The notes below the pieces were generated by a model. It made no database searches and was not told where the DNA came from. It saw only the letters and a list, made by a program, of their open reading frames with translations. DNA of 64,000 nucleotides. Source: Acidobacteriota bacterium. Lineage in GTDB: Bacteria; Acidobacteriota; Terriglobia; Terriglobales; SCQP01. The stretch lies in NCBI GenBank assembly GCA_027459505.1, contig DAIDIE010000013.1:62001-126000 (forward strand). The letters run 5' to 3'. Positions 1-64,000 of this stretch are shown here, one piece after another; positions within the stretch are counted from its first letter, which is position 1; each line of letters starts with the position of its first letter. The position numbers and the translations under genes were made by a program.

Positions 1-953
1 GTATCGAGGTGAACTCCACCAGTCCCACCGCGGTCGTTATCGGTGGCAGCGCCCTTATCGACCTTAGCAAGGGCGGCCCCAATTACACGGGCAGCAACCT
101 GGGCGTCTTCGGCGGACCATCCACCGCCCCCGGCGGCTTTCTCGCGGGCAGCACTGGCGGCTGGCAATCTCCCGCCAGTCCCGTCGCTGATCCCTTCAGC
201 ATGCTCGCCGCCCCAACCCTTCCCGCCTCCAATGGAGTGGTCACCAATGTCGCCTATGGCGTGAACGGCTGCCCGGACACAACCGGCTGCCAGGAGTACA
301 CCGGGGGATACTACCCGTCCGGCATCCAGGTGAAAAACACCACCGCAATCTTCGATCCCGGGCTTTACTATCTGGTTGGCGGACTGCAGTTACAAGCCAA
401 CTCCAACGTCCGTCCCAGCACCGCCGCCGGCGACGGCACCTACGGAACTACGTTCTATTTCTCCGGAACCGGTTCTGTGACTGTCTGGTCCAACTCCGGC
501 ACCCGCGCCATTGACGCCTTCGATACCAGCCGTGCCACCTGCCCCGCCGGGCCCGCCCCCAACCCTCCCCTGCCCGCGACCATGCAGGGCAACATTCTGA
601 TGGGACCCTGCGGCGGCGTCTACGGCGATCCCCTCCAGCAATACCGCGGCATCCTGTTTTTTCAGGACCGTGCCGCCGCCGCCAACGCCAGTTGGGGCGG
701 CGGAGGGCAGTTCCTCCTCGCCGGCACCATGTACTTCCACCAGTGCAACGCCGCCGGAACCGGGGCCAATTGCGTCGCACCCCCCGCTGGCTACAATACC
801 GTCTTCAGCCTGCAAGGCAATTCCGGAAGCGGCACCTACGTGCTCGGAGAAATCATCGCCGACACTCTCTACCTGGGTGGCACCTCGGGAATCACCATGC
901 AGCTGAACCCTTCCGCCACCTACAGCGTGCTGAAAGTGAGCCTGTTGCGCTAA
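1..953 (+). CDS. TadG-like / adhesin-like secreted protein, C-terminal part (5' end outside window)
   Basis: The reading frame is open to the left edge (codons ATC GAG before the first GTG at 9), so the true start lies outside the window. About 316 residues are visible. They are rich in Gly, Ser, Thr, Asn and Pro, have no membrane helix, and contain spaced Cys pairs (NGCPDTTGCQ, HQCNAAGTGANC). Phrases such as FDPGLYYLVGGLQL, GTTFYFSGTG and GILFFQDR suggest a beta-rich extracellular fold. This composition and the DP...PGLYYLVGG pattern resemble the C-terminal half of TadG-like Flp-pilus proteins common in acidobacteria. That family call is from memory of similar proteins and is tentative. No Tad genes are visible because the upstream side is cut. 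Confidence 0.55.
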   Translation, partial: IEVNSTSPTAVVIGGSALIDLSKGGPNYTGSNLGVFGGPSTAPGGFLAGSTGGWQSPASPVADPFSMLAAPTLPASNGVVTNVAYGVNGCPDTTGCQEYTGGYYPSGIQVKNTTAIFDPGLYYLVGGLQLQANSNVRPSTAAGDGTYGTTFYFSGTGSVTVWSNSGTRAIDAFDTSRATCPAGPAPNPPLPATMQGNILMGPCGGVYGDPLQQYRGILFFQDRAAAANASWGGGGQFLLAGTMYFHQCNAAGTGANCVAPPAGYNTVFSLQGNSGSGTYVLGEIIADTLYLGGTSGITMQLNPSATYSVLKVSLLR

Positions 954-1018
954 TGCGCTACCCGACGGACCAGGGGTTCATCGCTGCCGAACATAAGCCG
1001 GCGTGCGGCTCTCGCCTT

Positions 1019-2020
1019 TTAGCCGGCCTCCAGTGCTTCACGCACATGCACCAGCGCCTCCGCCTGTATTGCCGGCTCGTCGCCAAAACCGCGCAGCCAG
1101 TGCATCCCTAACTCCCGGCGGAACCAGGTCATTTGCCGCTTGGCGTAATGGCGCTGTTCCTGCTGCGCTTCCGCCAGCGCCGCGGCCGGGCTGGCGCCGC
1201 GCAAGATAATGTCGCACGCCTGCTTGTAGCCGTGCGCCTCAAACATGCGCAGGTGTGCCGGGTAGCGCTCCAGCAGCGCGCGCGTCTCTTCCTGGATCGG
1301 TCCCGAAACGCTGGCGCCCGCGAACATCGCCTCCGCCCGATGGTTGATGCGCTCATACAATGCCGCTCTTGCCGGATCCAATCCCAGACGAATGGGCCGC
1401 GCCTCCGTAAATGCCGTGGGCGCGCGCTCACCCCAAACCTCCCGCAGTGACCTTCCCGCGCGCAGCCGCACCTCCAGCGCCCGAATCACTTTGGGGGTGT
1501 CGCGCACGGCTATGCGCGCGGCGCTCTCCGCATCCAACTGCCGCAATAAGCGGTGTAACCATTCCGGCCCCCGCTCGACCACGCGGGTTCGAAGGCGCTG
1601 CCGCAAGGCTTCATCTTTCTCCGGCAACTCCGATAAGCCCTCAAGCAGCGCACGCAGGTAAAAGCCCGTGCCTCCCACCAGTAGCGGCAGCGCTCCGCGT
1701 TGATGAATATCCCTGACCCGCTGCCGGCCGCGCCGCGCGTATTCGCCCGCAGTGAACCACTCTTCGGGAGACACCTCCCCGACCAGGTGATGGGGCACCG
1801 CGGCCAACTCCTCCGCCGAGGGCTTCGCGCTACCAACATCAAAGTCTTTGTAGACCTGCATGGAGTCGAAGTTCACGATCTCCACGTTGCCCAAGGCACG
1901 CGCTAGACCCAGCGCCAGGGCTGTCTTCCCACTTGCCGTGGGACCAGCAATGACCACCACGGGATAAGAGGCCGTGCGGTTCGGCTGGACAGTGCGAGAT
2001 TGATGAGGAGTGATGGACAT
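1019..2020 (-). CDS. miaA: tRNA dimethylallyltransferase MiaA
   Basis: 333 residues, the usual length. MiaA transfers the dimethylallyl group from DMAPP to N6 of A37 in tRNAs that read UNN codons, in the cytoplasm. The P-loop GPTASGKT is at residues 26-33, followed by the substrate-binding segment FDSMQVYKDFDVGSAKP, then LVGGTGFYLRALLEGL and the C-terminal RQMTWFRRE motif, all diagnostic for the family. The ATG at 2020 is preceded by no strong Shine-Dalgarno. The gene converges on the TadG-like gene and is divergent from the sensor kinase at 2450. The N-terminal 20 residues before PVVVIAG are longer than in E. coli and may not all be translated. Confidence 0.96.
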   Translation of the reverse strand: MSITPHQSRTVQPNRTASYPVVVIAGPTASGKTALALGLARALGNVEIVNFDSMQVYKDFDVGSAKPSAEELAAVPHHLVGEVSPEEWFTAGEYARRGRQRVRDIHQRGALPLLVGGTGFYLRALLEGLSELPEKDEALRQRLRTRVVERGPEWLHRLLRQLDAESAARIAVRDTPKVIRALEVRLRAGRSLREVWGERAPTAFTEARPIRLGLDPARAALYERINHRAEAMFAGASVSGPIQEETRALLERYPAHLRMFEAHGYKQACDIILRGASPAAALAEAQQEQRHYAKRQMTWFRRELGMHWLRGFGDEPAIQAEALVHVREALEAG

Positions 2021-2449
2021 GAGCGGCTGGGACGAAATCCGATGAGATCCCTGGGATGAGATCTATTGTCCAGCATCTTCGCAAAGAGTGGAATCGCTCC
2101 GCACTGCGCATCTTCTGCGGGGAACAGCTGTGGCGAACATCGAATAACCGGCAACCGGCAACTCCCGTTCAGCAACAGCGCCTCAGGAGGTGCCGGGAAG
2201 TTGCACTCCATCCACATTCATTCCATGCGTTCCAACCCGCGTTCTAACAACGATGCAGTGTAGCTCTCCGCCTGCTATACTGCTGGCAATTGCATCCCCT
2301 TTCCCGGCGCGCCTCCGTTTTCATGTTGCGCCGCTGACGAGAGGCGGCAACGGAGTTACAGCCTGCGTTCCGAGCATCCCCAACCGAATCAGCGGCGCAA
2401 ACCGGCCACCAAAATCCATTCCCATTTTGGTCCGGGCCCGCAAAGTCCA
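2021..2449. other. Intergenic region, miaA / sensor kinase, with a heptamer repeat string
   Basis: 429 bp between divergent genes, with no convincing coding content. It contains an AACCGGCAACCGGCAACT string at 2145-2162, one member of a dispersed CAACTG/CAACCG heptamer family seen elsewhere in the window. Promoters for both flanking genes must lie here, but I cannot place them with confidence. Confidence 0.5.
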
Positions 2450-4240
2450 TTGCAGCACTTACAGCACAGTCCTGTGCTGGAACCTGTGCCTGCCGCGGAG
2501 GACTTCAACTTTTTTGACCAGGGAAGCCGCGCGCTGATTTCCGAGGCTGCTCGCGTCCTCGACTCCTGCCATTCCGCTTGGACCAGGGTGTGGCTGGAGC
2601 GCTTCCCGCTGGAGCAACTCTCCCCCTCGGCACAGCAAGCCCTGCGCCGTCTCTTGCAGCTCGACAGTCTTGAGTTCCTGATTGAGGGTAACTGGCCCGC
2701 CTTCTTTGAAAACATCGAGTACCATTCCCGCCGTCTCGCCAAATTGCGGGTTCCGCTGGAAACGGTCGCCCGGGCGCTCAACCTTCATCATCGCTGCGCA
2801 GTCAGCTTTATCGAGGGCTGCTTTTCGGGCCGTACCGATGAAATCAATGCCGCCTTCGCCGCCATGCACCACGCCGCTTTTCTCGTTGTCGGACAGTGCT
2901 ATGACCGCGTCCACAGCTCCGATCTGCGCACGCTGTTAGCCGTCCTCGATGCGGAGCTTGCCTCCGCCAACCTGGACGAATTACTCGAGCACCTGTTGCG
3001 GCTCGCCGCCGAAGCCTTTGGCGCGCAATGGGGAGGCATTCTCCTCTCCGGCAGCGCCAAGCCAGGCGCCGCACTGCGAGAAGCCTGTTTGTATGGCGTG
3101 CCGGCGGACGCCGTGCTGCCTGATGCCCCCGCGGGCGCCTTCTTCCGCGAAGTCCTCAACAGCGGCTCTACCGCGGTTCTACTCGACGCCGCCAACGACC
3201 CCCGCATCTCGCAGCCCTATTTCCGCGAGTTCGACATCCACACCGTTTGGGCGGTTCCTCTGATCGTCCCCAGCGGCAAGAGTTCGGCGGAACATTCTCA
3301 GCCGGCCGGCGCCGAGGCCAGCCACGGCACCATTGCCGGCGTACTTCATGTCGATTTTGATCGCCATTACGAACCGCTGCCCCAGGAACTGGAGTTGCTG
3401 GCCGCCTTGGGGGAACGCTCCGCCATGGCCATCGAACGCGCTCAGCTCACCGCCACCCTGCGTGAAAACGAGCAGCGCATTGGCCAACTCTCGCGCCAGC
3501 TTCTCCAGGCGCAGGATGAAGAGCGGCGCCGCATCAGCCGCGATCTGCACGATGAGACCGGTCAGGCGCTCATGGTGACCCGCCTCTACCTGGAAATGGC
3601 TCGCCGCCAAATGACTTCCGGCTTGGCCGAGTTGCGCATCCCCAAGGCCCTGGAGGCGCTCGATCAGGCGCTCACCGTTATCGACCGGAGTGCTGAAGGG
3701 CTGCGCCGCATCATGGCGCGCCTGTCACCGCTGTTGCTGGAAGAGCTCGGCCTGGAAGCCGCCTTGCGCCAGGAACTCCGCGAGACCGAGCGCATTCATC
3801 ACCTGCTCAGCCGTTTCCATTTCGGTACGGGCCTGAACGCCCTCTCCACTGGACTGGAGATCCTGATCTACCGCCTGGTGCAGGAAGGCCTCAACAACAT
3901 TGCCAAGCATGCCCAGGCGCAGCACGTCGAACTGAGCCTGCACCGCCGGGGTTCTGGGGTGCAGATTGATCTGCGCGACGATGGACGCGGCTTCAGCCCC
4001 CAACTGGCTTCGCAAGCGGATGCGCGTTCCACCCTCCGCCCCCGCTTTGGCCTCTCCGGCATGCGCGAACGCGTCCGCCTGGTGGGCGGTGATGTCACCA
4101 TTGACAGCGCTCCGGGCTCGGGCACCCACGTCCGCATCTGGCTGCCCTTGAATGCAACCAAAGAAGAAGCTGTTGAACACCGGGATACCTCTGCCCGGCA
4201 CCACGGCATCCAAAAGAAAGCAGGAGCGGAATCGGTCTAG
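2450..4240 (+). CDS. GAF-domain sensor histidine kinase, NarL/DegS type
   Basis: 596 residues if the TTG at 2450 is the start; GTG at 2474 is a nearby alternative. A helical N-terminal sensor-like region (about 1-155) is followed by a GAF domain (about 160-325) and a HisKA_3 dimerisation helix, DEERRRISRDLHDETGQ, with phospho-acceptor His367. The HATPase domain has N-box QEGLNNIAKHA, G1 DDGRGF and G2 GLSGMRERVRLVGG. There are no membrane helices, so the protein is predicted cytoplasmic. The adjacent NarL-family regulator at 4348 is the obvious partner for phosphotransfer. The ligand of the GAF domain cannot be read from the sequence. Confidence 0.9.
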   Translation: MQHLQHSPVLEPVPAAEDFNFFDQGSRALISEAARVLDSCHSAWTRVWLERFPLEQLSPSAQQALRRLLQLDSLEFLIEGNWPAFFENIEYHSRRLAKLRVPLETVARALNLHHRCAVSFIEGCFSGRTDEINAAFAAMHHAAFLVVGQCYDRVHSSDLRTLLAVLDAELASANLDELLEHLLRLAAEAFGAQWGGILLSGSAKPGAALREACLYGVPADAVLPDAPAGAFFREVLNSGSTAVLLDAANDPRISQPYFREFDIHTVWAVPLIVPSGKSSAEHSQPAGAEASHGTIAGVLHVDFDRHYEPLPQELELLAALGERSAMAIERAQLTATLRENEQRIGQLSRQLLQAQDEERRRISRDLHDETGQALMVTRLYLEMARRQMTSGLAELRIPKALEALDQALTVIDRSAEGLRRIMARLSPLLLEELGLEAALRQELRETERIHHLLSRFHFGTGLNALSTGLEILIYRLVQEGLNNIAKHAQAQHVELSLHRRGSGVQIDLRDDGRGFSPQLASQADARSTLRPRFGLSGMRERVRLVGGDVTIDSAPGSGTHVRIWLPLNATKEEAVEHRDTSARHHGIQKKAGAESV

Positions 4241-4347
4241 CTTCCCCTCCCGTGTTGCTTGCCGGCGCGGTGCCCCAACCGCGTTGATTGACCGTTAGAG
4301 CCGGCCAGTTGGGACTGGCCAACGGAGCCTAGGACTCCAACACTGTT

Positions 4348-5004
4348 ATGGCGAAGACGCGCATTCTCATCACCGACGACCACACCCTGTTCCGGCAAGG
4401 ACTCAAGGGACTCTTGCAGGCCGAGCAGGACATGGAAGTGGTTGGTGAAGCACGCGACGGCGAAGAAGCCATCAGCAAAGCCGCCGAACTGCGCCCCGAT
4501 ATCGTCGTCATGGATATCGGCATGCCCGGCATTCCCAGCTTTGAAGCCGTACGCCAGATTCGCAAAAACCGCCCTGAAACCCGCGCCCTGTTTCTCACCA
4601 TGTACGACGATGAGGACTACCTCGGGCAATGCCTGGAGGCGGGCGGCTCCGGCTATGTCCTGAAAGACACTCCCGCCGAACAGCTGATTACGGCCATTCG
4701 CGAAATCCGCCGCGGCGGCAAGTACCTCAGCCCGCGCATCCTCTCCAAGCTGGTGGAAGATATCCACACCCGCTCCCCCGAGGACCGCTTCAAGCCCCGC
4801 CTCAGCACCCTCACGCCCCGCGAGCGCGAAATCCTGAAGTTTCTCGCCGAAGGCCTTTCCGTCAAGGAAATCGCCGTTCGCCTGGAACTCAGCATCAAGA
4901 CCGTCGAGGCGCACAAGTTCAACCTCATGCGTAAGCTCGACATTCACAATAAAGCGCAGTTGGTGCAATACGCCATTAAACGCAAGATCATCAAGATTGC
5001 CTAA
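4348..5004 (+). CDS. NarL/FixJ-family response regulator
   Basis: 218 residues. The receiver domain (1-120) has the acidic pair Asp10/Asp11, phospho-acceptor Asp56 in VVMDIGMPG, Thr84 and Lys106 (YVLKDT). The C-terminal LuxR-type helix-turn-helix covers about 147-206 (LTPREREILKFLAEGLSVKEIA, then SIKTVEAHKFNLMRKLDIHNKAQLV). It is a DNA-binding transcription factor activated by phosphorylation, almost certainly by the kinase encoded 107 nt upstream. The gap between them holds a small hairpin (GGCCAGT/ACTGGCC, 4303-4320) with no T-run. Confidence 0.94.
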   Translation: MAKTRILITDDHTLFRQGLKGLLQAEQDMEVVGEARDGEEAISKAAELRPDIVVMDIGMPGIPSFEAVRQIRKNRPETRALFLTMYDDEDYLGQCLEAGGSGYVLKDTPAEQLITAIREIRRGGKYLSPRILSKLVEDIHTRSPEDRFKPRLSTLTPREREILKFLAEGLSVKEIAVRLELSIKTVEAHKFNLMRKLDIHNKAQLVQYAIKRKIIKIA

Positions 5005-5081
5005 ATTCCCCACAGGCGCGCGGCCGGCATCAAACCCATGCCCGCGCGCCGCCCTTCGCCCGCAGCCGGCGCGGGCAACGC

Positions 5082-5087
5082 TAAAAT
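5082..5087 (+). promoter_or_regulatory. -10 box of dus gene, predicted leaderless
   Basis: TAAAAT lies 5 nt before the GTG start at 5093, with no Shine-Dalgarno between. If this is the -10 element, transcription would begin at or next to the start codon. The -35 region is not recognisable. Confidence 0.45.
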
Positions 5088-5092
5088 AGGGC

Positions 5093-6181
5093 GTGCAGAA
5101 GTTCTGGGAACATCCCCCGTTGAATCGCGATCTTCCGGCCGCCAGCGCGGCCACTACGCTGCCGGCGGCCTACACCTTGCGCCACCGCGCGCAACAGGTT
5201 GAGATCGCTCCCGCCGTCGTGCTGGCGCCTATGGCCGGCATCACCGACACGGTCTTTCGCCGCTTTATCCGTGGCCTGGGCGGCTGTGGCCTCATCATGA
5301 CCGAGTTCACCTCGGCCGACGGCCTCATCCGCTCCGAAAAGGTCGCGCGCCGCTACCTCTCCTTTGCACCGGAAGAACGGCCCATCTCCGCCCAACTGTT
5401 CGGCAGCGATCCTGACGCGCTCGCCGAAGCCGCCACCCTGGTGGAACGCATGGGCTTTGACGCCGTCGATCTCAACCTCGGCTGCCCCGCCAAAAAAGTC
5501 GTCAAGTGCAATGGAGGCTCCGGACTGCTCCGTGACCTGCCGTTACTGGAAGTCCTCTTCAAGCGCATCCGCGCCGCCGTCGGCATTCCTTTTACGGTGA
5601 AGTACCGCGCCGGTTGGGATGACAAGCAGCTCATCCATGTCCAGCTCGCGCAGTTGGCGGAAAGTTGTGGCGTGAATGGCTTGGCTCTGCATGCCCGCAC
5701 CCGCCAGCAGGGTTACTCCGGTCATGCCAACTGGGCATGGATTGCCGAGGTAAAACAGAGCGTCAGCATTCCGGTATTGGGCAATGGCGACATCCGCCGC
5801 CCTGAAGACGCTGAAGCCCTGATCCGCCAGACCGGCTGCGATGGTGTCATGATCGGACGCGCCGCCGCCGCCAATCCCTGGATCTTCCGCCAGATCGAAA
5901 GCTATCGCCTCACCGGCGCCTATCGCGAACCCAGCGACGAGGAGCGTGGCGAGCTGATTCAGACGTATTTCCGTATGCTCGCCGCCGAAGAACTCCCCGG
6001 CGCCATTGGAAAAATGAAACAGTTCGCCGCCTGGTTCACTCATGGCGTGCGCGGCGGCGCGGCGCTGCGCAAGTTGATTTACGAGGCGCACACCTGCAAT
6101 CAGGTCCTGCGCGACGTGGAGGAATTCTTCTGCCGTTCGCGGGATTTGGCTGCTGAACCGGCCGGCCATTCGCATGTCTAG
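5093..6181 (+). CDS. dus: tRNA-dihydrouridine synthase (DusB-like)
   Basis: 362 residues with a GTG start. This FMN enzyme reduces specific uridines in the tRNA D-loop, using NADPH. APMAGITDTVFRR opens the TIM barrel. The catalytic cysteine is Cys131 in LNLGCPAKKV, and FMN-binding features include VKYRAGWDD, LHARTRQQGYSGHANW, GNGDIRRPEDA and GVMIGRAAAANPWIF. The 45 residues before APMAG are longer than usual, but no better in-frame start is evident. Its 3' end overlaps the next gene by 8 nt (ATGTCTAG), so the two are probably co-translated. Confidence 0.93.
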   Translation: MQKFWEHPPLNRDLPAASAATTLPAAYTLRHRAQQVEIAPAVVLAPMAGITDTVFRRFIRGLGGCGLIMTEFTSADGLIRSEKVARRYLSFAPEERPISAQLFGSDPDALAEAATLVERMGFDAVDLNLGCPAKKVVKCNGGSGLLRDLPLLEVLFKRIRAAVGIPFTVKYRAGWDDKQLIHVQLAQLAESCGVNGLALHARTRQQGYSGHANWAWIAEVKQSVSIPVLGNGDIRRPEDAEALIRQTGCDGVMIGRAAAANPWIFRQIESYRLTGAYREPSDEERGELIQTYFRMLAAEELPGAIGKMKQFAAWFTHGVRGGAALRKLIYEAHTCNQVLRDVEEFFCRSRDLAAEPAGHSHV

Positions 6182-7478
6182 CTCCGCGGACACTCGCTCA
6201 CGGCCGGGGCCCAGTCCCTCCGCCGCCCAGCCTCGCCGCCGCCTGGCGCTGCTCCCCTTCGCCCCTCCGGTCCTGGGAGACGAGGAGATCGAAGCAGTGG
6301 TCGCCACCTTGCGCTCCGGATGGCTCACCAGCGGACCGCGCGTGCGCCAATTCGAAGAGGAGTTCCGCGCCTGCACCGGCGCTTCCGCCGCCCTGGCCGT
6401 CAGTTCCGGAACCGCCGCCCTTCACCTCGCGCTTGTGGCGCTGGGCATTGGACCAGGCGACGCCGTCATTACCACCCCGCTCACCTTCTGCTCCACCGTC
6501 CATGCCATCGAACAGGCGGGAGCGGAGGCGGTGCTGGTCGATGTCGATCCCCGCACCCTGAACCTCGACCCGAATGCCGTCGCCGCCCGCCTCGCAGTTG
6601 CCCCAACCACGCCCAGCGGCGCCCGCATCCGCGCCATCCTCCCCGTACACCTCTATGGCCAGCCTTGCGACATGGACGCGCTGACCGGCCTGGCCGCCCG
6701 CTATCGCCTGGCTATCGTCGAAGACGCCGCGCATGCCCTGCCCGCCCGCTGGCGCGATCGTATGGTGGGCGCGCCGCTCGCTGAACGCTCCATCCCTCAC
6801 GCGGTGGCCTTCAGCTTTTATGCCACCAAGAACCTCACCACCGGCGAGGGAGGCATGCTGACCGCCAGCCCAGAAATCATCGCGGCTGCGCGCCCCTTGG
6901 CGCTGCACGGCATCAACCGCGAGCTTTACCGGCGCGGCGAGCGCCGCCCAGCCACCGCAACCGTGCTTCCCGTCGGCCGCGAGCACGGCTGGTACTACGA
7001 AGTCGAACGCTCCGGATTCAAATACAACCTCAGCGATTTACAGGCCGCGCTCGGCCTGGCGCAACTGCGCAAACTGCCGGACTTTCATCGCCGCAGAAGT
7101 GAAATCGCGGCATTTTACAATCAACAGTTGCGTAACCCGGCCTTGCGCTCCTTGCGGCCTCTGCAACAGATCCCCGGCGCCATCCACGCCTGGCATCTGT
7201 ACACCGTCGAATTGGCCGCCCCCGCCTCCGATCGCGGCGAGTTGCGCGCGCGCTTTATCGACGAAATGCGCGATCGCAATATCGCCACCTCGGTCCATTT
7301 CATTCCTTTATTCCTGCACCCGCGGTTCAGCACCCGCTTCACGCCGGACCGGTTCCCCATTGCCGATGCCGCCGGCCGCTGTATCGTCTCGCTCCCGCTG
7401 TACCCATCCTTGAGCGATTCCGAAGCGGAAGATGTTATCCTCGCCGCTGCGGACAGTCTTGCCGCAATCGGGTTATAA
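6174..7478 (+). CDS. DegT/DnrJ/EryC1/StrS family sugar aminotransferase
   Basis: 434 residues. A PLP-dependent aminotransferase of the family that aminates nucleotide-linked keto-sugars for surface glycans. The PLP lysine is Lys219 in FYATKNLTTGEGG, with VSSGTAALHLAL, VDVDPRTLNLDP, HLYGQPCDMD and EDAAHALPARW upstream and SGFKYNLSDLQAALGL downstream, all typical. It overlaps dus by 8 nt and is followed by a family-9 glycosyltransferase, which supports a role in lipopolysaccharide or capsule sugar synthesis. The exact substrate is not determinable; ArnB- and PseC-like members look similar. Confidence 0.9.
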   Translation: MSSSADTRSRPGPSPSAAQPRRRLALLPFAPPVLGDEEIEAVVATLRSGWLTSGPRVRQFEEEFRACTGASAALAVSSGTAALHLALVALGIGPGDAVITTPLTFCSTVHAIEQAGAEAVLVDVDPRTLNLDPNAVAARLAVAPTTPSGARIRAILPVHLYGQPCDMDALTGLAARYRLAIVEDAAHALPARWRDRMVGAPLAERSIPHAVAFSFYATKNLTTGEGGMLTASPEIIAAARPLALHGINRELYRRGERRPATATVLPVGREHGWYYEVERSGFKYNLSDLQAALGLAQLRKLPDFHRRRSEIAAFYNQQLRNPALRSLRPLQQIPGAIHAWHLYTVELAAPASDRGELRARFIDEMRDRNIATSVHFIPLFLHPRFSTRFTPDRFPIADAAGRCIVSLPLYPSLSDSEAEDVILAAADSLAAIGL

Positions 7479-7488
7479 GAGGGATGGC

Positions 7489-8574
7489 ATGACCGCCTCG
7501 CCTGCTTCTCACCCCAACCTGCTGCACTCGTTGCCCTCCCGCTCCTGGATTGCGACTGTGCGTCTCCGCAGCCTGGGCGATGTGCTGCTCACCACCCCCG
7601 CGCTCGCCATCCTGAAGCAATGGCGCCCTGATCTGCGCATCGCTTATCTCGTCTCGCCGCGCTTCGCCGGCGCGCTCTATGCCAACCCGGATATTGACGA
7701 AATTATCCCCGTGGGCGACGGCCTGCGGCAACGCATTGAGGCGCTGCGAAAACTGCGCCGCCTGAAACCGCGCGTGGCTCTGAATCTTCACGGCGGTAGC
7801 ACCGCCTCCTGGCTGACCGCCGCCTCCGGCGCTCCCACCCGCGTTCATTTTTTGGGAACGCGCAACGATTGGGCCCACAACGTCCATGTGCCACCCGTGC
7901 CGCCGCCTCCGGACCGCCCGCGCTGGCACACCGCCGAGCATGTCGCCTCCATGTTGCGCTTCATTGGCATGCCGGAACGTGCCCTCGGCCCCCTGCGCCT
8001 CACTGTCTCCCCCACCGCGCGCCTCAACCTGAATCGCAAGCTCGAACGCCTGGGCGCGCCTGGCCCATTTGCCTTCATTCACGCGCAGCCGCGCAGCTTC
8101 ACCATGCGCTGGGGCCTGAAGCAATACCACCAGTTCCTCCCCTGGCTGCATCGCCAGTTTGGACTCACCGCCCTCTTCGCCCGCGCCAGCTCTCAGCCCG
8201 GCTTCGAGGAGGAGATCATCTCCGCGCTACCCTTGGGATCTGCCGCTCTGTTGGTGGGAACCACTGTGGAAGAGCTGGCCGCGGCGGTGGAACGCTCCGC
8301 ATTGGTTTTTGGCAGCGATGGCGGACCCATTCATATTGCCGCCGCGCTGCAACGCCCCGTGGTGGCCCTCTACGGAGGCACCGATTCGGTCGTCTGGGCG
8401 CCCTGGCAGACCCGCAGCCGCATCGTCCAGAACCCGTTCCCCTGCAATCCCTGCCGCGCCGACCGCTGCTACGCCTTCGAAAGCCCCCGCTGCATCGAAT
8501 CGATCACCGTCGAACAGGCGCAAGCCGCCGTCGTCGAGCTGATGGGCGCCAGCGTAAAGCCCGCACTTTCCTGA
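7489..8574 (+). CDS. Glycosyltransferase family 9 (heptosyltransferase-like)
   Basis: 361 residues from ATG 7489, which has AAGAGGG at 7478-7484. An upstream in-frame ATG at 7432 would overlap the aminotransferase by 47 nt and is less likely. Two Rossmann-like halves: RSLGDVLLTTPALAILKQWRP at the N-terminus, and HAQPRSFTMRWGLKQY plus FGSDGGPIHIAAALQRPVVALYG in the donor-binding half. The C-terminal CNPC...C...C pattern also fits ADP-heptose:LPS heptosyltransferases (RfaF/WaaF group). Predicted cytoplasmic face of the inner membrane, in lipopolysaccharide core or related glycan assembly. Confidence 0.9.
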   Translation: MTASPASHPNLLHSLPSRSWIATVRLRSLGDVLLTTPALAILKQWRPDLRIAYLVSPRFAGALYANPDIDEIIPVGDGLRQRIEALRKLRRLKPRVALNLHGGSTASWLTAASGAPTRVHFLGTRNDWAHNVHVPPVPPPPDRPRWHTAEHVASMLRFIGMPERALGPLRLTVSPTARLNLNRKLERLGAPGPFAFIHAQPRSFTMRWGLKQYHQFLPWLHRQFGLTALFARASSQPGFEEEIISALPLGSAALLVGTTVEELAAAVERSALVFGSDGGPIHIAAALQRPVVALYGGTDSVVWAPWQTRSRIVQNPFPCNPCRADRCYAFESPRCIESITVEQAQAAVVELMGASVKPALS

Positions 8575-8604
8575 ATCAAGCAGGCCGCCGCGACGCCTGC
8601 GTCG

Positions 8605-9039
8605 CTACGCCGCCGCCTGCGTCAACCAGCGCTTCATCGTTCCCGCATCCACCAGCCCGGCTTGCTGCAACTGCAGTTCTCCGTGCGCGAACACCGCAAA
8701 GTTCGGAATCCCCTGCACCCGGAAACGCTCCGCCAACTCCGGATGTTGTTCCGTATTCACTTTGAGCACCACGGCCCGCCCCGCCAGTTCCCGCGCCACC
8801 TGCGCCACGTGCGGCGCCGCCATGCGGCACGGTCCGCACCACGCCGCCCAGAAATCCACCAGCACGGGCGCCTTGCTCTCGCTGACAATCTCGTCGAACT
8901 CCGCCGGGCTTACCTCCAGCGGCGCTGCGAGCGGGGGCAGTTCCGCCTTGCAAGCTCCGCAGCGGCCGCTGTCGGCGAGATGCTTGCCGGGTACCCGGTT
9001 CGCCTTCCCGCATGAAGGGCAATTCCTCACGATCGGCAT
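8605..9039 (-). CDS. trxC: Thioredoxin 2-like protein with N-terminal zinc ribbon
   Basis: 144 residues. The N-terminal zinc ribbon has Cys7/Cys10 (CPSC) and Cys27/Cys30 (CGAC). The thioredoxin fold follows, with active site WCGPC (Cys68/Cys71) and the cis-proline loop GIPNF. This architecture is that of thioredoxin 2, a cytoplasmic disulfide reductase in which the zinc site responds to oxidation. AGGAG sits just upstream of the ATG at 9039. It converges on the glycosyltransferase, with only 30 nt between the stops, and diverges from the gene at 9226. Confidence 0.94.
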   Translation of the reverse strand: MPIVRNCPSCGKANRVPGKHLADSGRCGACKAELPPLAAPLEVSPAEFDEIVSESKAPVLVDFWAAWCGPCRMAAPHVAQVARELAGRAVVLKVNTEQHPELAERFRVQGIPNFAVFAHGELQLQQAGLVDAGTMKRWLTQAAA

Positions 9040-9152
9040 GACTCACTCCTACGCGCCAGATGCGCCGGCGTCTTCCCCAGGATTCACCACGGACGACAAA
9101 ATCGAACCGTAAAATCGGACCGTGGTGCACCAATGCGGCATCTCCACGGCGC

Positions 9153-9180
9153 TTGTGCCTCCCTCCGATCCTGCTATAGT
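9153..9180 (+). promoter_or_regulatory. Predicted sigma70-type promoter
   Basis: TTGTGC (9153-9158), a 16-nt spacer and TATAGT (9175-9180) with a TGC extension before it. It lies 46 nt upstream of the ATG at 9226. Confidence 0.4.
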
Positions 9181-9225
9181 GTCCCAAAGTGGCAAGGTCG
9201 GCCCCGCCCCCGCAGGAGACACCCA

Positions 9226-10014
9226 ATGCAATCCGTTCAGCCTGTCAAAACCGGACCAGGAACGTTTTCCGCCGCGACTCGCACTGCCTTGGTCTCCTTA
9301 CTGGCCCAGTACCCTGAAAAGCAGTGCACCGCGTTGCTGCAGCGTCACGCGCTGCTGGAAGAGGGCGAGCCCCCTGCGGCTTTTTTCGCTCGTGCCCTGG
9401 AAGTCCGCGATCAACTTCTCACCCCTTTGCTCGACGAAGTGATCGGGAACGACCGCGAGTTACGCGCCGGCAGCCGCTACAGCCAGCAGCGCCTGGACGA
9501 GCGCTGGCAGGAGATAGTCCGCAGCTTGCGGCTGGACGGTTATGCGGTCCAGAATGGCCTCATGCTGACCCTGGTCCCTCCCGCCCCTGGCCGTACCAAT
9601 CGCGAAGACCTGCTCACGTCATTGTTGCGCGGCACCGCGTTCCCCGAGGGCGAGGAGGTGATCCACCTGCTGGCCGATGCCCGCCTCGACTTGCAATCCG
9701 CCAACGTCAACTACGCCGCCGCCCTCTCCTCCTGCCGCGCCGCCCTAGAGCTGATCGTGAAATCGCTTGCGGCACACCACCCTCAGGGCCACGGCAAGTC
9801 CGGCTTGAGCTTTGAGGAGGCGTTGCGCCACCTGGAGAAAAAGGAGTTCATCCCAGCCTCCTCCGCCCAGGCCATCGCCCACGTCCACGCGGCCTTTCTC
9901 AGCCCCAGTGTGGTTATTGGCGCGCGCGTCGGCGAACAGGAACGTGTATTGCTGGGCCGTGACATGGCCCTCTCCCTCTGCTACTACCTGGTGCTGCTGC
10001 ACAAAACCTATTAA
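9226..10014 (+). CDS. Uncharacterised helical protein with HEPN/Abi_C-like C-terminal region
   Basis: 262 residues from ATG 9226, preceded by AGGAGA; the frame is open further upstream but lacks a better site. No signal peptide or membrane segment. The C-terminal half (about 150-262) is a run of amphipathic helices. NYAAALSSCRAALELIVKSLA resembles the helix of HEPN or abortive-infection C-terminal domains that follows the pattern of a small residue, Cys/Ala, then ALE. I could not see a clear R-x4-6-H ribonuclease motif. Function unknown. The gene is monocistronic, with its own promoter. Confidence 0.7.
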   Translation: MQSVQPVKTGPGTFSAATRTALVSLLAQYPEKQCTALLQRHALLEEGEPPAAFFARALEVRDQLLTPLLDEVIGNDRELRAGSRYSQQRLDERWQEIVRSLRLDGYAVQNGLMLTLVPPAPGRTNREDLLTSLLRGTAFPEGEEVIHLLADARLDLQSANVNYAAALSSCRAALELIVKSLAAHHPQGHGKSGLSFEEALRHLEKKEFIPASSAQAIAHVHAAFLSPSVVIGARVGEQERVLLGRDMALSLCYYLVLLHKTY

Positions 10015-10049
10015 GGGCAAACCGTACCGCCCATCCGCGGTTCTCAATT

Positions 10050-10078
10050 TTGGGTAGGCCCTCTTTCGCTCTTATAAT
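10050..10078 (+). promoter_or_regulatory. Promoter of first KimA-like gene
   Basis: TTGGGT (10050-10055), a 17-nt spacer and consensus TATAAT (10073-10078). The leader to the ATG at 10190 would be about 105 nt. It contains a CGCCTTCTTCC / GGAGAAGGCG hairpin but no recognisable c-di-AMP aptamer. Confidence 0.6.
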
Positions 10079-10189
10079 GTGCGGGACCGTCGCGCCTTCT
10101 TCCAGACATGGGTTTCCGGAGAAGGCGGCCCGTGGCCGCTGATGCTGTGGACGTGAACAGCGAACGGCCCTTGCTTGCACCCTGCCATC

Positions 10190-12457
10190 ATGGACATCTC
10201 TCAAAAAACGGCTAACCGCGTCATTGTCGCCTCGACGGTGATGCTTTCATTCATTTCGTTTTGGCGCGCCGCTGCCATTGTGCTCGCTGACCTGGGCTCG
10301 TCCGCATTCTACGTTCCTGGTATTGCGGAAAACGCCGTGGGCAAGAGCGCGGCTTGGTTCATCCTCGCCGTCATGCTGTTCAGCTTCGCGATCCGCTCGC
10401 TCTACATCGAGTCGAGCACGATGTTTGTCCGTGGTGGCGTTTATCGGGTAGTCAAGGAAGCTCTTGGTTCCACATTGGCCAAGGTGGCCGTTTCCGCGCT
10501 GATGTTTGACTTCGTCCTGACCGGTCCCATCAGCGCCGTCTCCGCTGGACAGTACCTCGCCGGGCTGCTGCACGACGTGGCTGCCCACCTGGGACACAAC
10601 CTTCTGGTTTCAACTGCCGCCGTCAACCAGTTTTCAGTGCTTTTCGCCGTCATCATCACCGTCTATTTCTGGTGGAAGAACATCATGGGCATGCATGAGA
10701 GTTCGCAGAAGGCGCTGCGCATCATGCAGATCACCACCGTCATGGTCGTGATCCTCATCTTCTGGGTAGTCGTGACACTGTTGAAGCACCCCGCCCCGCT
10801 GCCTCCCTTGCCCACCCATCACAACATGGTGCTTCCCAAAGAGTCGGTCGGCTGGCTGTGGGGCACCCGCCTCACCAACATCACCGCGATTGCGCTCCTG
10901 ATCGCCTTCGGCCACTCCGTTCTCAGCATGAGCGGATGGGAAACGTTGGCCCAGGTCTATCGCGAGATCGGAAGCCCCAAGCTCCCCAACCTGAAAAAGG
11001 CCGGCACCGTGGTCTTCATCTACAGCCTGATCTTTACCGCCGGCGCCGCCTTTGCCGGCGAGATGATCATTCCCGACCACGTCCGCCGCCAACACTTGCT
11101 CGGCAATTTACTTGGCACCCTTACCAGCTACCTCGCCGGACCCAGCCTTTTGAAACTCTTGTTTCAGGGATTTGTCGTGCTGGTGGGCGTCATCATGCTG
11201 GCGGGCGCGGTCAATACCGCCATCATTGGCTCCAATGGCGTTTTGAACAGGGTCAGCGAAGACGGCGTCATGCCGGATTGGTTTCGCAAGCCGCAACGTA
11301 AGTTTGGTACCACCTACCGCATCGTGAACCTCATTGTCGGCCTGCAGCTGGCGATTATTCTGGCCAGCCGCGGCAACGTCTACACCCTGGGCGAGGCCTA
11401 TGCCTTTGGACTTATCTGGAGCTTCACCTTCCTTGCCGTTTCGGTCCTGACCCTGCGCTTTAAGCGCCCCGGCCCGCGAGAATGGAGGATCCCATTCAAT
11501 TTGCCCATCGGCAATTATGAAATCCCTCTCGGCCTGGGGTTGATCACATTGGTCCTGATGTCCGTCCTGGTAATCAACCTGTTTACCAAGGAAGTCGCCA
11601 CCATCTATGGAACGCTCTTCACCGCCGGCTTCTTCGCGCTCTTTTTGTTTTCCGAGCGCGCCCACAAGCGCCGCCGCAAGGACGGGCACGAGCTCGACCA
11701 GTTCCTGGCTCAAGGGCGCGTCGACATCAACCTCGATACCATGCAGGTCCGCCCCGGCAACGTCCTGGTGGCCGTCCGCGACTACAACCATCTGGGACAT
11801 CTGCGCCGCGTTCTGGAGCGCACCGATACCACCAAACAGGATGTCGTCGTGGTCACCATCCGGATGCTGCACAAGGGCGATTTCACCACTGACACCAACA
11901 ATGAAATGACCGACTATGAGCAGCAGCTCTTCACCAGTGTCGTCGCCACAGCGGAAAAGGCCGGCAAGACCGTCTCCCTGCTGATTGTGCCCGGTTCAAA
12001 CCCATTCGACGCCCTGGTGCAAACCGCCGCCCGCTTGCGCTCCGACACGATTGTCGCCGGACTGAGCCGCGTTCTTCCCGCCCGCGAACAGGGCAACTAC
12101 ACCGGCTTGGCCTGGGAAATGCTGCCAGAACCGCGCCCGCGCCTCCGCCTGGAAGTCATTGGCGACGAAGGCGTGGAAGAGGTGTTTTACCTCGGACCGC
12201 ATGCCCCCCGCCTGCGCGAAAAGGATATTGACTTACTACACGAGATTTGGCTCAACCTGGTCAGCGATCCTCGCTTCAGAGAACTGCACCACTATCACGT
12301 GGTCTCACTCGCGCTCAAGCGCCTCAAGCAGGATCTGGACTCGCCCGAAAGAGAGCAGGTTCTGAGCGGATTTCGCCTGCGGGCCATGCATGACCCAGCC
12401 GACGACGCGCTGCAGGTTCCGGAAAAAATCGGTGACCCCTCCCATGCGCCCAGTTGA
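10190..12457 (+). CDS. KimA-like potassium/APC-family transporter, copy 1
   Basis: 755 residues from the ATG at 10190; the context ATCATGGAC is shared with copy 2. About twelve membrane helices (residues 10-480) are followed by a soluble C-terminal domain of about 270 residues containing VRPGNVLVAVRDYNH, as in KimA proteins. Residues reported to coordinate K+ in B. subtilis KimA have counterparts at the same spacing: Asp34/Tyr41 (ADLGSSAFY) and Asp107, Thr111, Ser115 (DFVLTGPIS). This supports potassium uptake driven by the proton gradient rather than amino-acid transport. The match is by motif only. Closely related to the downstream copy, suggesting tandem duplication. Confidence 0.85.
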   Translation: MDISQKTANRVIVASTVMLSFISFWRAAAIVLADLGSSAFYVPGIAENAVGKSAAWFILAVMLFSFAIRSLYIESSTMFVRGGVYRVVKEALGSTLAKVAVSALMFDFVLTGPISAVSAGQYLAGLLHDVAAHLGHNLLVSTAAVNQFSVLFAVIITVYFWWKNIMGMHESSQKALRIMQITTVMVVILIFWVVVTLLKHPAPLPPLPTHHNMVLPKESVGWLWGTRLTNITAIALLIAFGHSVLSMSGWETLAQVYREIGSPKLPNLKKAGTVVFIYSLIFTAGAAFAGEMIIPDHVRRQHLLGNLLGTLTSYLAGPSLLKLLFQGFVVLVGVIMLAGAVNTAIIGSNGVLNRVSEDGVMPDWFRKPQRKFGTTYRIVNLIVGLQLAIILASRGNVYTLGEAYAFGLIWSFTFLAVSVLTLRFKRPGPREWRIPFNLPIGNYEIPLGLGLITLVLMSVLVINLFTKEVATIYGTLFTAGFFALFLFSERAHKRRRKDGHELDQFLAQGRVDINLDTMQVRPGNVLVAVRDYNHLGHLRRVLERTDTTKQDVVVVTIRMLHKGDFTTDTNNEMTDYEQQLFTSVVATAEKAGKTVSLLIVPGSNPFDALVQTAARLRSDTIVAGLSRVLPAREQGNYTGLAWEMLPEPRPRLRLEVIGDEGVEEVFYLGPHAPRLREKDIDLLHEIWLNLVSDPRFRELHHYHVVSLALKRLKQDLDSPEREQVLSGFRLRAMHDPADDALQVPEKIGDPSHAPS

Positions 12458-12651
12458 GAGCCGGCGCCCGCGCGCTTCTCTGCTGGACGGTGCGCCGGAA
12501 CTCAAACCCCGGCGCGAACGCACCTGGCGCTGACCTGTCCCCGGCAGCGGAGCGTATTGTCTGCCAACCTGCATTGTGGCCGTTCTCAGCCCGTCCCGCT
12601 TCATGACCGCGTACTCTTGTCCGCACCCCGGCGCCGCCGTGTCACAAAGAA
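12458..12651. other. Intergenic spacer before riboswitch
   Basis: About 190 bp after copy 1 with no coding signal and no terminator with a T-run. The promoter of copy 2 starts at its right end. Confidence 0.5.
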
Positions 12652-12657
12652 TATAAT
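12652..12657 (+). promoter_or_regulatory. -10 box for riboswitch transcript
   Basis: TATAAT, in an AT-rich patch (12645-12663) within GC-rich DNA. The predicted transcript start, about 12664, coincides with the 5' edge of the aptamer. The -35 element is weak. Confidence 0.6.
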
Positions 12658-12663
12658 TGTTGT

Positions 12664-12793
12664 CATCGCCGAGTTCCACACCACGTGGAAACGGGGGACC
12701 CAGCAGCCTCATGGCAGGGGCGAATCCTCGTACCGAGGAAGGGCACTTTCCGGCCCTAGCCCGTCAGCTAACCCCGTAGGCATTGGAAAGGAG
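12664..12793 (+). ncRNA. Cyclic di-AMP (ydaO/yuaA) riboswitch
   Basis: The conserved blocks of the ydaO class appear in order: ATCGCCGAGTTCC (12665-12677), ACGGGGGACCCA (12691-12702), GGGGCGAATCC (12717-12727), GAAGGGCACTTTCCGGCCC (12738-12756) and CCGTCAGCTAACCCCGTAGGC (from 12761), ending with GGAAAGGAG. In this class c-di-AMP binding turns off the downstream gene, commonly potassium transporters and cell-wall enzymes. The neighbour here is a KimA-like transporter, the classic target. A small tetraloop-type hairpin (TCCTCGTACCGAGGA) fills a variable stem. The SD-like GGAAAGGAG is the 3' end of the motif, about 28 nt before the ATG. Confidence 0.93.
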
Positions 12794-12821
12794 CCGGCCA
12801 GCACCATCCCTGGCCGCGATC

Positions 12822-15092
12822 ATGGATATTTCTCAAAAGACTACGAACCGCGTCATTGTCGCCTCGACAGTGATGCTCTCCTTCATCTCTTTCTGGCGAG
12901 CCGCCGCCATTGTCCTCGCTGATCTCGGCTCGTCCGCCTTCTACGTCCCCGGCATCGCGGAAAATGCCATAGGCAAGAGTGCCCCCTGGTTCATTCTCGC
13001 CGTCATGCTCTTCAGCTACGCCGTGCGCTCCCTCTATATCGAGTCGAGCACCATGTTCGTCCGCGGCGGCGTCTACCGCGTGGTCAAAGAGGGCTTGGGC
13101 TCCACCCTGGCCAAAGTTGCCGTCTCCGCGCTGATGTTTGACTTCGTCCTTACCGGCCCCATCAGCGCCGTCTCCGCCGGCCAGTACCTCGCTGGCCTCA
13201 TTCACGATGTGGGCGCCCGCTTCGGCCACAACCTGCTCGTCTCCCCCGCCGCCGTCAACGAGTTCTCCGTCGTCTTTGCCGTCGCCATCACCTTCTATTT
13301 CTGGTGGAAAAACATCATGGGCATGCATGAGAGCTCGCAGAAGGCGCTGCGCATCATGCAGATCACCACCGTGATGGTCGTCATGCTGATCGCCTGGGGC
13401 TTCATCACCCTGTTTAAAATCGGCTTCCACCTGCCGCCGGCCCCAACGCCCGCCAACATGACCGTCTCTCCCAAGGCCTTGGGATGGCTCTCCGGCACCG
13501 GCGTCATGCACATCGCCGCTCTCGCGCTGCTGATCGGCTTCGGACACTCCATCCTCGCCATGAGCGGTGAGGAGACCCTCGCCCAGGTCTACCGCGAGAT
13601 CAAAAGCCCTAAGGTCAAGAACCTGGAAAAGGCCGGCTTCGTCATCTTCGTCTACAGCCTGCTGTTTACCGTCCTTGCCGCCTTCTTCGGCGTGATGATC
13701 ATCCCCGATCCCGTCCGCAAAACCAAACTCCTCGGCAACCTGCTCGGCGAGTTAGCCATGCACCTGTCCGGCCCCTTCATGCTGCGCTTGTTGTTCCAGG
13801 GCTTTGTGGTGGTGGTCGGTGTGGTTATGCTGGCGGGCGCGGTCAACACCGCCATTATCGGCTCCAATGGCGTGCTCAACCGCGTCAGCGAAGATGGCGT
13901 CATGACCGCCTGGTTTCGCCGTCCCCACCGCCGCTTCGGCACCTCCTACCGCATCATCAATCTGATCTGCGTCCTGCAGACCGCCATCATTTTTCTCAGC
14001 CGTGGAAATGTCGATAACCTAGGCGAGGCCTACGCCTTCGGCCTGGTCTGGAGCTTCTCTTTCCTGGCTGTCGCCGTCCTCGTTCTCCGCTTCAAACACC
14101 CGGAAGGACGCGAGTTCAAAATTCCCTTCAACATCCGCATCGGCCGCACCGAAATCCCCATTGGCCTGGGCCTGATTGCCCTGGTCCTGGTCGCCACCGC
14201 GGTAATGAATCTGTTCACCAAACAGATCGCCACCATCTCGGGCCTTATCTTTACCGCCGGTTTCTTTATTCTGTTCGTCGTCTCCCAGCGCATCACCCGC
14301 GCTCGCGAAGCCAAACGCCAGGCGGGACTGGATCAGTTCCAGGTCGCCGCGCGTGCTGACATCAACTCCGAAGCCGTCGAAGTCCGCCCCGGCAACATCC
14401 TCCTGGCGGTTCGCGATTACAACCACCTCACCCACCTGGAACGCGTCCTCGCCCGTACCGACACCACCCGGCAGGATCTCGTGGTGGTCACCATCCGCAT
14501 GTTGCACAAAGGCGATTTCACCGCCGAAACCAACAGCGAAATGACCGACTACGAACAGCAGCTCTTTACGAAAGTGGTGGCCGCCGCCGAAAAGGCCGGC
14601 AAGACCGTCTCGCTGCTCATCGTTCCCGGCTCCAACGCTTTCGACGCGCTGGTACAAACCGCGGCGCGCCTGCGTTCCGACACTATCGTCGCGGGCGTAA
14701 GCCGCGCCATCCCCGTACGCGAGCAGGGCAACTACACCGGCCTGGCCTGGGAAATGCTGCCCGAGCCGCGCCCCCGCCTGCGTCTGGAAGTCATTGGCGA
14801 TCAGGGTGTCGAAGAGGTCTTCTACCTCGGACCTCATGCCCCCAGGCTGCGTGAAAAAGACATCGACCTGCTGCACGAAATCTGGCGCAGCCTGGTCAGC
14901 GAGCCGCGCTTCCGCGAGTTGCACCACTATCACGTGGTCTCACTTGCCCTAAAACGCCTCAAGCAGGATCTCGACTCGCCCCAGCGGGATGAGGTTCTCA
15001 GCGGCTTCCGCTTGCGCACCACCCATGAGCCAGAAGACGACCTGCTCGAGGTGCCCGAAAAAATCGGCGACACCTCGCACTCGCCCATCTAA
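12822..15092 (+). CDS. kimA: KimA-like potassium/APC-family transporter, copy 2, riboswitch-controlled
   Basis: 756 residues from the ATG at 12822. The in-frame TTG at 12783 lies inside the aptamer and is unlikely to be the start. Same architecture as copy 1: about twelve membrane helices plus a soluble C-terminal domain with VRPGNILLAVRDYNHL. The K+-site counterparts Asp34/Tyr41 and Asp107/Thr111/Ser115 are all kept. The first 200 residues and the last 250 are nearly the same as in copy 1; loops and central helices differ most. Expression is predicted to fall when c-di-AMP, and so intracellular K+, is high. The symbol follows the B. subtilis K+ importer and is by homology only. Confidence 0.87.
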   Translation: MDISQKTTNRVIVASTVMLSFISFWRAAAIVLADLGSSAFYVPGIAENAIGKSAPWFILAVMLFSYAVRSLYIESSTMFVRGGVYRVVKEGLGSTLAKVAVSALMFDFVLTGPISAVSAGQYLAGLIHDVGARFGHNLLVSPAAVNEFSVVFAVAITFYFWWKNIMGMHESSQKALRIMQITTVMVVMLIAWGFITLFKIGFHLPPAPTPANMTVSPKALGWLSGTGVMHIAALALLIGFGHSILAMSGEETLAQVYREIKSPKVKNLEKAGFVIFVYSLLFTVLAAFFGVMIIPDPVRKTKLLGNLLGELAMHLSGPFMLRLLFQGFVVVVGVVMLAGAVNTAIIGSNGVLNRVSEDGVMTAWFRRPHRRFGTSYRIINLICVLQTAIIFLSRGNVDNLGEAYAFGLVWSFSFLAVAVLVLRFKHPEGREFKIPFNIRIGRTEIPIGLGLIALVLVATAVMNLFTKQIATISGLIFTAGFFILFVVSQRITRAREAKRQAGLDQFQVAARADINSEAVEVRPGNILLAVRDYNHLTHLERVLARTDTTRQDLVVVTIRMLHKGDFTAETNSEMTDYEQQLFTKVVAAAEKAGKTVSLLIVPGSNAFDALVQTAARLRSDTIVAGVSRAIPVREQGNYTGLAWEMLPEPRPRLRLEVIGDQGVEEVFYLGPHAPRLREKDIDLLHEIWRSLVSEPRFRELHHYHVVSLALKRLKQDLDSPQRDEVLSGFRLRTTHEPEDDLLEVPEKIGDTSHSPI

Positions 15093-15270
15093 CCCGCAAC
15101 GAGCCGCTCGGAGACCTCCCTCCGGGCGGCTCCAACCCCCACCCTCGCCTGGCACTCCGCCGGCAGCGCATAGCCTATCCCCAGACGCGTGCTGCCCTAT
15201 TACCATCCGAGCCCGCGGCCAAAGTTTGGAATTGGATCGGATCAGGCACCCAAGCTCGGTTAATTCTGTA

Positions 15271-15296
15271 TTCAATTTAATTGAATATTGTATAAT
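15271..15296 (+). promoter_or_regulatory. Palindromic operator overlapping the promoter of the wHTH/NTase pair
   Basis: TTCAATTTAATTGAA (15271-15285) is an inverted repeat with 7-bp arms around a single central base. Consensus TATAAT follows at 15291-15296, only 6 nt before the ATG at 15303. The palindrome would occupy the spacer of the promoter, a natural place for autorepression by the first gene product. The patch is strikingly AT-rich against its surroundings. Confidence 0.65.
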
Positions 15297-15302
15297 TGAG
15301 CC

Positions 15303-15833
15303 ATGCTGAGGCCACTCGATATCGTCATTTTGCTGAAGCTCTCGCTGCAGAACGGCGAACGGCCTCCCTACCTGCATCTGGCGAACGAACTCCATCTCTA
15401 TCCATCGGAGGTTTACGCGTCAGTAAAGAGGGCGCGGGCGTCGCACTTGCTTCAAGGCCCGGAACTCGGGGATCGCCTGAATCGCTCCTCGCTGCTCGAA
15501 TTCTTGCTCCATGGCATACGATATGCATTCCCTGCCGAAATCGGGCCTCCCACGCGAGGCGTTCCGACGAGTTATGCTGCCCCACCGCTCTCCAATGCTA
15601 TCGCCGATGCCGGCGAATTGCCCCCGGTCTGGCCGTATCCGGATGGGAAGGTACGTGGCTACAGCTTCGCGCCTCTCCACAAGAACGCCCCGAAGGCCGC
15701 ACTGGCAGATGAGCGCCTTTATGAATTGTTGGCCTTGGTGGATGCTGTTCGCAACGGACGAGCCCGAGAACGGAAGCTGGCGGCGCAAGAACTGACTCGC
15801 AGGCTGGAGGTGTCCGCCAATGCCAAATCCTAA
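15303..15833 (+). CDS. Small winged-helix-like protein, putative antitoxin/regulator
   Basis: 176 residues. The N-terminal 55 residues (LRPLDIVILLKLSLQNG, then LANELHLYPSEVYASVKRA) read as a winged helix-turn-helix: an initial helix, a PYLHLANEL helix, and a recognition helix with SEVYASVKRARASHLL. The remainder, including PVWPYPDGKVRGYSFAPLHKNAPKAALAD, is unfamiliar to me. No signal peptide. The start is leaderless-type, with no Shine-Dalgarno. The 3' end overlaps the nucleotidyltransferase gene by 14 nt, so the two are translationally coupled. By analogy with AbiEi- and Rv-type antitoxins it could both repress the operon and neutralise its partner; that role is inference. Confidence 0.75.
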   Translation: MLRPLDIVILLKLSLQNGERPPYLHLANELHLYPSEVYASVKRARASHLLQGPELGDRLNRSSLLEFLLHGIRYAFPAEIGPPTRGVPTSYAAPPLSNAIADAGELPPVWPYPDGKVRGYSFAPLHKNAPKAALADERLYELLALVDAVRNGRARERKLAAQELTRRLEVSANAKS

Positions 15834-16515
15834 TCTCGAATTGCTGGAATTGGCAGCGGAGAGATTGCGCCAGATCCTCCCGGAAATCGTCTTTGTCGGC
15901 GGCTGCGCAACCGGCCTCCTGATCGACGATCCGGCCGCCACACCCGTGCGCGGAACCTACGACGTAGACGTCATCGCAGAAATTGGTTCTTACGCCGAAT
16001 ACACAGTGTTCTCAGAGCGGCTTCGCGCTCTGGGATTCAAAGAAGACAATCGCGAAGGCGCGCCCCTCTGCCGGTGGACTCAGGGATCATTGACCTTAGA
16101 TACCATGCCTTTGGATCCTCAAGTTCTCGGCTTTTCTAACCGGTGGTATCCGGATGCTCTGCGCACGGCCGGGAAAGTCCGGCTGCCAGGCGGGTTGGTC
16201 ATTCGGGCCATCACCGCGCCCTACTTTCTCGGGACCAAGCTCGAAGCTTTCAACGGGCGGGGTCAACAAGATTACCTCGCAAGTCATGACCTGGAAGACT
16301 TCATTGCCGTCGTCGATGGCCGGTCATCACTCATACCGGAGGTCGAGAGGGCTTCCCCGGCCTTGAGGACCTTTGTCGCTGGCGGCGTCCGAACGCTTCT
16401 TGGGGAACATCGTTTCCTCGATGCCTTGCCCGGATATCTGCTGCCCGACGATGCTAGTCAGGCACGGATTGGGCAACTCCTCGCGAAGCTCCGCAGACTA
16501 GAGGAGCTCCGCTGA
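15820..16515 (+). CDS. Nucleotidyltransferase-fold protein, putative toxin (AbiEii-like)
   Basis: 231 residues. The polymerase-beta-type nucleotidyltransferase signature is present: VGGCATGLL at 26-34, then the metal-binding pair Asp48/Asp50 in TYDVDVI. A candidate third acidic residue is in LTLDTMPLDP. The later AITAPYFLGTKLEAFNGRG plus DLEDFIAVVDGR matches the substrate-lobe pattern of AbiEii/MenT-like and related minimal transferases. It overlaps the upstream wHTH gene, the usual antitoxin-first order. Targets in known relatives include tRNA ends. It may instead be a non-toxic transferase. Confidence 0.8.
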   Translation: MPNPNLELLELAAERLRQILPEIVFVGGCATGLLIDDPAATPVRGTYDVDVIAEIGSYAEYTVFSERLRALGFKEDNREGAPLCRWTQGSLTLDTMPLDPQVLGFSNRWYPDALRTAGKVRLPGGLVIRAITAPYFLGTKLEAFNGRGQQDYLASHDLEDFIAVVDGRSSLIPEVERASPALRTFVAGGVRTLLGEHRFLDALPGYLLPDDASQARIGQLLAKLRRLEELR

Positions 16516-16741
16516 TTTTTCTGTTTGAGCAACGACCCGTGCTGGATGATCGGCTCGCGCATATTTCGGTAGCTCAGAAACTGGGATGAACACCCGGCCG
16601 CCGATCCGCCGCGTTAGCAGCCGCCATGTCGCAATTGAATAGTCCAATTCCCTCGGGCTAATGGAGAGCACCCTTGTTGGTGCCGAAAAGGGGGGCACCC
16701 CCGTAACCGCAAGCGCCGGCAAACCGCAACCCCGCCGCCCC

Positions 16742-17608
16742 TTAGCGCTTCTCGACTTTCCGCTTCTGCTCTGGCGTCATGAAGCGGCGCACATGCTTCA
16801 ACAGCGCATGCGCCCCGGGCTCGTGCAAGGCCTCCGCTCGCCGCCCCCAGTACCAGGCCCGCGTCAGGTTCTGCTTTACCCCTTCGCCGCGCATGTACAG
16901 CTCCGCCAGATCGAGCGCGGCACGTCCGTTGCGCTGTTTCGCCGCGGCACGGAAGTAACCCGCCGCCCGCCGCGCATCTTTGCGCACGCCCCGTCCATCC
17001 CGCAACTGCTCCCCGGCATAGATCTCCGCCAGCGCATTCCCTTGCCGCGCCGCCCGCTGAAACCAGTACGCCGCTTTCTTCTCCCTCTCCGCGCTTCCAC
17101 CTGTCCCCTGCCGCTCGATGAGCCCCAGCATGAGCTCGGCGTTGGCATCCCCCTGCTCCGCCGCCTTGCCATACCAGTAAGCCGCCTTCGCCGCCGACTT
17201 GGGCACCCCATCGCCACTGGCGTACAACGATGCCAGGCTGCTTTGCGCCTCCACCAGTCCCGCGCGCGCCGCCACCTCATACCAATGCGCCGCCTCCGCC
17301 AGATCCCGTGGCACGCCTTGACCGATGTTGTACATCACCGCCAGACTCAGCGCCGCCCGCCCGCTGCCCTGCGCGGCTGCCTTGCGGTACCACTGTGCCG
17401 CCGTGGCTTCGTCTTTCGGCACGCCATTACCCAGGTCGTAGTCCACCGCTAAGGAATACTCCGCCTTGCGGTCTCCCCGTTCCGCCATGCTGCGCAGGAT
17501 TTTGGCCGCCAGCACTGGGTCCTGCACCACCTGCCGCTGCCCCTGCACAGGGGCGCCCCATAGGACAATTCCGAGTAGCACTATCCCGCCTTTGGTCGCA
17601 GCACGCAT
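16742..17608 (-). CDS. Secreted Sel1-repeat (TPR-like) protein
   Basis: 288 residues. A hydrophobic N-terminal signal (GGIVLLGIVLWGAPVQG) predicts export. About six tandem 36-residue Sel1 repeats follow, recognisable by recurring YxxG.GVPKD...A..WY.KAA.QG units (for example YDLGNGVPKDEATAAQWYRK and YASGDGVPKSAAKAAYWY), from about 45 to 265. Sel1 arrays form alpha-helical scaffolds for protein contacts. One repeat carries an unusual RQGTGGSAEREKK segment. It stands alone, and the partner is unknown. Confidence 0.9.
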   Translation of the reverse strand: MRAATKGGIVLLGIVLWGAPVQGQRQVVQDPVLAAKILRSMAERGDRKAEYSLAVDYDLGNGVPKDEATAAQWYRKAAAQGSGRAALSLAVMYNIGQGVPRDLAEAAHWYEVAARAGLVEAQSSLASLYASGDGVPKSAAKAAYWYGKAAEQGDANAELMLGLIERQGTGGSAEREKKAAYWFQRAARQGNALAEIYAGEQLRDGRGVRKDARRAAGYFRAAAKQRNGRAALDLAELYMRGEGVKQNLTRAWYWGRRAEALHEPGAHALLKHVRRFMTPEQKRKVEKR

Positions 17609-17714
17609 TCGGCGCTGATGATACCATCATGGACAAAGCCCGTCGCCGCAGCTGCGGCTGGCTTTGCGGTAACCGCCCGCAAGCCTCCGCCGTCTTACGC
17701 TGTCGAGGAGGTAT

Positions 17715-18569
17715 ATGTCACGCAAACTGCTCGCGCTGCTCGTCCTCATCCCAGCGGCAGGGCTCGCCGCCCAGCAGGTGCAGCCGACCGCGCCGGCACC
17801 TGAGCTCGTCACCCGCCACCAAACCGCGGCAGTGAAGCCCGTTTCCACTCCCCCCGCCGGTCCGGCCCAATACATCATCCCTGCTGGCACCCAGATGCCG
17901 GTGGCCGCCAGCTACACCATTAACGGCCGAAGCGCCCGCGTTGGTGATCGCGTCGATTTCGTGACCACTGTCCCGGTCGACATCGATAACCACATCATCA
18001 TCCCCGTCGGCAGCTACGTGCAGGGAAAGATCGCCGCCGTCAAACACGCCTCCCACTTTCACCGCACCGGAACCTTGCGTTTGAGCTTCGAGCGCATCCT
18101 GTTGCCCAACGGCTACAGTGTGAACCTGCTCGCGAATATGGGCGGCGCGCCCAACCTGCCCCATGAGGATGTGCACGGCGAAGGCACCATCACCAGCCGC
18201 AGCGATACCGGCAAAAACGTGGGCCGCGGCGCCGCCGCCGGCGCCACTACGGGCGCCGAAACCGGCGTGATCGTCGGCGCCGCGCAACGCTCCATTACCG
18301 GCGGCTTGGAATCCGCCGCCGTTGGTACCGCCCTGGGGGCGGGAGTCGGCGCTGCGGTTGGCGCGCTGGGAACCGTTTTCACCCGCGGCCACGATGTGGA
18401 AATCCCGCGCGGCGCCACCGTCAACCTCATCCTGCAACAGCCGGTGGCCATCCCCGCTGATCGCGTCGACTTCCGCGCCTATCAGGCGGCTCGCATCCCC
18501 GAACCGGAGCGCTCCTCCAACCGGCGTCGCCGCGACTCCGGCATCATGCGTCCCCCGATCCCGTTCTAA
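17715..18569 (+). CDS. Exported protein with glycine-zipper segment, unknown function
   Basis: 284 residues, with GAGGAGGT right before the ATG. A signal peptide (LLALLVLIPAAGLAAQ) is followed by a beta-rich domain (about 50-155: YIIPAGTQMPVAASYTINGR, then GDRVDFVTTVPV and IIPVGSYVQGKIAAV) reminiscent of the TrbI/VirB10-like fold. A Gly/Ala-rich zipper covers about 170-220 (GAAAGATTGAETGVIVGAA), and a final beta strand follows. Glycine zippers often insert in or pack against membranes. Predicted envelope location. A strong terminator follows the stop, so the gene is monocistronic. Confidence 0.75.
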   Translation: MSRKLLALLVLIPAAGLAAQQVQPTAPAPELVTRHQTAAVKPVSTPPAGPAQYIIPAGTQMPVAASYTINGRSARVGDRVDFVTTVPVDIDNHIIIPVGSYVQGKIAAVKHASHFHRTGTLRLSFERILLPNGYSVNLLANMGGAPNLPHEDVHGEGTITSRSDTGKNVGRGAAAGATTGAETGVIVGAAQRSITGGLESAAVGTALGAGVGAAVGALGTVFTRGHDVEIPRGATVNLILQQPVAIPADRVDFRAYQAARIPEPERSSNRRRRDSGIMRPPIPF

Positions 18570-18585
18570 AACCCCTGCCCACCAG

Positions 18586-18618
18586 AGCGAGGAACCATCC
18601 CCTGTTCCTCGCTTTTTT
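18586..18618 (+). terminator. Rho-independent terminator
   Basis: AGCGAGGAAC (18586-18595), an 8-nt loop, GTTCCTCGCT (18604-18613), then a T-run to 18618. A perfect 10-bp stem just after the glycine-zipper gene. Confidence 0.92.
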
Positions 18619-18649
18619 ATCCCTCGCGCGCCTCCAGCCTGCCTTAAGC

Positions 18650-18655
18650 TACACT
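18650..18655 (+). promoter_or_regulatory. -10 box, predicted leaderless SSS symporter transcript
   Basis: TACACT lies 7 nt before the GTG at 18663, with no Shine-Dalgarno between. The -35 element is not recognisable. Confidence 0.4.
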
Positions 18656-18662
18656 GTCACGC

Positions 18663-20159
18663 GTGGGACTGCACTACCTCGATCTGTTGGTGATTGCCGC
18701 GTATCTTGCCGCAGTCACCCTGTTCGGCATCTCCTTCCGCAAACGCGCCGGCACGCTCCGCGATTACTTCCTCGGCGGACGTCAGCTGCCCTGGTGGGCC
18801 ATCTCGCTTTCCATCGTTGCCGCCGAAACCAGCGTCCTCACCATCATCAGCACCCCCGGCCTCAGCTACGCCGGTGATCTCACCTTCCTGCAACTGGTCC
18901 TCGGCTACTTGCTGGGCCGCATCGTCATCGTCGTCCTCCTGCTCCCGCACTACTTCCGTGGTGAGCTCTACACCGCTTACCAGCTCATCGAGCGCCGTTT
19001 CGGGGTGCGCCTGCAGCGCCTCTGCGCCGCCGTCTTCCTGGTGGGCCGCGCCCTGGCGGAAGGCGTCCGCCTCTTCGCCATCTCCATCGTTGTGGGCGTC
19101 ATCGCCGAGGCCCTGCCCGCCCTCGGCATTCCCCTGCACCTCAACGAAGGCCAGATCATCGCCGTGATCGCCTTCCTCACCCTGCTCTACACCATGGAGG
19201 GCGGCTTGCGCGCGGTGATCTGGACCGATTGCATCCAGATCGCCATTTATCTCACCGGCGCCCTGCTGAGCTTCTTCATGATCCTGCACGCCATTCCCGG
19301 CGGGTGGCCGACGGTGGCTCATTTCGCCGCCGCTCACCACAAATTCCGCGTCTTCAACTTCCACTTCTCCTGGCGCCAGCCCTATACCTTCGCCGCGGGC
19401 CTGATTGGCGGCATGTTCCTCACCACCGCCACCGACGGCGCCGACCAGCTTATGGTGCAGCGCCTGCTCGCCGCCCGCAGTGAACGCGCCAGCCGCTGGG
19501 CGTTGCTCTCCAGTTGGGGCTTGATCTTCTTTCAGTTCCTGCTGTTTTTGCTGATTGGCGTCCTGCTCGCCATCTTCTATCGCGCCCACCCGCTGCCCGC
19601 CGCCGGAGCCTTCGGACGCTTTGACCGCCTCTATCCGGAATACATCGCCCATTACTTCCCCGCCGGTCTGGGCGGCTTGATGATCGCCGCCATTCTCTCC
19701 GCCGCCATGTCCAACCTCAGCGCCGCTTTGAACTCGCTGAGTTCGACGACCATCATGGACTTCTACCGCGTGCTGGCGCCAGGCCACTCCGAGCGCCATT
19801 ACGTGCGCCTCTCCCGCCTGGCCACCGTCTTCTGGACCATCGTCTTAGGACTGGTCGCTTACGGCAGCCGCCATTCCCATTCCGTGCTCGAAAGCGGACT
19901 CAGCATCATCTCCTATCCGTTCAGCGCCCTGCTCGGCGTCTTCCTGCTGGGCACGCTCTCCCGCCGCGCCACCGAAGGCGGCGCCATGGCCGGCATGGCC
20001 CTCGGACTCGCTGCCGCCCTCTGGCTCTCCCATGAAGGTCTGCCCTTCACCTGGTTTATTGCCGCGGGTACACTCACCACATTCGCCTCCGGATGGTTGT
20101 TCAGTCTGCTCCGCCCCGCCGCACCCCTGACCCATCACCCGGAGCCCACGAACCCATGA
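18663..20159 (+). CDS. Sodium:solute symporter (SSS family)
   Basis: 498 residues with a GTG start. About thirteen membrane helices. YFLGGRQLPWWAISLSIVAAETS and YTMEGGLRAVIWTDCIQ are hallmark SSS segments. The Na+-binding helix region reads LSAAMSNLSAALNSLSS. It imports a small solute with sodium; the substrate is unknown. It begins a tight operon: its stop overlaps the next ATG by 4 nt (ATGA). Confidence 0.9.
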   Translation: MGLHYLDLLVIAAYLAAVTLFGISFRKRAGTLRDYFLGGRQLPWWAISLSIVAAETSVLTIISTPGLSYAGDLTFLQLVLGYLLGRIVIVVLLLPHYFRGELYTAYQLIERRFGVRLQRLCAAVFLVGRALAEGVRLFAISIVVGVIAEALPALGIPLHLNEGQIIAVIAFLTLLYTMEGGLRAVIWTDCIQIAIYLTGALLSFFMILHAIPGGWPTVAHFAAAHHKFRVFNFHFSWRQPYTFAAGLIGGMFLTTATDGADQLMVQRLLAARSERASRWALLSSWGLIFFQFLLFLLIGVLLAIFYRAHPLPAAGAFGRFDRLYPEYIAHYFPAGLGGLMIAAILSAAMSNLSAALNSLSSTTIMDFYRVLAPGHSERHYVRLSRLATVFWTIVLGLVAYGSRHSHSVLESGLSIISYPFSALLGVFLLGTLSRRATEGGAMAGMALGLAAALWLSHEGLPFTWFIAAGTLTTFASGWLFSLLRPAAPLTHHPEPTNP

Positions 20160-21541
20160 CCACCAACTCCAATCCCGCCGCGCCCCAGCATGTAACCCAG
20201 TCCCCCGACGGGCTGCTGCGCGCCCTCACCCCCTTGCAGAGCATGGCGATTGTGGTCGGAACCCTCATCGGCACCGGCGTCTTCCTCGTGCCGCGCGAGA
20301 TGGTGCGCGCCGTCCACAGCTTTGAGCTGATTCTGCTGGCCTGGGTCGTGGGCGGCCTCCTCTCGCTCTGCGGCGCCCTCTCCTATGCCGAGCTCGGTAC
20401 GCTTCGCCCGCGCGCGGGTGGCGAATATGTCTTCCTGCGTGACGGCTTTACCCCGCTGCTGGGCTTCCTCTTCGGCTGGGGTATGTTCTGGATCATTCGC
20501 CCGGCTTCGGTCGCCACCGTCGGCGCCGGCCTGGCGCGCGCCGCCGCCTTCCTCTGGCCCGCCCTGCAAAACCCTCTAATCGGACCTGTCAGTGGAGAAA
20601 ACCTGCTCGCCGCCGCCATGATCGCGCTGGTCACCGCCATCAATTACCTCGGCGTCCGCAAAGGCGGGCACGTTCAGACCATCTTCACCGCTCTCAAACT
20701 CCTGCTCCTGGCCGGACTGGTCATCGCCGCCTTTACCCTCGCGCCCGGCAATTGGCAGCATCTGCATGAACACCTGCCAGGCCCCGCCGGCCTTGGCGGC
20801 TTCAGCGCCGCCCTCGTCGCCGCCCTCTGGGCCTACGACGGCTGGAGCGACCTCACCCTCGCCGGCAGCGAGGTCCGCGACCCGCAGCGCACCATCCCCA
20901 TCGCCATGATCGGCGGCGTGCTGGTGGTTTTCCTGTTCTACGCCGCCGTCAACGCCGCCTACTTTTTTGTGCTCACTCCCGCGGCCATCGCCGCCGCTCC
21001 CAATACCGCAGCGGCCATGGCCGCGGCCTTCCTCGGCCGCCATGCCGGAGGCTTTGTCGCCGCCGCCGTCGTCATCTCCGCTTTTGCCACTCTCAATAGC
21101 TCCATCCTCTCCGGCGCGCGCGTGCCCTTCGCCATGGCCCAGGACGGCCTCTTCTTCAAGCCCCTCGCCCGCGTCCATCCCCGCTATCGCACCCCGGCCA
21201 ACTCGCTTCTGGTGCAGGCCATCTTTGCCGCCGTGCTGGCGCTGTCCGGCACTTACCGCCAGTTGTACACGCTCACCATCTTTACCGAGTGGCTGTTTTA
21301 CATGCTTGCAATCAGCGCCTTGTTCGCCCTCCGCCGCAAAGGCGAGCGCGGCAGCTACCGCACCTGGGGATACCCACTCGTCCCCGCCGTCTTCATCGTC
21401 ATCGCCGCCATCCTGCTGGTCATCACTTTCCGCCAGAACCTGCTTGCCTCCAGCGTGGGGCTCGCGATTATTCTGCTGGGCGCGCCCTTTTACTTTTACT
21501 GGGCCAAACGCCGCCCGGCGCCCGCTGAGCCCGCCTCGTGA
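20156..21541 (+). CDS. APC-superfamily amino acid permease (LAT-like)
   Basis: 461 residues from ATG 20156, which overlaps the SSS stop. Twelve predicted membrane helices. The substrate-binding helix I motif is VGTLIGTGVFLVPREM. Later features are AELGTLRPRAGGEYVFLRDGF, WAYDGWSDLTLAGSEVRDPQRTIP and FATLNSSILSGARVPFAMAQDGLFF. This pattern fits the L-type amino acid transporter branch rather than KimA. The 3' end overlaps gluQ by 4 nt (GTGA). Confidence 0.9.
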   Translation: MTTNSNPAAPQHVTQSPDGLLRALTPLQSMAIVVGTLIGTGVFLVPREMVRAVHSFELILLAWVVGGLLSLCGALSYAELGTLRPRAGGEYVFLRDGFTPLLGFLFGWGMFWIIRPASVATVGAGLARAAAFLWPALQNPLIGPVSGENLLAAAMIALVTAINYLGVRKGGHVQTIFTALKLLLLAGLVIAAFTLAPGNWQHLHEHLPGPAGLGGFSAALVAALWAYDGWSDLTLAGSEVRDPQRTIPIAMIGGVLVVFLFYAAVNAAYFFVLTPAAIAAAPNTAAAMAAAFLGRHAGGFVAAAVVISAFATLNSSILSGARVPFAMAQDGLFFKPLARVHPRYRTPANSLLVQAIFAAVLALSGTYRQLYTLTIFTEWLFYMLAISALFALRRKGERGSYRTWGYPLVPAVFIVIAAILLVITFRQNLLASSVGLAIILLGAPFYFYWAKRRPAPAEPAS

Positions 21542-22431
21542 ACGCGCCTCCGGCCTACGTAGGGCGTTTCGCCCCTTCGCCCACCGGTCCGCTGCACTTC
21601 GGTTCGCTGGTGACCGCCTGCGCCAGCTTCCTCGAAGCGCTCCGGCGCCAGGGCCAATGGCTGCTCCGCATCGAAGACCTGGACCGCGACCGCAATCTGC
21701 CTGGCGCCGCAGCCGCCATCCTCGCCGATCTCGAACGCTTCGGCTTTCAATGGCACGGTCCCGTCGTCCATCAAAGCGAACGTGAGCCGTTGTACCGCGC
21801 CGCCTTCGAACAACTGTCGTCCCGTGGTCTGGTTTATCCCTGCGGCTGCTCGCGCAAGGAACTCGCCGCTTTCGGCCCCGTCTACCCCGGTATCTGTTCC
21901 AACGGACTCCCGCCCGGAAAGCAGCCCCGCTCTTGGCGCCTGCGCGTGCACGGCGAAATCGAATTTGTGGACGGCATCCAGGGACGCTTCCGCCAAACCC
22001 TGCCCAGCGACGCCGGAGACTTCGTCGTGCTGCGCGCCGATGGCATGTTTGCTTACCAGCTCGCGGTGGTCGTCGACGATGCCGCCCAGGGCGTCACGGA
22101 TGTGGTCCGCGGCGCTGACCTGCTCGACTCCACACCCCGCCAAATCTTTCTCCAGCGCCAGCTCGCACTGCCCACGCCCAGCTACATGCACGTCCCCGTC
22201 GTGCTCGATACGCGCGGCGACAAACTCAGCAAGCAAACCCTCGCCCCAGGTTTCGATCTGCGCCAACCTGGCCCGCAGCTCTGGGAGGCCCTGCGTTTCC
22301 TGGCGCAGAATCCTCCTGCCACCTTGCGCCAGGCCCCGGTCTCCGAGTTGTGGCAATGGGCCCGCCATGCCTGGAACGCGCGGAACGTTCCAGCAACGAC
22401 GGGACATCAATTGCCGCCAGTCGATTTATGA
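21538..22431 (+). CDS. gluQ: Glutamyl-Q tRNA(Asp) synthetase
   Basis: 297 residues with a GTG start. A shortened glutamyl-tRNA synthetase paralogue without the anticodon-binding domain; it attaches glutamate to queuosine-34 of tRNA-Asp. GRFAPSPTGPLHFGSLVTA carries the HIGH-like signature, LRIEDLDRDR follows, and DKLSKQ is the KMSKS equivalent. A zinc-binding-like CGCSRKE...YPGICS cluster (about residues 100-120) is present. It is third in an overlapping three-gene run with two transporters, which is a positional rather than functional link. Confidence 0.95.
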   Translation: MNAPPAYVGRFAPSPTGPLHFGSLVTACASFLEALRRQGQWLLRIEDLDRDRNLPGAAAAILADLERFGFQWHGPVVHQSEREPLYRAAFEQLSSRGLVYPCGCSRKELAAFGPVYPGICSNGLPPGKQPRSWRLRVHGEIEFVDGIQGRFRQTLPSDAGDFVVLRADGMFAYQLAVVVDDAAQGVTDVVRGADLLDSTPRQIFLQRQLALPTPSYMHVPVVLDTRGDKLSKQTLAPGFDLRQPGPQLWEALRFLAQNPPATLRQAPVSELWQWARHAWNARNVPATTGHQLPPVDL

Positions 22432-22438
22432 TCAACTC

Positions 22439-23197
22439 ATGAGTCCTTCCCGCCCGCCGTCACCAAAGCCCAGCCCCGCTGCCCTCCCCAGGACCAAATC
22501 CAGTGCAAAGCAACAGCGTGTCCTGGTCGTCGATGTTGGGGGCACGCATATCAAGACGCTGGTGACCGGCGCCACCGAGCCGCGCCGTTTTATTTCCGGC
22601 CCCAAAATGACGCCTCTTCGCATGATGCAGGGTTTGCAGCGCATCACCAAAGATTGGCGCTGGGACGTGGTCTCGATTGGCTACCCGGGCCCGGTGGTTC
22701 ACGGCCGGCCAGTGCATGAACCCTTCAACCTTGGTCCCGGCTGGGTCCAGTTCGATTACGCGAAAGCCTTCCGCTGTCCCGTGCGCCTCACCAACGACGC
22801 CGCCATGCAGGCGCTGGGCAGTTATGACGGCGGACGCATGCTCTTCCTCGGCCTGGGCACCGGCCTCGGCTCCGCCATGATCGTCGATGGCATGCTCCAG
22901 CCCATGGAGTTGGCCCACCTGCCCTACCGCAAAAACAAAACCTATGAGGATTACCTTGGCGAGCGCGGCCTCAAACGTCTGGGTCACAAGAAATGGCAGA
23001 AGCAGGTCTTCGCCGTCGTCGAGCAGCTCAAGGCCGCCCTGCAGGCGGACTACGTGGTGATTGGAGGCGGCAATGCCAGAGAGCTCACCGCGCTGCCCCC
23101 CGATGCCCGCCTCGGCGATAACGACAACGCCTTCAAAGGCGGCTTCCGCCTCTGGGAAGAAGGCTTTATCGCCCCCGCCATGGGCCGCCCCTGCTGA
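22439..23197 (+). CDS. ROK-type kinase, polyphosphate-glucokinase-like
   Basis: 252 residues from ATG 22439, 7 nt after the gluQ stop. The actin-like ATPase sugar kinase fold has VLVVDVGGTHIKTLVTG (phosphate-1), IGYPGPVVHGRP, NDAAMQALGSYDGG, FLGLGTGLGSAMIVDG (phosphate-2) and VVIGGGNA (adenosine). The GYPGPV...NLGPGW pattern is typical of the PpgK branch, which can use polyphosphate or ATP to phosphorylate glucose. Substrate and phosphoryl donor remain inferred. Confidence 0.88.
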   Translation: MSPSRPPSPKPSPAALPRTKSSAKQQRVLVVDVGGTHIKTLVTGATEPRRFISGPKMTPLRMMQGLQRITKDWRWDVVSIGYPGPVVHGRPVHEPFNLGPGWVQFDYAKAFRCPVRLTNDAAMQALGSYDGGRMLFLGLGTGLGSAMIVDGMLQPMELAHLPYRKNKTYEDYLGERGLKRLGHKKWQKQVFAVVEQLKAALQADYVVIGGGNARELTALPPDARLGDNDNAFKGGFRLWEEGFIAPAMGRPC

Positions 23198-23215
23198 GAC
23201 CCGGCGCCCCGGGCC

Positions 23216-24478
23216 TTATATCTTGCGCCCCACAAATTGCTCAAAGTTGCCGCGAAAGAGCCGTTGCACGTCCCTCTCGATCGCGGCGCGCGTGACGGCG
23301 CGGCCGTCTTCCATCAGCAGCCGGTAACTCTCGCTCAGAATGGGCGCCAGCGTGCGGCGCGTGTTGCGCCACTTGTAGACGACCTGCTCCAGCACGCGCG
23401 CATCCGAATGTTGCGGAATGAAACTTAACCCCAACATCTCTAGCCGCTCGCGGGTAATCTCCTCCACAATGGACCCGTTATTCAGAAACCACCAGCAGCC
23501 AAACGGCAACAGGTTGCGAAACTTGCGCGCGTAAACGCATAGTTCATGCTGGTTTTCGCGGCTCAGCAGGCTGACCAGAAAACGGTTGCGCGGGTACTCC
23601 AGACACAACAGCTCCAGACTGCGCAGGTCCGCCCTGCCCAGCGCGTCGCCCGCCAGGCGCAGTTCGGGATTGACCTGGCGCCGCACCCCGATCATCAGCG
23701 AGAGAGGCAGATCCAACTCCTCGCAGGCCGGCAAAATCACCTCCCGCAACAGGTGCGAACGGAACTCATCGCCGGTGTAATCGAAGTTGTCGGGCAGCGA
23801 GACCGCCATGTAGACCGGGTTCATCCGCTTCGCCCAATCGGCGAGAAAGCGCCGCAACTCGGCCGAACTGTGCCTCCCGCAGGATCTGTCGACCGCGTAG
23901 CCCTCCTGTTGCAGCCGTTCATAGTTCTGCTCCCAACCTTCCAGAACACGGTCCAGCCGTAATACGGCGGGAAAGCGTGCATCCGCCGCAACGCCCTGCT
24001 TCCACATTCCCGCCTCTTCCCCATCCAGCGGGTCGTTGGTCATCACCGCCGCGCTGATGCCAGCCATCCGGAAGCAGGCCTCAATCTGCTGTTCCAGCGT
24101 GCGGCCGCTGAAAAACTCCCGCGCCTGGCGCAAATCACCCGTGTTGGGGTTCAGGCCAAACGTCTGCAGCACCGCAATTACCCCGCGCGTCGCCTCCGAC
24201 ACCGGCTCGTTCTCCACAAACAGCGCCGTCCAGATGCGGTCCGCCCGCTCCGCCTTGCTCAGCGCGAAGTACTCCGCCGGGGTCATCTCCGCGCTACGGA
24301 AAAACTCGGCTTCGCAGTAGTGATACGTGAGCAGTTCGTCAATGCCCCAGCACATCAGCCCCTTCAGCGCGGGCTGAAACAGGTGGGTGTGCATATCGAT
24401 AAACTGCGTCTCGGCCAGCACGGCGTCGACCACAGCCGGCAACTGCGCAACGGAAAGCGCTGAGTCCATGTCTTTCAT
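23216..24478 (-). CDS. Glucuronate isomerase-like (UxaC-family) protein
   Basis: 420 residues from the ATG at 24478; a TTG at 24514 would add 12 residues. The metal-dependent amidohydrolase fold shows FIDMHTHLF (HxH ligand motif, near residue 30) and GCWWFLNNGS, resembling the WWF segment of UxaC. It also has the long helical insert of the family. UxaC interconverts glucuronate and fructuronate in the cytosol. The match is partial and other uxuronate isomerase genes are absent nearby, so the substrate may differ. It is divergent from the HAD phosphatase at 24712, sharing an imperfect palindrome. Confidence 0.7.
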   Translation of the reverse strand: MKDMDSALSVAQLPAVVDAVLAETQFIDMHTHLFQPALKGLMCWGIDELLTYHYCEAEFFRSAEMTPAEYFALSKAERADRIWTALFVENEPVSEATRGVIAVLQTFGLNPNTGDLRQAREFFSGRTLEQQIEACFRMAGISAAVMTNDPLDGEEAGMWKQGVAADARFPAVLRLDRVLEGWEQNYERLQQEGYAVDRSCGRHSSAELRRFLADWAKRMNPVYMAVSLPDNFDYTGDEFRSHLLREVILPACEELDLPLSLMIGVRRQVNPELRLAGDALGRADLRSLELLCLEYPRNRFLVSLLSRENQHELCVYARKFRNLLPFGCWWFLNNGSIVEEITRERLEMLGLSFIPQHSDARVLEQVVYKWRNTRRTLAPILSESYRLLMEDGRAVTRAAIERDVQRLFRGNFEQFVGRKI

Positions 24479-24660
24479 TCTATGCGGAAGCGGATGGGTT
24501 GCGGTCTCCCCCAATTTCGCGATCCAGGCGCAAAAGCCATTCGCTGGGGAATCAGGATGATCCCGCGGACAACCTGCTCCGCACGCAAGCCAGTCGTCAC
24601 GACCCAGCCACCTCCCGACGACGTCAGCGCTTCCAAATCAACAGCCACGCCCCACGGTGA

Positions 24661-24686
24661 ACTGTGCACAGTTAGCTGTGCACGGT
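24661..24686. promoter_or_regulatory. Imperfect inverted repeat in divergent promoter region
   Basis: ACTGTGCACAG (24661-24671), TTAG, CTGTGCACGGT (24676-24686): 10 of 11 positions pair. The right arm overlaps the place expected for the -35 of a -10 box TATCAT (24700-24705), which itself lies 6 nt before the ATG at 24712. A plausible operator for a regulator not encoded in this window. Confidence 0.5.
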
Positions 24687-24711
24687 CTGCTGCCTCCCCT
24701 ATCATTGGAAT

Positions 24712-25371
24712 ATGCCTCTACTCACAGTGCAGGGAATCCTCTTTGACCTGGATGGCGTCCTGATCAGCTCGATCCCCGCCGTGGAACGCGTGTGGAGCAA
24801 GTGGGCGCACCAGCACGGCTTCGATGTGCACGACATCCTGCGCCGCGCCCATGGCCGGCCCAGTATTGAGACCATGCGCGAACTCATGCCCTCCGAAGAA
24901 GCCGCGCAACGCGAAAACCTGGTGGTTGAAAAAGGCGAGATCGAAGACGTCGACGGCGTCATCCCTCTCCCCGGCGCCCAGCAACTGCTCGCCGCCTTGC
25001 CCCTGGAATCCTGGGCAATCGTAACCTCCTGCACCCGCCAACTCGCCGATGCCCGCATGGGCGCCGCCGGTCTGGTCAGCCCGCGCTATATGGTCACCGC
25101 CAGCGATATCAGCCGCGGTAAACCCGACCCGGAACCTTACCTGCGCGGCGCCGAAAAACTCGAGTTGGCGGTTGAGAGCTGCATCGTGATTGAGGATGTC
25201 CCCGCCGGCATCCAGTCCGGCAAGAGCGCCGGCGCCCGTGTCATTGGCGTGGGAACCACCGCCTCGCCGGCAGAGCTGCGCGCCGCTGGCGCCGATTGGA
25301 TCATCCCCGACCTGCGCTCCCTGAGCTGCCGCAAAACCGGCGCCGGCCTGCAACTCGACATCCGCGAGTAA
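24712..25371 (+). CDS. HAD-superfamily hydrolase, sugar-phosphatase-like
   Basis: 219 residues. HAD motif I is FDLDGVL (nucleophile Asp13), motif II is VTSC, motif III is the lysine in SRGKPDPEPYL, and motif IV is IEDVPAGI. The helical cap inserted after motif I marks subfamily IA, with resemblance to beta-phosphoglucomutase and small sugar phosphatases (YfbT/YniC type). Start context is leaderless-type (TATCAT 6 nt before ATG). Cytoplasmic. It is divergent from the UxaC-like isomerase, so a sugar-acid or sugar-phosphate role is plausible. Confidence 0.9.
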   Translation: MPLLTVQGILFDLDGVLISSIPAVERVWSKWAHQHGFDVHDILRRAHGRPSIETMRELMPSEEAAQRENLVVEKGEIEDVDGVIPLPGAQQLLAALPLESWAIVTSCTRQLADARMGAAGLVSPRYMVTASDISRGKPDPEPYLRGAEKLELAVESCIVIEDVPAGIQSGKSAGARVIGVGTTASPAELRAAGADWIIPDLRSLSCRKTGAGLQLDIRE

Positions 25372-25535
25372 ATCCCGGATGTAGTTTGCCGCCCGCAAAG
25401 CGCGCGGGACAGCACTGCGCAACGGCCTGCAAGTAACCCCGCCAAAACATAGCAGTCCGAGCGGGCTGCCATTAGCGGCGCCCGCTCAGGCCGCCCGCGC
25501 CGTCCCACCAACCGCAACGCCCCTACTGTCAACCG

Positions 25536-27146
25536 TCAACTGTTAACAGTTAGCTTCTGCCTGTACTCCGGCGCCTTCCGCTTCCGGCTCCCCTGCTCAT
25601 ACGCGTACGCTAGCCGGAGCAATTCCCCTTCCTGCCAGGCGCCTGCGATAAACGATAGCCCCACCGGCAGCCCGTACTCAGCACCCATCGGCACGGTTAC
25701 ATGCGGATACCCCGCCACGGCCGGCAAACTCGAACTGCTGGCCAGCGTCGGATCCCCATTCAGCAAATCCGTCGTCCAGGCGGGCGTCCCGGTGGGGCAG
25801 ATCAGCGCGTCCAGCCGGTGCTGCCGCAACGCGGCATCAATACCCTTCTCCCGCGTGAGCAGCACGCACTGCGCGCGCGCCTTGCGGTACGCTTCCTCCT
25901 CCAGCCCGCCCCGTTTCTGCGCCTGCTCGAAGAGCTCCTGACCGAAATAGGGCATCTCCTGCGCAGCATGCACCTTGTTGAACGCAATCGCCTCCGCCAG
26001 GCTGTGGATCTTCGCGCCCCGCCCCAACTGCGCCAGGTAATGGTTCAAATCCGCCTTGAACTCGTAGCTCAGCACCGTTTGTTCCAGATCGTCCCACTTG
26101 CCGATCGTCGGCATGTCGACCGGATCGACGATCTCCGCGCCCGCCTCCCGCATCTCTTCCAGCGCCGCGGCAAACATGCGATCCACGGCGATATTGAAAC
26201 CCGCGTACTTGCGGATCACTCCCAGGCGTTTCCCGCGCAAACCATTCGCGTCCAGAAACGTTGTGTAATCCACGTGCCGAGCCGGACGCCCGCGCAGCAA
26301 TGCCGTGTCAACCGTATGGTCATCGGCATCGGCGCCAGCCAGCGCCGTCAGCAGGATCGCCACGTCCGCCACCGTCCGTCCCATGGGGCCCGCCGTGTCC
26401 TGGGAATGCGAAATTGGCACAATCCCCGAGCGCCCAATCAGACCCACGGTGGGCTTCAGTCCGGCAATACCATTCGAACAACAGGGGGAAACGATTGACC
26501 CGTCCGTCTCGGTTCCCACCGCCACCGCGCACAGGTTCGCGCTCACCGCCACCGCCGAGCCGGAACTCGATCCGGAGGGGTTGCGGTCCAGCACGTACGG
26601 ACAGCGCGTCAGCCCCCCGCGTCCGCTCCAGCCGCTGGCTGCGTGCGTGGAACGAAAGTTCGCCCATTCACTCAGGTTTGTCTTGCCCAGCGGCAGCGCT
26701 CCCGCCGCCCGCAGCTGCGCCGCCACAAACGAGTCCTTCCCCCGGGGCGCGCCCGCGCCCACCAGCGCCAGCGAGCCCGCCGTCGTCTGCATCCGGTCTG
26801 CCGTCGCTATGTTGTCTTTAATCAGTACCGGAATGCCGTGCAGCAGCCCGCGCACCTTGCCCTGGCGCCGCTCCGCATCCAGCATTCGCGCCAGCGTCAG
26901 CGCCTCCGGATTCACTTCGATAACCGCATTCAGCCGCGCTCCGCTCCGGTCCAGCCGTTGAATGCGCCCCAGGTAAAGCCGCGTCAATTCTTCGCAGGTG
27001 AAGTGTCCACGCTCCAACCCGCTACGCAGCTCCGCCAGCGTGATCTCTTCCAGCGGAAATCCGGAATCGCTTTGCGAAGCACGCAGGAAGGGCGCCGCCA
27101 TCAGCGTGCCCGTTCCCGCGCGCAGGAAGTCTCTGCGGCTGTTCAT
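25536..27146 (-). CDS. Tat-exported amidase (amidase signature family)
   Basis: 536 residues from ATG 27146. The N-terminus MNSRRDFLRAGTGTLMAAP is a twin-arginine export signal. The amidase signature enzyme has the Ser-cisSer-Lys triad: Lys in PVLIKDNIA, the Gly/Ser-rich PSGSSSGSAVAVSANL, and the nucleophile region GTETDGSIVSP. The closing LKPTVGLIGRSGIVPIS and DTAGPMGRTVAD are also typical. Some relatives hydrolyse peptide or aryl amides in the periplasm. The last residues (KLTVNS) are encoded by a CAACTG-type repeat at 25530-25552. Confidence 0.92.
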   Translation of the reverse strand: MNSRRDFLRAGTGTLMAAPFLRASQSDSGFPLEEITLAELRSGLERGHFTCEELTRLYLGRIQRLDRSGARLNAVIEVNPEALTLARMLDAERRQGKVRGLLHGIPVLIKDNIATADRMQTTAGSLALVGAGAPRGKDSFVAAQLRAAGALPLGKTNLSEWANFRSTHAASGWSGRGGLTRCPYVLDRNPSGSSSGSAVAVSANLCAVAVGTETDGSIVSPCCSNGIAGLKPTVGLIGRSGIVPISHSQDTAGPMGRTVADVAILLTALAGADADDHTVDTALLRGRPARHVDYTTFLDANGLRGKRLGVIRKYAGFNIAVDRMFAAALEEMREAGAEIVDPVDMPTIGKWDDLEQTVLSYEFKADLNHYLAQLGRGAKIHSLAEAIAFNKVHAAQEMPYFGQELFEQAQKRGGLEEEAYRKARAQCVLLTREKGIDAALRQHRLDALICPTGTPAWTTDLLNGDPTLASSSSLPAVAGYPHVTVPMGAEYGLPVGLSFIAGAWQEGELLRLAYAYEQGSRKRKAPEYRQKLTVNS

Positions 27147-27173
27147 GCCGCGATCATACAACGGGAGTTGTTG

Positions 27174-27785
27174 CTAAGCGACGCGTTGCAGCCGCGGCCC
27201 CTTGCCGCTGCTTGCCAGCCCACGGCGCCTGGTCACGCGCGCCACAAATGCCGGCGTCAGGCACAGCACCCCGCCGTACAGCAGGTGCGCGCAGAGCCAC
27301 ATGCCATGCATCAGGTTCATGCGGTCAAACATCAGCCGGTCGGCCCAGGGCAGGAAACCAAACGTCATCACCAGCCACACGCCTATACCGTACAGCAAGC
27401 CCACCCCAAACGCCGATCCCGCCGACCGCGCGTGGTTGCGCAGCAATAACGCAAAGATCGCCCCAATCACGGCGGCTACCACCAGATGCGCAATCACTCC
27501 AATCAACTTGACGTACCAGCCGTCCACTAGCGCCGTCACCCCAAAGAAGAGTGCGGCAACGCCCCGCGCCGGCAGCCATGCCCCCAGCCCGTCCGCCGCC
27601 GACCACGCCATGGCGCACAGCCCCATCGCCACCCCGGCGACTAGTCCGGCCATGGCGCCGCCCATCACCAGTTCCCAGCGGCTATGCTGCACATCGCCCG
27701 CGCTGCTGCCTTCAACGCCGCCGGCGCGCGCCAATCCAGGCCCGCGCTCAAGCCTTTCCCGCCGCATTCCAAAGTCGCTTGCCAT
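27174..27785 (-). CDS. Multi-pass membrane protein, unknown function
   Basis: 203 residues from ATG 27785, preceded by AAGGAGG. A basic N-terminal region (about 1-38) is followed by four hydrophobic helices: AMAGLVAGVAMGLCAMAW, VAALFFGVTALVDGW, IGVIAHLVVAAVIGAIFALLL and GSAFGVGLLYGIGVWLVMTF, and then a shorter one near LLYGGVLCLTPAFVA. The FGV..LVDGW segment and the Leu/Gly/Ala-rich helices resemble DUF-class small inner-membrane proteins. It lies 27 nt upstream of the Tat amidase on the same strand, so they are probably co-transcribed. Confidence 0.7.
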   Translation of the reverse strand: MASDFGMRRERLERGPGLARAGGVEGSSAGDVQHSRWELVMGGAMAGLVAGVAMGLCAMAWSAADGLGAWLPARGVAALFFGVTALVDGWYVKLIGVIAHLVVAAVIGAIFALLLRNHARSAGSAFGVGLLYGIGVWLVMTFGFLPWADRLMFDRMNLMHGMWLCAHLLYGGVLCLTPAFVARVTRRRGLASSGKGPRLQRVA

Positions 27786-27902
27786 GGCTCCTCCTTCCGC
27801 CTGACTACGCCGCCTTAACCGCATGAACCGCTGCGCATCTCACTAAGCCCCATCATCTCGCTGAGCCCCTGCGTCCGCGCGCGCACGCCGCTCCGCACGC
27901 TT

Positions 27903-28883
27903 TCACTTCAGCTTCTGCGCTAGCTCCTCGTGCTCCTGCAGGACGGGCATCAGCCGGCCCAATAGCCCTCGCAATCGCGGCGTTACTTGCGATTGCACCT
28001 CCCGCAACGCGCCCATCGATTGCAGGTGTCCTTGCCGCATCACGGCCAGAAATCCCTGGTCAAACAGTTTCCCCTTCAACCCTTCCAGATTCGCTAGACT
28101 GTGCTGCGTCTGCGCCAGCATGCCCTGCACCGCCGCGGATAACGGCTGTGCGCCCGCCGCCAGCTGCGCCTGCGACGCCGGATTACTGCCCATCAAGAGC
28201 GGACTCGCGACAGCTGAATTCAGCGACAGGTGCCTGTAATCCAGGTATTGTTGTAAGAGCCGGTCCGCGAACCGGTGATCCATCACCAGCCGCTTCCCAA
28301 ACGTGCGGATGCGCGACGTGCTCCCATTCTTTTCCGCGAGCTGCCCCGCCTGGATTTCCATCTGGTTAACCGCATGCAGTTGTTTCAGCACCCCGATCTC
28401 GCCGGCCAGTACATGCGCTTGGGAAACGTTCGCCGGCAGCGTTCCCGGCCGCACCTTCAACTGCTGCGTCAGATCGGGACGCGAGGTGTCCACCTGCGCC
28501 GGACTGGTTTGCGAATATCCAGGCGCCGCCGATCCCGGTGCGGCACTCGCGGGAGTTGCACTGGCCGGAACTGATCTGACGGGGGCCGAACCCCCGGAAC
28601 CCGCACCTGAGCGCCCTGCCCCTGCCGCTTTCGTCTGGTCCGATGCGGCCCGCCCCGCCGCCGTTCCCGCCTGGATACTCTGACGGGAGCTTTGACTGTT
28701 TGCCGTTTGCCGCGGCGCTGTCGTAAACGCCGCAACGGCGAGTGCGCTGAGCAGCGCTACACCCAACCGCACCGCTCTCGACCGTGGTAGATCGCGGCGC
28801 GCTCGCCTGGTTGACTCCGCCTCGAGGTCGCGCCGCGAATGCGCCCGCTCGGATCTTTTGCAAGTGGATTCCGCTTCCGCCAT
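27903..28883 (-). CDS. Exported DUF4142 (ferritin-like helical) protein
   Basis: 326 residues, with GGAGGG before the ATG. A charged N-terminal stretch (1-38) precedes one hydrophobic helix (VRLGVALLSALAVAAFTTA), then a Ser/Ala/Pro-rich linker (about 60-130). The DUF4142 helical-bundle domain (about 160-326) has EIGVLKQLHAVNQMEIQAGQ, ARTFGKRLVMDH-type and LRGLLGRLMPVLQEHEELA segments. DUF4142 proteins are periplasmic and often stress related; no metal ligands are obvious here. The linker makes it longer than usual family members. Confidence 0.8.
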   Translation of the reverse strand: MAEAESTCKRSERAHSRRDLEAESTRRARRDLPRSRAVRLGVALLSALAVAAFTTAPRQTANSQSSRQSIQAGTAAGRAASDQTKAAGAGRSGAGSGGSAPVRSVPASATPASAAPGSAAPGYSQTSPAQVDTSRPDLTQQLKVRPGTLPANVSQAHVLAGEIGVLKQLHAVNQMEIQAGQLAEKNGSTSRIRTFGKRLVMDHRFADRLLQQYLDYRHLSLNSAVASPLLMGSNPASQAQLAAGAQPLSAAVQGMLAQTQHSLANLEGLKGKLFDQGFLAVMRQGHLQSMGALREVQSQVTPRLRGLLGRLMPVLQEHEELAQKLK

Positions 28884-29042
28884 GGCTGCCCTCCACTCTC
28901 AATCTCTGGATCGTCTCTTAGGTCCGATTCCCGCCCCAGCAACAGCCGTTGCCCTTTCGGCCAAAGTGGCGCCGGCTTTCACCGCAATTGCTGCAACCCG
29001 GCACGCACAATGCCGGCGGAAACTCACGCTCTATAACGACCC

Positions 29043-29081
29043 GGGGCCGAGTCGAACTGATTTCGAGTTCGACTCGGCCCC
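29043..29081. repeat. REP-like palindrome, copy A
   Basis: GGGGCCGAGTCGAACT (29043-29058), loop GATTTCG, AGTTCGACTCGGCCCC (29066-29081): a perfect 16-bp inverted repeat. Its core GTCGAACTGATTTCGA recurs at 31373 (one change) and, inverted, at 41541. Confidence 0.85.
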
Positions 29082-29120
29082 CATGTGTGTTACCAAGCGC
29101 CCGCTAACCGGCGTGCGTTA

Positions 29121-29150
29121 CTGACAACTGACAACTGGCAACTGCCAACT
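29121..29150. repeat. CAACTG heptamer string
   Basis: Four tandem heptamers of the form (A/G)(C/A)CAACTG (CTGACAACTGACAACTGG, then CAACTGCCAACT). It is intergenic and related to strings at 2145, 25528, 36919 and 42098. Confidence 0.75.
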
Positions 29151-29193
29151 CTCTGCTCTTCAACAAACCGCGCCACCGCTGCCAGTGGAGTTG

Positions 29194-29757
29194 TCACCTC
29201 TCCAGAAACCCACGGCCGCTCATAATCTTTGGAGCGCACTTCTCCACCCGCGCGGCCCTCGTCTTGGACTGCTTTGCACTCGATACGTGGAAAATGTAGG
29301 ATTTCCTCCTGCCCGGCGTCAGTGCATCGAATGCCGCCTTCAGCCTCGGGTTTGCATCCAGCTTGGCCTGCAACTCCTCCGGGACCGGATAGGCGGAAGC
29401 TTTCCGGAGAGCCACTTTCTTTCCTGACTCCTCGATTTCGACGGCCTCGTAAATGTAGTCCTTCAAAACCGGACGCAGGGCGGCAATTTCTGGAACCGAG
29501 CTGAACTTGATCCAACGCGCCGCTTGGGTGTGCTCCCCCACCCTTTGCAGAATGCGCTTCCCATCCTTGAGCAGCGCGCCTTTGAAGAACGACAGAGCGC
29601 ACGACTCCTTCAGCGGAATCACAATCACCACGTTTTTATTCTGAAACGTGAAGCAGCATTTACCCCACTTGATCTCTTCCGTCAGATCGCAGTCGAGTGC
29701 GATCTTCCGCAGCTTCTCGGCTTCTTTCCGCCACTTCTCCGCATAAGGAACTTTCAT
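29194..29757 (-). CDS. YdeI/DUF1801-type protein
   Basis: 187 residues. The N-terminal DUF1801-like domain (about 10-115) has EKLRKIALDCDLTEEIKWGK, CFTFQNKNVVIVIP and FFKGALLKDGKR. The C-terminal domain (about 125-187) has the OmdA-type pattern YPVPEELQAKLDANPRLKAAF and LTPGRRKSYIFHVSSAK. Such proteins are small, cytosolic and of unclear function; some are linked to organic-acid or antimicrobial tolerance. The stop lies 44 nt after the heptamer string on the plus-strand coordinate. Confidence 0.85.
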   Translation of the reverse strand: MKVPYAEKWRKEAEKLRKIALDCDLTEEIKWGKCCFTFQNKNVVIVIPLKESCALSFFKGALLKDGKRILQRVGEHTQAARWIKFSSVPEIAALRPVLKDYIYEAVEIEESGKKVALRKASAYPVPEELQAKLDANPRLKAAFDALTPGRRKSYIFHVSSAKQSKTRAARVEKCAPKIMSGRGFLER

Positions 29758-29885
29758 AACTCCAGCCTACCTCCAAATAACCTGGCTGACCCGGGGCGCT
29801 ATCAACCGCCAGGCATACCAAAAGAAACGCCTCAGCGCACCAGGCGCTGAGGCGTTGGAGGCCAACTGGCCAAACTCGAATGCGC

Positions 29886-31109
29886 CTAGCTGGTCGCTGC
29901 CGCGGCCGCTGCGGCTTCTCCCCCATGCAGCAAACTGACCGTCTCCGCCAGCTTCGCCTTCTGATCCTCGCGCACCTGCCGCAAACCCTGCTGCACCATA
30001 CCGAAAATGATGAAGTAGTCCAGCGGGTAAACGATGACTTGCTTGATCAGGTGCGGCGCCAGCGACGAATCCCAGAAGATGTGCAGCACTACCGGAATGC
30101 TGAACGCCTTCAGAAACGTGGGATCGAAAAGCACTTTCAAGGTGAAAGGCTTCTCGCCCTTGGCGCGCCACAAGGCGCCTGCCGCGATCGCCGTCCACGC
30201 CACATGCAGGAAAGGCGTATCGATGGCGCGCAGTTGAATCTCCTGCAGCATGGCGGCGACGTTGGGTGAGCGGAAGGCGTATCCGGCGCTTTCGAACGCC
30301 GCAAATCCCGCCCCCACCGTGGCCCCCACCAGCAAGCCATTGAGGATGTACTTGTAGCGCATACTGCGCGCGATCAGTACCACCGTCAGGATCTTGCCCG
30401 TCTCTTCAATCACGCCCGGCTGCACCGCTCCCAGCAGTCCAAGCGTACTGTCACTGACGCCGTAGCCGATCAGCGACACAAATAGCGAGATCGCAGCGCC
30501 CGCCAGAAACAGCACCGCCAGCCGGTGCACGGACACATTACGGGGCGTGTTCAACTCGAAAAACAGAATGATCATGGTCAGCGGCACGGCAAACGAGCCG
30601 AGCAGCATCAGACCGGGAATCAGGTTGGGATTGTTGAACTGGTTCCACGCCACCCAAAACGCCGCGTAGGTCAAAAGCAGTACTCCCAGCACGCGCGCGA
30701 ACAGCCACGGATGCGGCCAGCCCGTCTGCACCTCGGTGATGTCGGGTGTGGTCCGCGTGGTCCCCACAATCATGTAATCTTCAATCTCGGTCTCGCTGCG
30801 CCGCTTGAATACCTCCGAGAACATTTCCCGCAGGCTGAAGCCCTCCAGCTTCTCTGTGCTGGCCAAGCGATTGAGTTTGGCGGTCACGCTGTTCAAAACG
30901 CCCTGCTTGTGCTGCGCGGCGTTGGTCCAGACGTTTCCGGGATAAGGTTGTGCTCCATGAGCAACAACCCCGGGGGCGGCGGCGGGGGCAAAGCCCGCTG
31001 CGGGTGCGTATCCCCCGGGAGCGGCAGGGGCTGCCGCCAGCGGGCTCCCGCAAGTGGTGCAAAAACGCTGTCCGGGAGTGGACTGCGTTCCGCAATTCGT
31101 ACAAAACAT
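29886..31109 (-). CDS. PrsW-family intramembrane protease with N-terminal zinc ribbon
   Basis: 407 residues from ATG 31109, preceded by GGAGAG. It begins with a four-cysteine zinc ribbon (FCTNCG...FCTTCG), then a Pro/Ala/Gly linker. Seven or eight membrane helices follow, carrying the PrsW landmarks: VIEETGK (Glu-Glu), AGFAAFESAGY, a His in DTPFLHVAWTA, and VVLHIFWDSS. PrsW is a membrane metalloprotease that cleaves anti-sigma factors; here the catalytic-type residues appear intact. The zinc-ribbon fusion is a less common architecture. No sigma factor is adjacent, so its substrate is unknown. Confidence 0.87.
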   Translation of the reverse strand: MFCTNCGTQSTPGQRFCTTCGSPLAAAPAAPGGYAPAAGFAPAAAPGVVAHGAQPYPGNVWTNAAQHKQGVLNSVTAKLNRLASTEKLEGFSLREMFSEVFKRRSETEIEDYMIVGTTRTTPDITEVQTGWPHPWLFARVLGVLLLTYAAFWVAWNQFNNPNLIPGLMLLGSFAVPLTMIILFFELNTPRNVSVHRLAVLFLAGAAISLFVSLIGYGVSDSTLGLLGAVQPGVIEETGKILTVVLIARSMRYKYILNGLLVGATVGAGFAAFESAGYAFRSPNVAAMLQEIQLRAIDTPFLHVAWTAIAAGALWRAKGEKPFTLKVLFDPTFLKAFSIPVVLHIFWDSSLAPHLIKQVIVYPLDYFIIFGMVQQGLRQVREDQKAKLAETVSLLHGGEAAAAAAATS

Positions 31110-31370
31110 AGACGTGCGCTCTCCGTTTTCAGTGCCCAGGCTGGAACCCGCCACAACTTTCTATAGGGCGGCCCTCGTCACTACGAACCCCGGCCGGAGA
31201 TGCCTCAAAGTGGCGCCGGCCATCAGCCAGAGTTCATGCTGGTGCGCTGACATTAACCGTTCCCACTCACTCTGTCAAACACAAAGTCGTTCTTCGTCAG
31301 CGTTACAACCCAAGGCCCGTGCCGCGTCCAAAACTGCCAATTTCTCGCCGTGACTTTACGCCCCAGGGCC

Positions 31371-31394
31371 AAGTCGAACTGCTTTCGAGTTCGA
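31371..31394. repeat. REP-like palindrome, copy B
   Basis: AAGTCGAACTGCTTTCGAGTTCGA. It keeps the core arms TCGAACT / AGTTCGA around a 7-nt loop. It differs from copy A by one loop base and shorter stems. Confidence 0.75.
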
Positions 31395-31467
31395 AATCGC
31401 AGGCCGAAATACCGGGTTGACCACCAGCTCACGTACCGCTGGCGACTTAGGGCATGCGCGGCCTCCA

Positions 31468-31498
31468 TCCACCCGCTTCGGAAGCTGAAGCGGGTGGA
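31468..31498. repeat. 12-bp hairpin, REP-like
   Basis: TCCACCCGCTTC (31468-31479), loop GGAAGCT, GAAGCGGGTGGA (31487-31498): perfect pairing, no T-run, isolated in non-coding DNA. Confidence 0.8.
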
Positions 31499-31992
31499 AC
31501 AAAAACGCCCATGCCAGGGGTTGGGCACTGCCAACTGAGTTCTGCACCTCTCCGCCGAAGGACGGCAAATAAAGTTCTGTTAAATCCTGCTCGCGTTCTC
31601 CACTGCAAACCGCTGCATCAGTCTTTAAACCACGCGCCTCAGTAGCTACGCGCAAACCCAAACAGCTCCAGCATTTACGAGCGCTCGCCGCCGCGGCTGC
31701 TGGCGGGTCCACCCCGTATTTACCCCACCCCTCCGGGGGGCTCACCGTAAACCGCCCAGCCATTTACCTGTTTCCGGAAACCTTAGCGCGCAAGGCATTT
31801 AACGTTAACCACCCGGCTCGCGCCCAGTCTTCACACCTTTTAACTTCTCCCCGGGCGTCGCCGCTGCGCACCATGGCTGCACTGTACGGTGGCGCTCTGC
31901 GCCATCGTTCCACCCGCGGCACGAGGAACCTGCTCCAGCGGAGCCTCTCAACGCGGACATTCGAGCTTCAGCAAACCAGGGAGAACTCCAAC

Positions 31993-33594
31993 ATGAAATC
32001 TGCCTTCCGTCCGCTTGGCCTGGCCACCGCTCTGTTCAGCCTGGCGGCCCTGCTGTTGTTCCCTTCCCCCGCTCGGGCCCAGGGTTGGACCACCAGCGGC
32101 GTCAACATCCTCACCCCCTCCAACTCCACCTTCACCATTACTGGCATCAACTGGTACGGCTTTGAGACTACTGCCTACGTCGCTCACGGCCTCGAGTACC
32201 ACGACTACACCTACATCGTGAATGAGATCAAACAGTACGGATACAGCACCATCCGTATCCCCTTCTCCAACGCCATGTGGGATACCGACCCCATCCCCAA
32301 CTCCAACACCATCAGCGCCTGCCCGAGTTGCAAGGGCTCGCACAGCCGCGACATCCTCGCCCGCATCATCAACTACGCCGGCTCCATCGGACTGCACGTC
32401 ATTCTCGATAACCATCGCTCCGAAGCCGGCAACTCCACCGAGAAAAATGGCCTTTGGTATTTCGTTAGCGGCAGCAACAACTACACCGACCAGGGCTGGC
32501 AGAACGACTGGGTGCAGGTGGAAGACTGGGTGCACGGCATTGCCCAAACGCAGGGCGCCACCGACACGGTCGCCGTTAACCTCAACGCCTCCGATGGCTA
32601 CCCCATCGTGCTCGGCTTTGACCTGCGCAACGAGCCCCACACCCCCAGCCGCACCGCCTACACCGCCGGCTCAACCTGGGGCACCGGCGATGGCATCAGC
32701 CCTGCCACCAACCCCAACCCCAATCCCTTCGCCCTCTCCTGCATTAGCAGCAACAGTTGCCATGACTGGCGCCTGGCGGCCGAGCGCGCTGGTGACGGCA
32801 TCCTCGGTGAGGCGGCCAGTCACGGCTGGGCCTACCCGCTCATCTTTGTCGAAGGCATCTCCGAGTACCCCACCGCCACTGGCACCCCCGCCAATGGCCC
32901 CTACGACTACTACTGGGATGGCGGACAGCTCCTCGGCATCAATGGCAACGCCAATAACCCCGGCGCCCCCATCGTCCTCAACGCCGGCGGCAACTCCACC
33001 AGCCTGGGCCCGGCAGTCAACAATCAGCTCGTTTACTCCGCCCACGATTACGGACCCACCGTCTACGGCCAGCCCTGGTTCAACACCAGCACCTGCTACA
33101 GCTCGGGCTGCTCCTCCTCCAGTCTGGCCGACCTGTGGAAGACGCATTGGGCCTTCATCAACCTCGGTCAGGTCAGTCCCGTCTGGCCCGGCCACAGCTC
33201 CTATCCCTGGGGCAATACCGGCGCCACCGCCTACACCAACACTCCGGTGTGGATCGGAGAATTCGGCACCGGCAACTCCAGCAGCGATGTCTATACCTCC
33301 GGCAATGGCTCTGAGGGCCAGTGGTTCACCGACATCATCAACTTCATCAACAGCAGCTATAGCCTGACCAGCGGCAACAACTCCGGCGTCCCGGTCACCA
33401 ATCTCAATTGGACCTACTGGGCGCTCAACGTGGAAGACAGCTTCGGCCTGCTGGGCAGCAACGATACCGGCATTGCCTATCCCAACAAGCAGTACTCGTT
33501 CCTCTGCTTCAACCAGTTGGGACCGCTGGCCACTCCCAGCGGCACGGGCAGCGGCCAATGCGGCAGCACCGGCGCCCTCCCCGCGGGACAATAA
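31993..33594 (+). CDS. Secreted glycoside hydrolase family 5 (cellulase-like)
   Basis: 533 residues from ATG 31993, preceded by AGGGAGA. The signal peptide ends near PSPARA-QG. A GH5 (beta/alpha)8 barrel has TIRIPFSNAMW, LDNHRSEAGN, GFDLRNEPH (acid/base Glu214), YSAHDYGP and WIGEFGTGNS (nucleophile Glu423). The retaining family cleaves beta-1,4-glucans or related glycans outside the cell. Composition is unusually Asn/Ser/Gly-rich. No carbohydrate-binding module is apparent, and the C-terminal 40 residues are low-complexity. It ends with a strong terminator. The substrate within the large GH5 family is uncertain. Confidence 0.93.
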   Translation: MKSAFRPLGLATALFSLAALLLFPSPARAQGWTTSGVNILTPSNSTFTITGINWYGFETTAYVAHGLEYHDYTYIVNEIKQYGYSTIRIPFSNAMWDTDPIPNSNTISACPSCKGSHSRDILARIINYAGSIGLHVILDNHRSEAGNSTEKNGLWYFVSGSNNYTDQGWQNDWVQVEDWVHGIAQTQGATDTVAVNLNASDGYPIVLGFDLRNEPHTPSRTAYTAGSTWGTGDGISPATNPNPNPFALSCISSNSCHDWRLAAERAGDGILGEAASHGWAYPLIFVEGISEYPTATGTPANGPYDYYWDGGQLLGINGNANNPGAPIVLNAGGNSTSLGPAVNNQLVYSAHDYGPTVYGQPWFNTSTCYSSGCSSSSLADLWKTHWAFINLGQVSPVWPGHSSYPWGNTGATAYTNTPVWIGEFGTGNSSSDVYTSGNGSEGQWFTDIINFINSSYSLTSGNNSGVPVTNLNWTYWALNVEDSFGLLGSNDTGIAYPNKQYSFLCFNQLGPLATPSGTGSGQCGSTGALPAGQ

Positions 33595-33712
33595 AGTCCT
33601 TCGGGCAACTGCCAGTTGATCGACTGGGATCACTGCCAGACTCCGGCATTTCGCGGCATCATGCGCTTGCCGGAAGCTTTTCCACACTCCTCATCGCAGT
33701 CGTTCCCTCAGT

Positions 33713-33745
33713 GGGGTGGGCGCCGCCGCCCACCCCCTTTTTTTT
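33713..33745 (+). terminator. Rho-independent terminator after cellulase
   Basis: GGGGTGGGCG (33713-33722), loop CCGC, CGCCCACCCC (33727-33736), then eight T (33738-33745). Confidence 0.9.
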
Positions 33746-33767
33746 CCGAGCCGCACTTGAAGCTCAG

Positions 33768-33803
33768 AAAAAAAAGGGAGCGCATTCGCATGCGCTCCCT
33801 TTT
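33768..33803 (-). terminator. Rho-independent terminator of pnp
   Basis: GGGAGCGCA / TGCGCTCCC (33776-33784 and 33791-33799) around a 6-nt loop. On the minus strand the stem is followed by a run of T (complement of A33768-33775). Flanking AAAA/TTTT can extend the stem, so it may act in both directions. Confidence 0.88.
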
Positions 33804-33854
33804 GCCCATTCGCTTTGAACCGTTACCAACGCGGCGCGCGTTGCTAACGCTCCC

Positions 33855-36092
33855 TTATCGCCGCGGGCCCCGGCGCGGGCCGCGGCCGCGGTCTCCTCCG
33901 CGATCTCCGCGATCGCCACGGTCATGCTCGCGATGTCCGTAGCCGCCGTGGCCGCCGTTGCCGCTCTCCACAACGCCTTCCGGCAGCGGCAGGCCCAGCT
34001 TCTCGCGCTCTTCCTTCAAGATCGCCTTGCGGCTCAGCTTGATCTTGTTGCCCTCGATGGCCAGACACTTCACCAGCACCTGGTCGCCTTCCTTCAGCTC
34101 GTCGCGCACATCGTTGATGCGATGTTCGGCGACTTCGCTGATGTGCAGCAATCCGTCGGTGCCGGGGAAGATCTCGACAAAGGCGCCGAAATCCACCAGC
34201 CGCACTACCTTGCCCAGGTAGGTCTTGCCAACCTCGGCCGTGGCGGTGACGTCGCCAATCATCTGCATGGCCTTCTGTGCCGCCTCGCCGTCCACGGCGG
34301 CGATGTTCACGCGGCCGTCGTCGCTGACGTCGATCTTGACCCCAGTGGCTTCCGTAATTGAACGGATCATCTTCCCGCCCGGCCCAATCAGCTCGCGAAT
34401 CTTGTCCACTGGAATGGTCATGGTGAAGATGCGCGGCGCGTACGGGGACATCACGGTGCGCGGCTCGGAAAGGGCCGCTTCCATCTTGTCCAGAATGCTC
34501 AGACGCGCCCGCTTGGCCTGCTCCATCGCCTCGCGCATGATGGCCGCCGTCAGGCCGCTGATCTTAATGTCCATCTGCAGCGCGGTGATGCCATCACGCG
34601 TGCCCGCGACTTTGAAGTCCATATCGCCGTAGTGATCTTCGGCGCCCGCAATGTCGGTAAGGATGGCGTACTTGCTGCCTTCCATCACCAGCCCCATCGC
34701 GATGCCGGCAACCGGAGCCTTGAGCGGCACGCCCGCATCCATCAGCGCCAACGAGCCGCCGCAGACGCTGGCCATTGACGAGGAGCCGTTCGACTCCAGA
34801 ATGTCGCTGACCACGCGAATCGTGTAAGGGAATTCCGTTTCCTCCGGCAGGGTGGAGAGATGCGAGCGCTCAGCGAGAGCGCCGTGACCAATCTCGCGCC
34901 GTCCCGGACCACGCAGGAAACCAACCTCGCCCACCGAAAACGGCGGGAAGTTGTAGTTCAGCATGAAACGCTTGAAGCCTTCGCCCTCCAGCGTCTCCAG
35001 GCGCTGCATGTCGTCTTTGGTGCCCAGCGTTACCGTCACCAGGGCCTGGGTTTCCCCGCGCGTGAACAGCGCCGAACCGTGCGTGCGCGGCAGCACTCCC
35101 ACTTCGCAGGTGATGGGCCGGATCTGGTCGAATTTGCGGCCATCCGGACGGCGCCGCTGATCGAGCAGCGTCTCCCGGAAAATGCGCTCGCGCATCAGCT
35201 CGAAATAATTCTTGGTGCGCGCCAACTGCTCCTTGTCGTCGGCCGGCACCGCCGCCAGTGCTTCTTTCTCAATCGCCTTGGCCAGCCTGCCGCTCTCCTG
35301 CTTCTTGTGCTTTTCCGTGTCCAGCGCGTCAACCAGACGCGCGCCGTAGGTCTTGTAAAGCTGCTGATAAAACTGCTCGTCGACCGCAACGGGGTTGACC
35401 TCACGCTTGCTGGCGCCCGCCTTCTTCCGCAGTTGCGCCACCCCGGCGAGGATCTTCTTGATTTCCTTGTGGCCAAACTCGATGGCCTCGACCACCATCT
35501 CTTCGCTGACGCCGCGCGCTCCCGCTTCCACCATCACGATGGCGTCTTCAGTGCCGGCCACCACGATGTTCAACTGGCTGGCGCGCATTTCAGAGTAGGT
35601 GGGGTTCACCACAAAACCGCCCTCCAGCGCGCCCACACGCACGCCGGCGATGGGCTTGGGGAACGGAATGTCGGAGATGGCCAGTGCCGCGCCGGTGCCG
35701 GTCACGCTGATCGTGTCCGGATCGTTTTCCTGGTCCGCCGATAACACCAGGGCGATGACCTGGGTCTCGTTCCGGAATCCATCGGCAAACAGCGGGCGGA
35801 TCGGGCGGTCAATCAGACGGCTGGTGAGAATTTCTTTTTCGCTGGGACGCCCTTCGCGCTTGATGTAGCCGCCCGGAATGCGCCCGGCCGCGTAGGTGTA
35901 TTCGCGGTAGTCCACCGTCAGGGGAAAGAAATCAATGCCCTCGCGCGGCTGCTCCGCCGAGGTGGCCGTGACCAGCACGACCGTGTCCCCACTGCGCACG
36001 GTGACCGCGCCGCCGGCCTGGCGCGCTACTTTTCCGGTTTCGATGGTGAGGGTTTTTCCCCCGCTGAGTTCAATGGTTACGCTCTCTGGCAT
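33855..36092 (-). CDS. pnp: Polyribonucleotide nucleotidyltransferase (PNPase)
   Basis: 745 residues from ATG 36092, preceded by AGGAGA. PNPase degrades RNA 3' to 5' using phosphate. There are two RNase PH domains: the first has YREYTYAAGRIPGGYIKREGRPSEKEILTSRLIDRPIRPLF in parts, the second carries GEGFKRFMLNYNFPPFSVGE and the active-site region AGAEDHYGDMDFKVAGT. KH (IRELIGPGGKMIRSITEATG) and S1 (VGKTYLGKVVRLVDFGAFVEI) domains follow. The C-terminus is an Arg/Gly/Asp-rich tail (RGDRGGDRGRGPRRGPRR) not present in E. coli. Downstream of rpsO, the usual order. Confidence 0.97.
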   Translation of the reverse strand: MPESVTIELSGGKTLTIETGKVARQAGGAVTVRSGDTVVLVTATSAEQPREGIDFFPLTVDYREYTYAAGRIPGGYIKREGRPSEKEILTSRLIDRPIRPLFADGFRNETQVIALVLSADQENDPDTISVTGTGAALAISDIPFPKPIAGVRVGALEGGFVVNPTYSEMRASQLNIVVAGTEDAIVMVEAGARGVSEEMVVEAIEFGHKEIKKILAGVAQLRKKAGASKREVNPVAVDEQFYQQLYKTYGARLVDALDTEKHKKQESGRLAKAIEKEALAAVPADDKEQLARTKNYFELMRERIFRETLLDQRRRPDGRKFDQIRPITCEVGVLPRTHGSALFTRGETQALVTVTLGTKDDMQRLETLEGEGFKRFMLNYNFPPFSVGEVGFLRGPGRREIGHGALAERSHLSTLPEETEFPYTIRVVSDILESNGSSSMASVCGGSLALMDAGVPLKAPVAGIAMGLVMEGSKYAILTDIAGAEDHYGDMDFKVAGTRDGITALQMDIKISGLTAAIMREAMEQAKRARLSILDKMEAALSEPRTVMSPYAPRIFTMTIPVDKIRELIGPGGKMIRSITEATGVKIDVSDDGRVNIAAVDGEAAQKAMQMIGDVTATAEVGKTYLGKVVRLVDFGAFVEIFPGTDGLLHISEVAEHRINDVRDELKEGDQVLVKCLAIEGNKIKLSRKAILKEEREKLGLPLPEGVVESGNGGHGGYGHREHDRGDRGDRGGDRGRGPRRGPRR

Positions 36093-36462
36093 ATCGGTTC
36101 TCCTGCCACCGGCACACGCTGTGCGGGCGGCCTTATTGCTTCGTCGAAAAAAATTGGAGGCTGGGAAAGGCGCGAACGAAGGGAGGTGCGACACAGCCCG
36201 TCACGTTCGGGCGCCACCTGTGTCCGCACCCAGGGAGGTTACAAGTCCCACGGGCGGAGGGGCAAAGGCGCTGCCAGCGCTAAACACCCAGCGCTAAACG
36301 CTCAAAACAAAACGGCGGCCCCGGGGCCCGCCACCCGCAATCTCCCGCCGCCCTGGGCGGGGTGCGCTTAAACGAGAAGGGGCGACGGAACCGCTTCGCT
36401 CCGTCGCCCCTTCTCCGTCCTGCTGGCCCGGCCAACGGCACGGGCATTGAAATCCGTTCATC
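36093..36462. other. rpsO-pnp intergenic region
   Basis: 370 bp. Besides the hairpin at 36375-36414, it holds a direct repeat CAGCGCTAAAC (twice, near 36276-36300) and the pnp Shine-Dalgarno at its left end. PNPase autoregulation through RNase III cleavage of a leader stem is known in E. coli; whether it operates here is unknown. Confidence 0.5.
36375..36414 (-). terminator. Hairpin between rpsO and pnp
   Basis: AGAAGGGGCGACGGA (36375-36389) pairs with TCCGTCGCCCCTTCT (36400-36414), a perfect 15-bp stem with a 10-nt loop. No long T-run follows on the minus strand, so it may be a partial terminator, a 3' stabiliser of rpsO mRNA, or an RNase III target. Confidence 0.65.
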
Positions 36463-36732
36463 TTACTTGCGGATACCCAGCTTCTGAATCACGCTGCGAT
36501 AACGCTCCGGATTGCCGCGCTTCAGGTAATCCAGCAGCCGGCGCCGCTTCCCTACCAGAATCAACAACCCGCGGCGGGAGTGGTGATCCTGCTTGTGGGT
36601 CTTGAAATGCTCGGTCAGGTAGTTGATGCGCTCGCTGAGCACCGCAATCTGCACTTCCGGCGACCCACAATCGGTGGGGTGAATCCGGAACGACTCAATC
36701 AGGTTGGTTTTTGCTTCCTTGGTCAACGCCAT
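36463..36732 (-). CDS. rpsO: 30S ribosomal protein S15
   Basis: 89 residues, standard length. [65 protein letters not shown] and the C-terminal [12 protein letters not shown] are diagnostic. uS15 binds 16S rRNA early in small-subunit assembly. The ATG at 36732 is preceded by GAGGAG about 12 nt away. Followed by pnp on the same strand. Confidence 0.98.
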
Positions 36733-36918
36733 GCAGACGCGGACTCCTCTTCTAAAAAATTGCTCTGAACAAAGGGAAACTTTAGCACAGAAAGCCCCTG
36801 GGGGTAAAGGGTTCGCCCGCCCGGGCCTACGGCCGCCACAGGCCGGGCACCGGGGTTTGGGGTTAGAGCTGCCCCGCTACGGACCAAGCGGGCGCGTCAA
36901 GCGCCGCTGCGCCAAACA

Positions 36919-36953
36919 GACAACTGACAACCGGCAACTGACAACTTCCCCGG
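36919..36953. repeat. CAACTG/CAACCG heptamer string
   Basis: GACAACTGACAACCGGCAAC, then TGACAACTTCCCCGG: four tandem heptamers between rpsO and gcvT. The motif is the same as at 29121 and 42098. Confidence 0.75.
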
Positions 36954-37024
36954 CTTCGCCCCCGCCGATAGTCCCTCTGACAGTCGCCCCATCCCGCATG
37001 GTAGCCTTAAACCGTAGGAGACCC

Positions 37025-38140
37025 GTGACCGAATCAGCCAGCGCAGCGCCCCTGCTCACCACCCCCCTCAATGCGGCCCACCGGCGCCTGAAGGCGCGCA
37101 TGGTCCCCTTCGGCGGTTGGGATATGCCGGTCGAGTACAGCGGCATCATTCCCGAGCATCGCGCCGTCCGCACCAGCGCCGGCCTCTTCGATGTCAGCCA
37201 CATGGGCGAGATCGAAATCCGCGGCAATGAAGCCCTGGATCTGGTCCAAACCGTTACTTGCAACGACGCCGCCGCCCTCAGAACTGGCCAGGCCCAGTAC
37301 TCGGCACTGCTGACCGAAAAGGGCACCTTTGTCGATGACCTGCTGGTCTACCGCATGGGTGAGGCGCACTTCCTGCTGGTGGTCAACGCATCCAATATTG
37401 AGAAGGATTTCCAGCACATCCGCACCCACAACCAGACGGGAGCGCTGCTGGAAAACACCAGCGCCGAGTACGCCCAGCTCGCCATCCAGGGGCCGCGCGC
37501 CCTGGGCATCCTGCGGCGCCTTACCAGCGCCGATCTCGCGGGCTTGCGCTATTACTGGTTCACCATCGGCAAGGTCGCCGATATTACCGCCATCATCAGC
37601 CGCACCGGATATACCGGCGAAGACGGCTTTGAACTCTACTTCCCCGCCCAACACGCTGAGCTGCTCTGGAATACGCTGCTCGACGAGGGCCAGTTGGAAG
37701 GGCTCATTCCTTGTGGACTGGGCGCCCGCAATACCCTCCGGCTTGAAGCCGGCATGGCCCTCTACGGCCACGAGATTGACGAGAATACCAACGTCTGGGA
37801 AGCCAACCTCAACTGGATCTGCAAACTCAATAAACCCGGCTTCGTCGGCCGCGACGCGCTGCAAACCACACGCCGGGAACGCGCCCTGGTCGGCATCGAA
37901 ATGGTGGAGCCCGGCATTGCGCGCGATGGCTATCCCATTTTCGCAAGTGAAGACGCGCCGCACCCGTTGGGACAGGTCACCAGCGGGTCCCCCTCCCCAA
38001 CCTTGGGCAAAAACATCGGCATGGGTTTTGTGCCCTTGTCTTTCTCCAGCGTTGGGCAGGAGCTTTGGATTCAGATTCGTAATCGCCGCGCACGCGCGCG
38101 AGTGACACCGTTGCCGTTTTACCGGCGCACGCGCGGCTAG
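37025..38140 (+). CDS. gcvT: Glycine cleavage T protein (aminomethyltransferase)
   Basis: 371 residues from GTG 37025, which has TAGGAG about 5 nt upstream; an ATG at 36998 lacks such a site. GcvT releases ammonia from aminomethylated GcvH and transfers the one-carbon unit to tetrahydrofolate. MVPFGGWDMPVEYSGI, LFDVSHMGEIEI, TGQAQYSALL, DDLLVYR, TGYTGEDGFELY and GLGARNTLRLEAGMALYGHE are characteristic. First gene of gcvT-gcvH-gcvPA-gcvPB. No glycine riboswitch is visible upstream. Confidence 0.97.
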   Translation: MTESASAAPLLTTPLNAAHRRLKARMVPFGGWDMPVEYSGIIPEHRAVRTSAGLFDVSHMGEIEIRGNEALDLVQTVTCNDAAALRTGQAQYSALLTEKGTFVDDLLVYRMGEAHFLLVVNASNIEKDFQHIRTHNQTGALLENTSAEYAQLAIQGPRALGILRRLTSADLAGLRYYWFTIGKVADITAIISRTGYTGEDGFELYFPAQHAELLWNTLLDEGQLEGLIPCGLGARNTLRLEAGMALYGHEIDENTNVWEANLNWICKLNKPGFVGRDALQTTRRERALVGIEMVEPGIARDGYPIFASEDAPHPLGQVTSGSPSPTLGKNIGMGFVPLSFSSVGQELWIQIRNRRARARVTPLPFYRRTRG

Positions 38141-38175
38141 ATACCCTGTCCTGGCCCGAGCAAGAGGAATTTTGT

Positions 38176-38568
38176 ATGAGCGACTACCCATCCAGCTACC
38201 GCTTCACCCGCGATCACGAGTGGATCGCCGTGGAAGGCGCTAAAGGCAAGATCGGCATCACCAGCTATGCCCAATCCGAACTGGGCGATGTGGTCTATGT
38301 CGAACTCCCCAAAGTAGGCGACGCGGTCACCGCCGGCGCCAGCTTCGGCACCGTGGAATCGGTGAAGGCGGTTTCTGAGATTTTTTCCCCCGTCACCGGC
38401 ACCGTTACCGAAATCAACGCGCACCTCAATAACGCGCCCGAAACCCTCAACCAGGATCCCCATGGCGAAGGCTGGCTGATCAAGGTCAGCTTGAACGACC
38501 CCGCCGAGGTGGAAAAGCTGCTTTCCGCCGAGGACTACCAGACGTTCATCTCTTCCCAACAACACTAA
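38176..38568 (+). CDS. gcvH: Glycine cleavage H protein
   Basis: 130 residues. This small carrier protein shuttles the aminomethyl group on a lipoyl arm. The lipoyl lysine is Lys64 in FGTVESVKAVSEIFSP, with GITSYAQSELGDVVYVELPKVG upstream and NDPAEVEKLLSAEDY downstream. It lies 35 nt after gcvT and 30 nt before gcvPA. Confidence 0.98.
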   Translation: MSDYPSSYRFTRDHEWIAVEGAKGKIGITSYAQSELGDVVYVELPKVGDAVTAGASFGTVESVKAVSEIFSPVTGTVTEINAHLNNAPETLNQDPHGEGWLIKVSLNDPAEVEKLLSAEDYQTFISSQQH

Positions 38569-38598
38569 AGTCGTTTGCCGACAGGATGTTCCCGACCC

Positions 38599-39975
38599 AT
38601 GCGTTACTTGCCCAAGTCCGATCCGGTTCGCCAGCGGATGCTGCGTGAAATTGGCATCGAAAACGTCGACGAACTCTTCGCCCACATCCCCGAATACTGC
38701 CGCCTCACGCGCGCCCTGGATATTCCCACCGGCCGCTCCGAGCCGGAAATTATCGATTTCTTTCGCCACTGCGCCGCCCTCAACGCTGCCGGCTATACCT
38801 CCTTTTTGGGCGCCGGATCCTATTACCATTACCGGCCCAGCCTGATTGACAACCTGATCTCGCGCGGCGAATGGTTTACCGCCTACACCCCCTACCAACC
38901 GGAAATCAGCCAGGGAACGCTGCAGGCGGTGTTTGAATTCCAAACCCTCGTCTGCCAGCTCACCGCCATGGATGTGGCCAACGCCTCGATGTACGACGGC
39001 TCGACCGCCATGACCGAGGCCGTACTGATGGCCATCCGCGTGACCGGCAAAAGCGATATCCTGGTCGCCCGCTCGGTCCACCCACATTACCGGGAAACCC
39101 TGGTGACCAATACCCATCACCGCGGCTTCCCCGTCACCGAGATTCCCTTTCAGCCGGATGGCCAGATCGATGGGTCGCGCCTGGAACAGGCCATCACCAG
39201 CAATACCGCCGCGGTGGTGGTCCAGAGCCCGAACTTCTTCGGGTCCATCGAGGACTGGAAGACGCTGGCTCACCTGGCCCACAGCAAAAATGCGCTGCTC
39301 ATTGCCGTCATCACTGATCCGGTTTCGCTGGGCCTGCTGGCGCCTCCAGCCGAGGCCGACATTGTCGCCATGGAGATCCAGGGGTTTGGCATTCCCACCA
39401 GCTTCGGTGGACCTTATGCCGGCGTCATCGCCTCCAAGGAGCGTTACCTGCGCAGCCTCCCCGGACGCCTGGCGGGCGAGGCGCGCGACAGCGAGGGACG
39501 GCGCGGCTTTGTGTTGACCCTCTCCACCCGCGAACAGCATATCCGGCGCGAAAAGGCCACCTCCAATATCTGCACCAACCAGGCGCTCTGCGCCCTCATG
39601 GCTACCATCTTCATGAGCGTCTACGGACGCCGCGGTCTGCGTGAACTCGCGCAACAGAACCTCGCCAAGGCCAGCTACGCGGCCGGGGAATTCCAGCGCC
39701 AGGGAATGGAAGTGCTCTTCCCCGCGCCCCGCTTCCACGAGTTTGTCGTACGGCTCCCCCGCACCGCCGCCGGCTATCAGCCCAGGCTCACCCAGCACCA
39801 CATGATTGGCGGCCTTCCCCTGCATCGCTACTACCCCGAGTTGGGCGAGACCGCCCTGTTCTGCGTCACCGAAGCCGTCTCCCGGGCTCGCATCGACGAA
39901 ATGGTTCAGCTCTACAGCGGCCAAAGCCAACCCTCCCTCAACGAGAGCGCGCTGGCCGGCGCGCGCCAGGAGTAA
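38599..39975 (+). CDS. gcvPA: Glycine dehydrogenase (decarboxylating) subunit 1
   Basis: 458 residues from ATG 38599; a TTG at 38575 would add 8 residues. N-terminal half of the P protein in its split two-subunit form. RYLPKSDPVRQRMLREIG, SFLGAGSYYHYRPSLIDNL, TAYTPYQPEISQGTLQAVFEFQ, YDGSTAMTEAVLM and GGPYAGVIASKERYLRSLPGR are typical. It pairs with GcvPB to decarboxylate glycine with PLP. Confidence 0.97.
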   Translation: MRYLPKSDPVRQRMLREIGIENVDELFAHIPEYCRLTRALDIPTGRSEPEIIDFFRHCAALNAAGYTSFLGAGSYYHYRPSLIDNLISRGEWFTAYTPYQPEISQGTLQAVFEFQTLVCQLTAMDVANASMYDGSTAMTEAVLMAIRVTGKSDILVARSVHPHYRETLVTNTHHRGFPVTEIPFQPDGQIDGSRLEQAITSNTAAVVVQSPNFFGSIEDWKTLAHLAHSKNALLIAVITDPVSLGLLAPPAEADIVAMEIQGFGIPTSFGGPYAGVIASKERYLRSLPGRLAGEARDSEGRRGFVLTLSTREQHIRREKATSNICTNQALCALMATIFMSVYGRRGLRELAQQNLAKASYAAGEFQRQGMEVLFPAPRFHEFVVRLPRTAAGYQPRLTQHHMIGGLPLHRYYPELGETALFCVTEAVSRARIDEMVQLYSGQSQPSLNESALAGARQE

Positions 39976-39977
39976 AC

Positions 39978-41462
39978 ATGTCGACCACCCCGCGCGCCGC
40001 GCGCCACATCGTCCAAAACGAAGAGCTGCTGTTTGAAATCTCCGAGCCCGGCAAAGCCGCCTACCAGCTTCCCGAACTCGATGTCCCTCCCGCCAACGTC
40101 GCGGCACTCGGGGAGCGCGCGCGCAGTGATATCGCCGGCTTTCCGGAACTGAGCGAAATCGAAATCATCCGCCACTTCACCCGCCTGAGCACCTGGAACT
40201 ACGGCGTCGATACGGGCTTGTACCCGCTGGGCTCCTGCACCATGAAGTACAACCCGCGGGTCAATGAGTTCGTGGCCCGGCTCGACGCCATCGCCGGCGC
40301 TCACCCCTTGCAGCCCGAAGAGCTCTCCCAGGGCGCCCTGCGCATCATGGATCTGCTCTCCCAATACCTGCTGGAGATCTGCGGCATGGATGCCATCACC
40401 CTGCAGCCCGCCGCCGGCGCGCAGGGAGAGTTGACCGGAATCCTGCTGATCCGCGCCGCCCTGCAAGCGCGCGGCAATGCGCGCCGCCTGGTGCTGATCC
40501 CCGATTCCGCCCACGGCACCAATCCCGCCACCGCCGCTATTGCCGGCTATGAAATCGCCAAGCTCTCCTCCAATGCCCAGGGCACGGTCGATATGGCCAG
40601 CCTCGACCGCCTGATGACCGATCAGGTGGCGGCCCTGATGCTGACCAACCCCAATACCTTGGGAATCTTCGAAGAGGACATCCACCGCATTGCCGACTTG
40701 GTGCACCAGCGCGGCGGCTTTCTGTATATGGATGGGGCGAACATGAATGCGCTCGTGGGCCGCGCGCGCCCCGGCGACTTCGGCGTTGACGTCATGCACC
40801 TCAACCTCCACAAGACCTTCTCCACCCCCCATGGCGGCGGTGGCCCCGGCTCAGGTCCGGTGGCGGTCAAGGCGGAACTGGAGCCATTCCTGCCCACGCC
40901 GGTGTTGACACGCCGGCCCAATGGCGCGCTCACGCTGGAGGAAGACCGCCCGCACAGCATTGGCCGCATGCGCGCCTTTGCCGGCAGTTTCGGCATGCTG
41001 GTGCGCGCCTTGGCCTACATCATGGCCAATGGCAGCGACGGATTGAAACAAACCACCGAAGACGCCGTGCTCAACGCCAACTACATCCGCACCAGGCTGA
41101 AGGACGTCTACGCCCTCTCCTACGACACGCCCACCATGCATGAGTGCGTCTTCAGCGACAAGCTCCAGGCGCGCAAGGCCGATGTGCATACCGGCGACAT
41201 CGCCAAGCGGCTCATCGACTACGGCTTCCACCCCTACACCGTCTCGTTCCCGCTGATCGCCCCGGGAGCCATGATGATCGAGCCCACGGAAAGCGCCAGC
41301 AAACGCGAACTGGACGAGTTTATCGCCGCCTTGCGCGCCATCGCCCAGGAAGTCGATACCGAACCGGAAACGGTGAAAACCGCGCCCCACACCACCCGCG
41401 TTTCCCGCATGGACGAAGTAGCCGCCGCCCGCAAACCGCGGCTGCGCTGGACCGAAGATTAG
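39978..41462 (+). CDS. gcvPB: Glycine dehydrogenase (decarboxylating) subunit 2
   Basis: 494 residues, 2 nt after gcvPA. C-terminal half of the P protein. The PLP lysine lies in HLNLHKTFSTPHGGGGPG. Other marks are LYPLGSCTMKYNPRVNE, IPDSAHGTNPATAAIAGY and VSFPLIAPGAMMIEPTESAS. With GcvPA, GcvH and GcvT it forms the glycine cleavage system; the lipoamide dehydrogenase component is not in this window. Confidence 0.97.
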   Translation: MSTTPRAARHIVQNEELLFEISEPGKAAYQLPELDVPPANVAALGERARSDIAGFPELSEIEIIRHFTRLSTWNYGVDTGLYPLGSCTMKYNPRVNEFVARLDAIAGAHPLQPEELSQGALRIMDLLSQYLLEICGMDAITLQPAAGAQGELTGILLIRAALQARGNARRLVLIPDSAHGTNPATAAIAGYEIAKLSSNAQGTVDMASLDRLMTDQVAALMLTNPNTLGIFEEDIHRIADLVHQRGGFLYMDGANMNALVGRARPGDFGVDVMHLNLHKTFSTPHGGGGPGSGPVAVKAELEPFLPTPVLTRRPNGALTLEEDRPHSIGRMRAFAGSFGMLVRALAYIMANGSDGLKQTTEDAVLNANYIRTRLKDVYALSYDTPTMHECVFSDKLQARKADVHTGDIAKRLIDYGFHPYTVSFPLIAPGAMMIEPTESASKRELDEFIAALRAIAQEVDTEPETVKTAPHTTRVSRMDEVAAARKPRLRWTED

Positions 41463-41536
41463 CTCCGTCGGCGCACCCCCAAAACGGCGCCGCGAGCACT
41501 TTCACCTCTCACCTTGCGGCCCCGCAACCTGCACGC

Positions 41537-41560
41537 CGCGTTCGAAATCAGTTCGACGCG
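41537..41560. repeat. REP-like palindrome, copy C (inverted)
   Basis: CGCGTTCGAAATCAGTTCGACGCG; its reverse complement carries the exact core GTCGAACTGATTTCGA of copy A. It overlaps the 3' end of the HigA-like gene and supplies its stop codon (TCG AAC TGA). Confidence 0.75.
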
Positions 41561-41850
41561 GCCCGGCTTTTGACGCGCCGAATCGAGGCACGCCCCCGCC
41601 GTTCCGCCAAACGAAGATCGTAGGCCGCCTGCAACTGCATCCAGAATTCCGCCGAGTTCCCAAAATAGCGCGCCAGACGCAGCGCGGTATCGCCAGTAAT
41701 GGACCGCTGTCCGTTGAGAATCTGGGTTATGCGGTTCACCGGGACGCCCAGCAGCGCCGCGAACTTCGCTGCGGAAAGAGCCATTTCCTGCAATTCGTCG
41801 CGCAAGTGCTCGCCCGGGTGAATGGGACGCATACGGTTGGCAGCCGGCAT
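41548..41850 (-). CDS. higA: HigA/XRE-family antitoxin-like regulator (unpaired)
   Basis: 100 residues from ATG 41850, with GAGGTG 5 nt before it; ATG 41874 is an alternative. The HigA signature RPIHPGEHLRDELQ is followed by an XRE helix-turn-helix (LSAAKFAALLGVPVNRITQILNGQRSITGDTALRLARYFG) and AEFWMQLQAAYDLRLAE. HigA represses its own operon and neutralises HigB. The upstream 287 bp shows no HigB-like ORF, so this is probably an orphan or a relic. The C-terminus ends inside a palindromic repeat, so its last residues may be non-native. Confidence 0.88.
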   Translation of the reverse strand: MPAANRMRPIHPGEHLRDELQEMALSAAKFAALLGVPVNRITQILNGQRSITGDTALRLARYFGNSAEFWMQLQAAYDLRLAERRGRASIRRVKSRAASN

Positions 41851-42097
41851 GTTCACCTCAAAATTCTTCCGCATGCTCAGTCTGCGCCGGTACTGCGCGC
41901 ATGACAGCGCTGGCCAGCCCAAAGGCTTGTCGTTGATCCCCGCATCCGCCACTGCTTTTGCGCGGCGTGGGGCTGGTGAGCCCTGGTGAATTTCCAAGCT
42001 AGAAGAGCGCCCGCCGTGGATGACCGCGCACCGGGGGATCGAGCTCACTTGGCCCCCGCGCCATGACCCGCCGTGGTCCCACCCACCACGCCCTACG

Positions 42098-42130
42098 GAC
42101 AACCGGAAACCGGCAACCGACAACTCCCCC
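42098..42130. repeat. CAACCG heptamer string
   Basis: GGACAACCGGAAACCGGCAA, then CCGACAACTCCCCC: about four degenerate heptamers between the HigA gene and the aldehyde dehydrogenase. Confidence 0.7.
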
Positions 42131-42137
42131 GCCGCCT

Positions 42138-43709
42138 CTACCGCACTTCCGGCAACCTGATGTGATCGGGGAAGTTGCCGAAAAGCTGTTCGCCCGCCGG
42201 CCCCTCGGTGACCCCCTGAACCAGATACTTGCCCCCCACAAAACAGCCCTTCCAGCTCTGGCCGATGCCGCCAAACACCTCGTCGCGGTCGCCCCGGCTG
42301 CGCACCGCGTTTGCCCCGACTTTAAAGGAGCGCAATTCGCTCGAGACGCGCTTGATCACCGCCGGATCGTCGCTGGCCACCGTCGAAACCAGCGAACCAT
42401 TGCTGACGTTCATCTCCGTAATCAGCTCCTCGATACGGTCCACCACGATCAGTGTGTCAATCGGGCCGAAGGGTTCGTTGTGGTACAGCTTGGCGTTGCG
42501 CGGAACGTTGATCAACGACATGGGTGCGCAATAGGCCGCTTCATCCTGGTTGGGCAAAAACAGGGACTCGTCGAAATCGCCCTCGTAGAGCGCCACACCG
42601 CCATTGCCCAGCACCTCGCTGGTCATGACGCGCAACTCTTCCACCTTCTTGGCGTTAATCAGTGGACCAAAGTCCAGCGCCGGCAGCGGATCGGAGTCGT
42701 TCTCCACCAGTAGCGGATGGCCAAAACGCAATGACTTCAGCACCGGCAGATACGTGTCCAAAAACTGCGGGAACAACTGCCGCTGGATCACGAAGCGGGC
42801 GTAAGCGGTGCAGCGCTGCTTGCCGTACTCAAAGCCCTTCTTCAACTGCTGCGCCAGCTTGCTCCACTCGGAGAACTCCCAAATTCCATAGGCATTGACG
42901 CCCTCCATTTCCAGCATGTAGCGTTTGTTGCGGTCATAGAGGCTGGAGGCAATATCGCGTCCGTTGGTCTTGCCCCCGACAAAGGAGAGGCAGGCCACAT
43001 CCGGGTTGCGCACCAGCGCCTCGCTGAGCTGGCCTCCCGAGCCGCTCACCAGTGATACCGGCAGGCCGCTGCGGCGCGCCAGCGCCAGCGACACTGTGAG
43101 AGCATAAAGACCGCCGTCGCTGGGCGTCTTGGCAATCGAGGCGTTGCCCGCCAGTACTTGCACCAGCATGGCGTGCACCAGAACCGACAACGGATAATTC
43201 CATGACGCAATGTTGGAAATCAGCCCGAGCGGCTTGCGCCCGTCCATCATTCCTTCAATGTTGTCGATGTACCACTCGACCCCGCTGACGCAGCGGTCCA
43301 CGCTGACCAGTGACTGCTGGTAGGGCTTGCCAATCTCCCAGGTGAGCAGCAGCGCAATCAGCTCGCGCTGCGCCTTGATCCTCTGGACACAGTCGGCGAC
43401 CCGGCGCTTACGCTCATCCAGATCCACCTTGCTCCACGCTTCGAACTCGGCGGCCGCGAACTTGACGGCATGCTTCGCGCTCTCCAAATCGAGGTAGGGC
43501 ATCGAACCCAGCGTGGTGCCGTCAACCGGAGAAATGTAGTGACGGCCATGGCCGGGGTGGCTCCAGGTGCCATCGATCAGGTTCAAGACATGCCCGTCCG
43601 AAGAAAAGGCCTCTGGCACAAGGCTTTGCATCTGCCTGAAAAGGGTGGGCCACTGCGCGCGGGAGGCAATGAACTTAGTCGTTTGCGAGGGAGAGACGGC
43701 GGTTTCCAT
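42138..43709 (-). CDS. Aldehyde dehydrogenase (NAD(P)-dependent) family protein
   Basis: 523 residues. Catalytic Cys lies in KQRCTAYARF and the general-base Glu in MLEMEGVNAYGIW, where the usual LELGG reads LEMEG. Other landmarks are NYPLSVLVHAMLVQVLAGNA (cofactor region), SFVGG and NEPFGPIDTLIVVD. It oxidises an aldehyde to a carboxylic acid or thioester; the substrate is not readable. A perfect 14-bp palindrome sits in its promoter, implying control by a TetR-type repressor. Confidence 0.92.
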   Translation of the reverse strand: METAVSPSQTTKFIASRAQWPTLFRQMQSLVPEAFSSDGHVLNLIDGTWSHPGHGRHYISPVDGTTLGSMPYLDLESAKHAVKFAAAEFEAWSKVDLDERKRRVADCVQRIKAQRELIALLLTWEIGKPYQQSLVSVDRCVSGVEWYIDNIEGMMDGRKPLGLISNIASWNYPLSVLVHAMLVQVLAGNASIAKTPSDGGLYALTVSLALARRSGLPVSLVSGSGGQLSEALVRNPDVACLSFVGGKTNGRDIASSLYDRNKRYMLEMEGVNAYGIWEFSEWSKLAQQLKKGFEYGKQRCTAYARFVIQRQLFPQFLDTYLPVLKSLRFGHPLLVENDSDPLPALDFGPLINAKKVEELRVMTSEVLGNGGVALYEGDFDESLFLPNQDEAAYCAPMSLINVPRNAKLYHNEPFGPIDTLIVVDRIEELITEMNVSNGSLVSTVASDDPAVIKRVSSELRSFKVGANAVRSRGDRDEVFGGIGQSWKGCFVGGKYLVQGVTEGPAGEQLFGNFPDHIRLPEVR

Positions 43710-44065
43710 AGTGAGTTCAAGACTGAGTGGGTAAAAGGGTCATTTTAGCAGAAACCGACCGGTCGGTAACAGCGCCGCCCCTACGCTGGCGGCCCTTTCT
43801 GCCTGCCGCTCTACCCCCGCTTGCCCTCCCCGCCTGAAGCCGCCCCCACCGCATTCGGGGCAGGTGGTTTGTTTGGTGCTCGCCCTGCTTTTTCAGTGTC
43901 TTCCCTCCCCGGAGGGCGGTAACATAGGCGTGCTCTGGTTCGAGGCCTCATCGAGGCTTGCTGTGCTTTCCCCGCTTCGCGCTCGCGCCGCCGCGCCCGC
44001 AATCGGCCGCGCGGCGGAGGTGCGCACAGCTGCGTCAAGGCCCCTCTCCACGGTCCCAACAGCTC
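43710..44065. other. Divergent intergenic region, aldehyde dehydrogenase / ftsK
   Basis: 356 bp. It contains the palindrome and promoter of the minus-strand gene at its left. The rest is GC-rich with no supported gene. No clear Shine-Dalgarno precedes ftsK. Confidence 0.5.
43742..43770 (-). promoter_or_regulatory. Promoter and TetR-type operator of the aldehyde dehydrogenase gene
   Basis: ACCGACCGGTCGGT (43754-43767) is a perfect 14-bp palindrome of the kind bound by many TetR-family repressors. Read on the minus strand it lies between a TTACCG -35-like element and an extended -10 (TGCTAAAAT), about 45 nt before the ATG at 43709. Repressor binding would block RNA polymerase. Confidence 0.7.
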
Positions 44066-46579
44066 ATGATTTCCCCTCTGCGCCCCACGGCCAACCGCCG
44101 CTTTAATGAGTTGGTGGCCTTGCTGTTGCTGGTTTGCGCCAGCCTGCTGTTTCTGTCGCTGATCTCCTTTCACCCTTCCGACCCTTCGCCCGACACCGCG
44201 CCCCTGGTGCACCACTTCAGCAACTTTGTCGGTCCGGCTGGCGCCTGGAGCGCCGACCTGCTCTTCCAGGTCTTTGGCCTGCCCTCGTTTCTGCTGGTGC
44301 TCGGACTGGCGGCCCTGGCGCGGGAGTGGTTCCGCGCGCCCCGCCACCAGGAACGCGGGACGGTTCATGTCGCCGGCTTCGCATTATGCGTCATTGCCAG
44401 CAGCACGCTGCTCGCCGAGTCGCCACACCACTTCCATTGGCGCGGCGCCATCCCCATGGAAGGCGTTACGGGACGCCTGCTGGCCAGCGGACTGGTCGCG
44501 CTGTTCAACGTGACCGGAGCCTACATCCTCACCTTCACCTTCCTGATTGCCGGACTGTTCCTGTGCACCGACTTTTCGCTGACTGCGGCGGCGGAGTGGG
44601 TGGGCGAACGCGCCCAACCCGTCCTGCACCCGTTGCTGGCGCCCTTCCGCGCGCTTTCCGCATGGCGTGAGCGCCGCCGCGAGGCGCGTGCCGCGGCCCG
44701 CCGGCAGCGGCAATTGGAACGCCAACAGGCAGCCCACGAACAGAAGTCCGCGCGTGGTGGCATCCGGCTGAAAAAGCGCGAGGCCGCGGAGGAAAATCGC
44801 CCCTCCGCTTCGCCCGAAATTGAGACGCAGTTTGTCCGTGCCCGCAACCCCGTGCCGCGCTTTGAAGATGCCGCCGCTCGCGCACGCCGCGAGTTGGAGC
44901 AACAGCCAGCCGCCGGACAACAACCGGAGGAAGTCGAGGACCACTTTATTCCCGTCGTCGTGGGCGAGGAACGGCTCTATGAAGAGCCGGTTCCCAGCGC
45001 CGCCGAGCAGGCGCGCGCCGCCCTCTCCACGCCCTCCGCCGACGTGGTCGTGAACCCAATGGTCGAGCTGCGGCCAGTCAAGATCTCGCCGCGCAGCCGC
45101 GCCGTGGGCGAATACCGCCTGCCCAGCCCCGATCTTCTCCAGGAGCCCAAACCCGGCGAGCGTATCGAAGAAGAGGAACTGCGCGCCATGGCTGGCGCGC
45201 TGCGCGCCAAGTGCGATGAGTTCGATGTGCGCGGTCAGGTTACCCAGATCAACCCTGGTCCCGTGGTCACCACCTACGAGTTCAAGCCCGAGGCGGGCAT
45301 CAAGTACAACCGCATCACAGCGCTCAATGAGGACCTGTGCCTCGCGCTCGAAGCCGAATCAATCTTCATCGAACGCATTCCCGGCAAGAGCACGGTGGGC
45401 ATTGAAGTGCCCAACCGCCGCCGCGAGACGATTCTGCTGCGCGAGGTGGTCGAGTCGAAAGAGTTCCACGACTCGGCCTCCCCTTTGACCATGGCGCTGG
45501 GCAAAGACATCAACGGCCATATCGTCACCGCCGATCTGGCCTCCATGCCCCACCTGCTGATTGCCGGTTCAACCGGCTCGGGAAAGTCGGTGGCGCTCAA
45601 CAGCATCATCGTTTCGCTGCTCTACAAATGCACCCCCGACCAGGTGCGCTTCATCCTGGTCGACCCCAAGCGGCTGGAGCTGGGACTCTACGACGGTATT
45701 CCCCACCTCTACACGCCCATCATCGCCGAGCCGAAGCTGGCCGCCAACGCGCTGCGCAACGCCACGCGCGAAATGGAGCGCCGCCTCAAGCTGCTGGCCA
45801 GCAAAGGCGTGCGCAACATCGGGCAATACAACCGGCTGTTTGAAGAGCAGACACCGGGCCTCTTTGACCAGCTCGAAGAGGACCCGGACAACAAGCCCCT
45901 GCCCTACATCGTCATCATCATCGATGAGTTGGCCGATCTGATGATTCTCGACGCCAGCAACGTCGAGGAGTCGATCACGCGCCTCGCGCAGATGGCGCGC
46001 GCCGTGGGAATCCACCTCATCCTCGCCACCCAGCGCCCGTCAGTCGACGTCATTACCGGCCTGATCAAGGCCAACTTCCCCGCGCGCATCTCCTTCCGCG
46101 TGGCGACCAAGATCGATTCGCGCACCATTCTGGACGCGGGCGGCGCCGAGTCGCTGCTGGGCAAGGGCGACATGCTGTTCCTGCCCCCAGGAACCAGCCG
46201 CCTGCACCGCGTTCACGGCACCTTCGTGACCGAAAAGGAAATCACCGGCGTGGTGAAATCGTGGGCCGACCAGGCCCAGCCGGAGTTCAACGAGACCTTC
46301 CTCAAAGCCCCCGCGGAAGAGGGTGATGAAGCCAACCCGGAGAGCGGCGAGCCGGCCGACGACCCCATGTTTGAAGATGCCGTCCGCGTGGTTCTGGAAT
46401 ACGGCAAGGCCAGCACGTCATTGCTGCAGCGGCGCCTGCGCATCGGCTACGGACGCGCCGCCCATCTGATCGACCTCATGTACGCTGACGGCATTGTCGG
46501 CCCGGCGGACGGGCCCAAGCCGCGCGAAGTCCTCAAGCGTCCGGAATGGCTGGCCGAGGTGGATTCGGCGCTGCGCTAG
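44066..46579 (+). CDS. ftsK: FtsK/SpoIIIE DNA translocase
   Basis: 837 residues from ATG 44066. About four N-terminal membrane helices (residues 10-175) are followed by a charged linker and the motor. The motor has Walker A AGSTGSGKSVALNS, Walker B VIIIDELADLM, DPKRLELGLYDGIPHLYTPI and LILATQRPSVDVITGLIKANFP. The C-terminal winged-helix gamma domain (STSLLQRRLRIGYGRAAHLIDLM) reads KOPS-type polarity sequences. It pumps chromosome DNA through the division septum. Confidence 0.96.
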   Translation: MISPLRPTANRRFNELVALLLLVCASLLFLSLISFHPSDPSPDTAPLVHHFSNFVGPAGAWSADLLFQVFGLPSFLLVLGLAALAREWFRAPRHQERGTVHVAGFALCVIASSTLLAESPHHFHWRGAIPMEGVTGRLLASGLVALFNVTGAYILTFTFLIAGLFLCTDFSLTAAAEWVGERAQPVLHPLLAPFRALSAWRERRREARAAARRQRQLERQQAAHEQKSARGGIRLKKREAAEENRPSASPEIETQFVRARNPVPRFEDAAARARRELEQQPAAGQQPEEVEDHFIPVVVGEERLYEEPVPSAAEQARAALSTPSADVVVNPMVELRPVKISPRSRAVGEYRLPSPDLLQEPKPGERIEEEELRAMAGALRAKCDEFDVRGQVTQINPGPVVTTYEFKPEAGIKYNRITALNEDLCLALEAESIFIERIPGKSTVGIEVPNRRRETILLREVVESKEFHDSASPLTMALGKDINGHIVTADLASMPHLLIAGSTGSGKSVALNSIIVSLLYKCTPDQVRFILVDPKRLELGLYDGIPHLYTPIIAEPKLAANALRNATREMERRLKLLASKGVRNIGQYNRLFEEQTPGLFDQLEEDPDNKPLPYIVIIIDELADLMILDASNVEESITRLAQMARAVGIHLILATQRPSVDVITGLIKANFPARISFRVATKIDSRTILDAGGAESLLGKGDMLFLPPGTSRLHRVHGTFVTEKEITGVVKSWADQAQPEFNETFLKAPAEEGDEANPESGEPADDPMFEDAVRVVLEYGKASTSLLQRRLRIGYGRAAHLIDLMYADGIVGPADGPKPREVLKRPEWLAEVDSALR

Positions 46580-46657
46580 CAGCAGCCGTCTCCCCCGCGC
46601 TTGCCGTGGAATAAAAGCGGCCGTGCCGCCGCCGCAGCCGGTGGCCAGCCCATTTCA

Positions 46658-47320
46658 TTACTGCCCAATAAAGTCCTGCGTCACCCATACCTGCCCGTTC
46701 GGGGCTTTGGCAACCCCAATGCCTACCTCCGTAAATAGTGGGTTGAGGATGTTGGCGCGGTGGTTTTGCTGAAACGGCGGCTCGCTCATAAACATCCGCT
46801 CGGCCCCTCGCACACTATTGGCATAGGCAAGGTTTTCACCCATGTGATGCCACCCGATACCGGCGGCGGCCAGGCGCTGTTCCACCGTCACCCCACTCGG
46901 CGTGGTGTGGTCGAAGTAGTGATGCCGCACCATGTCAATGGAATGGCAGCGCGCCATGTCCGCCAGTTGCGGATTCCATTGCAGCGGCCTCGCCTGACCG
47001 TGGGTTTCATCCCGATAACGTGAATTGGCGCGATCGCGGTTGACCAGACGCAGCATCTGTTGCTCCAGCGCAGCCGTGTCCGGCTGGGGAGGGCAGTTCA
47101 GTTCAGCATTGCCGCTGGACGCGGACGAACTCACAGCCGAAGAACTCACAGCCATAGACGCATTGGGCAGTGCCGGACTGCTCACCGGCACCGTGCTTCC
47201 CTGACTGGGTATTGAACCATCAGCCGCGCGCGGCAACGGGACGGTGTTACTACACGCCACAAAACCAACGAACAGGGCTGAAACAAGTAAAGCCCGCAGC
47301 CTGACTGGAAAGCTGGTCAT
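46658..47320 (-). CDS. Secreted CAP/SCP-domain protein
   Basis: 220 residues. A hydrophobic signal (LRALLVSALFVGFVACS) ends at a Cys, so it could be a lipoprotein, though the lipobox is not canonical. A Ser/Ala/Pro linker (about 25-75) is followed by the CAP domain (about 85-220): LEQQMLRLVNRDRANS, LADMARCHSIDMVRHHYFDHTTPSGVTVEQRL, MGENLAYANSV and NHRANILNPLFTEVGIGV. The conserved His/Glu residues of CAP proteins are kept. These extracellular proteins have varied roles. It converges on ftsK. Confidence 0.88.
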   Translation of the reverse strand: MTSFPVRLRALLVSALFVGFVACSNTVPLPRAADGSIPSQGSTVPVSSPALPNASMAVSSSAVSSSASSGNAELNCPPQPDTAALEQQMLRLVNRDRANSRYRDETHGQARPLQWNPQLADMARCHSIDMVRHHYFDHTTPSGVTVEQRLAAAGIGWHHMGENLAYANSVRGAERMFMSEPPFQQNHRANILNPLFTEVGIGVAKAPNGQVWVTQDFIGQ

Positions 47321-47600
47321 TCTGGTTTGGATGCCGCCAGGCCTACTTTGGGGGGATGGCGGCCAACCGGGGAAACAGTCTGAGTTCCTGAAAACCTAAC
47401 CTTGGCCCTTTCAGCATCGCCCAACGGCAACTCCGCTTCTGGTGCACCGCTTCCACAGCGGCAACCAAGGACCAAGCTGTGACCGCCGCAGCTTGAATTC
47501 TGCCCCAATTGTGATAGAAGAAGCGGTGAGACACAGAGCCGCTCGCGTGCGCTGGATCATCGCCGCCGCGCTCTATGCCGCCACGGAAAGGACCTTCGTT

Positions 47601-48110
47601 ATGCGAATCCGTTTTCTGTTCGGCGCGCTTCTTCTCCTTCCCACCCTGCCGCTGGGTGCGCAACAGTCCGCACTCACCCCGGTATCCCTCAAGCACAGCC
47701 CGCCGGCGCTCATCAAACCCTGCGACCCCGATCAGTTCGCCGTCTTGCAGGACTACCTGCAGGACACCCAGAAATTGCAGGCAAAAGCCAAAGCGGAGAG
47801 CGTCAGCAGCTTCGTCAGCCGCTTTCACCGCCGTACGGCGAGCAGCTACCTGGGCCTGCTCAGCGGCGCCTACAGCGATGCCGCCACAAGCTACGCCAAG
47901 GCCGGTGACGCCGCCGACCATGACACGGCGCAACAGACGGCGAAATGGCTGATGGCCTACAAGAAAGCCATCGATAATGCCAGCACCGATCAGGCGGCAC
48001 AAAAGTTGCTGAACTCTATGCCGCTGCAACTGAAGTTGCCAGGCGCCGCCCAATCACCGGCCAGCACGCCCGCCAAGAGTGGTAAGCCAAGCAAGGCAGT
48101 TGCCAGTTGA
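47601..48110 (+). CDS. Small exported protein, unknown function
   Basis: 169 residues from ATG 47601, with GGAAAGGA upstream. Signal peptide RFLFGALLLLPTLPLGAQQ. The mature part (PDQFAVLQDYLQDTQKLQAKAKAES, then FHRRTASSYLGLLSGAYSDAATSYAKAGDA) is helical and rich in Ala, Lys and Ser, reminiscent of a two-helix or TPR-like periplasmic protein. I do not recognise a family. One conserved-looking Cys is near the mature N-terminus (KPCDPDQ). Confidence 0.65.
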   Translation: MRIRFLFGALLLLPTLPLGAQQSALTPVSLKHSPPALIKPCDPDQFAVLQDYLQDTQKLQAKAKAESVSSFVSRFHRRTASSYLGLLSGAYSDAATSYAKAGDAADHDTAQQTAKWLMAYKKAIDNASTDQAAQKLLNSMPLQLKLPGAAQSPASTPAKSGKPSKAVAS

Positions 48111-48494
48111 ACGTTGGGCGGTTCGCGTCGTGAGCTGTCTGGAAGCGCCGCAATCATTAGGAGCGAGCCACCGAGTCCTCCCGGCGGGAGAATGCCGGTT
48201 TTCGCTCGCGTGGCCTTCTCTGCCTCGTACCGCGCAAAGCGCGCACAGCCGCGCTCGTCTATGCCCTTGCCCGGCCTGCTGGCTGACGGCTTTGAATATT
48301 GGCTTTGAAGACGAACCTTCCTCAGCTGTCTCGCCCGCAATTCATACGCTTGTTCCCAGCCCCTGCTACAATCGCTCGATTTGGTTTGGGTGCGCCGTGC
48401 GCAAGCGGCCGGGCTGCATTAAATCCAGCCGTTTTTTCGCCCTGCACACCGGCATCAAACTACCCGGCCACGGGTGATAAGGAGCCATCCCTCG
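48111..48494. other. Intergenic region, 384 bp
   Basis: I see no gene here. A weak CCGGC/GCCGG hairpin with four T (48181-48201) could end the upstream gene. The alpha-galactosidase Shine-Dalgarno (AAGGAG) is at the right edge. Confidence 0.5.
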
Positions 48495-49751
48495 ATGAAT
48501 CGTCTTTCCTTTGTTCTGCGTCTGTTCCCCGTCGCCGCGCTGCTTGCAGTTCCTCTATTCCCCCAGTCAGCCGCGCCTGGCGGCCTTGGCCAACAACCCG
48601 GCGCTACCTCCCGGCTCTCACCCAAGGCAACTCCGGCTCAATCCCGTGCCGCTGCCGCCAACGCCCCGCTGATTGCGGCAACACCCCCCATGGGCTGGAA
48701 TAGCTGGAATCATTTCGCCGGTAAGGTCGACGACCAGATTGTTCGTCAAATGGCCGACGCCATGGCTTCCAACGGCATGAAGGCTGCCGGCTATCGCTAC
48801 ATCAATATCGACGACACCTGGGAGGGGCAGCGGGACGCGCAGGGCAACATCCAGCCCAACTCCAAGTTCCCCGACATGAAAGCGTTGGCCGACTACGTCC
48901 ACAGCAAAGGACTCAAGTTGGGCATTTACTCCTCGCCCGGCCCCAAAACCTGTGCGGGATACGAGGGCAGCTACCAGCACGAAACGCAGGATGCGCGCCA
49001 ATATGCCGCCTGGGGCATTGATTATCTGAAGTACGACTGGTGCAGCGCCGGCCAAATCTACAAGACCAGCGACATGCCCGCCGTTTACGCCAAGATGGCC
49101 GACGCGCTGCGCGCCACTGGCCGCCCCATCGTCTTCAGCCTCTGCCAATACGGCATGGATAACGTCTGGACCTGGGCGCCTGGCATTGGCGGCAATCTCT
49201 GGCGCACCACCGGCGATATTCAGGACAACTGGGTACGCATGTCGCAGATCGGCTTTCACCAGAGCCATTTGGCGCCGTACGCCGGCCCCGGCCACTGGAA
49301 CGATCCTGACATGCTGGAGATCGGCAACGGCCACATGACCGATACCGAATACCGCACCCACATGAGCCTGTGGAGCATGTTGGCGGCGCCGCTGCTGGCG
49401 GGAAACGACCTGGCGCACATGTCGCCGGATACGCTGGCCATCCTGACCAACCGCGAAGTAATCGCCATTGATCAGGACCCCCTCGGCAAGCAGGCGCAAC
49501 GGCAATGGAAAGACGGGCAGGGCGCGGAGGTATGGACACGTCCCCTGGCCAACGGCGATGACGCGCTCGCTATTTTCAACCGCGGCCCGCGCGGCCGGCG
49601 CATTTCCATCCAATGGAGCCAGGCCCACCTGAAGGGGCCGTTCTACGCCCGCGACCTCTGGCGCCACCGCAACCTGGGACGGCACGCCAGCTCCTTCAGC
49701 GCGTTTGTCCCCGCGCATGGCACGGTGCTGCTGCGGCTGAAACGGCGGTAA
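48495..49751 (+). CDS. Secreted glycoside hydrolase family 27 (alpha-galactosidase-like)
   Basis: 418 residues from ATG 48495. Signal peptide (VLRLFPVAALLAVPLFPQSA), then the GH27 barrel: TPPMGWNSWNHFAG, YRYINIDDTWEG, GLKLGIYSSPGPKTCAG, DYLKYDWCSAG (nucleophile Asp181) and GPGHWNDPDMLEIGN (acid/base region). A beta-sandwich C-terminal domain ends in a short positive tail (VLLRLKRR). It removes alpha-galactosyl ends from oligosaccharides or galactomannan, probably in the periplasm or outside. With the GH5 enzyme it indicates plant polysaccharide use. Confidence 0.94.
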   Translation: MNRLSFVLRLFPVAALLAVPLFPQSAAPGGLGQQPGATSRLSPKATPAQSRAAAANAPLIAATPPMGWNSWNHFAGKVDDQIVRQMADAMASNGMKAAGYRYINIDDTWEGQRDAQGNIQPNSKFPDMKALADYVHSKGLKLGIYSSPGPKTCAGYEGSYQHETQDARQYAAWGIDYLKYDWCSAGQIYKTSDMPAVYAKMADALRATGRPIVFSLCQYGMDNVWTWAPGIGGNLWRTTGDIQDNWVRMSQIGFHQSHLAPYAGPGHWNDPDMLEIGNGHMTDTEYRTHMSLWSMLAAPLLAGNDLAHMSPDTLAILTNREVIAIDQDPLGKQAQRQWKDGQGAEVWTRPLANGDDALAIFNRGPRGRRISIQWSQAHLKGPFYARDLWRHRNLGRHASSFSAFVPAHGTVLLRLKRR

Positions 49752-49912
49752 TGGTTTTGAAGCGCGGCGGGAGATCAGGCGTTTCCTTACGGGAAAGGCC
49801 GCGCTCCCGCCGGTGTGAACGCAACGTCTTGACGGTCTCACCCGAGAAGGTGCCAGCGACCCGCTATGAAGCCACGCCGGCGGGCGGCTCAGGAACAAAA
49901 GCCGTATCCCCC

Positions 49913-50779
49913 TCAGTGCCGCAGCACGATGGCCGCGCCCCAGGTCACCAACAACAAGATGCCAATGTAGCCGTTAACGGTGAAGAACGCTGCGTTCATC
50001 CGCGACAGGTCGTTGGGGCGCAGCAGGGAGTGCTCGTAGCCGATCAGGATGGCGGTGAGCGCCAGTCCCGCCCAGGCCACAATCCCAAGCTGGAAGACGT
50101 GCAGCAGAACCCCCAGCGTCAATAACATCACCACGTGCATGACGAGCGCCACGCGCAGTGCACGCGCCACCCCCAGCGCTTTGGGTATCGAATGCAGGCC
50201 CGCCTGTCCACGGTCAAACGCGTAATCCTGACACGCGTACAGAACGTCAAAGCCGCCCACCCATAAGGTGACCGCCAGGGTCAGCAGCAGGATGCGCGGC
50301 TGCAGCGAGCCGCGCACCGCAATCCAGGCGGCTGCCGGCGCGATCCCCAGCGCGATGCCCAACACGAAGTGCGAGAGCGCCGTGAAACGCTTGGTGTAGG
50401 AGTAGAAAAACACCCAGCCCAGCGCCACCGGCGAGAGCAGCAAGGCAAGATGGTTCAAGCGCCAGGCGGCGATTTCAAACACCGCCACACTGACCAGCAG
50501 AAACGTCCACGCAAATTCCACGCTGAGCGCGCCCGCGGCCAACGCCCGTCCGCGCGTGCGGGGATTCTGCGCGTCAATCCGGCGGTCGGCGATGCGGTTG
50601 AAGGTCATCGCCGCGGAACGCGCCCCCACCATCGCCACCACAATCCACAACAGCACGCGCCATGGCGGCCAGCCGCCGGCTGCCAGCAGAGCGCCTAGTA
50701 ACGCAAACGGCAACGCAAAGACAGAGTGCTCGAACTTGATCATTTCCAGCGTGCGCCGCGTGCTGTTCCACAGGGACAT
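49913..50779 (-). CDS. ubiA: UbiA-family prenyltransferase
   Basis: 288 residues. Eight or nine membrane helices. The first Asp-rich motif is NRIADRRIDAQNPRTRGRALAAG (NxxxDxxxD) and the second region is DVLYACQDYAFDRGQAGLHSIPKALG. This fits 4-hydroxybenzoate-type polyprenyltransferases, or MqnP of the futalosine menaquinone route. It attaches a polyprenyl chain to an aromatic quinone precursor in the inner membrane. The exact branch is not resolvable; no other quinone genes are adjacent. Confidence 0.88.
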   Translation of the reverse strand: MSLWNSTRRTLEMIKFEHSVFALPFALLGALLAAGGWPPWRVLLWIVVAMVGARSAAMTFNRIADRRIDAQNPRTRGRALAAGALSVEFAWTFLLVSVAVFEIAAWRLNHLALLLSPVALGWVFFYSYTKRFTALSHFVLGIALGIAPAAAWIAVRGSLQPRILLLTLAVTLWVGGFDVLYACQDYAFDRGQAGLHSIPKALGVARALRVALVMHVVMLLTLGVLLHVFQLGIVAWAGLALTAILIGYEHSLLRPNDLSRMNAAFFTVNGYIGILLLVTWGAAIVLRH

Positions 50780-50903
50780 GGAAAAATTATTTCATAACCT
50801 TTCAGTCATTTAACCGCACTCTGCCCTTCCCGCCCGCCGCCAAAGTGTGCTTCAATGGCTTTCATTTTGTTCACAGGGGACGCAAAACCCCGGGGGAGAT
50901 GGC

Positions 50904-51746
50904 ATGTTTTTTCCGTTTGCCGCACGTTTGTTGCGGAAGGGTCTGGGTTACGGGCTGGCGTTCGCGCTGAGCCTGAGCGTTTTTGCCGTCAACGGTTCCG
51001 CCCAGCAGCAGCCCGCGACACCCGCGGCCACCAATGGCGCTACGCCTTCCACCAGCACAGCGGCTTCGAGCCAGAGCGCCGTTGCCGCTGGCGCGGAGAG
51101 CGGCGCGCCCCGCTTTGGCATTGGCCTGCAGCTTTCCAGTCTCGGGCTGGGGGCCCAACTGGCCGCACGTGTCGCCCCCGCCTGGAACGTGCGGGTGGGC
51201 TTCAACGGGTTTGGCCTAAGCCGCAATCAGACCCAGGACGGCATGCAGTACTCCGCGCATCTGGCCTTGCGCTCCATCCAGGCCAATGCGGACTGGTTTT
51301 TCTGGGGACCGCTGCATCTCAGCCCCGGGCTGCTGGTTTACGACAACAACCGCGCCTACGGCGGCCTCTTTGTCCCCGGCGGCAATACCTTCACCCTCAG
51401 CAACACGACTTACATGAGCGCCTCCAACGATCCCGTGGACGGCAACCTGAATCTTTCCGCCAACAAGGTCGCCCCCCTGCTCATGATCGGCTTCGGAAAC
51501 CTGGTCCCCCGCAAGGGCAGCCATTTCGGGTTCAGTTTCGATATCGGCGCCGCCTACCAGGGATCGCCGCAAGTGCTGCTCAGTTTGCGGGGCACGGTTT
51601 GCGACCAGAATGGCTTGTTCTGCCAGAACACCTCCGCCCCATCCGTGCAGGCCGACGTGCAGGCGGAGCAGACCAAGCTCGAGGGCAAACTCCAGGCCTT
51701 CAGGTTCTACCCCGTCGTCTCCCTGGGAGTTCACTACGCTTTCTGA
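50904..51746 (+). CDS. Predicted outer-membrane beta-barrel protein
   Basis: 280 residues from ATG 50904, with GGGGAGA before it. A signal peptide (LAFALSLSVFAVNGSAQQ) is followed by a Ser/Ala/Thr-rich linker and an alternating-residue beta region ending in an aromatic residue (FYPVVSLGVHYAF), typical of outer-membrane barrels. Internal strands include RFGIGLQLSSLGLGAQLAARV and NVRVGFNGFGLSRN. A CDQNGLFC pair may form a loop disulfide. It is likely a small porin-like or unknown OMP; no pathway context. Confidence 0.7.
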   Translation: MFFPFAARLLRKGLGYGLAFALSLSVFAVNGSAQQQPATPAATNGATPSTSTAASSQSAVAAGAESGAPRFGIGLQLSSLGLGAQLAARVAPAWNVRVGFNGFGLSRNQTQDGMQYSAHLALRSIQANADWFFWGPLHLSPGLLVYDNNRAYGGLFVPGGNTFTLSNTTYMSASNDPVDGNLNLSANKVAPLLMIGFGNLVPRKGSHFGFSFDIGAAYQGSPQVLLSLRGTVCDQNGLFCQNTSAPSVQADVQAEQTKLEGKLQAFRFYPVVSLGVHYAF

Positions 51747-51761
51747 ACGCGAGCGCCGCCT

Positions 51762-51809
51762 AAAAAACAACCGGCCTTTGCCTCAGGGCAAAGGCCGGTT
51801 GTTTTTTTT
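51762..51809. terminator. Bidirectional rho-independent terminator
   Basis: ACAACCGGCCTTTGCC (51767-51782) pairs with GGCAAAGGCCGGTTGT (51787-51802), a perfect 16-bp stem with a 4-nt loop. T-run 51802-51809 on plus and the A-run 51762-51767 on minus serve the convergent OMP and gpmI genes. Confidence 0.93.
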
Positions 51810-51829
51810 CAGTCGCGTCTGCCTGTCGC

Positions 51830-53410
51830 TCAGCCCTTGGCAGCCGCCACCACGCGCAGATCGTGGCCCGTCATCTCTGGCGGCTCGGGCAGGTTCAGCA
51901 TCCCCAGCAGGGTTGGGGCGATATCGCGCAACGACCCGTCGGGACGCAGTTGCATCGGCGGTTGATTGGCCGCCTGATCCGCCACCAGGATGAACGGCAC
52001 TGGATTGGTGGTGTGCGCGGTTTGCGGGCCGCCAGTCGCCGGATCGATCATCTGCTCGGCGTTGCCGTGGTCGGCGGTGATCAGCATCGATCCACCCTTG
52101 CGTCGCAGTGCCGTATAGATTTCGCCCAGGCAGGCGTCCACCGTCTCGACCGCTTTCACGGTGGGCTCGATCTTCCCCGAGTGCCCCACCATGTCGGCGT
52201 TGGCGAAGTTCACCACGACGATGTCGAAGGTGGCATCGTCAATCGCCTTGACCACCGTCTGGGCAATGCCGACCGCCGACATCTCCGGTTTTAAATCGTA
52301 GGTGGCCACCTTCGGCGAGGCCACCAGGATGCGCTCCTCGCCGGGAAAGGGCGTCTCCACGCCGCCATTGAAAAAGTACGTTACGTGCGCGTATTTTTCC
52401 GTCTCCGCCACGCGCAGGTTCCGCAAGCGCCGGTCTCCCATCACCTTGGCCAGGATGTTGTCCATCGACTCGGGGGGAATCACGGTCGGCAGTGTGAAAC
52501 TCTTGTCATAGCGGGTCATGCAGACATAGGTAAGATTCTTTGGCCCCTGCGCGGCGGGTATGACCGCCTCCAGCGCCTCGTCCCTGCCCCCCGAACGGGT
52601 CAGCGCGCGCGTCATCTGCCGGGCGCGGTCCGCGCGGTAGTTGAAGAAGATGCAGGCATCATCGTCTTCAATCAGTCCAACCGGAGCGCCGTCCTTCGTG
52701 ATCGTTACCGGAACCACGAACTCGTCCGTGACGCCCTTGTTGTAGGAATCGACCAGCACCTGTTCGGGATCGCTGGCGTGCTGCCCGCTGCCGCGCACCA
52801 TGGCGTCGTAAGCCAGCTTGACGCGCTCCCAGCGGTTGTCGCGGTCCATGGCGTAGTAGCGCCCGCTGATGCTGGCGATCTGCCCCACCCCATACTCGCG
52901 AATCTTTTGCTGCAACTGGTTAACGTAATTGCGTCCGGAGTTGGGCAGCGTGTCGCGCCCGTCGGTGTAGCAGTGAATGAAAACGTCCTTCACTCCCTGC
53001 TTTTTGGCCAGCCGCAGCAGCGCGAACACGTGGTTGATGTGGGAGTGAACGCCGCCATCGGAGAGCAGCCCCAGCAGATGCAAGCGCCGCTTCGCCCCCT
53101 GGCGCATGGCGGCCAACAGGGCGGGATTCTGGTCGAATTCACCGTTGGCGATGGCCAGATCGATGCGGGTCACATCCATCAGCACAATACGCCCCGCGCC
53201 GATGTTCAAATGGCCCACCTCGCTGTTGCCCATCTGGCCTTCCGGCAGACCGACCGATGGCCCCGAGGTGCGAATCAGCGTGTTGGGGTAGTTCTTCAGG
53301 AACGAGTCATAGACCGGCTTGCGCGCCAGTGAAATGGCGTTGGCCGGACCGGCGGGCGCGTAGCCCCATCCATCGAGAATCGTGAGAACAATCGGCGGCA
53401 TAGGTTTCAT
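51830..53410 (-). CDS. gpmI: 2,3-bisphosphoglycerate-independent phosphoglycerate mutase
   Basis: 526 residues; an ATG at 53401 (residue 4) is an equally good start. The alkaline-phosphatase-like Mn2+ enzyme interconverts 3- and 2-phosphoglycerate in glycolysis. [11 protein letters not shown], the nucleophile-serine region [58 protein letters not shown] and [12 protein letters not shown] are the family landmarks. The eno gene lies upstream on the same strand, 293 nt away. Confidence 0.97.
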
Positions 53411-53703
53411 TCCCTTGTTGACGTGAACACGTCCTGCTCTTCCCGTTTACTTGGCTCGTTTTGCCGGCAGGTTTTGCCAGGCACGGTTTTGGAGCGGGTG
53501 CGAACCCAAAACGGCGTGCTTTCGAAGTGCCATGAGCCTCACGAAAACACGCTTGCGGCGCAAACCGTGCTTCGTCCCCAGCCGCTTGCTATCCGCTGGT
53601 CTTGCGCTGGATCTGCCCGATCAGTTCCCCAGGGCGGGCTTCGCAGCCCTGCCCTGAAAACGAAGCTTCTCCAGCGGTTGAAGCCCGCACCCGCCCAGCC
53701 TGC
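53411..53703. other. eno-gpmI intergenic region
   Basis: 293 bp, with no supported gene and no clear terminator after eno. It may contain a separate gpmI promoter; not located. Confidence 0.45.
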
Positions 53704-55367
<1,664 letters not shown>

Positions 55368-56396
55368 ATGAAATCCGTACGCCTTCGCTCCTGGGCCAAG
55401 ATCAACCTCGGACTCAAAATCGCCGGCTTGCGCCCGGATGGATTTCACGAACTGCGCACCGTCTTTCAAACCATCGCCCTCTACGACGACATTGACATTG
55501 CCTTGGCGGCCGGCAGCGGCATCCGCCTGGATTGCGCTCCCGCCCGCGAAACACCCCGCCGTGCCGCCCTCGCGCACGTCTTTGGCAGCCTGCCCCAAGC
55601 ATGGCTGCAGGTTCCCAGCGGCGACTCCAACCTGGTGTGGAAAGCCGCCGCCCTCGCCATCGAGCACTTCCGCTTGCGCGGGCAGGTGCGCATCACCCTC
55701 CGCAAACGCATTCCCACTCAATCGGGCTTGGGTGGCGGTTCCGGCAACGCGGCGGTGGTACTGCATTGGCTGGCGTCGCAGGCTCGCCGCCGCCCCTCGC
55801 CCGCCCAACTGTGGACCTTGGGAACCCAGCTTGGCTCCGATGTGGCGCCTTTCTTGATTGGCGGAACCGCGCTTGGCCTCGGCCGCGGCGATGAATGCTA
55901 TGCCTTGCCGGACCTTCCCGCCTGGCCCTGCGTGCTGGTGCGTCCACGGCTGGGAGTGGAAACCGCTGGCGCCTTCCGGCGCTGGGATGAGTTGCACCCA
56001 TCAGTGGCCGCCGGCGCCATCCCGGGTTTGACCTCTAGCCCCGGCTTAGCTACAATCTATAGTTTCTGCAGCTCGGATATTCAAGCACTGCCGGCGTCCC
56101 GCCTCGGGCGGGACCGCGATCCTGAACTTCCAGGATCGAAAGTCCGCGCCGGAATAGAAAACGACTTCGAGGAAGTCGTCTTCCCTCTTTCCCCGGACTT
56201 TGCACGGATCAAGCGGACATTGCTGCGGGCAGGCGCGTTTTGGGCCAGCCTCAGCGGCAGTGGAGCGGCCTTGTACGGCTTGTTTGCCGAACCGGCCCAA
56301 GCGCATGCCGCCGCTGAAAAATTGGGCGGTCGCGATGTCGCCTGGCTTACCCGCCTGGCGCCGCGCCGGCTGGCCCGTCCGGCCGGCCCGCGTTGA
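55368..56396 (+). CDS. ispE: 4-diphosphocytidyl-2-C-methyl-D-erythritol kinase, with palindromic insert
   Basis: 342 residues; family members are usually about 280-300. IspE is the GHMP kinase of the MEP isoprenoid route. N-terminal RSWAKINLGLKIAGLRPDGFHEL, the ATP-binding loop IPTQSGLGGGSGNAAVVL, GSDVAPFLIGGTALGLGRG, and C-terminal NDFEEVVFP plus ASLSGSGAALYGLF are diagnostic. Between them (about residues 225-265) is an extra segment of about 40 residues. Its DNA (56096-56179) contains three consecutive perfect 8-bp hairpins, suggesting an inserted palindromic element that stayed in frame. Confidence 0.94.
   Translation: MKSVRLRSWAKINLGLKIAGLRPDGFHELRTVFQTIALYDDIDIALAAGSGIRLDCAPARETPRRAALAHVFGSLPQAWLQVPSGDSNLVWKAAALAIEHFRLRGQVRITLRKRIPTQSGLGGGSGNAAVVLHWLASQARRRPSPAQLWTLGTQLGSDVAPFLIGGTALGLGRGDECYALPDLPAWPCVLVRPRLGVETAGAFRRWDELHPSVAAGAIPGLTSSPGLATIYSFCSSDIQALPASRLGRDRDPELPGSKVRAGIENDFEEVVFPLSPDFARIKRTLLRAGAFWASLSGSGAALYGLFAEPAQAHAAAEKLGGRDVAWLTRLAPRRLARPAGPR
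56096..56179. repeat. Three consecutive hairpins inside ispE
   Basis: GTCCCGCC/GGCGGGAC (56096-56114), CGATCCTG/CAGGATCG (56117-56138) and ACGACTTC/GAAGTCGT (56161-56179), each a perfect 8-bp stem with a 3-6 nt loop. This is a highly unusual structure for coding DNA. Confidence 0.85.
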
Positions 56397-56404
56397 CAAG
56401 TTTC

Positions 56405-56478
56405 TGGGGCGTCGTCCAATGGTAGGACACATGCCTTTGGAGCATGGTATTCAGGTTCGAATCCTGACGCCCCAGCCA
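56405..56478 (+). tRNA. tRNA-Gln (anticodon TTG), CCA encoded
   Basis: The cloverleaf folds cleanly. Acceptor TGGGGCG (56405-56411) pairs with CGCCCCA (56468-56474). D arm GTCC/GGAC. Anticodon stem CATGC/GCATG with loop CTTTGGA (anticodon TTG, 56437-56439). T arm TCAGG/CCTGA with loop TTCGAAT. Discriminator G56475 and genomic CCA (56476-56478). It reads CAA, and CAG by wobble. It lies between ispE and prs. Confidence 0.96.
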
Positions 56479-56513
56479 GTTCGAGCCCACACGGCTTTAC
56501 GAGATCAGCGGCT

Positions 56514-57590
56514 ATGAGTCGAGAAACCAACCATCAGGGCGGCGGCGAGGCGACGGCCAGTCGTCGCGCCCCACGGCACGATGCTCCCGAGCGGATCGAG
56601 TCCGAGGCGCAATCGCGCACCGCGCCCCAGCTCCGCCGCGGCCGCCACAATGACAAGCTCAAGGTCTTCGCCGGCGGCTCCAACGTCCCGCTCGCCGACG
56701 AGATCTGCACCCATCTCGGCATTACCCGTTCCCAGTGCAACCTCACCCGCTTCAGCGACGGCGAAAGCTACGTCCAGTTGCTGGAGAACGTGCGCGGCGC
56801 CGACGTCTTTGTCGTGCAGCCCACTTGTTATCCGGTTGACACCAACCTGGTCGAGCTGTTGTTGCTGCTCGACGCCCTCAAGCGCGCCTCCGCGCACCGC
56901 ATCACCGCCGTCATCCCCTACTTCGGCTATGCCCGCCAGGATCGCAAGGATAAGCCCCGCGTCCCCATCTCCTCCAAGCTGGTCGCCGATGTTTTGACCG
57001 TCGCCGGTGCCAATCGCGCGCTCTTGCTGGACTTGCATGCGCCGCAACTGCAGGGCTTTTTCAATATCCCCGTCGACCACCTGTTCGCCTCCCCTGTGCT
57101 GGTGGACTACGTCAAAGGGCTCGAGCTTCCCGATCTCACCGTGGTCTCGCCCGATGCCGGCGGCGTCGAGCGTGCCCGCTTTTTCGCTAAAAAAATGAAT
57201 GACGCCGCCCTCGCCATTGTCGACAAGCGGCGCGTCGCCATGGACGTCAGCGAAGTCATGCACGTCATCGGCGATGTCGAGGGCCGCACCGCCCTCATTC
57301 TCGACGACATCATTGACACCGCCGGTACGCTGGTCAAAACCGCCGAGGTGCTGCACAAGCGCGGCGCCAAACGCGTCCTGGCCTGCGCCTCCCACCCGGT
57401 GTTGAGCGGCCCCGCCCTGGAGCGCATCGCCGGCAGTGTGCTGGAGCAGGTCATCGTCACCAACTCCATCCCGCTGTCGCCTGAAGCCCAGGCGATGGGC
57501 CGTATTAAGGTTTTGAGCGTGGCCGGCCTGCTGGCCGCCGCCATCCGCTCCATTCATGAGGAGACCTCGGTCAGCTCGTTGTTCATTTAA
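56514..57590 (+). CDS. prs: Ribose-phosphate pyrophosphokinase
   Basis: 358 residues. It makes PRPP from ribose-5-phosphate and ATP for nucleotide, His and Trp synthesis. KVFAGGSNVPLADEI, FSDGESYVQLLENVRGADVFVVQPT, YFGYARQDRKDKPRVPISSKLVA (flexible loop), LDLHAPQLQGFF, VSPDAGGVERARFF and the PRPP-binding loop ALILDDIIDTAGTLVKTA are diagnostic. An N-terminal extension of about 47 hydrophilic residues precedes KLKVFAGG and is absent from typical members; no later in-frame start is evident. Directly upstream of rplY. Confidence 0.97.
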   Translation: MSRETNHQGGGEATASRRAPRHDAPERIESEAQSRTAPQLRRGRHNDKLKVFAGGSNVPLADEICTHLGITRSQCNLTRFSDGESYVQLLENVRGADVFVVQPTCYPVDTNLVELLLLLDALKRASAHRITAVIPYFGYARQDRKDKPRVPISSKLVADVLTVAGANRALLLDLHAPQLQGFFNIPVDHLFASPVLVDYVKGLELPDLTVVSPDAGGVERARFFAKKMNDAALAIVDKRRVAMDVSEVMHVIGDVEGRTALILDDIIDTAGTLVKTAEVLHKRGAKRVLACASHPVLSGPALERIAGSVLEQVIVTNSIPLSPEAQAMGRIKVLSVAGLLAAAIRSIHEETSVSSLFI

Positions 57591-57685
57591 CGGGCGCGAG
57601 GCCGCTGGCAGTTCGAATTTTAGTTGAGTTGCGCACGTGGGCGGCCTCGAGCCGGCCAGGCGTAGCGCAGAAAGAGTACAAGCTT

Positions 57686-58366
57686 ATGGCTATTCAGATT
57701 TCCGTAACCGCCGAGGTGCGCAACACCACCGGCAAAGGCGCCGCCCGCAAAGTGCGGCGTGAGGGCAAGATTCCCGCCGTTCTCTATGGCGCCAAACAGG
57801 CGCCCGTCTCCCTCACCCTCAACCCCAAAGACATGGCCGCCATCCTCCATTCGGATGCGGGCCACAACTCGATTTTCGAATTGTCCCTGGATGGCCACAA
57901 AACCGCCGCCATGATCGTCGACTGGCAGCGCAACCCCATCAAGGGCAACCTGCTCCACGTTGACCTCAAACGCATCGCCATGGATCAGCGCATGCGCGTC
58001 AAGGTCCCGGTACAGGCGCAGGGCGAAGCCGCCGGCGTCAAGCAGCAGGGCGGCATCCTGGAACTGGTGACCCGCGAAGTCGAGTTGGAGTGCTTGCCCG
58101 GCGCCATCCCCGAGCACCTCACCATCGATGTCAGCGGCCTCATGATCGGACAGAATTTCCGCGTCGCCGACCTGCAGGTGCCCGCCGACGTCAAGGTGAC
58201 CAGCGATCCCGATCGCGTCATCGCCCACGTCATCGCCGTGAAGGAAACGGTGGCCGCCGAACCCGCGGCCGCAACCACCCCCGCTGAGCCCGAAGTAGCC
58301 AAGAAGGGCAAAGCGGAGTCGGAAACCGAGGAAGGGAAAGAAGGCAAGGAAGGCAAGAAGAAGTAG
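57686..58366 (+). CDS. rplY: 50S ribosomal protein L25, CTC form
   Basis: 226 residues from ATG 57686. The N-terminal L25 domain (1-95: GKGAARKVRREGKIPAVLYG, HNSIFELSLDGH) binds 5S rRNA. The C-terminal TL5/CTC beta domain (about 100-190) is followed by an acidic/lysine-rich tail (KKGKAESETEEGKEGKEGKK). The two-domain form is usual outside the gamma-proteobacteria. rplY and pth are a common pair; pth begins 15 nt downstream. Confidence 0.96.
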   Translation: MAIQISVTAEVRNTTGKGAARKVRREGKIPAVLYGAKQAPVSLTLNPKDMAAILHSDAGHNSIFELSLDGHKTAAMIVDWQRNPIKGNLLHVDLKRIAMDQRMRVKVPVQAQGEAAGVKQQGGILELVTREVELECLPGAIPEHLTIDVSGLMIGQNFRVADLQVPADVKVTSDPDRVIAHVIAVKETVAAEPAAATTPAEPEVAKKGKAESETEEGKEGKEGKKK

Positions 58367-58381
58367 GCCTTCACCCCGCTT

Positions 58382-59023
58382 ATGGAGTCATCCAAACCGC
58401 CGGCTGAATCCGGACAGCCGCGGACCAGCATGGAAGCGCAGAGTGCAACCCAGCCCCGCCTGGTGGTGGGCCTGGGCAATCCGGGAATTGAATACGCCTT
58501 CACGCCACATAATTTCGGCTTCCTGTTAGTCGATGAGTTGGCGCAGAGGGCCTCGGCCAGGGTCAGCCTGCGCGAATGCCAGGCCCAAACCGGCCGCGCG
58601 CGGTTCGGCGATCAGCTCTTGCTGCTGGCCAAGCCGGAAACGTACATGAACCTCAGCGGCCTCGCCGTCCGTGAGCTGCTGCGCAAGTACGGCTGGCAGC
58701 CGCGGGATTTGCTGGTTGTTTGTGACGATCTGGATCTGCCCCTGGGCACCATCCGGATCAGGGAACGGGGGTCGGCTGGTACCCACAATGGTTTGCGTTC
58801 CATTGCCGGCGCCCTGGGGAGTGACGACTATCCCCGCATGCGTTTAGGAATTGGGGTGGATCACCCACTGGGCGACGTTGCCCGGTTCGTGCTGACCCCT
58901 TGGAAGAAGTCGCTGTTGCCATCCGTCGAGCAGGTGCTGCAACGCGCCGGCGACGCGGTCGAGTTGATGTTGCGAGAGGGCTTGCCCAAGGCCATGAGCC
59001 TGTTCAACGCCCCGCCACGATGA
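58382..59023 (+). CDS. pth: Peptidyl-tRNA hydrolase
   Basis: 213 residues; an ATG at 58430 (residue 17) is a possible later start. Pth cleaves peptidyl-tRNA left by drop-off. LVVGLGNPGIEYAFTPHNFGFLLVDELA carries the catalytic His, KPETYMNLSGLAV the Asn, and LVVCDDLDLPLGTIRIRERGSAGTHNGLRSI the conserved block around the second Asp. The stop overlaps or abuts rpsF. Confidence 0.97.
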   Translation: MESSKPPAESGQPRTSMEAQSATQPRLVVGLGNPGIEYAFTPHNFGFLLVDELAQRASARVSLRECQAQTGRARFGDQLLLLAKPETYMNLSGLAVRELLRKYGWQPRDLLVVCDDLDLPLGTIRIRERGSAGTHNGLRSIAGALGSDDYPRMRLGIGVDHPLGDVARFVLTPWKKSLLPSVEQVLQRAGDAVELMLREGLPKAMSLFNAPPR

Positions 59024-59031
59024 AGGACTTT

Positions 59032-59445
59032 ATGAATCGTACCTACGAAGTGATGTTTATCCTGCGCCCCGACCTGCAGGAAGAAGAAGCCGACAAGCTG
59101 GTGACTTCGCTGCAGACCGTGGCCACCCAGGCCGGCGCTGTCCTGCGCAAAACCGAGCGCATCGGCAAGCGCCGCCTGGCCTACTATGTGGCCGGCTTCC
59201 GCGACGGCAATTACGTGCTGTTCGATATGGAAGCGGGCTCGGCCGCGGTGCGCGAACTCGAACGCCGCCTGCGCGTCAGCGAACCCGTCATCAAACACCT
59301 GGTAGTGCGCACCGATGAGTTGGAAAAGCGCTTCCAGAAAGACACCCGCATTCGCGAAGCGCGCGCGCGCCGCAAGCCGGCCACCCCGGCGCCGGCGCCC
59401 GCCGAACAGACTGCGCCGCCGGAAGATTCCGCGCCGGCTATGTAA
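59032..59445 (+). CDS. rpsF: 30S ribosomal protein S6
   Basis: 137 residues from ATG 59032, preceded by AAGGA with a short 4-nt gap. An ATG at 59020 overlaps the pth stop (ATGA) and would add 4 residues. [37 protein letters not shown] and [11 protein letters not shown] are diagnostic of bS6. The C-terminal 35 residues are an Ala/Pro-rich tail ([20 protein letters not shown]). First of rpsF-rpsR-rplI. Confidence 0.96.
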
Positions 59446-59567
59446 ACCGGTGTCCGGCCCTCCCCGCGGCGCTTTCCCTGCCCCGCCTCCGGCGACGGTT
59501 GGCGACAGCGTTTGCGGCCCAGGCCGGCGCCTTACGGGCGGCTAGCACCCGCCCAGGAGAAACTGTG

Positions 59568-59891
59568 ATGAACGATCAAGTGAAAAAAACCGGTGGCGCT
59601 CCCGGCTCGGGCGAGCGGACAGAGCGCGGCGATCGTGGCGGCCGCGGCGGCAGTGGCGGCGGTCAAAAAAAGCAATACTTCCGGCGCCGCAAGGTCTGCC
59701 GCTTCTGCGTCGATAAAATCGATCGCATCGACTTCAAAGATACCCGCATGCTCTCGCAGTTTGTCGCCGAGCGTGGCCGCATCGTGCCCCGCCGCATCAG
59801 CGGCACCTGCACCCCGCATCAGCGGCGCCTCACCCGCGCCATCAAGCAGGCTCGCAATATCGCCCTGCTGCCCTTCGCGGCCGAGCTCTAA
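59568..59891 (+). CDS. rpsR: 30S ribosomal protein S18
   Basis: 107 residues from ATG 59568, preceded by AGGAGA. The bS18 core [58 protein letters not shown] is intact, with Cys-x2-Cys. It is longer than usual because of a Gly/Arg-rich N-terminal extension of about 32 residues ([18 protein letters not shown]). Confidence 0.96.
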
Positions 59892-59911
59892 TCCCAGTAT
59901 TCGGACGTGTT

Positions 59912-59949
59912 CCGCCCCCCCCGCGCGCTCTCCGCGCCCCGGGGGGCGG
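59912..59949 (+). other. Hairpin between rpsR and rplI
   Basis: CCGCCCCCC (59912-59920) pairs with GGGGGGCGG (59941-59949) around a GC-rich 20-nt loop. No T-run. The rplI Shine-Dalgarno AGGAGA follows at 59956. Possibly a processing or expression-tuning stem. Confidence 0.5.
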
Positions 59950-59966
59950 CGTCCCAGGAGACGCAC

Positions 59967-60437
59967 ATGGAAGTCATTCTCAAAGAAAATGTGGCCAAAC
60001 TCGGCCGCCGCGGCGAAGTGGTCAAAGTCGCCGACGGCTACGGGCGCAACTACCTGCTGCCCCGCAAATTGGCGATTGAAGCCAATGCCTCCAACCTCAA
60101 AAACCTCAACCAGATGCAGGCCGCGGCCAAGCGCCGTGAACAGCAGGAGCAGGCTGACGCCCAGGCTCTCGCCTCTCGCCTCAACCAGGTCTCCCTTTCC
60201 TTCCAGCGCCGTGCCGGCGAACGCGAGACCCTGTTTGGCTCCGTCACCTCGATGGACATCCTCCACGAGCTGCAACAAAAGGGCTTCGAAATCGAACGGC
60301 GTCAGATCGAGCTCCCCGACCCGCTCAAGAGCCTCGGGCAGTTCAAGGTTCCCGTGCACCTCTTCCACGGTGTGACCGCCCATATCAGCGTCGAGGTGCA
60401 AAAGGAAGGCGAACCGCAGGCCGAAGCCGCCCAGTAA
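59967..60437 (+). CDS. rplI: 50S ribosomal protein L9
   Basis: 156 residues from ATG 59967, preceded by CAGGAGA. The N-terminal domain (MEVILKENVAKLGRRGEVVKVADGYGRNYLLPRKLA) binds 23S rRNA, a long helix (MQAAAKRREQQEQADAQALASRL) connects, and the C-terminal domain has GSVTSMDILHEL and LGQFKVPVHLFHGVTAHISVEV. Last gene of the block, followed by a 22-bp terminator hairpin. Confidence 0.97.
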   Translation: MEVILKENVAKLGRRGEVVKVADGYGRNYLLPRKLAIEANASNLKNLNQMQAAAKRREQQEQADAQALASRLNQVSLSFQRRAGERETLFGSVTSMDILHELQQKGFEIERRQIELPDPLKSLGQFKVPVHLFHGVTAHISVEVQKEGEPQAEAAQ

Positions 60438-60466
60438 ACCTCAAATTCGCTTCTGTTCGTATGAAA

Positions 60467-60522
60467 GCAACGCGCCTCCAGGCGCGCGCTACCTGCGCGC
60501 GCCTGGAGGCGCGTTGCCTTTT
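60467..60522 (+). terminator. Rho-independent terminator after rplI
   Basis: A perfect 22-bp inverted repeat: arm 60467-60488 begins GCAACGCGCCTCC, the other arm is 60496-60517, with a 7-nt loop and CTTTT after it. The stem is unusually long for a terminator. The next gene is on the opposite strand. Confidence 0.85.
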
Positions 60523-60575
60523 GAGCACACCAGTTGCGGGAGCGCCCCCGCGGCAGGGTTGCCGGCACTGACGCT

Positions 60576-60860
60576 TTACATGCCCCGCATCGCCAAGCCC
60601 TGATAGAGCCACATCCCGGCAATGACCAGGATCAGCACGCCCGAAAGAGCCCCAGCCGCGCGGATCAGCGGAGCCACCCGCGTGATGCGATGGATGGTCG
60701 CCTGCTGTTCGCTGGCATTCACATCATCGCCATCATTGAGGAACAGTTGATCGTCCTCGTGCATGCCAATGATGGAACGGTAAATCAACAAAAGAACCAG
60801 GACCGCGGTGATCCCAGCCCACACGATGAGCAGTATCTGCAGTAGAGTGAGAGCGTGCAT
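60576..60860 (-). CDS. Small membrane protein, unknown function
   Basis: 94 residues from ATG 60860, preceded by AAGGAGGAAG. Two membrane helices (LLQILLIVWAGITAVLVLLLIY at 5-26 and GALSGVLILVIAGMWLYQGLA near the C-terminus) flank an acidic cytoplasmic loop with MHEDDQLFLNDGDD. I recognise no family. Terminal gene of the small minus-strand cluster. Confidence 0.75.
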   Translation of the reverse strand: MHALTLLQILLIVWAGITAVLVLLLIYRSIIGMHEDDQLFLNDGDDVNASEQQATIHRITRVAPLIRAAGALSGVLILVIAGMWLYQGLAMRGM

Positions 60861-60933
60861 ACGGACTTCCTCCTTCCGAGGTGCCGAAAGAACTCCCAAA
60901 TTTGCCCGAAGTATAACACCGCCCTAGGAAGTT

Positions 60934-61569
60934 TCAAGAGAGCCAGGCGCGTAGCCGGGCAGATAGCTGTGGCGAGGAATTGTCTTGGAACAAGCGGATG
61001 GCCGCGATCCCTGCCGCTCCTGCTCCCAGGCATTCCTTGGCGCCTAACTCGTCGATCCCACCTAAGGCCAGCACCGGCACCCCCACCCCACGGCCGATGG
61101 CAAGCACCTCCGGCCCCAGCGGTTCCCCCATACCCTGCTTAGAGGGAGTAGGGTAAATAGGGCCCAGCACGCAAAAGTGGCTGCCCGCCGCCGCGGCTGC
61201 GCGCACCTCCTCGGCGCTGTGGCAGCTCTTTCCCACAATCAAATTGGGATATGTAGCGCGAACCGCGCCAATTTCCAATCCCCGCCCAGGCAGGTGAACG
61301 CCAGCCAATCCCGCCGCCATGGCGAGGTCCGGCCGGCTGTTGAGCAGCAGCCTTGGGCGCTGCTGCCCGCTCCAGCCGTTAACCTCCCGCTGGATGGCGC
61401 TGGCCAACTCGTATTGTTCCCTGCCGCTGAGATCGCGCTCGCGAATCTGCACCAGATCCAGCTCGGCAACGGCGGCCGCGCGTATGCGGTCCAGCAGAAA
61501 ACTCAGACGGTCTGGCCGTCCGGATGCGTCGGTTATGTAGTAGAGGAGAGGACGATTGCTGGGAAACAT
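60934..61569 (-). CDS. thiE: Thiamine-phosphate synthase-like (ThiE/TenI) protein
   Basis: 211 residues from ATG 61569 (the TTG at 61584 would add 5). A TIM-barrel protein with YYITDASGR, LVQIRERDLSG, RLLLNSRPDLAMAAGLAGVHLPGRG, GKSCHSAEE, FCVLGPIYPTPSKQGMG and GIAAIRLFQ. ThiE joins HMP-PP and thiazole phosphate to form thiamine phosphate. The NSRPDLA and KSCHS variants and the lack of other thi genes also allow a TenI-like or unassigned role. Linked with two small membrane proteins and a TPR protein. Confidence 0.82.
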   Translation of the reverse strand: MFPSNRPLLYYITDASGRPDRLSFLLDRIRAAAVAELDLVQIRERDLSGREQYELASAIQREVNGWSGQQRPRLLLNSRPDLAMAAGLAGVHLPGRGLEIGAVRATYPNLIVGKSCHSAEEVRAAAAAGSHFCVLGPIYPTPSKQGMGEPLGPEVLAIGRGVGVPVLALGGIDELGAKECLGAGAAGIAAIRLFQDNSSPQLSARLRAWLS

Positions 61570-61602
61570 CGAGATCGGAACCAACCCAGTCGCGCCTGGG
61601 GC

Positions 61603-61902
61603 TTACCGGCGGAAAATCTCGATCTGCCCGCTTCCCAGCCAGAGTTGCACCAAGCCCAGGCCGCTCACCCCTCCGCGCGCAAACGGGCTCAGCACCCAAC
61701 GCTGCATGGCCGTCCAGTGCAGAGCCAGGAAGTTGCGATCCCAATTGGCGCTCCAGGGGAGTACCAGCAACACCAGACCCAGCGTCAGGCTGCAGACCAC
61801 CAGCACCGCATTGAACAACCGCGCCCCGGTTGAGAGCTCCCCCGCCACGCCGGGATCTTGCGTTACTGGAACCGAGGGAGCGTTGCTGGGTGAAGACATC
61901 AT
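61603..61902 (-). CDS. Small membrane protein, unknown function
   Basis: 99 residues from ATG 61902 (a second ATG follows immediately). One membrane helix (LFNAVLVVCSLTLGLVLLVLPW) and a weaker second one (GGVSGLGLVQLWLG) with WDRNFLALHW between. The C-terminus GQIEIFRR is basic. It sits 33 nt before the ThiE start and 55 nt after the TPR gene's stop, so it is probably in the same operon. No family recognised. Confidence 0.6.
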   Translation of the reverse strand: MMSSPSNAPSVPVTQDPGVAGELSTGARLFNAVLVVCSLTLGLVLLVLPWSANWDRNFLALHWTAMQRWVLSPFARGGVSGLGLVQLWLGSGQIEIFRR

Positions 61903-61957
61903 CGCGTCTCTAGAATGCCAGACGTGCCAGGGTCGAGTCGAATGGAGTCCGCCCAGG

Positions 61958-64000
61958 CTAATTCGCGGCGCTGCTGCTCTTCTGCAGGCGGCGCACGCAA
62001 TCGGCGACATCGTGGTAATCGACGTCTTCCGCGTACACCTGGCGGTAGTAGTTGAGGGCTTCTTCGATCCGCCCCATCGATTCCAGCAGTTTTGCCGCCT
62101 CGAATCGCGGTCCAATGGCGTCCCTCTGCGACAGTCCACCGTACTTGATGGTGGTCTCATACCATTGCAGCGCCAGCTCCGGCATCCCCGCCTCCTGGAA
62201 GGAAAGCGCGATCAGTGCGCCGCAACTGAGCATGCGCGCCGCCGGGCCGCCCTCCGCCTTCCATCCCGCAAAGGCCTTCTGCAACTCCGCAAGCGCCTCT
62301 TCCACCAGCCCCATCTCCCGGTAGGCCACACCCATGTTGTAGCGCGACTCGGGATCGGTGCGTTCCTTGCTTTGTTGATCTTCAATCGACGTGCGGAAGT
62401 TGTCGAAGACGTCGTCCAGCACGCCCGCGGGTTTCGGCTCCGGCGCAGTGGGCGCCGCCGGCGACGGAGTGCTGGTCAACTGCGCCACCGCCTCCCCGGC
62501 CAGCTCCGCATGCACCTCCAGACCCAGTCCTGCTCCGGCAATGGGATCGTTGGCCGCGTCCTGTTCCAGCGGCACATCCCCAAACAGGTCTTCGGCGGCA
62601 AATTCGGTTTCCGCTTCGGCGCTGCTCAGCTCAGAAACCAGGTTCAGGTCGGCGCCTTCGCCAACATCGCCAGCCTCAACACTGCCGCTCTCAGCCACTT
62701 CAGCGGCCTGCTCCATTGGTGACACCATGGGTGCCGCCGGGCTATCAAAGCTGAATTCAGCGACATTGCCCTCAGTTCCCGTAGCCGGGGACGAGGTGGC
62801 GGGCGCGGGCGGCGCGGGCGGCGCGGGCGCCGCTGGCGCTGCCGCCTGCGCATCCGGCTTCACGCGGCTGGCAAAATTCTTTTTGCGCTGCAGCGCGGCC
62901 GCTACCTGCAGCAGTCGGGGGTCGTTCGGAAACTTGGGAAACAGGGTGGCGATCGCCTGGTCGGCTTCGGCAAACAAATCGTTGGCAATGTAGAACTCGA
63001 TCTCCGAGAGCCGCCCCTCCAGATCGGTGTGCCCGGCGTCGGCCCACTCCTGCGAGAGATCCATCTCGATCGCCACCTCCGAAGTGTTCTCCTGCTCGAC
63101 CGGCTCCGTTTCCAGTTCAGGTTGTGGAGGATTGGTGTCAAAACCTCTATCGAACTCGCCCGCGTTCATGGCCGGCTCCTGCGCACCGCCGAGGTCAAAT
63201 TCCTGGTGTGCGGCCGCCGCCGGCTCCTGCCAGGAACCTCCCCACGCCTTGTCACTTCCGGACTCGTAGTTGGCATTCGCCGGAGTGAGGTCAAAACCTG
63301 CGCTTGGCTCCGCCGAAGTCTGAAACGTTGACGCAGGCTCGCCCTGAGCGGGTTCGGACTCGTGCGAGAGCGCGCCGCCTCCCGTCCAGTCCTCGACGGA
63401 AACGGGCGCGGCGGGAGCGGGGGGCGCCGATTCATCGCCCAATTGCTCCTGCAGTTTGCGCAGTTCGCGGAGAAGATCATAGTCCTCGGGATCTTCTTCG
63501 ACCAGAATGCGGTAGCACTCCAGCGCCTTGCGCAGCTCACCAGCCCGTACATACGCCGGCGCCAGCCGCAGACGCACATGGCGGCGGCTGTTGCGATCTT
63601 CCTGCACCAGCTCCGCCCACGCCTCCAGACTGGGCAGATGGAAGGGATCTTTGGCCTGGATCGACGAAATCAGTTGCAGCCACACCGGCTCCAGCTTGCC
63701 TTTGCGGAACTGCGTTGGATCGCCCTGCATCCACTCCACCGCTTTGTCCAGCATGCGCAGGTCGATCAGGCGCTGGCCCAACTGCTGAGCCACATCGTTG
63801 TTGCCGAACTGCAGCGCCACCCGGCCGTATTCAATCGCTTTGTCGTACGCTTCGCAATCCAGCGCCACACGCCAGGCATCCTGCGCGGCGGGTTTCGACT
63901 TGCCCAGCAACTCCGCCGCCGGCAGCACCGCCACCGCTCCGGCCATGTCGCCCTGCCCCGCTTTGCTGCGCGCCTGCAGCAGCCGGTAACCCGCCGCCTG
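61958..64000 (-). CDS. Large TPR-repeat protein, partial (5' end outside window)
   Basis: At least 680 residues; the reading frame continues through the right edge. The N-terminal visible part is helical TPR-like (DAWRVALDCEAYDKAIEYGRVAL, WLQLISSIQAKDPFHLPSL, AGELRKALECYRILVEEDPEDYDLL). A long low-complexity acidic, Pro/Ala-rich linker follows (about 230-520 of the visible part, including a run of Ala-Pro repeats). A C-terminal TPR pair (YNMGVAYREMGLVEEALAELQKAF, ALNYYRQVYAEDVDYHDVADCVRRLQK) ends it. A scaffolding or assembly role is likely, but the partner is unknown. It heads the minus-strand cluster. Confidence 0.85.
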   Translation of the reverse strand, partial: QAAGYRLLQARSKAGQGDMAGAVAVLPAAELLGKSKPAAQDAWRVALDCEAYDKAIEYGRVALQFGNNDVAQQLGQRLIDLRMLDKAVEWMQGDPTQFRKGKLEPVWLQLISSIQAKDPFHLPSLEAWAELVQEDRNSRRHVRLRLAPAYVRAGELRKALECYRILVEEDPEDYDLLRELRKLQEQLGDESAPPAPAAPVSVEDWTGGGALSHESEPAQGEPASTFQTSAEPSAGFDLTPANANYESGSDKAWGGSWQEPAAAAHQEFDLGGAQEPAMNAGEFDRGFDTNPPQPELETEPVEQENTSEVAIEMDLSQEWADAGHTDLEGRLSEIEFYIANDLFAEADQAIATLFPKFPNDPRLLQVAAALQRKKNFASRVKPDAQAAAPAAPAPPAPPAPATSSPATGTEGNVAEFSFDSPAAPMVSPMEQAAEVAESGSVEAGDVGEGADLNLVSELSSAEAETEFAAEDLFGDVPLEQDAANDPIAGAGLGLEVHAELAGEAVAQLTSTPSPAAPTAPEPKPAGVLDDVFDNFRTSIEDQQSKERTDPESRYNMGVAYREMGLVEEALAELQKAFAGWKAEGGPAARMLSCGALIALSFQEAGMPELALQWYETTIKYGGLSQRDAIGPRFEAAKLLESMGRIEEALNYYRQVYAEDVDYHDVADCVRRLQKSSSAAN

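Follow-up and report, generated by a model that had tools for sequence, protein, structure and literature searches.

The aptamer of ydaO-class c-di-AMP riboswitches contains an already known pseudoknot that joins the P6 loop to the 3′ tail (PMC5393176). In the crystallised ydaO RNA the P6 loop carries CUCCUUCG and the 3′ tail carries CGAAGGAG (PMC5393176). A review counts ydaO among the riboswitches that occlude the ribosome binding site (RBS) (PMC10907184), and in Corynebacterium glutamicum reporters support a translational c-di-AMP riboswitch for which pairing of the Shine-Dalgarno (SD) sequence with the pseudoknot was proposed (PMC9960051). RNA structure can also correct an overlong SD-to-start distance: a hairpin shortens the SD-AUG spacing of T4 gene 38 from 22 to 5 nt and that of gene 25 from 27 to 11 nt (PMC3014915).

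Both the kind of riboswitch and the kind of target gene found in the window (the whole 64,000-nt stretch of DNA analysed here) are already known, and the apparent novelty lies in how the expression platform is built. It appears that one strand of the known aptamer pseudoknot is at the same time the SD, and that a hairpin makes up for the resulting overlong spacing. No report of an aptamer-borne SD combined with a bridging hairpin was found in the literature searched (weak evidence), and the platform is probably a new variant.

The riboswitch and its tandem transporter genes

The following features of the locus are referred to throughout.

10190-12457, + strand: copy 1, a KimA-like tandem paralogue of 755 aa without a riboswitch; 78% identical to copy 2
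12652-12657, + strand: -10-like element TATAAT just 5′ of the aptamer, read from the sequence
12657-12797, + strand: c-di-AMP (ydaO/yuaA) riboswitch aptamer, RF00379 (83.6 bits, E 5.4e-18)
12741-12756, + strand: P6 hairpin GGGC-ACUUUCCG-GCCC, from the Rfam structure line and a complementarity table
12785-12793, + strand: GGAAAGGAG, pseudoknot 3′ strand and strong SD, from complementarity, leader comparison and the known ydaO pseudoknot
12795-12816, + strand: putative bridging hairpin CGGCCAG-CACCAUCC-CUGGCCG, 7 bp, -12.5 kcal/mol; hairpins of other sequence lie at the same position in six relatives
12822-15092, + strand: copy 2, a KimA-like K+ importer of 756 aa predicted to be under riboswitch control, ATG start, from profile and K+-site residues and, less clearly, from fold

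The original prediction had placed the leader in the ydaO class, and the Rfam search bore this out: the RF00379 covariance model was matched over its full length (1-134 of 134) at 12657-12797 on the + strand with 83.6 bits, where the gathering score is 38 bits, with the conserved ydaO-class block GTCAGCTAACCCCGTAGGC present at about 12763-12781 as predicted. This is the sole RF00379 match in the 4.06-Mb genome, and its score ranks among the higher ones in the phylum. Judged from the sequence match, the c-di-AMP riboswitch is genuine and of an already known class.

The further suggestion, that c-di-AMP control is little described in such an organism, calls for moderation: the riboswitch is rare in this order alone, with RF00379 found in 5 of 397 genomes, and is not rare in the phylum, in which 68 of the 396 genomes sampled carried a match. 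Within the class, matches occurred in 35/399 genomes and stood mostly 5′ of KimA-like genes. The five matches in the order are the window's own and four from one other genus, in which 6/8 genomes carry the riboswitch. Some members of the phylum hold three to five c-di-AMP riboswitches per genome (G782, G740, G468, G746).

A transcript from the TATAAT element would begin at about 12664, at the aptamer. TAGAAT stands at the equivalent place in five leaders of the other genus, those with enough upstream sequence covered. Given these elements just before the aptamer, copy 2 is likely to have its own transcription start. Consensus scans found no -35 match near the TATAAT at 12652-12657, and no terminator for the copy 2 leader in the window.

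Copy 2 has AA_permease_2 as its only Pfam match, and a single-sequence phmmer search of the PDB with it returned no match; a profile was needed to reach KimA. With a profile of 23 relatives, exactly one PDB entry matched at E<=0.001, the Bacillus subtilis potassium transporter KimA (6s3k, E 4.6e-4). Foldseek searches with an AlphaFold model (mean pLDDT 74) placed KimA first (8b70/8b71, target TM 0.60-0.61), with cation-chloride cotransporters close behind. The K+ ligands of KimA are Asp36, Tyr43, Thr230 and Tyr377 (PMC10284832). In the HMMER profile alignment Thr230 corresponds to Ser248 and Tyr377 to Tyr404; Asp34 and Tyr41 are not covered by it but, given the 7-residue spacing between them within TM1, probably represent Asp36 and Tyr43. 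All four K+-coordinating positions are invariant in 23 homologues, with one Thr to Ser change relative to KimA. The KimA-like residues noticed earlier, Asp34/Tyr41 and Asp107/Thr111/Ser115 (KimA 36/43/117/121/125), are all invariant in the same set. We infer that copy 2 transports K+. Arg337 of KimA touches c-di-AMP and is not essential for inhibition; the position aligned to it in the profile alignment is not Arg in copy 2. Because this residue is not kept, direct inhibition of the copy 2 protein by c-di-AMP cannot be claimed, and we call the protein KimA-like rather than a c-di-AMP-binding KimA.

The original prediction also called for a diadenylate cyclase in the genome, and one is encoded: a 291-aa CdaA with CdaA_N and DAC domains (PF02457, 136 bits), whose gene is followed by a YbbR/CdaR-like gene. 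Neither a PgpH-type hydrolase nor a TrkH/KtrB-type channel was detected in this 96.85% complete MAG. Two DHH proteins are encoded, their open frames being 614 and 382 aa long, and the one in the 382-aa frame could be the phosphodiesterase. With no TrkH/KtrB-type channel detected, the two KimA-like importers may provide an important route of K+ entry.

The first of these two importers, overlooked in the original prediction, lies directly upstream of the riboswitch gene. Copy 1 has its own -10-like TATAAT at 10073-10078 and lacks a clear SD in front of the ATG; there is no riboswitch, even a degenerate one, before it (the Rfam search of 9800-10500 yielded nothing at E<=1), and it would escape control by the c-di-AMP riboswitch. 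Recent gene conversion between the copies was rejected, as there is no near-identical tract and codon identity at same-residue sites is 0.46-0.76 throughout (short last block left out).

KimA-like matches were found in 125 of 150 relatives and were nearly always single. In the other genus the riboswitch lies between two KimA-like genes in 5/6 riboswitch genomes, and for the sixth (L099/L103) the stretch covered does not display the upstream copy. A protein tree, rooted by midpoint, placed the two window copies within the family to which the window belongs. The unregulated copy of the other genus fell inside that genus's own family, and its riboswitch-linked copy grouped with a riboswitch-linked gene from another family of the class. 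From this difference in placement, the two tandem arrangements most likely arose separately.

Pseudoknot strand, Shine-Dalgarno sequence and hairpin

The P6 loop contains the anti-SD strand CUUUCC (12746-12751), and GGAAAG at 12785-12790 can pair with it (12751-12746) over 6 bp to form the pseudoknot. The 3′ strand of the pseudoknot runs on into GAG, which creates AAAGGAG (12787-12793), a strong SD. The pseudoknot occupies AAAG, the first 4 of the 7 SD bases, in the window, and 5 in the other genus. Covariation supports the pairing: the longest Watson-Crick helix that P6 loop and 3′ tail can form had a mean length of 5.03 among 63 leaders, and when tails were permuted among these leaders as a control, all 300 permutations fell below this value (mean 3.94, sd 0.11, max 4.27). 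MFE folding of the whole leader, which cannot display a pseudoknot, gave an ordinary energy (z -0.73). The pattern for the 16S anti-SD tail was not found in the MAG.

In all seven leaders of the order the pseudoknot strand includes a strong SD in the form AAAGGAG, AAGGGAG or AAAGGGG, which binds the anti-SD at a predicted -7.6 to -8.8 kcal/mol, and the start-adjacent sequence has no strong SD (-1.5 to -3.5 kcal/mol). Most leaders of the class have a weak GAGAG-type strand at the place of the strong SD.

An odd gap of about 28 nt before the start codon had been remarked on previously and is real: GGAAAGGAG lies at 12785-12793 and the ATG at 12822. The hairpin at 12795-12816 ends 5 nt 5′ of the ATG and would loop out 22 nt, reducing the SD-ATG spacing from 28 to about 6 nt. 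The order SD, hairpin, start codon is common to 7/7 leaders of the order, and the stem sequences largely differ; six of these seven hairpin-bridged leaders come from one genus, so that they represent only about two independent lineages. Folding of the hairpin would bring linear spacings of 28-34 nt down to 4-12 nt across the seven leaders, a folded spacing that also arises in 40-60% of shuffles, leaving hairpin stability as the only unusual property. The seven hairpins range from -7.7 to -13.7 kcal/mol, each with p 0.007-0.075 against dinucleotide shuffles (about 0.07 for leaders L098 and L099).

A search of the seven leaders for a closer start codon revealed no in-frame ATG, GTG or TTG 4-12 nt 3′ of the SD; in L097 and in L099 a GTG follows the SD after just 2 nt. 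Copies 1 and 2 begin alike, with MDISQKT.

The position of the SD was compared in 29 leaders, each with a strong SD somewhere; for leaders from elsewhere than the order, start codons were chosen manually with the SD as guide, which favours the observed pattern. In 19 class leaders the SD lies 3′ of the hairpin and adjoins the start (one of these, L044, has no KimA match downstream), and in 17/19 the pseudoknot strand is weak (-0.3 to -3.3 kcal/mol). Leaders with the SD after the hairpin also have the hairpin between pseudoknot strand and SD (L037, L041, L045, L048, L050, L062 and others), and the SD of L062 could pair with the hairpin's 5′ arm. Three leaders lack the hairpin (L043, L054, L068): here the SD coincides with the pseudoknot strand and the start is a few nt 3′ of it, which, as read from these leaders, is the simplest translational form. 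The related L046 and L058 combine an SD-like GGGAG within the pseudoknot strand with a second SD close to the start, and are possible intermediates. Terminator-like hairpins with T-runs lie 3′ of the c-di-AMP aptamers of L040, L051, L053, L055 and L061, suggesting that transcriptional platforms coexist within the class.

Proposed mechanism and alternatives

Taken together, the results lead us to favour, as the probable reading, a translational c-di-AMP riboswitch of the OFF type, acting on a hairpin-bridged RBS whose SD half is inside the aptamer and serving the second of two tandem KimA-like genes, with copy 1 uncontrolled. The aptamer, the complementarity and covariation of the pseudoknot, the hairpin, the missing terminator and the presence of a cyclase support it by sequence and comparison; ligand binding, the sign of control and use of the distant SD are what we infer. 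When potassium is plentiful and c-di-AMP made by CdaA is high, the aptamer would fold and the pseudoknot form, and CUUUCC/GGAAAG pairing would take up AAAG of the SD AAAGGAG and turn translation off. When c-di-AMP is low, the pseudoknot would open and the ribosome would bind AAAGGAG. At 28 nt from the ATG this SD would be too distant in the linear RNA, and the 12795-12816 hairpin would leave about 6 nt; a hairpin returning an aptamer-borne SD to the start codon is likely the best explanation of the gap.

The main competitor, which we regard as unlikely though credible, is an ordinary c-di-AMP riboswitch in which the distant SD is unused, initiation is S1-dependent or SD-less, steric hindrance from the pseudoknot or the P1 fold keeps the ribosome off, and the hairpin is a mere spacer or incidental. 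In this order a clear SD is often missing near the start of single-copy KimA genes, and SD use in the window is only moderate (23/45 genes reach -5 kcal/mol vs 27% of shuffles), so that SD-independent initiation is possible. Against it stand the strong SD in the pseudoknot strand of 7/7 order leaders, where most class leaders are weak, the lack in these same leaders of the start-adjacent SD that most class leaders carry, and a hairpin kept throughout the order leaders with changing sequence. We consider it improbable that the switch is transcriptional, with the post-aptamer hairpin as a terminator or part of a Rho-dependent switch as in B. subtilis kimA. B. subtilis ydaO does work by termination (PMC9960051), and T-runs follow the five class aptamers named above, but no U-run is found 3′ of the hairpin in 7/7 order leaders and the hairpin stops 5 nt short of the ATG. 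The absence of the riboswitch from nearly the whole order (5/397 genomes) would fit a degenerate, non-functional element remaining after gene duplication; the full-length 83.6-bit match, the intact pseudoknot, the retained promoter-like element and the cyclase argue against this, and we judge it very improbable.

Within the favoured translational OFF reading, a more specific model has in our estimate about an even chance of being correct. The aptamer would hold the SD half of the bridged RBS, the bridge would be constitutive and the ligand would gate only the aptamer half; this arrangement would have originated in two of the order's lineages, seemingly on separate occasions, as the SD moved from behind the hairpin to the pseudoknot strand, in both cases on the second tandem gene with the first unregulated. 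If the platform works as proposed, it would bring direct SD sequestration together with the phage-type split RBS, both of them textbook mechanisms, and would reveal relatives whose SD stands either 5′ or 3′ of the same hairpin. For annotators it would further be a warning that the absence of an SD beside the ATG may mislead. We note that a regulated and an unregulated potassium importer side by side, with no TrkH-type channel detected, offer a simple physiological test.

Comparison with known systems

The B. subtilis kimA leader (RF00379) resembles that of the window in its aptamer, pseudoknot and KimA-type target gene. It switches a terminator, whereas the window has no terminator and its pseudoknot strand is the SD. 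B. subtilis KimA (6S3K, 8B70, 8B71) is the sole PDB profile match and best fold match of copy 2, with Asp36, Tyr43 and Tyr377 kept and Thr230 replaced by Ser, but the proteins share about 16% identity and differ in length (607 vs 756 aa).

For the nlpC riboswitch of C. glutamicum reporters support translational control, the mode proposed for the window, and CTCC-GGAG pairing with the RBS was put forward (PMC9960051). Unlike the window its target is a cell-wall peptidase, and the excerpted text describes no bridging hairpin (PMC9960051).

The sequence hallmarks of a split RBS, a strong distant SD and an intervening hairpin that would restore the spacing (28 to 6 nt for the window's leader), are present in 7/7 leaders. 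In T4 genes 25 and 38 a hairpin cuts an overlong SD-AUG spacing (PMC3014915), as predicted for the window, and in the split RBS of Escherichia coli thrS an RNA structure lies between the two RBS parts (PMC3936740), as in the window. In neither the T4 genes nor thrS is the site gated by a riboswitch, whereas in the window the SD half is part of the aptamer.
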